Shown here: piece after piece, positions 1-27,563 of the stretch
Layout: every line of letters begins with the position of its first letter
Position numbering within the stretch: position 1 is the first letter of the stretch
Virus record (IMG/VR): IMGVR_UViG_3300001589_000126
Span: 1-27,563 of that record
DNA: 27,563 nt
Origin: a virus
Direction: 5' to 3' (one strand)
Notes under the pieces: generated by a model
What the model saw: only the letters and a program-made list of their open reading frames with translations
Told to the model about the DNA's origin: nothing
The model's database searches: none
Position numbers and translations under genes: made by a program

Positions 1-1087
1 TGCCTACATTAACATGGAAAAACTTACCATCGTCTTCACCTTCAACAACAAATGCACCTAACATGCCTTCGTTTTTGCCTGTGCCCTCTTCTAATGCTAT
101 AACTGTAAGTGTTACCTCAATAAAAGGCTTGACCTTTAACCAAGCATGTGAACGTTTACACTTGTATCCTTCACTGTCAGGCTTAATCATAAGTCCTTCG
201 TAGCCTTCTGCTAGGGCATGTTTGTTCAGTTTATCAAACTCTGCTTGGCCTTCTTCAGTATCAAAGTCTACACTAAATGCATCAACAACTTTAATTTTAC
301 TGTCTTCAATAACTGTATCAATCATACGTTTACGTCTTTCAACTGACGTTATTGGAGTATAACCTGCTTCAAACTCTTCAAGTGTTAGCATATCAAATAG
401 TGCCAAGTATGCATCTTCAGTATTAGCACCTGATTTTCTATGTACTTGCTTCATTAATGTTTGGAAGTCCTCACTCATTACTTCACCATCAAAAACTAAT
501 CCATTGTACTCAGGTTTGCTAAGTGCATCTTCAATAAGATTAAAGTTAGGAAGTATTTTACCATTACGTGAATACAATGTAGCACTATCGTTTTGTACAA
601 TAGCAATAACTCTTACGCCATCGTATTTGTATTCAACTGAACAAGCACCTTTAATTTTCTTAGGGTGTTTAGCACCATCATGTGCTAACATACAACCAAA
701 TATAGGAACAGTACCCTTTTGTACACCATTAACTGTACCAACACTAACACCACAACGTAGGTCTTTAAGTATAATTCTTCTGTACCAATCGTTCCATTGT
801 TCATTAGTTGCTAAGTTCATAGCATCAATAATAGCATCACGAGCCGCATGACCAGTAAGGTCTCTTTTATATAAAGCATCAGCAAGTTCGTAAAACTCAT
901 CGTATGTAATGCCTTTACCGTCTACTTCACTAACAGGTACTTGTTGTACACCAAATGTTACTAACGGATTTAATGCCCATTGTAGACCGTGCTTAAATTC
1001 GCCTTCTAAATGATCAGCAACAACACCCTCTTTAAAAAGTCTGCTATTGTCTGTTTCCAGTTTTTGTATTATGTTCCAACAATCCAT
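1..1087 (-). CDS. ATP-dependent DNA ligase (3' end outside window)
   Basis: Seals DNA nicks during phage replication, repair and recombination through a ligase-AMP intermediate. About 362 residues are visible and the frame is still open at base 1, so the C-terminus is missing. The adenylation motif I EYKYDGVR is present, with the AMP-accepting lysine at about residue 154. Further nucleotidyltransferase motifs follow: SRNG (motif III), LALFDML (IIIa), EGLMIKP (IV) and WLKVKPF (V), after which the OB-fold begins. The residues before motif I match the N-terminal domain of T4 gp30-type ligases rather than the shorter T7 type. The ATG at 1087-1085 is preceded by AAGGAGTAATTAAT. A strong sigma-70-like promoter lies at 1120-1147, which suggests early expression. 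Family assignment is firm; the exact subfamily is not. Confidence 0.93.
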   Translation of the reverse strand, partial: MDCWNIIQKLETDNSRLFKEGVVADHLEGEFKHGLQWALNPLVTFGVQQVPVSEVDGKGITYDEFYELADALYKRDLTGHAARDAIIDAMNLATNEQWNDWYRRIILKDLRCGVSVGTVNGVQKGTVPIFGCMLAHDGAKHPKKIKGACSVEYKYDGVRVIAIVQNDSATLYSRNGKILPNFNLIEDALSKPEYNGLVFDGEVMSEDFQTLMKQVHRKSGANTEDAYLALFDMLTLEEFEAGYTPITSVERRKRMIDTVIEDSKIKVVDAFSVDFDTEEGQAEFDKLNKHALAEGYEGLMIKPDSEGYKCKRSHAWLKVKPFIEVTLTVIALEEGTGKNEGMLGAFVVEGEDDGKFFHVNVG

Positions 1088-1119
1088 ATTAATTACTCCT
1101 TAATTTAACCTATACATAT

Positions 1120-1147
1120 AGTATAACAGAAAAGCACAGTTTGTCAA
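1120..1147 (-). promoter_or_regulatory. Sigma-70-type promoter before DNA ligase
   Basis: On the minus strand the sequence reads TTGACA, 16 bases, then TATACT, ending about 33 bases before the ligase start codon. It belongs to a set of five near-consensus promoters in this window that all have a 16-base spacer. Confidence 0.85.
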
Positions 1148-1151
1148 GTGT

Positions 1152-1658
1152 TTATGCAGTTTCTAGTCTAACTTTTGCTATATCTAAATCTGTTAATAGA
1201 TCTGTAATATCAGTAAATCCGTAACTGTCGACCATATGGTACGTTGTATGCTTTACTATATCGCTAGGGTCCATGACCTCATAGCCGACCTGCGGAACTT
1301 CTGCTATTATATCGCCAACACTTAGAGAGTGCATATTACGAACTTTGTAAGGAACACCTCTTGATGAGGTGCCTTCTTTGTAAGTGTAACCTGAAACATG
1401 AGCTTCAAATACATTATCTGTATCTGTATCCTCATCATGATATGAACCGTTTAGTATTGCGAATACTTCATCTTTACTTTTTACAGTATAATCCATATCA
1501 CCACTAGCAAGTCCACAACATCTTCCGTCTACTTCACATACCTTTTGAAAGAATCCAAAGTTTTCAGGATTAAAATGTTTGCTACCAAAGAACATGTGAT
1601 GTCCTGCTTCTCTAGCCTGTTCGCTTTGGTCTTTAACTTGAAAAATATTGTACTGCAT
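1152..1658 (-). CDS. Hypothetical protein, possible YodL-like C-terminal motif
   Basis: A 168-residue soluble acidic protein with no signal peptide or membrane segment. I do not recognise the N-terminal half. The C-terminal part contains HSLSVGDII (about residues 110-118), followed some 25 residues later by VDSYGFTDI. This arrangement resembles the S-[LM]-S-V-[GS]-D-[IV] ... D-x-x-GF signature seen in YodL-like domains and in many small phage proteins; that is a resemblance by eye only. It has its own sigma-70-type promoter at 1694-1721 and an AAGGGAGTT ribosome binding site before the ATG, so early expression is likely. It sits between DNA ligase and dexA, among DNA-metabolism genes. Confidence 0.8.
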   Translation of the reverse strand: MQYNIFQVKDQSEQAREAGHHMFFGSKHFNPENFGFFQKVCEVDGRCCGLASGDMDYTVKSKDEVFAILNGSYHDEDTDTDNVFEAHVSGYTYKEGTSSRGVPYKVRNMHSLSVGDIIAEVPQVGYEVMDPSDIVKHTTYHMVDSYGFTDITDLLTDLDIAKVRLETA

Positions 1659-1693
1659 AGTGTAACTCCCTTATTAATTTAAACTATGTACAT

Positions 1694-1721
1694 AGTATAG
1701 CACAAAAACACATCTTGTCAA
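1694..1721 (-). promoter_or_regulatory. Sigma-70-type promoter
   Basis: Minus strand TTGACA, 16 bases, TATACT. It lies about 36 bases before the start of the 168-residue gene. The surrounding sequence resembles that of the ligase promoter. Confidence 0.85.
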
Positions 1722-1760
1722 CCGTTATTATCAACTTTTTTTATATTTTTTTACTAAAAA

Positions 1761-1769
1761 GATAAATAG
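1761..1769 (+). promoter_or_regulatory. Possible late promoter motif GATAAATAG
   Basis: A plus-strand GATAAATAG of the type found repeatedly before genes in this window. It is about 107 bases before the small gene at 1877, which would imply an unusually long leader. Confidence 0.4.
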
Positions 1770-1876
1770 GTATGTAACAAGATTGTAACATTAATGTTGC
1801 AGAATAGTAACAGCTCACTATAGTGATAAAGTTACTTGGCATAATGCAATCATGTTATACATAAAAGGAGAAAAAA
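1770..1876 (+). other. Structured 5' leader with GTAACA repeats and palindrome
   Basis: This non-coding stretch contains three copies of GTAACA (1774-1779, 1785-1790, 1807-1812), a later inverted GTTAC at 1831-1835, and a perfect 12-base palindrome TCACTATAGTGA at 1815-1826. It ends in a strong AAAAGGAG ribosome binding site before the ATG at 1877. It could hold operator sites or a regulatory RNA structure. Nothing more specific can be supported. Confidence 0.35.
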
Positions 1877-2011
1877 ATGGCGAATCCATTAGGAGTAGTA
1901 GCCAGATTTACCCACCAATCACTTGGAACGGCATCTGATTACTACAATAAATTTGATTTATTAATGAAACGAGGAACGTTGGAACACGCTCTTTATATAT
2001 TATCTAGGTAA
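1877..2011 (+). CDS. Small hypothetical protein (44 aa)
   Basis: A short plus-strand gene of 44 residues, beginning MANPLGVVARFTHQ and ending HALYILSR. It is supported by a textbook AAAAGGAG site six bases before its ATG and by protein-like composition. There is no signal peptide, membrane segment or recognised motif. It runs against the flow of its neighbours, and its last 12 bases overlap the 3' end of dexA tail to tail. The function is unknown. Confidence 0.7.
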   Translation: MANPLGVVARFTHQSLGTASDYYNKFDLLMKRGTLEHALYILSR

Positions 2012-2539
2012 TACTTTATACATATCGAAAAACTGTTGAACGCATACTGCTTGCCAGTGTGCGTCAGCAAGTGCATCATGTAAGTCTTCTTGTATATCTT
2101 TTCTAGGGTCTTTAGGCATCATTTTAAATAATGTTCTACAATCACTTACTTGCCAAAAGAACCAATTCATATGCATATCAAAGTCTCTAAATAAGTTCTC
2201 TAATATAACCATATCAAACTGAGGACCTTGTGCCCATACTGTGTCGCAACCAGTAAGCCAAGAATTCATATCCTTCATAAAGTCTATATTTTTAACCCTG
2301 CCCTCATCAGAGAAAGAGCGGTCTTGAATTTCTTTATCTTGTTTAGACCACCACTCTATAGTTTTCTCATCTATAAACCTGTCCTTATCTGACTGCTCGT
2401 CTACATCTAGTTTCCATAGTTTAGGCGCATGAGGTTCTATATTGGTAAATGGATCAAACTTTACAGCACCCACAGTTAATACAACACTATTAGGCATAGT
2501 ACCCAATGTTTCTATATCTATCATCGCATGTGTGGCCAT
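2000..2539 (-). CDS. dexA: DexA-like 3'-5' exonuclease (DEDDh family)
   Basis: A 179-residue DnaQ/RNase T-type nuclease. In T4, DexA is a 3'-5' exonuclease on DNA; related phage and bacterial proteins act on RNA. Metal-binding residues are visible: D8 and E10 in MIDIET, D109 in GPQFDMVI, and the H154-x4-D159 pair in HDALAD. The full DEDDh set is therefore intact. It is shorter than T4 DexA (about 227 residues), mainly at the C-terminus, but the domain is complete. The ATG at 2539 is followed at once by the catalytic motif. A near-perfect sigma-70-type promoter lies upstream at 2562-2589, which implies early expression. Its 3' end overlaps the convergent 44-residue gene by 12 bases. Whether the substrate is DNA or RNA cannot be told. 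Confidence 0.88.
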   Translation of the reverse strand: MATHAMIDIETLGTMPNSVVLTVGAVKFDPFTNIEPHAPKLWKLDVDEQSDKDRFIDEKTIEWWSKQDKEIQDRSFSDEGRVKNIDFMKDMNSWLTGCDTVWAQGPQFDMVILENLFRDFDMHMNWFFWQVSDCRTLFKMMPKDPRKDIQEDLHDALADAHWQAVCVQQFFDMYKVLPR

Positions 2540-2561
2540 AATTTACTCCATTTAAAGTTAT

Positions 2562-2589
2562 ATTATAGCAGAAATTGTACTTATGTCAA
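2562..2589 (-). promoter_or_regulatory. Sigma-70-type promoter before dexA
   Basis: Minus strand TTGACA, 16 bases, TATAAT: both hexamers match consensus exactly. It lies 23 bases from the dexA start codon and slightly beyond the end of the glycosyltransferase gene at 2593. Confidence 0.88.
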
Positions 2590-2592
2590 GTA

Positions 2593-3471
2593 CTAAAGTG
2601 ATATCATTGTATCATCAGGCAGTTCAGGTTCTTCTCCAACTGGTGCTAGTTGTCCTGCACCCTTAACACCTTCAGCCCATTGCATTTTCTCAAAAGGATC
2701 TTGTTTTCCATCTAGTACTTTACCCCAGAATTCTGAAGGTTGTCCTATTTTATCTAAGAACCATGCAATCTTATGTGCGGAATTAACACGAGCATTTTGC
2801 ATATCTGCATGACCAAAGTCTTTAGGGTCACTTGGATTTCCTTCCATGTACTTACGATTCTTAAATGTTTCGTCATCGTTGTTGCCTGTTATGTCAGCTC
2901 TGTCATGAATAAACTCAAAGTCTACTCTTTCAAAGATGTCTAACATATATGCAATATGACTTAGCCAAGCATCGTTCTGTGCGTTTTGGCTTAAATGTCC
3001 CATTAGTATAAACCAATCACGTGGTACTATAGGTAAGATAGCATAAGGATGACCTTCATGATTATCTTTAGGTCCTAATAGTTTAAACTGTCCATTATAC
3101 TGATCAATCACCTCGTCCCAACCTTCTGTAACCATTAAACAATCATCGTTCCAAAAGAATAGCCATTCTCCTGTGGCTGAACCAGCCAGTGTGTTTACAT
3201 AGACATGTAAATTTTCATAGCCAAGTGGCTTAAAGATACTTGCTCTTGCTTCAACTTTATTTTGGTTAAGCATGGAAGTCATTTCGTTTTTAATGTATTC
3301 TATAACACCTTCGTCATCTTCATCTACACCAAATAGTATTTCTAATCTTTCTGGGTGTGATGCTTTACTTACTAGACTTTCTAAACTTTCCTTTAGTACG
3401 GTTTGTCTACCCCTAGTTGGAAGTAATACAGATATTGTGTTTAATTTTTCTTTAGGTTGTTGCTTTGCCAC
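2593..3471 (-). CDS. Glycosyltransferase-like protein, GT-A fold
   Basis: A 292-residue protein that starts with a GT2-like strand ISVLLPTRGR (residues 13-22) and carries the acidic NDD motif at residues 108-110 (FFWNDDCL), where GT-A enzymes bind the nucleotide-sugar metal. Expected role: transfer of a sugar to DNA, a virion protein or a host surface glycan; the acceptor cannot be inferred. No membrane segment is seen. The tail (about residues 265-292) is acidic and proline-rich. It overlaps the upstream glycosyltransferase gene by 20 bases, so the two are co-translated. Marine T4-like phages often carry such pairs. Confidence 0.8.
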   Translation of the reverse strand: MAKQQPKEKLNTISVLLPTRGRQTVLKESLESLVSKASHPERLEILFGVDEDDEGVIEYIKNEMTSMLNQNKVEARASIFKPLGYENLHVYVNTLAGSATGEWLFFWNDDCLMVTEGWDEVIDQYNGQFKLLGPKDNHEGHPYAILPIVPRDWFILMGHLSQNAQNDAWLSHIAYMLDIFERVDFEFIHDRADITGNNDDETFKNRKYMEGNPSDPKDFGHADMQNARVNSAHKIAWFLDKIGQPSEFWGKVLDGKQDPFEKMQWAEGVKGAGQLAPVGEEPELPDDTMISL

Positions 3472-4393
3472 TTTCTAATCCTTGTTTTTTTGTGCTGTTC
3501 TCACCAGTAAATAACTTTCTAATGTTACCACGGAATGTATAATGTCCTACATGATTAAGTGCTGTACGAGGGTCTAAATATACTTCCCCTCCCATGTTTT
3601 GCCATGTCCTACAAAACATATAGTCCTCAGATAAGTATCGTCTACTATCAGGGTCTATCATTGTATCAAATAATGCATACATAAAAGGTTCAAACTTCAT
3701 ATCAACATTAATATCATTTACATACTTAAATTCTGGATGTGCATCAAACATTTTTTGTATAACAGGCTTTTGTATACACATAAATCCTGTACCTGCATCT
3801 TTTAACTTAACTAAGTTATCTTCTATTTGTACTTGAGGAGTATTTTCTCCTTTATCATTTTTAATAAAATCAAAGTTAACGACATAGTTAGAACTATGCC
3901 CTTCAATAGTATCTTCTGTTTCTTCTAGTTCAGGATTCCTTGCGGCGTTTATAATGCTAGTCCAGTTAAGTGCCTTCTTGGGATATGCTCCTACAATAAT
4001 AGGTTTATCATATGCAACCATTCTTAATACATCTTCTGCGTTAAATTCTACATCAGCATCTATAAAGAATAAATGTGTTGCTTGTGGGTTTTCCATAAAG
4101 AAACTTACAAGTGTGTTTCTACCTCTTGTAATTAAACTTTCATTTGCAAGTGTACTAATAGTATATTGAATGTTATACTTATTACATAGTATTGCCAACT
4201 TGATCATACTTCTAAAATATGGTTCGCCTAGTTGCCCACCGTAACAAGGTGTTGCTATAAAAATATGTTTTTGTCTTAAAAGTCCTAACGGTATTTCTAT
4301 CTTCTCATCGAGAAGTTTATACATTACATCGTTATTTGCTTCAGGTGTTTTTTCAACTGTTTTCTTTTTATTAGCAGTTTTTTTCTTTGCCAT
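3452..4393 (-). CDS. Glycosyltransferase-like protein with DxD motif
   Basis: A 313-residue protein with a Lys/Thr-rich N-terminal tail (residues 1-20), then HIFIATPCYGG (about 43-53) and the GT-A metal motif D112-A-D114 in FFIDADVEF. A second region with YLSEDYMFCRTW (about 255-266) fits the SED/ED-type catalytic acidic motif of this fold. It overlaps the second glycosyltransferase by 20 bases, and the two probably act in one pathway. No sugar-nucleotide synthesis gene is in the window, so the substrate is presumably taken from the host. Transcription may start at the promoter between tRNA-Ala and tRNA-Ser (4561-4588), making one transcript with tRNA-Ser. Confidence 0.82.
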   Translation of the reverse strand: MAKKKTANKKKTVEKTPEANNDVMYKLLDEKIEIPLGLLRQKHIFIATPCYGGQLGEPYFRSMIKLAILCNKYNIQYTISTLANESLITRGRNTLVSFFMENPQATHLFFIDADVEFNAEDVLRMVAYDKPIIVGAYPKKALNWTSIINAARNPELEETEDTIEGHSSNYVVNFDFIKNDKGENTPQVQIEDNLVKLKDAGTGFMCIQKPVIQKMFDAHPEFKYVNDINVDMKFEPFMYALFDTMIDPDSRRYLSEDYMFCRTWQNMGGEVYLDPRTALNHVGHYTFRGNIRKLFTGENSTKKQGLESGKATT

Positions 4394-4461
4394 TGTTTAC
4401 CTTGTCTATGTGTTTGTTATACCTTTATTTAAGTTATAATGTTTGTGTTTTTAAAACAAAC

Positions 4462-4551
4462 TGGCGGAGAGTGAGAGATTCGAACTCTCGGTACAGTTAC
4501 CCGTACTCTTCCTTAGCAGGGAAGTGCTTTAAGCCGCTCAGCCAACTCTCC
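4462..4551 (-). tRNA. tRNA-Ser (GCT)
   Basis: A 90-nt class II tRNA. The acceptor stem GGAGAGT pairs with ACTCTCC; the anticodon loop CTGCTAA gives GCT, which reads AGC/AGT. The long variable arm (AGTACGGG/CTGTACC region) is typical of tRNA-Ser, and the T-loop is TTCGAAT. The 3' CCA is encoded. Confidence 0.95.
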
Positions 4552-4560
4552 AATCAATAT

Positions 4561-4588
4561 ATTATACAGTAAAGAGATAGTTTGTCAA
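4561..4588 (-). promoter_or_regulatory. Sigma-70-type promoter between two tRNAs
   Basis: Minus strand TTGACA, 16 bases, TATAAT. It fills the gap between tRNA-Ala (CCA end at 4590) and tRNA-Ser, and so would drive tRNA-Ser and probably the two glycosyltransferase genes. Confidence 0.85.
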
Positions 4589-4589
4589 G

Positions 4590-4665
4590 TGGTGGAGCCA
4601 GGGAGGATCGAACTCCCGACCTCCGCATTGCAAATGCGGCGCTCTCCCGGCTGAGCTATGGCCCC
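4590..4665 (-). tRNA. tRNA-Ala (TGC)
   Basis: A 76-nt cloverleaf. The acceptor GGGGCCA pairs with TGGCTCC (one G-T pair), the D-arm region has AGCTCAGCCGGGAGAGC, anticodon stem CCGCA/TGCGG holds a loop with anticodon TGC, and the T-loop is TTCGATC. CCA is encoded. Confidence 0.96.
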
Positions 4666-4675
4666 GGTCTGAATA

Positions 4676-4921
4676 TTAACCTAGATTTCTATTTAGATAT
4701 GCTTTCATTCTGTCGCCAACTGCGTTAGCATTTGCAGTAACATTTTTTCCAATTTGTTCTGCATTCTTTTGAATGTTTTTACTAATTTGTTCTGCATTCT
4801 TTTGAACATTTTCACCTATCTTTGAAATATCAAAATCGATATCTACGATTTCTCTATCTAGAATAGATGTTGCTTTTGCTACTTTTTTAGTAACTTTTTT
4901 GGTTGCTTTTGCTTTTACCAT
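4676..4921 (-). CDS. Small Lys-rich protein with 11-residue repeats
   Basis: An 81-residue protein. Residues 1-17 are Lys/Ala/Val/Thr-rich (AKATKKVTKKVAKA), like a histone H1-type tail. Residues about 29-72 form four imperfect 11-residue repeats: FDISKIGENVQ, KNAEQISKNIQ, KNAEQIGKNVT, ANANAVGDRMK. Hendecad repeats form long amphipathic helices, so DNA, RNA or membrane binding is possible. No named family is recognised. Two units share a 23-base perfect DNA repeat (4751-4773 and 4784-4806). The gene is wedged between tRNA-Thr and tRNA-Ala. A small GTTGC/GCAAC hairpin (4933-4947) sits just before its AGGAT ribosome binding site. It is probably part of the transcript from the late promoter at 5072. 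Confidence 0.8.
   Translation of the reverse strand: MVKAKATKKVTKKVAKATSILDREIVDIDFDISKIGENVQKNAEQISKNIQKNAEQIGKNVTANANAVGDRMKAYLNRNLG
4751..4806. repeat. 23-bp perfect direct repeat, period 33 bp
   Basis: The copies at 4751-4773 and 4784-4806 are identical. Their start-to-start distance of 33 bases equals 11 codons and encodes the KNAEQI-type hendecad unit, so the gene grew by in-frame duplication. Confidence 0.9.
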
Positions 4922-4980
4922 TTTATTATCCTGTTGCTTATTGCAACGTTTTTCTATTGCCCTATAAAGGGACCAAGTAA

Positions 4981-5056
4981 TGGTGCTGGATGTCGGGTTC
5001 GAACTGACGACCTATTGATTACAAATCAATTGCTCTACCAACTGAGCTAATCCAGC
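4981..5056 (-). tRNA. tRNA-Thr (TGT)
   Basis: A 76-nt cloverleaf. The acceptor GCTGGAT pairs with ATCCAGC, anticodon stem ATTGA/TCAAT holds loop TTTGTAA with anticodon TGT (reads ACA), and CCA is encoded. The T-stem GTCAG/CCGAC has one A-C mismatch, which is unusual but tolerable. A late promoter motif lies at 5072-5079, 16 bases upstream. Confidence 0.93.
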
Positions 5057-5071
5057 CTTTATTACAGCATC

Positions 5072-5079
5072 TATTTATA
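5072..5079 (-). promoter_or_regulatory. T4-type late promoter TATAAATA
   Basis: An exact match to the T4 late promoter element on the minus strand, just before tRNA-Thr. It would transcribe tRNA-Thr, the 81-residue gene and tRNA-Ala. Confidence 0.7.
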
Positions 5080-5100
5080 ATGTTTCAGTATACAATAGCC

Positions 5101-5126
5101 AAAAGAAAGGGCAGAAAACTGCCCTT
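5101..5126 (-). terminator. Rho-independent terminator
   Basis: Minus strand AAGGGCAG, TTTT loop, CTGCCCTT: an 8-bp perfect stem (5107-5126) followed by TCTTTT. It lies 16 bases after the stop of the 192-residue gene. Confidence 0.85.
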
Positions 5127-5141
5127 AAAGTTTAGTTAAAA

Positions 5142-5720
5142 CTATACTATTGGATTGCCGTTCTCATCATGAGTAACTGGTGCTTCCATTGGTGCCGTCT
5201 CACCTTCTGGCATTGGTGCCGTCTCACCTTCTGGAGCAGGTTCCATTTCTGGTGCTGTTTCCATTGGCATGTCAGTAGGCATTGTCTCTACATTTACTTC
5301 GTCATGCATTTCTACATGTGCTGTTTCTACAAATTCAGTAGTAGGTGCTTCATACCAGTCATTAGCATAGCCGTTTGACCAATCATTAGTTTCTACCCAT
5401 GAGTTGCTTTCGCTCTCATATGATACTGATGTGTTTGCATTGTCGCAATAATTGTATTCGTCCCATTCCCATACAGTTGGTTCCATCCAACATTGGCAAC
5501 AATTATCCCAATATGCCGCATCTGAAAAACCTTCTGGTCTATCATGAGTTGGTGTATCTGGATGCATGTAATCACCTTCTGCTGGAGCAGTGAATACTGC
5601 TTCGTATTCTTGAACTGGCTCTGCGTGATGAGGGATTTCCCAGAGCTTCATTTCAACTTCGTTAAGTTTCTCTCTGAGTTCGTGTAGCATGTTTGCTAAG
5701 TCTATTCTTGGATCTAACAT
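5142..5720 (-). CDS. Acidic, Trp-rich hypothetical protein with PEGETAPM repeats
   Basis: A 192-residue acidic protein. The N-terminal 30 residues (about 3-28, LREKLNEVEMKLWEI) look like a short coiled coil. The middle (about 85-140) is rich in Trp, Tyr, Asn and Asp with a CCQCW motif. The C-terminal 60 residues are Pro/Glu/Met-rich and low in complexity, with the tandem octapeptide PEGETAPM. The composition suggests an extended disordered protein, perhaps a virion decoration or scaffold component; this is a guess from context. Upstream lie an AGGAGAAA ribosome binding site and a late promoter motif (5796-5804), and a terminator follows, so it is probably a single-gene late transcript. Confidence 0.78.
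   Translation of the reverse strand: MLDPRIDLANMLHELREKLNEVEMKLWEIPHHAEPVQEYEAVFTAPAEGDYMHPDTPTHDRPEGFSDAAYWDNCCQCWMEPTVWEWDEYNYCDNANTSVSYESESNSWVETNDWSNGYANDWYEAPTTEFVETAHVEMHDEVNVETMPTDMPMETAPEMEPAPEGETAPMPEGETAPMEAPVTHDENGNPIV
5187..5234. repeat. Two tandem 24-bp perfect repeats
   Basis: Units 5187-5210 and 5211-5234 are identical and abut. Each encodes PEGETAPM on the minus strand. This is a likely slippage or duplication site. Confidence 0.9.
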
Positions 5721-5795
5721 AATATTTCTCCTGTTTGTATGTTATATTTGCAAATAATATTATGTGTGTCAGTTATAATGTCTTTATATGTAAGT

Positions 5796-5804
5796 GTATT
5801 TATC
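5796..5804 (-). promoter_or_regulatory. Late promoter motif GATAAATAC
   Basis: Minus-strand GATAAATAC about 75 bases before the 192-residue gene and just after the terminator of the gene upstream. Confidence 0.65.
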
Positions 5805-5819
5805 ATATTTTCAGAAGCC

Positions 5820-5846
5820 AAAAAAAAGAGCACTTATGGTGCTCTT
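5820..5846 (-). terminator. Rho-independent terminator
   Basis: An 8-bp stem AAGAGCAC/GTGCTCTT with a 5-base loop, followed on the minus strand by eight T. It lies 14 bases after the stop of the 56-residue gene. Confidence 0.9.
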
Positions 5847-5860
5847 AAGTTTTTATTACG

Positions 5861-6031
5861 TTACTTGTCTGAGAAAGGTTTTTTGGAAACAAATTCGTTT
5901 AGTCTTTCTGCTTCTTCTAAAACATCTTGTGTTGTAGGCATATCTTCCGGAGTCTTTGCTCTTGCCTGAAGAATATCTTTTGCCTCTCTTACCAAATCCA
6001 AACGTATTTCGTATGGTGTTTTATTTGACAT
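5861..6031 (-). CDS. Small conserved-looking phage protein (56 aa)
   Basis: A 56-residue soluble, mostly helical protein beginning MSNKTPYEIRLDLVREAKDI. The TPYEIR-x5-A-K-D pattern resembles a small protein I associate with T4-like cyanophages, though that could not be checked here. No enzymatic motif is present. The transcript is well defined: a late promoter motif at 6065-6073, an AGGAAAA ribosome binding site, the gene, and a strong terminator at 5820-5846. It is therefore probably a monocistronic late gene, possibly a virion or assembly component. Confidence 0.8.
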   Translation of the reverse strand: MSNKTPYEIRLDLVREAKDILQARAKTPEDMPTTQDVLEEAERLNEFVSKKPFSDK

Positions 6032-6064
6032 GTAATTTTTCCTATGTTACTTTTATTACTTACT

Positions 6065-6073
6065 GTATTTATC
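6065..6073 (-). promoter_or_regulatory. Late promoter motif GATAAATAC
   Basis: Minus-strand GATAAATAC 33 bases before the start codon of the 56-residue gene. Confidence 0.7.
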
Positions 6074-6106
6074 GCCACCACTTGGTGTACTTAACACTAT
6101 GTATTG

Positions 6107-6364
6107 CTACTTCTTTTTCTTAAGTTTAGCAACTTCTTTTTCTAAGTCAACAATACGTTGTCCTAATAACGGGTACTGGGCTAACCACTTTTCTTCTCTT
6201 GTTGCAATTTCTATGTCATATCTTTTTGCTACCCACTCCATTGTGTTATCCATCTTAACTTGGAACCAAACACCTACTTTAGTATTCTTAAACCAAGCAT
6301 AAAAACTACTACCTATAATGCTAGATAGGATAGCCTTTAATGATAATATTATTAACCAGTTCAT
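6107..6364 (-). CDS. Small membrane-anchored coiled-coil protein
   Basis: An 85-residue protein. Residues 2-24 are hydrophobic (MNWLIILSLKAILSSIIG) and probably form an N-terminal membrane anchor. Residues about 68-85 (IVDLEKEVAKLKKK) form a short basic coiled coil. No known family is recognised. It follows the lipase gene by nine bases, with an AAGGAT site before its ATG, so the two are co-transcribed. A role beside the lipase at the host inner membrane, for example at lysis, is possible but unproven. Confidence 0.78.
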   Translation of the reverse strand: MNWLIILSLKAILSSIIGSSFYAWFKNTKVGVWFQVKMDNTMEWVAKRYDIEIATREEKWLAQYPLLGQRIVDLEKEVAKLKKKK

Positions 6365-6373
6365 ATTTTATCC

Positions 6374-7195
6374 TTATTTTGGTAATTGATCGCCGTTGTC
6401 GTCCATGTTATATAGGTACTCGTGATATGCACCCATACTATGATCAGCAAAACCATCTATTAAATTAAATGATTTAAGAGCCATCCAATGACCTCTACAT
6501 TTGTCTTTAAAACGTTGAGCCCAAGTTGCTGGTCTAATATTACCATATGTATTAATATATCTTAATACTCCACCGTGTCTAAATAATAAGAAGGAAGGTG
6601 GTACAGCCGTTACAGCATCGTTGTTATTTCTATATCTGTAATATTTCATTCCTTCTAAAGATTTTAAAAATTCTTTATTACCTACTCTTGGTTGTCCAAA
6701 TGTATGTAATCCACCGGATACACCTAGAGGACAAGTGTTAAGTTCTGCCGCAACTAATACTGCCATTGCTCCGCCTAATGAATGTCCAGTTATCCATAAT
6801 GTTTTGGTTTGTTTCTTGTCATGTTTTTTAAGAGCATCGTATATGCCAGGCATAACTTTTTCATATTCTGCATAAAATCCTCTGTGGACTCTACCCGCTA
6901 TATGATGCTTTACAGGAAACATTTTTAAGTCTGCCAGTACGTCATTGAGTGCTGTAGGCTCTGTACCTCTACATGCAATTAATACATCATCCTTATCACT
7001 CATTACATAAGCCTGAGCTCCGTCAACATCTATAAATGTTGGTGGTAATGGTTTGTTTAAAAACTTTTTGATTGGGTCTAGACTTTTAATTCCAGGTCTG
7101 CCTTCTAAAAGTTGATCTGGTGATTGATAACATTGGTGTGCATACATGCTCAACAATAATCCGCGTTCACGGTATGACATATCTTTAACTGACAT
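6374..7195 (-). CDS. Class 3 lipase (alpha/beta hydrolase)
   Basis: A 273-residue lipase class 3 family protein that hydrolyses ester bonds in acyl lipids. The nucleophile elbow TGHSLGGA has Ser139. Asp193 (NNDAVTAVPP) and His252 (DHSMGAY) complete the triad with normal family spacing. The strand VLIACRGTEP (about 71-80) supplies the usual oxyanion region. There is no clear signal peptide, so access to the membrane would be from the cytoplasm or after lysis. It starts an operon with the 85-residue membrane protein and has a late promoter motif at 7245-7253, 49 bases upstream. A role in membrane disruption or lipid scavenging late in infection is inferred. Confidence 0.9.
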   Translation of the reverse strand: MSVKDMSYRERGLLLSMYAHQCYQSPDQLLEGRPGIKSLDPIKKFLNKPLPPTFIDVDGAQAYVMSDKDDVLIACRGTEPTALNDVLADLKMFPVKHHIAGRVHRGFYAEYEKVMPGIYDALKKHDKKQTKTLWITGHSLGGAMAVLVAAELNTCPLGVSGGLHTFGQPRVGNKEFLKSLEGMKYYRYRNNNDAVTAVPPSFLLFRHGGVLRYINTYGNIRPATWAQRFKDKCRGHWMALKSFNLIDGFADHSMGAYHEYLYNMDDNGDQLPK

Positions 7196-7244
7196 TTGTT
7201 ACTCCTGTGTTTATCTATACGGCCTCTACCTGCCGATTACAGTA

Positions 7245-7253
7245 GTATTTATC
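7245..7253 (-). promoter_or_regulatory. Late promoter motif GATAAATAC
   Basis: Minus-strand GATAAATAC between the oxygenase-like gene and the lipase gene. Confidence 0.7.
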
Positions 7254-7260
7254 AGTATGA

Positions 7261-7878
7261 TTACTTAAATCGTATAGTTAGACCTAACTTACTGCTACAT
7301 TCCATAGCACTAGTACAGTGGATTTTTTTGGAATCAAATTTAATTATAGAGCCTGGAAGGAATTCATAAGACTTACCAGTTAGCCCATGCCAATATTTTT
7401 TGGGATAATGATATAAGCATTTATTATACAGGTCTTCATCTATGGTTTCTTCTGTTAATTTTTTAACATTGCTAAAGTCAACTGGTCTTCCTTTAACACC
7501 TGTATTAATTTCAAAATGTACATCTTCTCTAAATGTCCAAGTAATACTAGGCTCTTCAAAGTATTGATCAAATACAACGAGATAAGGATTATCTCCTCCT
7601 TTTACTTGTAAAGGTATAACCATATTTTCTACTTCATCTGAACGAAAGTCTGTATGAGGAAAATAAGGAACTTTGTGTTTATAAAAATGACAAGTTTTTA
7701 TTCTTGCTACATCTATTTGTGGTATGTTTTTTAGTATTTCTAATACTGCATCAGTACCAGATGCTTTTTTCATAGTGTCAGTTTGATAATCACCAATGTT
7801 ATTATATATTTCTATAAGTGAGTGCAAATGCTCAGAAGTTACTACATCATTGTAGTAATTATTCTCTATAACATTCAT
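7261..7878 (-). CDS. 2OG-Fe(II) oxygenase-like protein
   Basis: A 205-residue protein with the facial triad of 2-oxoglutarate/Fe(II) dioxygenases: H75-T-D77 in YFPHTDFR and H187 in KKIHCTSAM. Arg203 (LGLTIRF), 16 residues later, is in the place that binds the 2OG carboxylate. PGSIIKFDS before the distal His is typical of the double-stranded beta-helix. Such enzymes hydroxylate proteins, nucleic acids or small molecules; the substrate is unknown. Its ATG overlaps the stop of the 58-residue membrane protein (ATGA), so it belongs to the ferredoxin operon. These enzymes do not normally need ferredoxin, so the link may only be positional. Confidence 0.82.
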   Translation of the reverse strand: MNVIENNYYNDVVTSEHLHSLIEIYNNIGDYQTDTMKKASGTDAVLEILKNIPQIDVARIKTCHFYKHKVPYFPHTDFRSDEVENMVIPLQVKGGDNPYLVVFDQYFEEPSITWTFREDVHFEINTGVKGRPVDFSNVKKLTEETIDEDLYNKCLYHYPKKYWHGLTGKSYEFLPGSIIKFDSKKIHCTSAMECSSKLGLTIRFK

Positions 7879-8051
7879 ACTATATAATTTTCTCTACTTT
7901 TCTTTGCAGTATGTAATGTTCCACTTTTGGTTATATAAGGTTTTGTAATACCTTTACTTCCTCCTGGGCCACTCAATACTTGTACCATAAGTGTAAAAAC
8001 ACCTATCATTGCTATTAAAAATACTGCTACTAATATTACGCCGTCAATCAT
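7875..8051 (-). CDS. Single-span membrane protein (58 aa)
   Basis: A small gene, [20 protein letters not shown]..., with one membrane span (about residues 4-26) and a basic, Gly/Lys-rich C-terminal tail. It overlaps the ferredoxin gene by 8 bases (its ATG precedes the ferredoxin stop) and the oxygenase gene by 4 bases (ATGA). A GAGG site sits about ten bases upstream of the ATG. This tight coupling on both sides is the main evidence that it is real. The function is unknown; it could anchor a redox complex at the membrane. Confidence 0.75.
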
Positions 8052-8370
8052 CTTTTTCTGCTACCTCTATTGCTTGTTCTAATGTATATGGACTCTCATG
8101 TGCCATAGGTTCTTTTGTTTCTGTAATGTTTTCCCATACGTCTGCCATTCTCATGTTTATTTCTATAAACGGAATTTGCTCAGGAGGTAATTCATCATCA
8201 CTCCATATTGCATCTACAGGACACTCTGGTTCACATAAAGCACAATCTATACATTCGTCAGGATTGATTACTAACATGTCAGGTCCTTCGTAAAAACAAT
8301 CAACCGGACACACTTCGACACATTTCGTATCTTTACAACCTACACAAGGACTTCCTACTACAAATGCCAT
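8044..8370 (-). CDS. fdxA: Seven-iron ferredoxin (3Fe-4S/4Fe-4S)
   Basis: A 108-residue low-potential electron carrier of the bacterial FdxA/Azotobacter FdI type. All nine family cysteines are present at 9, 12, 17, 21, 25, 40, 43, 46 and 50, each exactly one position later than in Azotobacter FdI. By that alignment C9, C17 and C50 hold the 3Fe-4S cluster and C21, C40, C43 and C46 the 4Fe-4S cluster. [13 protein letters not shown] and PDECIDC are near-perfect family sequences. The length is normal for the family. It has its own near-consensus promoter at 8394-8421, so it can be expressed early, apart from the cytochrome genes upstream. Possible partners are the radical SAM enzyme at 13.4-14.4 kb or host reductases. 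Phage ferredoxins I know of are mostly the plant-type 2Fe-2S kind, so this type is notable. Confidence 0.95.
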
Positions 8371-8393
8371 ATCACTACTTATCTAAATGTCTT

Positions 8394-8421
8394 ATTATAC
8401 ATTAAATTAAAGGCTTGTCAA
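8394..8421 (-). promoter_or_regulatory. Sigma-70-type promoter before ferredoxin
   Basis: Minus strand TTGACA, 16 bases, TATAAT, both hexamers perfect. It ends 23 bases before the ferredoxin ATG and touches the stop codon of the 53-residue gene upstream. The leader would be short, with no strong ribosome binding site. Confidence 0.88.
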
Positions 8422-8583
8422 TTATGTTACAATACTAGCAAGAACAAGTAACAATGAGATTGTACCTAAAAATATACTTGCTACTAATAATGCGAATAGG
8501 ATAATTCGCAAGGGTGTTATTTTAATTTTACTTTCAGACTTTGTTCCAACACCTAGAACGGCCTTTACTGCATCTTTAATCAA
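8422..8583 (-). CDS. Single-span membrane protein (53 aa, TTG start)
   Basis: A 53-residue frame with an amphipathic, basic N-terminus (about 1-25) and a long hydrophobic span (RIILFALLVASIFLGTI, about 26-50). No ATG is available in frame. A TTG at 8583-8581 overlaps the TGA stop of the 83-residue gene upstream, which fits translational coupling. The end is fixed by TAA at 8422, just before the ferredoxin promoter. There is no recognised family. The combination of small size, one span and position suggests a small subunit of a membrane redox complex; this is inference. Confidence 0.6.
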   Translation of the reverse strand: MIKDAVKAVLGVGTKSESKIKITPLRIILFALLVASIFLGTISLLLVLASIVT

Positions 8584-8831
8584 AAGATAAATTGATTAAG
8601 TAGCATAACGGCTAACATTCCACCAAATACAACAATCTGTATAACAGCAGGTATCACTACAAACATTACCATTGGATCAAAATCCATTTTGTTCCAGTAA
8701 TCGTTTTCTCTCCAATGATCCATTTCCTCTGGAGTACAAGGTTCTGGTGCCCATTTCATTCCAGGTTGTCTTGCTACATCTTGATACGGTGTAGTAAATT
8801 CAAAATCTAATTGTTTAGTATTTTGGTTCAT
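8580..8831 (-). CDS. Small membrane protein after cytochrome c (83 aa)
   Basis: An 83-residue protein. Residues 1-52 are hydrophilic and aromatic (WAPEPCTPEEMDHWRENDYW), and residues about 54-80 form one membrane span (MVMFVVIPAVIQIVVFGGMLAVM). The soluble part therefore lies at the N-terminus. It starts inside the stop codon of the cytochrome gene (TAATG), so the two are coupled. I recognise no family. It could be a partner or docking subunit for the cytochrome. It is followed by a 4-base overlap with the 53-residue gene. Confidence 0.8.
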   Translation of the reverse strand: MNQNTKQLDFEFTTPYQDVARQPGMKWAPEPCTPEEMDHWRENDYWNKMDFDPMVMFVVIPAVIQIVVFGGMLAVMLLNQFIF

Positions 8832-9277
8832 TATTTTCCAGGTAAGCCTGCCTGTATGTATTCACCAATCATGCTGATGTCTTTGTCGGACAGCATTGCC
8901 GCTTGTCCCCACATCATAGCACTCATTGGTCCTACTTGTTCGTTGTTCTTATATGCTATTAGTCTGCCACTTATGTAGTCTGCTGTTTGTCCAGCAAGTT
9001 TAGGTCCTACACCACCGCCACCATCAGGTCCATGACATGCGGCACAACCTGACCATAAACTTCTAATATCACTAAATGGGTCACCTGCGGCTAAGGCCTG
9101 TTGGGCTCTTAGTTGATCTACTGACGTTCCATTTAATGCAACATACTCTCTATAGCATTCACCTGTACAAGATTGGTTACTGCTGTAACCAGTATACTCT
9201 AAAGACGGATAAACTTTGGTCACAAAAAATGTTGCTATTACTAGACACCCTAGTAAACTCATTCCTAATTCTCTCAT
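8831..9277 (-). CDS. Membrane-anchored c-type cytochrome
   Basis: A 148-residue class I cytochrome c. An N-terminal hydrophobic segment (about 6-21, MSLLGCLVIATFF) acts as signal anchor and places the heme domain in the periplasm. The heme site C78-A-A-C81-H82 is followed by GPDGGGGVGPKLAGQ. M118 in GPMSAMM is the likely axial ligand, and LSDKDISMIGEYI is the usual C-terminal helix. A second cysteine pair, C37-x3-C41, lies in the linker and lacks a following His, so it is not a heme site; a disulfide is possible. Heme attachment would need the host Ccm system. Expected job: passing electrons near a host respiratory complex. It lies one base after the 33-residue gene with an AGGA site. Phage-encoded c-type cytochromes are rare as far as I know. 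Confidence 0.92.
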   Translation of the reverse strand: MRELGMSLLGCLVIATFFVTKVYPSLEYTGYSSNQSCTGECYREYVALNGTSVDQLRAQQALAAGDPFSDIRSLWSGCAACHGPDGGGGVGPKLAGQTADYISGRLIAYKNNEQVGPMSAMMWGQAAMLSDKDISMIGEYIQAGLPGK

Positions 9278-9278
9278 A

Positions 9279-9380
9279 TTATGTTCCTGGTGTAAGTGCT
9301 AAAATACTTACAACAAATACTGTTGTTAATGTAAGTAGTTCTAGTCTATCTTTTATATTACTAATTGTGCGATGGCTCAT
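9279..9380 (-). CDS. Tiny single-span membrane protein (33 aa)
   Basis: A 33-residue frame starting MSHRTISNIKDRLELL with one hydrophobic span (LLTLTTVFVVSILAL, about 15-29). It ends one base before the cytochrome ATG. Length and topology are like small accessory subunits of oxidase complexes, but there is no sequence match that I can name. The start has no clear ribosome binding site, so the call rests on position and composition. It may instead be reached by coupling from the frame at 9361-9489. Confidence 0.5.
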   Translation of the reverse strand: MSHRTISNIKDRLELLTLTTVFVVSILALTPGT

Positions 9381-9489
9381 GATAAATGCCGATATTGATA
9401 ATCTGCCTCAAACTTCTAAGAGCGCCGTAATTTTGGCTGTCTATTTGGATGGAACAGACCAGCCATAATGTAAAAAACGATTTTATCAT
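9361..9489 (-). CDS. Possible short exported peptide (42 aa)
   Basis: A weak call. A 42-residue frame begins MIKSFFTLWLVCSIQ, which is signal-like, and then becomes hydrophilic. It begins 45 bases after the late promoter TATAAATA at 9534-9541 and overlaps the next small gene by 20 bases. No ribosome binding site is visible. It may be chance coding in the leader of the cytochrome operon. Confidence 0.25.
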   Translation of the reverse strand: MIKSFFTLWLVCSIQIDSQNYGALRSLRQIINIGIYHEPSHN

Positions 9490-9533
9490 GTTGGAGGTTG
9501 ATATAAAGTTAAGTTATATTATGCTATACAACC

Positions 9534-9541
9534 TATTTATA
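9534..9541 (-). promoter_or_regulatory. T4-type late promoter TATAAATA
   Basis: An exact TATAAATA on the minus strand at the head of the cytochrome c operon, downstream of the PP-loop ATPase gene. Confidence 0.72.
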
Positions 9542-9578
9542 ATACTTTTTAAAAAATGGGTCTAAACGGGTCTGTTTT

Positions 9579-10601
9579 TTAGAATTCTAATTTATAGTGC
9601 TTAATAAGTTCTATAGAATTGTTGTCGTAATAATCTTGTATGTCATCTAGTAATGTAACTACCTGGTCAAATCCTTGATGCTTTGTTATTACATTACCCC
9701 ATTTTGATATACCATATGTTTTTTTATAATAGGTATCTAACAAAGATATAATTGGTGCTCTATATTTGTTATTAAAATCATCATAATCACCTGATATGCT
9801 CATAAAATGCAATTTAATGTTTTCAAATCCTGTGTTAGACATTAAGTTAGGTTCACAGTTTTCTTCAGTAATATTATTATAATAAAGTTCTTTTAAATAA
9901 TTTCCTGTAGTTGAAACGTCTTGAGTGCCTATAACATTGTGCTTTTTAATTAAGTCTGTATAATTTTCTAAAGATTTAAAAAATAATTCTGGTGTATAAA
10001 AAAGAAGATCTTTACACATTTTAACATTGTTTTGTTCTGCATATACTTTGTATGGTATTATTGTAGATCTAAAAAGATCTACGTTACTGTGAACAGTACT
10101 CTCTATTTTTCCTGTTTCTTCGTTTAAACTGAATCTTGGAATATCTCCTCCCATTACTATACTTCTATCTGTATAATCTATTTGGTCTAGAAAGTATAAA
10201 TGATATGCTATTTGTGGACTACTTGTATGGTACTTTACAGAATATTCTAAATATTGTTCTGATTCTAAAAATGTTTTGAAGTCTAATTGTATTAATTGCA
10301 ATGGTATATCATGTTTCCTTGCAAAATTCTGTGCCATGTATGCATCAGGAGAATTTACAACATTCAGACCCCACATAGTTTCGTATGTTACTGCGGTAAA
10401 CTCTATACCTGCTTGTTTTAAAAGTAGACACATAAATTGACTGTCGTATCCACCGCTTAAACATACTAAAGGGTTTTTATATTCTTTTATTTTTTCTATA
10501 CATAAGTCTACTAAGGATACATCCGCACCAGGATCATTAAATTTAAGTTTAAATAATAAATTATCTAAATCTAAAGATAAGCCTCCTATATCATGTTTCA
10601 T
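9579..10601 (-). CDS. PP-loop ATPase, asparagine-synthetase-like
   Basis: A 340-residue N-type ATP pyrophosphatase. The PP-loop SGGYDS lies at residues 49-54 after the strand PLVCL, and TAVTYE (about 69-74) is the second strand of the fold. Such enzymes adenylate a carbonyl so that an amine or sulfur can attack it, as in asparagine synthetase, lasso-peptide cyclases, QueC and tRNA thiolases. It lacks the N-terminal glutaminase domain of AsnB and is longer than QueC. The downstream 200 residues match nothing I know. The ATG at 10601 has AGGA upstream. It is divergent from the subtilase gene. The substrate is unknown; amide or peptide-bond formation is one option. Confidence 0.8.
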   Translation of the reverse strand: MKHDIGGLSLDLDNLLFKLKFNDPGADVSLVDLCIEKIKEYKNPLVCLSGGYDSQFMCLLLKQAGIEFTAVTYETMWGLNVVNSPDAYMAQNFARKHDIPLQLIQLDFKTFLESEQYLEYSVKYHTSSPQIAYHLYFLDQIDYTDRSIVMGGDIPRFSLNEETGKIESTVHSNVDLFRSTIIPYKVYAEQNNVKMCKDLLFYTPELFFKSLENYTDLIKKHNVIGTQDVSTTGNYLKELYYNNITEENCEPNLMSNTGFENIKLHFMSISGDYDDFNNKYRAPIISLLDTYYKKTYGISKWGNVITKHQGFDQVVTLLDDIQDYYDNNSIELIKHYKLEF

Positions 10602-10636
10602 TATATCAGTATCCTATTTGTTTTTCTTCAATATAT

Positions 10637-10645
10637 GATAAATAC
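10637..10645 (+). promoter_or_regulatory. Late promoter motif GATAAATAC before subtilase
   Basis: Plus-strand GATAAATAC 48 bases before the subtilase ATG, in the divergent region between the PP-loop ATPase and subtilase genes. Confidence 0.7.
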
Positions 10646-10693
10646 TTATATAAAATAGCAATCATATTACCTATTTACTGGAGTTAAAACAAA

Positions 10694-12313
10694 ATGGCAA
10701 GTTATATAGTAGAAATGGACGCCGGAGTCCACGCAGACGCGGCGGCGGCTCAAAGTGCAATCACAACCACCGGAGCATCAGTTACAACAACCTTCGATTT
10801 AAACATGACATACCAAATAGACGGGACTGCTGAACAATTAGCGGCAATGTCTGGTGTAAAGTATTCTTCTTTAACAGACGCAAACAGCGGATTAGAAGCA
10901 TCAGTATTAGATACTAGTCATTTTAGTTATGTAGATAATAGAAGAAAAGTAGACGATGAAGGTAACGGTATTGTTAATGAAGCGTTTGTATCCAAATATA
11001 CAGGAAGCGGAAAAACTGTATATCTAGTAGATTCAGGTATAAATGCAAATCATACAGAATTTACAAATGGTACTGTTACTAACTTATGGACAGCATATGA
11101 CACCAATCCAGAAGGTGATGCTTATAATACTGATTACGAAGACAACGTAGGTCACGGTACAGCAGTAGGTTCGTTAATTATGGGCGATAATATTGGTACA
11201 GCAAAAGATGCCACATTAATTAATGTTAAACTATATGATTCAGTAGCAGGCGAGACTTCAGTTGGTAATGTTGTGACAGCATTTAGTAAAATACTTGCAC
11301 ATCATAATGCAAATGATAATACAGATGTTAAAGTATTATGTGCTCCTTGGATTACTACGCAAAACGATTTAATTGATTCTAAAGTAATGGAACTTAACAA
11401 TGCAAACGTTGTAGTAGTTGCGGCGGCTGGTAATAAAGATGAAGATGTAAACACTTTTTCTCCAGCAGGTATAGAAGAAATTATCACTGTTGGTTCACAT
11501 GACAGAAATTATAAAATTTCACAATTTACAAATACAGCATGGGACGGCGGAAGTGCTAGTGTCTCAATGCCAAACTACGGTGCTCCAGTTGATATTTTAG
11601 CAATTGGACAAGATGTATGTTATGCAGTATCAGTTGCTAATACATTATATTCTTCAGGTAGTGGAACAAGTCTTTCCTCAGGCCTAGTTGCAGGTGGTGT
11701 TGCAGGATTAATTGAAAAACATCCAACATTTAATTCTAATAAAATTAAAGAAGTATTAGTTGCAGAAGGTAGTCTTAAAAGTATATTGATAACGATGGAC
11801 ACCTCGGATCAAGATGGTCACGTGTTCCATGACAGTACTGCTAAAAAATATCCTGTTCTACAGTTAGACTCTGGAGGTGCTGATGCATCTGTAGATTTAT
11901 TTTCTACTCCATCAAGTGTTATAGGTAATGTAAAACGAGGAGAATCTGCAACTATAGATTTAGGTATTAATGGAAGTGCAACTAATATTGAAGTTCTTAC
12001 ATTCAGTCCTTTAACACCTTGGATGACATTTGATACAAATACAGGAATATTAAGTATAGACACTTCTGGTGTTGCGGCTGACAGAACTCCTGGATTTTAT
12101 ACATTTGGCGTTAAAGGTAAAATAGGTGATGTTTACCAAGTTGAAGAGTATACAGTAGGTTTATATGAAACTGATGAAACAGAATTACAAGGTAGTGTAA
12201 GCAGTTATTACTATGACACTGATAATGCAGAGTATGACTTAAATACAACTATTAACTATGAACTATCACCTCAGTTTGGTAATCAATCTAACTTACCTGT
12301 AGGTAAGTTATAA
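10694..12313 (+). CDS. Subtilisin-like serine protease (S8) with C-terminal beta domain
   Basis: A 539-residue protease. Residues 1-60 look like an I9-type inhibitor propeptide (ASYIVEMDA... GTAEQLAAMSGV). The catalytic triad is complete: D113 in VDSGIN, H154 in GHGTAVG and S326 in SGTSLSSG, with oxyanion N247 in AAAGN. The usual Pro after the Ser motif is replaced. From about residue 390 to the end lies a beta-rich region; PWMTFDTNTGILSID resembles Ig-like/cadherin-like repeats. There is no signal peptide, so the enzyme acts in the cytoplasm, in the virion or after lysis. GGAG lies ten bases before the ATG, and a late promoter motif is at 10637. It runs opposite to most neighbours. Possible roles are processing of virion proteins or of a modified peptide, or degrading host surface protein. 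Confidence 0.92.
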   Translation: MASYIVEMDAGVHADAAAAQSAITTTGASVTTTFDLNMTYQIDGTAEQLAAMSGVKYSSLTDANSGLEASVLDTSHFSYVDNRRKVDDEGNGIVNEAFVSKYTGSGKTVYLVDSGINANHTEFTNGTVTNLWTAYDTNPEGDAYNTDYEDNVGHGTAVGSLIMGDNIGTAKDATLINVKLYDSVAGETSVGNVVTAFSKILAHHNANDNTDVKVLCAPWITTQNDLIDSKVMELNNANVVVVAAAGNKDEDVNTFSPAGIEEIITVGSHDRNYKISQFTNTAWDGGSASVSMPNYGAPVDILAIGQDVCYAVSVANTLYSSGSGTSLSSGLVAGGVAGLIEKHPTFNSNKIKEVLVAEGSLKSILITMDTSDQDGHVFHDSTAKKYPVLQLDSGGADASVDLFSTPSSVIGNVKRGESATIDLGINGSATNIEVLTFSPLTPWMTFDTNTGILSIDTSGVAADRTPGFYTFGVKGKIGDVYQVEEYTVGLYETDETELQGSVSSYYYDTDNAEYDLNTTINYELSPQFGNQSNLPVGKL

Positions 12314-12334
12314 ATTATATTAAAATATTAAAAG

Positions 12335-13423
12335 TTGATTGACACATTACACTTAGATTTAACATCTTACAATAAAACTTTTAATAGTTTATCCCCTCAA
12401 GGTCAATGGTTTTGTAGCCGTATAGGTAAACGTAATTATCCTATTCAGGAATGTGACTTTAATTTACTAAAAGAATTTATTACAGAAAATACTCCCAAAA
12501 AAGTATTTTGTAATAGTTTCTATGGAGATTCTTTAGAGTATTCTAATATAGTAAACTTATCTAAATTATGTAAAGAATTAGATATTGAGTTTATGATTTT
12601 TACATATGGTAGTAATTTAGATACAGATCTAATACAGACTTTATTAGATAACAATTCTAGTTTTTATCTTTTTTCCTATGGTATAGAAAACAATACAGAT
12701 AGTGTTGTAAGTAATATTAATTGGGACAGTATTCATAATTTTTTAAAACAAACAAAAAATAAAACAATTATAGAATATGTTGGTTATCAACATAATCTGA
12801 TTGATTTGCTACCTTTTCTTAAAATATGTAAGCAAAATAATAATAGTATAAAAATTACAAAAGGTAATACATTTGAAGGCGGTGTAAAGAATGTATTCAA
12901 TGAAAAAGGCAACTGGTTACATGATGTCATTTATGTAACAGATAATTTACCTTATGAAAACGTTTTTTTACATGATGTTACAGAAGCAATAGCAACATAT
13001 AGGGATTTAAATTTACAACATAAAAATTTATATCGCACTACATTAGGATTCCTGAGTTTAAGATATTTCTTAAAAAATGATGAGGGACAAGACATATTTA
13101 ATATTAGAGTACCAGATAGATCAAGTGAATATAAATTGGATTTAGATTATAACAACGAAGTTTTTATAAATTTTACTGGACATGTATTTTGTAGTAGAGA
13201 AAGTTTTGAAGTATTTAATAATTGCTTATGTAATGATTGGGATAAAAAGGCCCAACAATATATTGTACAAACATTTAATGGATTTTTAAAAGATAAACAT
13301 GGGAAACATCAAAAAGATAAAGTGTTTATGGACAATGTTTTATTAAAAAATTTATTCTATTACAATAAGAACCATGAAGATTGTATATTAGAAAAGAATA
13401 TTAAAAAGTTCTATTGGAACTAA
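12335..13423 (+). CDS. Radical-SAM-like protein lacking the cluster cysteines
   Basis: A 362-residue protein whose N-terminal 180 residues follow the radical SAM barrel pattern: LHLDLTS (strand 1), KKVFCNSFYGDSLEY (strand 2, about 55-69), LDIEFMIFTYGS (strand 3), FYLFSYGI and EYVGYQHNLIDL. In place of the CxxxCxxC loop there is only TSYNKTFNSLSPQG, so no 4Fe-4S cluster can form and the enzyme is probably inactive or repurposed. It starts at a TTG 21 bases after the subtilase stop. An in-frame TAA just upstream excludes earlier starts, and the next Met is near residue 87. Its end overlaps the convergent radical SAM gene by 4 bases. The fold assignment is by eye and moderate. Confidence 0.7.
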   Translation: MIDTLHLDLTSYNKTFNSLSPQGQWFCSRIGKRNYPIQECDFNLLKEFITENTPKKVFCNSFYGDSLEYSNIVNLSKLCKELDIEFMIFTYGSNLDTDLIQTLLDNNSSFYLFSYGIENNTDSVVSNINWDSIHNFLKQTKNKTIIEYVGYQHNLIDLLPFLKICKQNNNSIKITKGNTFEGGVKNVFNEKGNWLHDVIYVTDNLPYENVFLHDVTEAIATYRDLNLQHKNLYRTTLGFLSLRYFLKNDEGQDIFNIRVPDRSSEYKLDLDYNNEVFINFTGHVFCSRESFEVFNNCLCNDWDKKAQQYIVQTFNGFLKDKHGKHQKDKVFMDNVLLKNLFYYNKNHEDCILEKNIKKFYWN

Positions 13424-14445
13424 GCAGTCTTAGTAATAGCAATATCTGAGATATTATTACAATATTCAAAGGGACAAGAAACTTCACTTGCAGGTAAACT
13501 CCAATTAGGATTACTTATATTACCAAAGTTTACAGCACCACACCAACTACTATACATCTCTCCTGTTGCATCTATATTTAAACTTTCGAATCCTAAATGA
13601 CATTTCATGTCTTTAAAAGAATTTAAACGTTGATTAATTATTTGATGACTTTGTACATACTTTGCTGTTCCGTCATCATATAAAAATTCTGTCATCCAAG
13701 AAGTATCTTCAACATGCTCATGTAGTTCATTATCCTCTTCTACATGTTCTATTTGCTCTACTGGAGGCATTGGCTTAATACCAGGACGTTGTAACACTTC
13801 TAGTTCTTGATCTGTGTAGTTCCAGTATGTTTCCTGCTTACTGTGAACGCCTAAGAGCTTCTTATACATTGTTTTAACACATATACTTACATTATCATAT
13901 CTATTATGTTCACAATTTAAAAACAATACTCTTAATTCTTCTACAAAATCTCCTAGATCTTGTACATGTCCACCTATACCAGCGATGTTAATATCTATTG
14001 TAACATGATCTTTAATTTCATTTATTACATCTATTATATGCTGTTTGTTTTGTGAGTCAGGATGAAATGTTAATACAACACCATCCATATAATGCTTTGC
14101 TTTACTCCACCATTTAACTGTTCTACTACCGTTTGTAAATACTACGTTATGTGTATCGTATTCACTTATTTTTCGTATAATATCTTCAAATCCAGGAATA
14201 ACTGTAACTTCTCCACCTATCAATTCAAAGTCCACACGTTTACCCAAGTTGTTATAATGCTGGGAAAGGCGCTCTATGGTCGTTAAATAGGACTCTAAGG
14301 GTAACCATGGCTTGGAACCGTCGTGTAATATACTAGGGCAGTATTCACATTCGTAGTTACATAAGTTGCCCATATTCCATTGGACTCTAATATTGTCCAT
14401 AGGACCTCGAGCATGGGGACCTCGTACTGAGACGAGATTAGGCAT
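13420..14445 (-). CDS. Radical SAM enzyme with C-terminal auxiliary-cluster cysteines
   Basis: A 341-residue protein. C29-x3-C33-x2-C36 (CNYECEYC) binds the SAM-cleaving 4Fe-4S cluster, GGE at 77-79 contacts the SAM amine, and VVFTNGS (101-107) is the next barrel strand. The C-terminal part has C282, C302, C324 and C329 in a SPASM/twitch-like spacing (KCHLG... SSWCG... CPFEYC), typical of enzymes that modify peptides or proteins. An acidic His/Glu-rich insertion lies at about 228-247. The start is one base after the PAAR stop with an AGGA site, so the two are co-translated. It needs a low-potential reductant; the ferredoxin at 8.0-8.4 kb is a candidate. The substrate is unknown; the PAAR tip or another virion protein is a testable guess. 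Confidence 0.9.
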   Translation of the reverse strand: MPNLVSVRGPHARGPMDNIRVQWNMGNLCNYECEYCPSILHDGSKPWLPLESYLTTIERLSQHYNNLGKRVDFELIGGEVTVIPGFEDIIRKISEYDTHNVVFTNGSRTVKWWSKAKHYMDGVVLTFHPDSQNKQHIIDVINEIKDHVTIDINIAGIGGHVQDLGDFVEELRVLFLNCEHNRYDNVSICVKTMYKKLLGVHSKQETYWNYTDQELEVLQRPGIKPMPPVEQIEHVEEDNELHEHVEDTSWMTEFLYDDGTAKYVQSHQIINQRLNSFKDMKCHLGFESLNIDATGEMYSSWCGAVNFGNISNPNWSLPASEVSCPFEYCNNISDIAITKTA

Positions 14446-14446
14446 T

Positions 14447-14722
14447 TTATAGTCCTGTTATGACTGTTGTTGATCCTGGGGATAATGTGTGACCGCAACT
14501 AACTGTACCAGGTGCAATAGAAACAAATTTTCCTTCTGCATAAACAGTACTGCTTCCTGATGCTATCAAACTACTGCCTGATGTGTGAGGTGCTTCTCCG
14601 TGTGTCGCTATTCCGTCACCAATTGTACTAATTGGTACACCTTCTACCATTACTGTTGGTGCGCCAGGCCCGATAATTATACCGCCGCCTGCCATATCCA
14701 TTCCTACTCTGCATGTTGTCAT
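14447..14722 (-). CDS. PAAR-domain spike-tip protein
   Basis: A 91-residue PAAR protein that caps the central baseplate spike and sharpens it for outer-membrane piercing, as T4 gp5.4 does. Gly/Pro-rich short strands repeat through the sequence (GPGAPTVMVEGVP, GSSTVYAEG). The expected zinc ligands H41, H46, C76 and H78 are all present. The length is typical for a stand-alone PAAR protein. It stands between the Sm-like gene and the radical SAM gene and is coupled to the latter. No clear ribosome binding site precedes its ATG; a CATAAATAC motif lies only five bases upstream, too close to serve this start. Confidence 0.9.
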   Translation of the reverse strand: MTTCRVGMDMAGGGIIIGPGAPTVMVEGVPISTIGDGIATHGEAPHTSGSSLIASGSSTVYAEGKFVSIAPGTVSCGHTLSPGSTTVITGL

Positions 14723-14730
14723 ACTAGTAT

Positions 14731-15045
14731 TTATGCAGATTCTACAGTTTCTGGCTCTACTTCTTTTGAATTAGCAACTAATAGTAAGTAATCTTCTTCT
14801 GGTTTGGATAACGTAGGACATATAGTTAATATTTTATTAAGGGAAAATATTACTTCACTTGAGTTACCAGTATATTGGTAAGGAACAGCCGCCACTTCAC
14901 CATCATTAATAATGATTGTCATAGGGTATTCACATGTAACATTTTTATCCTTTGCTACATAACCTATTAACTTAGTAATAAGTTCTACACCTGAAGTTAA
15001 TTTAATTGTTACTGTTTTGCCTACAAGGCTTTTGATATCATACAT
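14731..15045 (-). CDS. Sm/LSm-like phage protein
   Basis: A 104-residue protein. Residues 6-90 follow the Sm-fold pattern: GKTVTIKLTSGVELITKLIGY (strands 1-2), VTCEYPMTIII (strand 3), GEVAAVPYQY, and SLNKILTI for the last strand. Similar short Sm-like proteins occur in T4-like marine phages as I recall; whether they bind RNA is not known to me. The C-terminal tail is acidic (KEVEPETVESA). A late-type AATAAATAC lies 23 bases upstream, and the PAAR gene follows after eight bases. Confidence 0.72.
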   Translation of the reverse strand: MYDIKSLVGKTVTIKLTSGVELITKLIGYVAKDKNVTCEYPMTIIINDGEVAAVPYQYTGNSSEVIFSLNKILTICPTLSKPEEDYLLLVANSKEVEPETVESA

Positions 15046-15068
15046 ATTCTTTCTCTGTGTGTTGTATA

Positions 15069-15077
15069 GTATTTATT
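15069..15077 (-). promoter_or_regulatory. Late promoter motif AATAAATAC
   Basis: A minus-strand motif 23 bases before the Sm-like gene. It would drive the Sm-like, PAAR and radical SAM genes. Confidence 0.6.
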
Positions 15078-15984
15078 AAGAATTATCTAGTATGGATTGA
15101 ATTTTAGGTATAGCAAAATTGCGAGACCACTCTTCTTGTGCCTGTGGGCTTAGATGATGCGTATAATCTCCGCCTGGTTCGTTTTCTAAATTTTGCTTTT
15201 TCATCCTTTTGTGATCACTTTGTAATGCAGATGCTATACCAGGCTGTAACATATTATTGTCAGGAACAAAATCAAATATATATTTCTCGGTTCCATGTTG
15301 TGTTTCGTCTATTGCTATAGTCTGTCTGTTTAGATGATCAGGTTGTTTTAAGTTTGTTTCTGTTTGTTTAAATGTAAATGTATTTGGGCAGAATAAAAAT
15401 TTTATATTTTTACGTTGCATCAGTTCTACAGCACTTTGCATCATATATAGTTGCTTATGTGCTTCTAAATCGTGATCATACATATACATATACCATTTTC
15501 TAAATGCATAAAATTGATCTGAAGTAAAATATTGCTCTAACATCCACCAGTTATAACATGCTTCTTCGTAAGTACAGGTTAGATTGTTTTCTAATATACT
15601 AATTAGACTTTGGCTAGTTATTACAGGTGTATCGTTTGGGTAATCAGGATGTGAAGTTCTTGTAAAAGTACCAGGTGATCCATCGTCTCTAATATTTTCT
15701 ACATCATAGTCTAATTGTTTAAGTCCTTCAAATATACTGTATTCTTTACCTGTATTATTCCATACTATTCTACAAGGTGTTGTCCAACTTACAATAACAA
15801 AGTCTGCTTTTAATACATTTACAGCATAATCTATTTGCAGTCTAATACCAAAGTTATCACATGCTGGTCTGGCAATGTTTTGATATTCCCAACCAAAGTG
15901 CTTGGATATATAATATCCAAATTCTGTATCTAAATGATTAGGGTCTCTGGAACTCCAACTACAACCACAAACTACTAATTTCAT
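15076..15984 (-). CDS. SGNH-hydrolase-like protein
   Basis: A 302-residue protein with SGNH/GDSL-like features. CGCSWSS near the N-terminus holds the nucleophile-position Ser (S9). A block with ARPACDNFGI (about 38-47) lies where block II Gly/Asn is expected, and D273-x2-H276 near the C-terminus (GGDYTHHLS) matches block V. Family members are esterases, including acyl- and acetyl-ester hydrolases on glycans; the substrate is unknown. Its start is one base after the nrdB stop, so it is transcribed with nrdA-nrdB, which is an unexpected partner. A second protein of this type lies at 26.2-27.2 kb. Confidence 0.72.
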   Translation of the reverse strand: MKLVVCGCSWSSRDPNHLDTEFGYYISKHFGWEYQNIARPACDNFGIRLQIDYAVNVLKADFVIVSWTTPCRIVWNNTGKEYSIFEGLKQLDYDVENIRDDGSPGTFTRTSHPDYPNDTPVITSQSLISILENNLTCTYEEACYNWWMLEQYFTSDQFYAFRKWYMYMYDHDLEAHKQLYMMQSAVELMQRKNIKFLFCPNTFTFKQTETNLKQPDHLNRQTIAIDETQHGTEKYIFDFVPDNNMLQPGIASALQSDHKRMKKQNLENEPGGDYTHHLSPQAQEEWSRNFAIPKIQSILDNS

Positions 15985-15985
15985 A

Positions 15986-17083
15986 TTATAAACTTAAACC
16001 TTTAAAGGTATCTCCGTCAACATCTTGTTTAGTGCCACCAATTACATAACTACTAATCTCTGTTTCCTGTGGTGCTACTTGTACACTACCGCCTGTAATC
16101 CAAGATTGCGTCCAAGGTAAAGGATTTGTTCCTTTATTATATAATTTTTCCTGTCCCACGGCATGCATTCTTTTAGCCGCAATAAACTCTACATATTGTT
16201 TGAGTAGTTCAGCATTAAGTCCAATAATGCTACCGTCTTTAAACAAATAGTCTGCCCATGCTTTTTCTTGTTCAACTGCATCTACAAACATTTGTGTGCA
16301 TTGATCATATGTTTCTTTTCTTATTTTTTCAAAGTCTTTATCGTCTTGTGGCAATAGTTTTAACATTGTTTGTGTACTAGCCAAATGAACGTTTTCGTCT
16401 CGAGCAATAAACTTTATAATTTTTGCATTTCCTTCCATTCTTTTAAGTTCTGCAAAGGCCCAACTACAAGCAAACGAAACATAAAAACGTACACCTTCTA
16501 AAATATTTACACTCATTAAACATAGCCATATTGCTTTTTTATGTTCATATGCGTTATATTTTTTACTACCACTTGATAGTAAATCATTCCATTTTATTAG
16601 TTCGTCATAACATGCAGTAATACTATCTGCACAATCACATATTTCTTGTATATCTAACATCTCATCAAATACTTTACTTGGATTAGGATATACATTTCTA
16701 ATAATATGTGTATAACTTCTACTATGAATTGTTTCACTAAATGCCCATGTTTCAATCCATGTTTCTACTTCCGGAAGACTAACTATAGGTAGGAAAGCAA
16801 TATTGGGTGAACGACCTTGTACACTATCAAGTAGTATTTGTCGTTTTAAATTACTAGTAAAAATATGACGTTCGTGATCAGTTAAATTTTTAAAGTCTGT
16901 TGCATCTTTTAAAATATCTACTTCTTCTGGTCTCCAAAAGAAGCCTAATTGCTTGTCAGTAAATTTATCAAACTGTTTGTATTTTAATATATCATACCTT
17001 TGCATAACTGGACCGCCTGATGGATCTAGAAACATTTTAACCTTTGTATGATCTACTCTATTTTTTGTATTTAAAACTGTCAT
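15986..17083 (-). CDS. nrdB: Ribonucleotide reductase class Ia, beta subunit
   Basis: A 365-residue subunit that carries the diiron-tyrosyl radical used to start reduction of ribonucleotides to deoxyribonucleotides. Iron ligands D86, E117, H120, E196, E230 and H233 and radical Tyr124 (HSRSYTHI) are all present. SPNIAFLPIVSLPEVETWIETWAFSETIHSRSYTHI differs little from the E. coli/T4 form. The C-terminus (DTFKGLSL) is the part that docks on NrdA. The start overlaps the nrdA stop by one base (TAATG). It is intact, with no intein or intron. The ferredoxin in this window is not of the 2Fe-2S type known to maintain NrdB. Confidence 0.98.
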   Translation of the reverse strand: MTVLNTKNRVDHTKVKMFLDPSGGPVMQRYDILKYKQFDKFTDKQLGFFWRPEEVDILKDATDFKNLTDHERHIFTSNLKRQILLDSVQGRSPNIAFLPIVSLPEVETWIETWAFSETIHSRSYTHIIRNVYPNPSKVFDEMLDIQEICDCADSITACYDELIKWNDLLSSGSKKYNAYEHKKAIWLCLMSVNILEGVRFYVSFACSWAFAELKRMEGNAKIIKFIARDENVHLASTQTMLKLLPQDDKDFEKIRKETYDQCTQMFVDAVEQEKAWADYLFKDGSIIGLNAELLKQYVEFIAAKRMHAVGQEKLYNKGTNPLPWTQSWITGGSVQVAPQETEISSYVIGGTKQDVDGDTFKGLSL

Positions 17084-19371
17084 TATATTTTACAACTCTC
17101 GCAATCTTCTTCGTCTATTTCAGATAGTTCCAATTGATCAGACGCATCGTCCTTATTGATATCTATCTCCCCTTGTCCATCGTATGTGTTATTGTAGTAT
17201 AACTGTTTGCCACCATATTTATAAAAAGTAATGATATCTGTAAGCAATACACTCATTGGTACTTTTTCATCTTCAAAGTGTTCTGGATTGTAACTCGTAT
17301 TTACCGAAATTCCTTGATCTATGTACTTTTGTAGGACCGCCATTATTTTTAAATAACCCGTAGGTGACTTTTGGTCCCATAGTAAATCATATTTATTTTT
17401 ATAGTAAGGAAAACCTGGTACTACTTGCTTTAATACACCGTGCTTACTTTGTTTTATACTTATGTAACTTCTAGGTGCTTCAATACCGTTTGTACTGTTA
17501 CTAATTTGTGCTGATGTTTCTGCTGGCATAAGTGCCATTAGTGTTGAGTTACGAATACCATGCTCTTTTAAACTTGCTCTAAGTCCTTTCCAGTCCATTC
17601 GTTCTTTATGTTTAACTAATTCGTTTACATCTGCTTTATATGTTTGATTAGGCGTTATACCATGTCCGTATTTAGTTTCCATATTTAAAGTACATGCACC
17701 TTTCTCTTTTGCAAGTTCGTTACTTGCTTTAATTAAACTGTAACTCCATGCTTCTGCCCATGTATCAACTAATTCTAAATCTGGATCTTGATATGTAGTA
17801 CCATTCTTTGCTAACCAATATGCAAAGTTAATAATGCCTACGCCAAGAGGACGTCTATTCATTGTGCTAAGTTCTGCCGCTAATACAGGATATTCTTGGT
17901 AATCTAATAATTCATCTAATGCTCTTACACTTAAATTACATACTTTATCAAGTTCAGTTGTATCTTTTACTGCTCCCCAATTTATAGCACTTAATGTACA
18001 TAAACTTATTTCACCGTCTGGATCGTTTATATCATTCAGAGGTTTAGTTGGTAAGTTAATTTCACAACATAAATTACTTTGTTTAATTGGTGCTTTTTCT
18101 TCTATAAACGAACCATGTGTATTTGCATGATCAACGTTCATTAAATATATTCTACCTGTGTCTTTTCTCTCAGTCATAAATGCTGTGAAAAGTTCTTGTG
18201 CAGGTATAGATTTTTTTCTAATGCTTGTCATACGTTCTGCTTTCTCATACAACTCTTGGAATTTATCTTGGTCTTGGAAAAAAGCATCATATAATCCTGG
18301 TACATCATGTGGGGAAAATAATGTAATGTTTCCACCACTTAAAAGTCTTTCGTACATTAGTTTGTTGAACTGTACTCCATAGTCCATATGACGCACTCTA
18401 TTGTCCTCTGTGCCCTTATTATTCTTAAGTACTAATAAGTCCTCAATCTCTAAATGCCATAGCGGATAGTATAATGTGGCCGCTCCGCCTCTTACTCCAC
18501 CTTGTGAGCATGATTTAACTGCTGACTGGAACATTTTAAAGAAGGGGATAACTCCTGTATGAGTAGCATCACCATTTCTAATTGCTGAGCCTACCGCTCT
18601 AATACTTCCACCACCTATACCAATGCCTGCTTTCTGACTTACATACTTAACTACGGCACTAGAAGTTGCATTAATGCTATCTAGACTATCTCCTGTTTCA
18701 ATTAATACACAGGAACTAAACTGTCTTTGTGGTGTACGCACACCTGCCATAACTGGTGTAGGCAGGGAAATTCTAAATGTACTAATAGCATCATAATAAT
18801 CTTTAATATAATTCATTCTTGTTTCTGCAGGATACTTACTGAACAATGTAGCCGCTATCATTATATATGCTACTTGTGGTGTTTCAAATATCTCACCAGT
18901 TGCTCTATTTTGTACTAGGTACTTACCACGGAATTGTTCCATAGCCGCATAAGTTAATACTTCATCTCGTTCATGCTTAATGTGATCGTTTAACTCGTTT
19001 ATCTCGTCTTTAGTAAACAGTTTAGTAAATTCTTTATCGTAAAACCCTTTGTTTATATTGTCATCAATAATGTCGCATAAACAAGGAGGTGTAAATTTAC
19101 CATAAACCATTTTACGCAGATGATAGTTAATTAGCCTACCTGCTACATATTGATAGTTTGGGGTTTCTTCTGAAATTAAATCTGCCGCACTTTTAATAAG
19201 TGTTTCTTGTATATCTTCTGATGCTATTGCGTCGAAGAATTGTATTTGAGAATGTATTTCAACTTCACTAGCACTTACGCCTGCAATGCCTTCACAGGCA
19301 TACATGACAACTTTATGTAATTTTTCTACGTTAAGATCTTCTAGTGTGCCGTCTCTCTTCTTTACCTGCAT
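17083..19371 (-). CDS. nrdA: Ribonucleotide reductase class Ia, alpha subunit
   Basis: A 762-residue catalytic subunit, the same size as E. coli NrdA. The ATP-cone allosteric domain occupies about residues 1-92. The active-site set is present: C221 (FSSCVLI), N433-L-C435-C-E437, and C458 (ISLCTLS). The C-terminal redox tail is CESCKI, with a CxxC pair that thioredoxin or glutaredoxin would re-reduce. No intein, intron or frameshift is seen. It leads the operon nrdA-nrdB-SGNH. Upstream are a sigma-70-like promoter (19433-19461) and a late-type motif (19417-19424), so expression through both early and late phases is possible. An AAGGA site lies before the ATG. Confidence 0.98.
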   Translation of the reverse strand: MQVKKRDGTLEDLNVEKLHKVVMYACEGIAGVSASEVEIHSQIQFFDAIASEDIQETLIKSAADLISEETPNYQYVAGRLINYHLRKMVYGKFTPPCLCDIIDDNINKGFYDKEFTKLFTKDEINELNDHIKHERDEVLTYAAMEQFRGKYLVQNRATGEIFETPQVAYIMIAATLFSKYPAETRMNYIKDYYDAISTFRISLPTPVMAGVRTPQRQFSSCVLIETGDSLDSINATSSAVVKYVSQKAGIGIGGGSIRAVGSAIRNGDATHTGVIPFFKMFQSAVKSCSQGGVRGGAATLYYPLWHLEIEDLLVLKNNKGTEDNRVRHMDYGVQFNKLMYERLLSGGNITLFSPHDVPGLYDAFFQDQDKFQELYEKAERMTSIRKKSIPAQELFTAFMTERKDTGRIYLMNVDHANTHGSFIEEKAPIKQSNLCCEINLPTKPLNDINDPDGEISLCTLSAINWGAVKDTTELDKVCNLSVRALDELLDYQEYPVLAAELSTMNRRPLGVGIINFAYWLAKNGTTYQDPDLELVDTWAEAWSYSLIKASNELAKEKGACTLNMETKYGHGITPNQTYKADVNELVKHKERMDWKGLRASLKEHGIRNSTLMALMPAETSAQISNSTNGIEAPRSYISIKQSKHGVLKQVVPGFPYYKNKYDLLWDQKSPTGYLKIMAVLQKYIDQGISVNTSYNPEHFEDEKVPMSVLLTDIITFYKYGGKQLYYNNTYDGQGEIDINKDDASDQLELSEIDEEDCESCKI

Positions 19372-19416
19372 GTGTTTCTGTGTCCTTAAAAACTAAATTT
19401 ATTCTGTCAACATTCA

Positions 19417-19424
19417 TATTTATC
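19417..19424 (-). promoter_or_regulatory. Late promoter motif GATAAATA before nrdA
   Basis: A minus-strand motif 45 bases before the nrdA start, downstream of the sigma-70-like promoter. Confidence 0.5.
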
Positions 19425-19432
19425 TTATGTCT

Positions 19433-19461
19433 ATTGTAACATAAAACAATACTAAAATCAA
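19433..19461 (-). promoter_or_regulatory. Sigma-70-like promoter before nrdA
   Basis: Minus strand TTGATT, 17 bases, TACAAT. It is weaker than the other early-type promoters and overlaps the end of the upstream 143-residue gene. Confidence 0.6.
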
Positions 19462-19889
19462 GAAGTAATTATGTTTTTTTGTAAATTATGTATCTGAAAT
19501 ACTGTGGAATTCTCTTTGACATAATCCCATGTTTCTACCTTATTGGGAGTAAAGTTATATACTAGATCATCACATAGTATAACTAACCCTGAATTCCCTG
19601 TTATGTTATTACTTATCACCGGATATATAATTTTATCCTCAAATAAGAAACCTTTGTACACAAGAGTAGATGCAAGAACTAATGATACTCCGCTCTGACA
19701 AAAATATCCTTCATTTACAATTTCAAAAGGATTCGGCCAGCTCTTGGGAGTATAATAATCTAAATATCTAGAACTCAATTTAATAGAAGAGAAGTCTTCT
19801 AGTACTTCTTGTATATTAGCATGGTTTTTATTTCTTATATCTCGCCATTTAGATAACCGTTGTTCTGGCGTTTGTAGGTTTACAAACAT
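19458..19889 (-). CDS. Hypothetical protein after fibre gene
   Basis: A 143-residue soluble protein. An Arg/Lys-containing helix at the start (TPEQRLSKWRDIRNKNHANIQEVLEDF) is followed by a mixed alpha/beta body (SGVSLVLASTLVYKGFLFEDKIIYPVI). No family is recognised. It begins seven bases after the fibre gene stop, so it is part of the same late transcript. A chaperone or small partner of the fibre is a natural guess from position only. Confidence 0.78.
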   Translation of the reverse strand: MFVNLQTPEQRLSKWRDIRNKNHANIQEVLEDFSSIKLSSRYLDYYTPKSWPNPFEIVNEGYFCQSGVSLVLASTLVYKGFLFEDKIIYPVISNNITGNSGLVILCDDLVYNFTPNKVETWDYVKENSTVFQIHNLQKNIITS

Positions 19890-19896
19890 TTATATA

Positions 19897-22599
19897 TTAT
19901 GATGACCAACGTTGGGTAATGTACTTCATAGATAATGTTTTACCAGTTGAATTGATTGCAGATATTTCTATGTTTGTACCATTTCTAACAGATGTAAACT
20001 GTACTTCTCCACTTAATATATGTGCAACGTCTGTTGCCATATCCTGCATTAATACTTCTGATGCTGTAGGATTTGATGCTGTATTACCAAATGTATTTAG
20101 TAGCATATTTCCAACTCTTCTATAGTTGCCATCTGTTGTTCCGTCATACTTACATGTATAGTTTAAAACAAAACTATCATATGATGAGGCATCTACAGTT
20201 AGGACAAGTTGTGAGCTACCACTATTAGAAATAGTTGCTGAATTAATTGAATCAAACGTTGTTAATTTTTGTCCACCACCTGCTGTTTCAGAGGTAAGTA
20301 ATTGTATATTTGTATTAAGATTCAATAAGCCTTTAATATCAGGACTTGATGTAGAATAATATAAGTTATTAACTATATAATTAAAGTTTTGTGCTTCTTC
20401 CCTAGTACCAAATCTAATGAATTGCTGATCATCATTATCAGTAATATCTAGATTAAATGTACCTAAATTACTAGTCGATGTAGTACTAAAATTATCATTA
20501 CTTAGAACTGACCTAAATATATCAACATCTTTATTAATTACAATATCATTAAGCCATCTTTCAAGTTTTGCTTTAACAGTATTATTAGTTCTTGTTTTAC
20601 TTCCAGAAGTTAATCCTAATGCACCTAATGTGCCTGTTGAATCTTCATGTAAAGTAAATTCAACACCTGGACCACTTGCTGAACTTACAGAGTCATTAGA
20701 AGCCTTAGTGCTGATATAAATTTTATTAGCAACATCAGGTATCAGAGCAATGTTAGGAAATTCTGCACTATTTTGTACTGTTGCTATTGCTTCTGTTACT
20801 GTTGTATTCGTTGATAAATCTAAACTTATTACAGGAGTATGGTGTATTTTAGTAATACTACTTAATACTGTGTCAGCAGTACCTATAACGTTCGCTGATA
20901 CGGGTGCTGTTGCTGTAATAAAGTATGTATTATCTGATGTACCTGCTAGTAAAGTTTTTAATGCAACACTAACTTGTGATCCAAGACTTGAAGTTTTAAA
21001 TTCTACTTTAGCACCTGTTGACAATCCGTGTACATTACTTATAATTTGTACATTTGCTTTGGAACTATCAGAACCAAAATTAATATAATCTAATCCTGCT
21101 GTAATAGGTGATGACACAGTTGCATCAACTACAGTAAATCCTGTATCAGAAACAGAAGTAACTTGATAAGAGGCATTGCCTAATTGTGTTGCGTTTGCTC
21201 CAACAAAATCTACATAATCTCCATTAGTAACACCTGCTACATTACCGGTAAGTGTTACTACACTTCCTGATGCCGCTGATGCTGTTACTTCTCTTGCAGT
21301 CTGCCATGTATTACCTGTTGGTAATGTTATTTGCATTGTATTAGTTTGCACATTTGAAACTTTTAATGTTTTTCCATGTACCCAACTAGGACCGAATTCT
21401 ACGTTACTTGCATCAGTACTTGCTTTTTCAATGTATACATGGTCATTTGTTGATGCATTACTATATAATGCACTTGTACCTGTAAGTATAGTAACTGTGG
21501 CACCACTTGCTGATAACCCAACTGGAGATATACTTTTAGTAGAATTGTTACTAACTAATAAATTTCCTAATGTTAAACTTGATGGGTTAGATATAATAGA
21601 ACCATCTTCAAATATTGCTAAATGTTTAAATTCTAATCCAATATATCCTGTTCCTCTTGTTTCATTAACTCTAACTAAAGAATTAGATAATTGTCTATAA
21701 GTAGGAATACTTTCTTGTGTATAAAAACTTTGTGTTGTAGTACCAGCAAATACCGTTGTAGTATTTGATAATGCTTTAGTAATTGATGTGTTACTATAAT
21801 ATGTAACTGCAATCTCGTCTGTTTGTAAAGGTGCTATTCTATATGTTAATGTATGAGTATTAGAACCAAGTGTTGATGTACTTAAACTATAATCTGTATC
21901 GGAAGACGGTATTGCACTTGTATCATCACCTGTAAGTTTAATTGTATTTTTTAATACTGTTACATCTGTTGATTTAAATTTTTCATTTGTTAAAATATTT
22001 TTAATGTTGTTAGGTACAAATGTAATTAAATTACTGGTAGTTAATGTTTGTGCAGAAGACAATACTAAATCTAATTGACTTGCATTACCACTATTTGTTG
22101 TTACTGAGGTTACTGATACTGTTCCAGTTACGTCTGTTCCTGTTAAAACATCGCCTATACTAATGAATGCATTAGTTGAACCTACTGTTATACTTGTACT
22201 ATTACTGCTTCCTGCTACTGGAAATGCTGTAGGTGATGTAGTAATATTTACATTAAATACTGGAGTACCACTACCAGTGAAAGTATCTGATGTTAATGCC
22301 CATGAACTTGAAGTTGCTACTCCATCATATGTTCCTACATTAAATCTTTTATGAGGTACTGTAAAATGTATAATTCTTGTATTAGAGATTCCTAATGTAT
22401 GTGTTAATGCACCTGTGGTTGATTCAGCAACACTTATATTAGATGTGGAATCTAAGTCCCCGCCTATATAAAGTTGTTTGCTATCCGTAGCAAAACCAAA
22501 CTCTCCGGATCTTAACGGCTGAGGCAAATCTTGTTTCAGACCTCTACGTTGTTGTATCCTTGAAATGATTACATTATTATTTGTATCTAGTGTTGCCAT
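19897..22599 (-). CDS. Virion fibre / adhesin-like structural protein
   Basis: A 900-residue Ser/Thr/Asn-rich protein, the longest gene here. Residues about 10-50 (RRGLKQDLPQPLRSGEFGFA... LYIGGD) match the N-terminal virion-attachment module seen in Mtd-like and other marine phage fibres. The rest is made of short beta-rich units with many S-x-T/V-T-V segments, fitting trimeric fibre or Ig-like folds. No intramolecular chaperone or enzymatic domain is evident. Expected role: host recognition or a baseplate or whisker fibre. A late promoter motif GATAAATAC (22624-22632) and an AGGAGA site precede the ATG. No reverse transcriptase or variable repeat of a diversity-generating system is nearby. 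Confidence 0.85.
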   Translation of the reverse strand: MATLDTNNNVIISRIQQRRGLKQDLPQPLRSGEFGFATDSKQLYIGGDLDSTSNISVAESTTGALTHTLGISNTRIIHFTVPHKRFNVGTYDGVATSSSWALTSDTFTGSGTPVFNVNITTSPTAFPVAGSSNSTSITVGSTNAFISIGDVLTGTDVTGTVSVTSVTTNSGNASQLDLVLSSAQTLTTSNLITFVPNNIKNILTNEKFKSTDVTVLKNTIKLTGDDTSAIPSSDTDYSLSTSTLGSNTHTLTYRIAPLQTDEIAVTYYSNTSITKALSNTTTVFAGTTTQSFYTQESIPTYRQLSNSLVRVNETRGTGYIGLEFKHLAIFEDGSIISNPSSLTLGNLLVSNNSTKSISPVGLSASGATVTILTGTSALYSNASTNDHVYIEKASTDASNVEFGPSWVHGKTLKVSNVQTNTMQITLPTGNTWQTAREVTASAASGSVVTLTGNVAGVTNGDYVDFVGANATQLGNASYQVTSVSDTGFTVVDATVSSPITAGLDYINFGSDSSKANVQIISNVHGLSTGAKVEFKTSSLGSQVSVALKTLLAGTSDNTYFITATAPVSANVIGTADTVLSSITKIHHTPVISLDLSTNTTVTEAIATVQNSAEFPNIALIPDVANKIYISTKASNDSVSSASGPGVEFTLHEDSTGTLGALGLTSGSKTRTNNTVKAKLERWLNDIVINKDVDIFRSVLSNDNFSTTSTSNLGTFNLDITDNDDQQFIRFGTREEAQNFNYIVNNLYYSTSSPDIKGLLNLNTNIQLLTSETAGGGQKLTTFDSINSATISNSGSSQLVLTVDASSYDSFVLNYTCKYDGTTDGNYRRVGNMLLNTFGNTASNPTASEVLMQDMATDVAHILSGEVQFTSVRNGTNIEISAINSTGKTLSMKYITQRWSS

Positions 22600-22623
22600 A
22601 CTTATAAGTCTCCTAACTTATTA

Positions 22624-22632
22624 GTATTTATC
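22624..22632 (-). promoter_or_regulatory. Late promoter motif GATAAATAC before fibre gene
   Basis: A minus-strand motif 24 bases before the fibre start codon, with AGGAGA between. Confidence 0.75.
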
Positions 22633-22640
22633 ATCTTTTA

Positions 22641-23315
22641 CTATTGTTTGTTATAATAGTCTGCTAGTCTATCCGACCACTTGTCACAATAGGTATCAAA
22701 TTCTTCATCTTTGATAGTGTATTCTTTAAAGTTACTATCTCTGTCTACCATTAGTATAACTACTTTGCGTATTTCAGTGCCCATCATCTCATTGTGTGCT
22801 AATGCGTATGCACAACCTTGCATAAAGTAATCTTCAATCCATTTACGAGGTTTGATTTTTTTAGATGTTTTAAAATCAATTATTGCATGTTCGCCTTCGT
22901 ATATACCAATAGCATCTGACGTGCCTGCATATAATCCTTCTGCAATTAATCCTACTTCAACACCCCATAACTCATCTACTTTACTAAGACCATTAGTAAT
23001 CATTTCGTTTGTCATGGATTCTGCCATAATACTAATAAAGTTGTTTCCTTTTATTTCGTATTCTTCTTGTAAAATATATTTTTCTATAGCATTGTGTACT
23101 TTAGTACCTAGGCCTGCCGACTCTCTACTTACTCTATTTGCTTCTTCGTCACCAACACGTTTACGCCAGTTGATTAAGGCTGTTTTATCTCCTGTGTCTG
23201 AAAGTACTGTTGTAACACTTGGAACTGGTTTTCCTGAATCGCCTACGTATTGTCTTTTACCGTTCTTTTGGGTTTCACGTCGCAAGGCTGGATAGTCATA
23301 TTTTTGGTTTAACAT
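22641..23315 (-). CDS. PD-(D/E)XK nuclease (RecB/Cas4-like)
   Basis: A 224-residue nuclease of the PD-(D/E)XK superfamily. H74 (GTKVHNAIEKY), D134 in GTSDAIG, D147-F-K149 in IIDFKTSKK and Q166-x3-Y170 (QGCAYA) are the standard active-site motifs in order. No iron-sulfur cysteines of true Cas4 are present. It probably acts on DNA ends during recombination, host DNA breakdown or genome processing. It has its own exact TATAAATA late promoter (23334-23341), which is unusual for a recombination nuclease and would suit a late role such as packaging or debranching. It stands alone among virion-type genes. Confidence 0.88.
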   Translation of the reverse strand: MLNQKYDYPALRRETQKNGKRQYVGDSGKPVPSVTTVLSDTGDKTALINWRKRVGDEEANRVSRESAGLGTKVHNAIEKYILQEEYEIKGNNFISIMAESMTNEMITNGLSKVDELWGVEVGLIAEGLYAGTSDAIGIYEGEHAIIDFKTSKKIKPRKWIEDYFMQGCAYALAHNEMMGTEIRKVVILMVDRDSNFKEYTIKDEEFDTYCDKWSDRLADYYNKQ

Positions 23316-23333
23316 TTATTATTCTTTAAAAGT

Positions 23334-23341
23334 TATTTATA
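23334..23341 (-). promoter_or_regulatory. T4-type late promoter TATAAATA
   Basis: An exact match, 18 bases before the nuclease start codon. Confidence 0.7.
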
Positions 23342-23350
23342 TACTAGTAC

Positions 23351-23671
23351 TTACCAGGAAATGTTCCAGGTAATAGTATTATTTGAGCTAGAATTAGTTA
23401 AAATGGAAACTCCGTAACCTAAGTTCACGAAATACTCTTTAACATAATTTATTTGATCGCTTTTTGTTGGATCTGTTGTGATAGAATTGTGTACATTGTA
23501 ATATACATTACTACTAGTCATTGTAGTACCTGAAGTAACGTTTGCATATAATACACCAGCATCAACGTTAGCCAGTACAAGGTTTTCTATGGATCTTATT
23601 TCACCATGTATTACACTATTGTTTCTGGAATTTGTTCTTGCCTGTGTGGCATTTACGAATATGTTAGCCAT
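23351..23671 (-). CDS. Probable virion protein (106 aa)
   Basis: A 106-residue protein with a regular start (MANIFVNATQARTNSRNNSVIHGEIRSIEN) and a beta-rich, Ser/Thr/Asn-rich C-terminus ending NTITWNISW. The YYNV... DQINYVKEYFVNLGYGVSI segment resembles small structural proteins of marine T4-like phages as I remember them. No catalytic motif is present. It overlaps the upstream gene by one base (TAATG) and ends the operon that begins at 25347. Confidence 0.75.
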   Translation of the reverse strand: MANIFVNATQARTNSRNNSVIHGEIRSIENLVLANVDAGVLYANVTSGTTMTSSNVYYNVHNSITTDPTKSDQINYVKEYFVNLGYGVSILTNSSSNNTITWNISW

Positions 23672-24015
23672 TATAACTCCGCCTTAATATCTGCCATTGC
23701 TTGATCACCTGCCATGTTACTTACATCAAGTTGGTCTTCTGGTTCTTTAGGATCATCACTAGTTAAATCTGCTAATTCATCTTTAGGTACTATAGCAAAT
23801 TTATCAACACTATTAGCATATCCTGATTTATCAACTGCTTGTATGATATCTTCTATTGATGCTACGAAACCTTGATCTTTAAGTTTTGCTTGGAACTTTT
23901 CTGTAGATAATTTTTTCATGTCTTTAGACATTGCCATCGACATAAGGTCTTGTACTGCTAATAGTAATTCGTTTTCGTAAGATTCTGTTACGTTTACTAC
24001 CTCAGTAATGAGCAT
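23671..24015 (-). CDS. Hypothetical phage protein (114 aa)
   Basis: A 114-residue acidic protein. The N-terminal half is helical (YENELLLAVQDLMSMAMSKDMKKL), followed by a possible small helical domain (LKDQGFVASIEDIIQAVDKSGY) and a disordered acidic tail. No family is named. It lies between two probable structural genes, three bases after the 442-residue gene and overlapping the 106-residue gene by one base. An assembly or scaffold-type role is inferred from context only. Confidence 0.75.
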   Translation of the reverse strand: MLITEVVNVTESYENELLLAVQDLMSMAMSKDMKKLSTEKFQAKLKDQGFVASIEDIIQAVDKSGYANSVDKFAIVPKDELADLTSDDPKEPEDQLDVSNMAGDQAMADIKAEL

Positions 24016-24018
24016 TAT

Positions 24019-25347
24019 TTAAACCTCTATTGGTGCTCTACCTAGTGGCTCTTCTTCTGGGCCTGCCGCCGCTGGTTCGTTCATATCCATTTCAGGCTCG
24101 TCCATTGCTAAGTCGTCTATTGAGTCACCACCTAGATCAGTATCAATATTTCCTAATTCACTAGTATCACCTAGTCCAGTCATATCTTCTCCTGTACCAG
24201 TAATGCCGCCAACTAGTTGGTTAACACCTTCTTTTGCCTGTTTAGAACTTTCTAATGCTTGATTTAAAACTTGCTCTGCTGAGTCTTTAAATGTTGCGGC
24301 TCTATCTGCTCCAAACTCATGTATCATTTGATCTGCTATTGCTGGAATATCTTCATTTGCCATTCTACCTAGTCTTTCTACGTGGTCCTGAATATCATCT
24401 GCTAATGCTCTAACAGCCATAACAACTTCTGCTTCTTCTACAGTAGTACCTTCTATTTCTTCTGATAACATGTCATCTATAATATCATCAAACATGCTTT
24501 CTTTTGTTTCTGTTTTATCAAGCATGTCTTTAACTTCATCAGATTTCATGTTTAATTTTTTAGCAATCTCTTCGTCGCTCATGCCTTTATCTCTGAGACT
24601 ATGGCCATATTTCGTTGCTTCGTTTGTATTATGTTGAGCAACTTTGGCTCCAAAGAACTTAATACCATTTGATAAAGCATCTTCTTCTAAGCCGTTGAGG
24701 AAGCCAACAACTGTATCTCTGCTTTTACCTGATACTTCAGCAAATAATCCAAGTTTCTCTTCTATAGCATCTATGCTTGAAGGGTCTGTAAGTTCAACAC
24801 CTACTTCTTTAGAAAGTTCGCTTAATAAGTATTCGTTTAGGTCTGTATTAGGACCATCTATTGCAATCTCTTCTAGAGATTCATGCTTACTGTTACATGA
24901 TTCGTAGTAGTCTTTTGCCGCTTTAATAACAATAGGAAGTACAACACCATCTTCATGTGCATATCTGTCATCTTGTCTAAATCTGTTCATACACTCTGAA
25001 CTTGCTTCTTCAACAGTATATCCACCGTCCATTAACTGTTGTACACTTGCAACTAACATTCCTTTCATTTCCATGAATGCTGGTGATTCTGCATAGTAGC
25101 CTTCTGCTAACATAGTATCTATAACATCTTTGATGCCTAGATATTTTGCATATTCAGGCTCTAACTGAAATTTCTTTGTTGTATTCTTTAATTTAATAAT
25201 TGCATTTTGAGACATTTCTTTAATAGTTTCAAGTTTTTCTCTCTTTGGAAAGGAATTCTTGATAGTCATATTAAATTGCTCTTTTAACAACTTATTAATA
25301 TTAGTAATTTTTGTTTTACCGTTTGGGTTAAAATCTCTTATAAACAT
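24019..25347 (-). CDS. Large acidic helical phage protein (442 aa)
   Basis: A 442-residue, mostly helical acidic protein. Residues about 1-60 are basic and form a leader-like region, about 60-350 are helical with Glu/Asp/Lys-rich segments, and from about 375 on the chain is a Gly/Asp/Glu/Pro-rich disordered tail. A short segment, SLRDKGMSDEEIAKKLNMKSDEVKDML (about 250-276), looks like a helix-turn-helix of the sigma/AsiA-binding or DNA-binding kind. I know similar long conserved proteins of unknown function in marine T4-like phages. A late promoter motif at 25381-25388 and an AGGAAGAA site lie upstream. It heads the operon of three genes. Confidence 0.8.
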   Translation of the reverse strand: MFIRDFNPNGKTKITNINKLLKEQFNMTIKNSFPKREKLETIKEMSQNAIIKLKNTTKKFQLEPEYAKYLGIKDVIDTMLAEGYYAESPAFMEMKGMLVASVQQLMDGGYTVEEASSECMNRFRQDDRYAHEDGVVLPIVIKAAKDYYESCNSKHESLEEIAIDGPNTDLNEYLLSELSKEVGVELTDPSSIDAIEEKLGLFAEVSGKSRDTVVGFLNGLEEDALSNGIKFFGAKVAQHNTNEATKYGHSLRDKGMSDEEIAKKLNMKSDEVKDMLDKTETKESMFDDIIDDMLSEEIEGTTVEEAEVVMAVRALADDIQDHVERLGRMANEDIPAIADQMIHEFGADRAATFKDSAEQVLNQALESSKQAKEGVNQLVGGITGTGEDMTGLGDTSELGNIDTDLGGDSIDDLAMDEPEMDMNEPAAAGPEEEPLGRAPIEV

Positions 25348-25380
25348 GGTTTCTTCCTAAGTATATATTCGCTATACTCT

Positions 25381-25388
25381 TATTTATC
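25381..25388 (-). promoter_or_regulatory. Late promoter motif GATAAATA
   Basis: A minus-strand motif 33 bases before the 442-residue gene. Confidence 0.65.
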
Positions 25389-25406
25389 AATTAGTGGTAT
25401 TTTTTT

Positions 25407-25817
25407 CTAATAAAATGCAAGATGTCTTTTGGCTTCTTTGACCATACCTAAACTATCTTGCATACGCACACCTGCTGTAAATACCTGTGTTGTATCTTTA
25501 CTAGTTCTTATTGTGTGCTTGTAAAATACAATGTCATTATTATGTTTATGATACATATGAACATGGTGTTTTATTTGTGCTACTCCGCTTTCACCGTCCC
25601 TATTAAGACTGTCACAGAAGTTATTTGCTACGTTACTAAATGGGATATCTGCTACAAGGACTTCTTTTTTAATGTAATTAATAACATCGAATCCTATTTT
25701 AGTTTTCTTTACTACAAAGATACCTTTTTTTGCAACATTAGAAGAAAGTTTCTCTAATTTTTTTGCAATAAATTTAGGATTATATTTTCTTTTTTTGTGG
25801 GTATGTTTTGTAGCCAA
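25407..25817 (-). CDS. Basic hypothetical protein (136 aa, probable TTG start)
   Basis: A basic protein rich in Lys and His at the N-terminus (ATKHTHKKRKYNPKFIAKKLEKL), followed by a mixed alpha/beta domain (about residues 30-136). No family is recognised. The longest frame begins at an ATG at 25874 but would overlap the upstream gene by 95 bases. A TTG at 25817 with AAAGG eight bases ahead gives a 38-base overlap and a natural N-terminus, so it was chosen; GTG at 25826 is another option. Basic composition suggests nucleic-acid binding. Confidence 0.65.
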   Translation of the reverse strand: MATKHTHKKRKYNPKFIAKKLEKLSSNVAKKGIFVVKKTKIGFDVINYIKKEVLVADIPFSNVANNFCDSLNRDGESGVAQIKHHVHMYHKHNNDIVFYKHTIRTSKDTTQVFTAGVRMQDSLGMVKEAKRHLAFY

Positions 25818-26001
25818 TGTTTGCACCTTTTTGTATTTTTTGCAAAACATCTTTTTTATAAAGTTCTTCTGCAATATATTGTTCTCTTTCGTCTAAAGTA
25901 TTTACTCCAGTAAAGCCTTGTAAATCAACTTTATTGAATACTCTTGACTCAGAACTACTAATTAAATTTAAATAATCGTTTTTATCTTTAACTGCTTTCA
26001 T
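25780..26001 (-). CDS. Small hypothetical protein (73 aa)
   Basis: A 73-residue helical protein (MKAVKDKNDYLNLISSSESRVF... REQYIAEELYKKDVLQKIQKG) with a basic tail. No motif or membrane segment is seen. It overlaps the upstream gene by 14 bases and the downstream gene by 38 or more, so this is a compact group of small basic genes. Confidence 0.65.
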   Translation of the reverse strand: MKAVKDKNDYLNLISSSESRVFNKVDLQGFTGVNTLDEREQYIAEELYKKDVLQKIQKGANIGYKTYPQKKKI

Positions 26002-26155
26002 TTTGCTTCTTGGCTTTTTTCTTTTTGGATTTCTTCTTTATTGCAGTTGCATAGATACTAGGATTAGGTCGTTTAATCATTTTTCCCATAGGTTGGGCAA
26101 CTGTGGCTATAGCACCTGCAGACGTTGTTTCAATAATTACTTCTGAAATCTTCAT
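25988..26155 (-). CDS. Small protein with Lys-rich tail (55 aa)
   Basis: A 55-residue protein starting MKISEVIIETTSAGAIATVAQPMGKM, with a tail of almost pure Lys (KKKSKKKKAKKQ). The start used is the ATG at 26155, five bases after the SGNH-like gene; a TTG at 26170 is possible but lies inside that gene. ISEVIIE-type starts are common in small phage virion or capsid-associated proteins. A role in DNA condensation or as a head component is only a suggestion. Confidence 0.65.
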   Translation of the reverse strand: MKISEVIIETTSAGAIATVAQPMGKMIKRPNPSIYATAIKKKSKKKKAKKQNESS

Positions 26156-26159
26156 ATTA

Positions 26160-27185
26160 CTATTTATCAAATAGTACTTTTATATCTTTTGCTATTTTCT
26201 CAGCCATACTTGCATGTGATTTTTTACCTGCATGGGCACAGTCTCTACCAAAGTCTAAAGGAAAATTTAATCTAATTCTTTCATTAGTAAAGTAATAACT
26301 GGAATAAACTAAGCAGGGTATTCCTAAATCATCTGCAACTTTTTGTATTGTATTAATAGACGTTAAGTCTCTATCAAAGCAGTTTTCTAAATTTAATAAT
26401 GTATGCTGTAATACTTCTTTGTGACAGTTTTCAAATTGTTTAGTCATATTAGTTGCATTACTTAAATCTTCTGTTGAATAATGTTTAAGGCCATCCATCC
26501 ATTCATATTGTCCTATAGCAGTACCTTTGTCCTCAGGTTTATATCCATCGCCCCCTTGCCAATTATAGAAGAAAGATGTTCTAATAGAAGGTGGTAACAT
26601 TACTACTATTGCTTTACAATTTCTTATTTCTGCTTTAAAAAATAGATTCATGTATAGATTAAAATAGTCTATACCTACTGCTGGTATTCCTATATTTGCT
26701 GATCTCATATTTAATTTTTTACTTACAAGTTCAGGCCATATTTCATCATGTGTGACTCCAGTGCCAAACGTATGACTACATCCTATATATGCTATGCATT
26801 CTGTATCAGAAAATTCCTCACATCTAAAACCATGACTATTTAAGTAATATCTAATATTATCCTTACTATCATAATCCTCATCTATATAATTATTATGTAT
26901 CATTATTTTTCTATGTAATGATATCTTTTTATTCTCTTCTAACTTAGTATCATTATCTGTAACATGAGAATTAGTACAGGTTGTATAATTTGATCTATCG
27001 TTATTAATTATCCATTCAGGCAATAATACATCAGTATATTGTTGATCATGCATAATTTGTCTAATATCATGTAAATTTAATTTACTTTGATCATTAGATT
27101 GTTCAGAGTGATTGAACGCGACTTTCTGTGAATCAGAAAGATTATCATAGTAATTATAATTATAAAATGTAGGAGATGCTTCCAT
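26160..27185 (-). CDS. SGNH-hydrolase-like protein (second copy type)
   Basis: A 341-residue protein. After an Asn/Tyr-rich N-terminal region (about 1-125) comes a GDSL-like block YIGCSHTFGTG with S137, then NIGIPAVGIDYF (block II region, about 165-180), a strand AIVVMLPPS, and D315-x2-H318 (RDCAHAGKKSH) as block V. This fits an SGNH-type esterase or acyltransferase; the substrate may be an O-acylated surface glycan. It is not a close duplicate of the 15.1-16.0 kb gene, sharing only the fold motifs. The ATG at 27185 has no strong ribosome binding site visible. Confidence 0.75.
   Translation of the reverse strand: MEASPTFYNYNYYDNLSDSQKVAFNHSEQSNDQSKLNLHDIRQIMHDQQYTDVLLPEWIINNDRSNYTTCTNSHVTDNDTKLEENKKISLHRKIMIHNNYIDEDYDSKDNIRYYLNSHGFRCEEFSDTECIAYIGCSHTFGTGVTHDEIWPELVSKKLNMRSANIGIPAVGIDYFNLYMNLFFKAEIRNCKAIVVMLPPSIRTSFFYNWQGGDGYKPEDKGTAIGQYEWMDGLKHYSTEDLSNATNMTKQFENCHKEVLQHTLLNLENCFDRDLTSINTIQKVADDLGIPCLVYSSYYFTNERIRLNFPLDFGRDCAHAGKKSHASMAEKIAKDIKVLFDK
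26161..26168 (-). promoter_or_regulatory. Possible late promoter motif GATAAATA
   Basis: A minus-strand motif that overlaps the last codons of the SGNH-like gene, six bases before the 55-residue gene ATG. It may be a chance match to coding sequence (FDK then stop). Confidence 0.35.
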
Positions 27186-27209
27186 AATACTATTTAAGTA
27201 TAAAGCAGA

Positions 27210-27217
27210 TATTTATT
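27210..27217 (-). promoter_or_regulatory. Possible late promoter motif AATAAATA
   Basis: A minus-strand motif overlapping the stop of the right-edge gene, 25 bases before the SGNH-like gene start. Confidence 0.45.
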
Positions 27218-27563
27218 TGTCTTTATTGGCTTTTAGATTACGATGTATTTTTTCGTCTAACATATCTTTTAAATAAACATCTAAGTCCTCAGTAGATACT
27301 TGTTGGCCTTTCTTATACCTCTCTACTAATACTGTTTTGATATCATAAAGTGCCTTGCCAAGTATAGGTATTTGTGTTCTTATACTAGGATACAAATCTG
27401 TAATTTTCTTAAACAGTCTATTATGCTCAATTACATCATCATGTTTAGGGTATTCTTTAATGAAGGATGCTATCGCTTCTTTATAAGTGGCACCTTTAAA
27501 TAATCCTTCTCTTGCTAATTTATCTCTAATTTTAGCAAAGTCTACATGTGTTTTTTCAATACT
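27213..27563 (-). CDS. Hypothetical protein, 5' end outside window
   Basis: An open frame of 116 residues up to the right edge; the start is outside. The visible part is helical and charged (HVDFAKIRDKLAREGLF... ALYDIKTVLVERYKKG... LDEKIHRNLKANKDK). No motif is recognised. The frame is uninterrupted from 27563, so the internal start at 27395 is not needed. Confidence 0.7.
   Translation of the reverse strand, partial: SIEKTHVDFAKIRDKLAREGLFKGATYKEAIASFIKEYPKHDDVIEHNRLFKKITDLYPSIRTQIPILGKALYDIKTVLVERYKKGQQVSTEDLDVYLKDMLDEKIHRNLKANKDK

Follow-up and report, generated by a model that had tools for sequence, protein, structure and literature searches.

A conserved block of PAAR, subtilase, PP-loop and radical SAM-fold genes in uncultured aquatic jumbo phages as a possible late virion module

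Gene Content of the Locus

The window, that is the whole stretch of 27,563 nt of DNA analysed here, contains between positions 9579 and 14722 five open reading frames encoding a PP-loop enzyme, a subtilase, a pseudo-radical-SAM protein (pseudo-rSAM), a radical SAM enzyme (rSAM) and a PAAR protein. All five were recovered where a preliminary description of this DNA had placed them and with the enzyme classes it had assigned. For each gene, dN/dS against the L111 homologues amounts to ~0.1–0.3, a sign of purifying selection implying that these reading frames are beyond chance.

The PP-loop protein (9579–10601, minus strand, 340 aa) is recognized as an ATP pyrophosphatase by its motif, AF2 model (pLDDT 90.7) and fold matches. 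All 66 full-length relatives keep SGGxDSQF unchanged (66/66), and the best structural match is beta-lactam synthetase (Z 14.4, rmsd 3.9, 255 aligned), with human asparagine synthetase at Z 14.1 and LarE/NAD synthetase lower (~10–11). The fold over residues 4–295 (Z ~14) and the SGGxDS pyrophosphate motif are shared with beta-lactam and asparagine synthetases, which confirms the asparagine-synthetase type proposed earlier; unlike these enzymes, the phage protein has SGGxDSQF instead of SGGxDSS, no glutaminase domain and no match to Pfam PF00733, so that the label rests on fold. Only ~28 residues precede the PP-loop core and no Pfam glutaminase match was obtained, which sets the protein apart from glutamine-dependent asparagine synthetases. 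By sequence it bears weak likeness to QueC, MnmA, TilS and NAD synthetase (the latter matched at 1e-5), the QueC model staying far below its cut-off.

The S8 subtilase (10694–12313, plus strand, 539 aa) carries the Asp-His-Ser triad within PF00082 (E = 3e-24), D113, H154, N247 and S326 being invariant, and comprises a propeptide-like N-terminal region, a C-terminal beta domain and a D-rich tail at the end. By sequence it is related to mycosin (2e-20) and QhpE (1e-9) and also resembles PatA/PatG. The earlier reading of a subtilase with propeptide stands as far as the protease is intact and its N-terminal ~75 residues have the length and location of one (PDB 3afg aligns from profile position 10 onwards), but no I9 propeptide domain was matched in Pfam. 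A strongly hydrophobic signal-like segment was not detected (max KD19 1.3), and comparison of the C-terminal domain with other proteins of a 250-kb relative gave nothing convincing. Assignment as prohead protease was considered and rejected: that relative encodes a separate phrog_207 head maturation protease (E = 1e-57).

The pseudo-rSAM protein (12335–13423, plus strand, 362 aa, TTG start) has the fold of SuiB, SkfB and MoaA (Z 16–17; 16.9 for SuiB and 16.6 for MoaA) and differs from them in the loss of the cluster-binding CxxxCxxC, found in 0/87 full-length relatives, with a GD motif retained in 87/87. Its L007 homologue matches positions 49–149 of the Pfam Radical_SAM profile at 1.2e-6. The protein is thus indeed radical-SAM-like and without cluster, as had been supposed.

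The intact rSAM (13420–14445, minus strand, 341 aa) belongs to the radical SAM superfamily by its CxxxCxxC, present as CNYxCxYCP in 82/82 relatives; against PF04055 it scores 29.2 bits, just under the 29.5 cut-off. The twitch-like C-terminal cysteines C282/C302/C324/C329 recur as C-x19-C-x21-C-x4-C by pattern in 79/82 relatives, so the SPASM-like cysteines noticed before are genuine, and judged from sequence they may serve a SPASM/twitch auxiliary cluster. Similarity to SkfB (1e-3), STM4011 (8e-12) and viperin (1e-10) was found, the last two below cut-off (viperin with 41 of 180 bits), and no NCBIfam model exceeded its own cut-off (NF033640 gained 15 of 170 bits). A role as activase of ribonucleotide reductase (RNR) was rejected, since the neighbouring NrdB is an ordinary class I protein with tyrosine in SYTH and needs no activase.

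The PAAR tail-spike tip protein (14447–14722, minus strand, 91 aa) passes the PF05488 cut-off with 30.5 bits and matches the phiKZ gp163.1 spike tip at E = 2e-14. Sequence and metal-binding residues are common to it and the PAAR tips of phages (phiKZ gp163.1, T4 gp5.4 and Cr30). The conserved residues are H41, H46, C76 and H78, near-invariant positions being mostly metal ligands with few others conserved; the C-x-H pattern is lost in a few members. A small LSM-like protein (phrog_527; 14731–15045, minus strand) is always encoded upstream of PAAR, the junction being interrupted in 6/100 loci, and is taken as a neighbour of uncertain membership.

These similarities raise the possibility that the PP-loop enzyme and rSAM modify a host small molecule, nucleotide, tRNA or surface sugar unrelated to PAAR. 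The weak relationships to QueC, MnmA, TilS and NAD synthetase, those of rSAM to viperin and STM4011 and the MoaA-like fold of pseudo-rSAM are in line with it, as is the mean column identity of 74% for rSAM vs 39% for PAAR, expected if the rSAM substrate is not PAAR. However, the PP-loop structure sides with asparagine and beta-lactam synthetases, not QueC or TilS, and the viperin and QueC models fall far below cut-off, so we regard this explanation as decidedly unlikely.

Conservation and Arrangement of the Block

About 100 relatives of the block were collected, all in uncultured aquatic phages that are distant kin of jumbo phage PA5oct. Cultured phages and 84,980 prokaryote genomes yielded none, rSAM and PP-loop relatives were missing from prokaryote genome contigs, and rSAM, PP-loop and pseudo-rSAM relatives were not detected in annotated phages (50,697 phage records). 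Initial single-sequence scans had revealed PP-loop and pseudo-rSAM in just one or two near relatives; recent insertion of the block was rejected, neighbourhood analysis having traced this apparent rarity to scan insensitivity. Defence or counter-defence function was likewise discarded, as the PADLOC matches were confined to generic likeness to subtilase, pVip and QueC.

The genes follow the order PAAR-(rSAM)-pseudo-rSAM-subtilase-PP-loop, brackets marking the optional member. With an unrelated gene (g19458) as anchor, every locus of sufficient length (31/31) contained PAAR, pseudo-rSAM, S8 and PP-loop; the co-occurrence in related phages, suggested earlier as a check, is therefore confirmed. 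Junctions from PAAR to PP-loop are interrupted in 1/297 cases vs 39/199 for the two junctions just upstream. Gene overlaps could account for part of the missing insertions inside the block. Gene order is also kept over nrdA, nrdB, exo, g19897 and g24019 around it, and because synteny runs on over nrdAB and further, linkage alone is weak evidence.

The variable component is rSAM, missing from the locus in 14/81 distinct NrdB lineages. The tree requires at least four gains or losses of it, whereas the remaining four genes are kept throughout. It was not found elsewhere on rSAM-less contigs (up to 102 kb long, the genomes possibly exceeding 250 kb). In loci devoid of rSAM the pseudo-rSAM gene nearly always adjoins or overlaps PAAR. 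In the window PAAR is one base from rSAM, and the two genes adjoin in each of 49 measured loci, with spacings between −52 and +9 nt. Coupling of PAAR to rSAM, as previously described, holds for adjacency, but PAAR also occurs without rSAM. The idea of PAAR as the rSAM target found no support: rSAM changes at least four times with PAAR residues unchanged, no alignment column of PAAR separates rSAM-containing from rSAM-free groups, and its near-invariant residues are mostly metal ligands. A literature search for rSAM together with PAAR in phages gave nothing relevant. In phage Cr30 the PAAR gene adjoins the hub/lysozyme gene; unlike this, PAAR here adjoins modification-type enzymes, and in the 250-kb relative, where it is the only PAAR, it lies ~115 kb from the spike hub/lysozyme gene.

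Such an arrangement may also be displayed by independent core genes held in a stable order, namely a structural PAAR, a protease expressed late and unconnected metabolic enzymes, without any joint action. We consider this possible in a tentative sense: synteny extends over the same surrounding genes, rSAM comes and goes with its neighbours unaffected, and the promoter signals of S8 and PP-loop differ (see below), but interruptions are far rarer inside the block than beside it (overlaps may partly explain this) and PAAR resides far from tail genes.

Promoter Context

A T4-late-like promoter octamer, GATAAATA, occupies positions 10637–10644 on the plus strand, 49 bp upstream of the subtilase; S8 and pseudo-rSAM form a co-directional pair behind it. 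The octamer precedes S8 in 52/60 distinct loci vs 0.6 expected, mostly 24–61 bp from the start. It is found upstream of PP-loop in 0/61 cases, and none occurs at 12–90 bp upstream of PP-loop, PAAR or rSAM. The 250-kb relative has a gene for a gp55-like late sigma factor; in its genome GATAAATA is promoter-like and precedes portal and baseplate-hub genes. It accompanies 3/11 structural vs 0/12 replication genes there (p = 0.09), and on this comparison rests its late nature; from it we infer late timing.

Late synthesis might also suit a virion-carried or lysis-stage subtilase directed against host proteins, with pseudo-rSAM as a chaperone or adaptor of loading at the PAAR tip. The late-type promoter, the co-directional pair, the beta domain and acidic C-terminal tail of S8, the position of an S8 protease between a tail gene and lysis genes in Xanthomonas phage Mallos and the existence of PAAR chaperones in type VI secretion (PMC13373197) agree with this. 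Against it, S8 is devoid of a strongly hydrophobic signal-like segment, neither DUF2169 nor a PAAR-S8 fusion was seen, and the PP-loop enzyme is left unexplained; we judge such a role unlikely.

Search for a Precursor Peptide

The combination of rSAM with an asparagine-synthetase-type enzyme and an S8 protease resembling QhpE and PatA/PatG recalls the ribosomally made modified peptides (RiPPs), and the tailoring enzyme and protease that such clusters contain are at hand, rSAM missing in some lineages. The small-ORF screen, covering 1.5–4 kb downstream of PP-loop and the gaps in the block (<100 bp), upheld the earlier remark that no clear precursor peptide was found insofar as no universal candidate emerged. 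The best candidate is a conserved 42-aa ORF that follows PP-loop closely on its downstream side in the window, present in 26/37 rSAM-containing contigs and 0/11 rSAM-free ones, and thus missing in at least 11 of the former and all 11 of the latter; no other conserved small ORF fits all loci. Neither an RRE nor a PqqD-like leader-binding domain was matched in locus proteins by Pfam at E ≤ 1, nor was an exporter. Since there is no universal precursor, this is not a RiPP cluster; the peptide system previously envisaged is not supported, and a classical cluster making a diffusible modified peptide is close to refuted and very improbable.

Discussion

We tentatively propose, as a possible rather than probable reading, that the block is a late module maturing or assembling the tail tip (PAAR), its partner or another virion protein, with rSAM as an optional member. 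It is favoured by the presence of the block in 31/31 loci, its rare interruption and the contact of the pseudo-rSAM gene with PAAR in nearly all loci devoid of rSAM; by the S8 promoter octamer common to portal and baseplate-hub genes in combination with a gp55-like sigma factor; by the sole PAAR ~115 kb from the hub and a separate head maturation protease; and by fold matches to amide-forming enzymes and peptide-binding rSAM enzymes. It is weakened by synteny beyond the block, few conserved PAAR residues, the lack of GATAAATA before PP-loop, PAAR and rSAM, the p = 0.09 for octamer lateness, and MoaA, a small-molecule enzyme, matching pseudo-rSAM as well as SuiB. The former suggestion that PAAR or another virion protein is modified thus retains its virion-stage part, backed by the late-type promoter and the distance of PAAR from tail genes, whereas PAAR as rSAM target finds no support.

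Protein modification by the locus, whatever the protein, is here a hypothesis, and we infer the substrate, each chemical step and their order. Subtilase and pseudo-rSAM would be made from one late promoter. Pseudo-rSAM, having lost SAM cleavage, may serve as a binding scaffold holding a virion protein, on which the PP-loop enzyme would adenylate a carboxylate and couple it to ammonia or an amine, the result being an amide or an isopeptide link. Once freed of its own propeptide by self-removal, the subtilase would trim the product, and intact rSAM, where present, might add a further, dispensable modification. That all this constitutes dedicated late machinery covalently finishing the spike tip or its partner by means of PP-loop enzyme, subtilase, dead rSAM holder and optional live rSAM appears rather unlikely. 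To our knowledge, no enzymatic post-translational modification pathway devoted to the tail tip has been described earlier.

Two known accessory systems offer a frame of reference. In the Qhp system, maturing quinohemoprotein amine dehydrogenase, radical SAM QhpD and subtilisin-like protease QhpE work in the cytoplasm, where both process a single small protein encoded in their operon (PMC7876137). The locus shares with it the rSAM and subtilisin-like protease, S8 matching the QhpE model at 1e-9, but has no QhpC-like substrate with leader, flavoprotein or ABC exporter. Its rSAM can be dispensed with, and it contains a PP-loop enzyme and pseudo-rSAM in addition. In Tvp PAAR-chaperone systems of type VI secretion and related ones, dedicated accessory proteins are likewise encoded beside the PAAR protein, but the defining member of Tvp systems is a DUF2169 protein (PMC13373197), for which locus proteins gave no Pfam match.

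Even if the genes have separate functions, three enzyme families (PP-loop, pseudo-rSAM and rSAM) prove to be common in aquatic jumbo phages and undetected in 50,697 phage records, and the promoter motif GATAAATA can date expression of aquatic jumbo phage genes. If the proposed late module is real, the spike apparatus of some tailed phages would undergo chemical processing by enzymes that are familiar elsewhere from peptide natural products. Virion assembly would then have a further, new layer, and the module would be a source of catalysts that modify proteins.

Phage Family and Proteins of the Gene Block

The window, an entire IMG/VR virus record, is a linear fragment of 27,563 bp. Its longest relative, a contig of 250,519 bp (IMGVR_UViG_3300020360_000085, hereafter G001), encodes portal, major head protein and head maturation protease, along with baseplate hub with tail lysozyme, baseplate wedge and gp55-like late sigma factor. 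Replication genes of the relatives come closest to jumbo-phage genes, for example those of Pseudomonas phage PA5oct and Sinorhizobium phage Phosso (~52–60% identity). From these affinities and gene content, the window belongs to a family of large-genome tailed phages that are aquatic and uncultured. A 516-aa ORF (L091:16991-18541, +; L numbers denote stretches of relatives' contigs) combines an N-terminal part similar to superoxide dismutase with a remainder similar to ParB-like proteins.

All five ORFs of the preliminary description (9579-14722) are present, and folds and motifs confirm its enzyme assignments. The PP-loop protein, devoid of a glutaminase domain, retains SGGxDSQF in 66/66 relatives. 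In structural comparison, its model (pLDDT 90.7) scored Z ~14 against beta-lactam synthetase and asparagine synthetase and lower, ~10-11, against LarE and NAD synthetase; structure search also revealed viral counterparts in uncultured phages (13-18% identity). The triad of the subtilase (S8) is intact, and PAAR is identified as a spike-tip protein (match to phiKZ gp163.1, 2e-14). In the radical SAM enzyme (rSAM), CNYxCxYCP occurs in 82/82 relatives and the set of four C-terminal cysteines in 79/82. The ORF 12335-13423 (pseudo-rSAM) adopts a radical SAM fold, with matches to SuiB (Z 16.9) and MoaA (Z 16.6), but CxxxCxxC is present in none of 87 relatives. In the alignment, all of these keep a GD motif that follows the second strand, in the region of GGE in radical SAM enzymes. 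Since dN of 0.32 compares with dS of 1.08 against the L111 homologue, the ORF is a non-canonical protein under maintenance rather than a decayed gene. A canonical radical SAM protein of G001 (236623-237588; L109:8623-9588, −) matches the pseudo-rSAM profile (1.5e-9) and may represent a parent lineage of this family. Searches that reach no further than moderately distant relatives found none for rSAM and PP-loop among 84,980 prokaryote genomes and none for these two and pseudo-rSAM among 50,697 phage records.

The block does not fit the definition of a ribosomal peptide (RiPP) cluster, as the locus contains no universal precursor, RRE or exporter. The Qhp system, in which one small protein is the shared target of a radical SAM enzyme and a subtilisin-like protease (PMC7876137), works somewhat alike, yet the block is not a member of it.

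Conservation of Gene Order

Loci anchored on rSAM, down to 63% identity, have the order LSM (small LSM-like protein)-PAAR-rSAM-pseudo-rSAM-S8-PP-loop wherever the contig is long enough, and profile scans with PP-loop and pseudo-rSAM recovered the identical one. With an anchor outside the set, chosen against self-anchoring bias (g19458, 19458-19889), the expected co-occurrence in relatives was borne out: PAAR, pseudo-rSAM, S8 and PP-loop occur in 31/31 loci of sufficient reach, 25 of them with rSAM and 6 without. Insertions were found in 1/297 junctions inside the block versus 33/99 for NrdB/LSM and 6/100 for LSM/PAAR just upstream (Fisher p=8e-16 for both pooled, 1e-3 for LSM/PAAR alone), although these p-values overstate the evidence, since the loci are related and overlapping convergent genes themselves hinder insertion. 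The surroundings of the block are likewise syntenic, and independent core genes with an order kept by descent constitute the main rival explanation, about as likely as the maturation module considered below.

The NrdB-LSM junction, a frequent insertion site, harbors a 302-aa hydrolase-like gene (15076-15984, −) in the window and, among the relatives, in the nearest ones only. Downstream of PP-loop lie two unannotated conserved small hydrophobic ORFs of 42 aa (9361-9489, −) and 33 aa (9279-9380, −), present in 26/37 and 31/37 rSAM-positive contigs, respectively, and in 0/11 rSAM-negative ones. Consecutive genes for ferredoxin, small membrane protein and c-type cytochrome with CAACH motif (8044-9277, −), absent from several relatives, form a possible phage electron-transport module.

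Radical SAM Enzyme and Position of PAAR

The rSAM gene is missing in 14 of 81 distinct NrdB lineages, with at least four state changes forced on the tree, and was not found elsewhere on these incomplete contigs. In rSAM-less lineages pseudo-rSAM abuts or overlaps PAAR, except for L256 (gap of 107 bp) and L163/L164, in which other genes occupy a stretch of 3.4 kb between the two. This insertion (L163:3859-7167 and L164) encodes two secreted-looking proteins of 412 and 445 aa, by eye resembling copper-dependent ascorbate-type monooxygenases with a cytochrome-like part.

The evidence argues against PAAR as the substrate of rSAM, because no columns of PAAR, nor of LSM or PP-loop, are conserved with rSAM and relaxed without it, and conservation is unequal: mean column identity reaches 74% for the optional rSAM, the highest of all members, and 39% for PAAR, among the lower values. 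The enzyme that prompted the initial idea is the least essential part of the block. Elsewhere in G001 (162-177 kb; L105/L106), approximately seven or eight radical SAM genes lie within 15 kb, the one fully tested belonging to NF033640 (N_Twi_rSAM), far above cut-off.

In all lineages observed, PAAR is found beside the enzymes. In G001 the single detectable PAAR protein is encoded at 10.1 kb and hub/lysozyme at 124.8 kb, whereas in Caulobacter phage Cr30 these genes adjoin; thus, the tip gene either departed from the tail module or was never part of it.

Promoter Motif

The octamer GATAAATA occurs in G001 50 times versus 26.6 expected, and at 39 of these sites an ORF on the same strand starts within 110 bp; sister octamers, which begin with A, C or T, seldom lie upstream of ORFs. 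GATAAATA lies ahead of portal, one baseplate-hub gene and a number of fibre-like ORFs of very large size, and a strict test (3/11 structural versus 0/12 replication genes, p=0.09) is only suggestive. The T4 late promoter is TATAAATA; by this analogy and given the gp55-like sigma factor, GATAAATA is probably the late promoter of these phages.

In 52/60 loci the motif is located upstream of the subtilase, for the most part at a distance of 24-61 bp from its start (10637-10644 in the window), and it was not found 12-90 bp upstream of PP-loop, rSAM, pseudo-rSAM or LSM. One copy in G001 was ruled out as PAAR promoter, being too close to its start (5 bp). Pseudo-rSAM, codirected with the subtilase and following it by a median of 43 bp, is presumably read from the promoter of the latter. 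Other promoter-like copies of the octamer precede the lipase-like gene (7246-7253, −; conserved in 25/32 loci), NrdA (19417-19424, −; 16/81), g19897 (22625-22632, −; 47/51) and g24019 (25381-25388, −; 37/38).

Possible Function

The next rival explanation implies a protease that is borne by the virion or acts at the lysis stage and is chaperoned by pseudo-rSAM; type VI secretion provides known examples of PAAR chaperones (PMC13373197). As to the proposed modification of a virion protein, the gene block and its enzyme classes are real, and the block is conserved and has no description in the literature searched, while modification itself is plausible but unproven. Gene identities, folds, motifs, conservation of the block and the promoter motif are established, whereas timing, substrate and chemistry are what we infer for the best reading. 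In that reading, the block would be a late module that matures or assembles the tip or a virion protein partnering with it, with pseudo-rSAM as a holder, PP-loop as an amide former, S8 as a trimming protease and rSAM as an optional extra.
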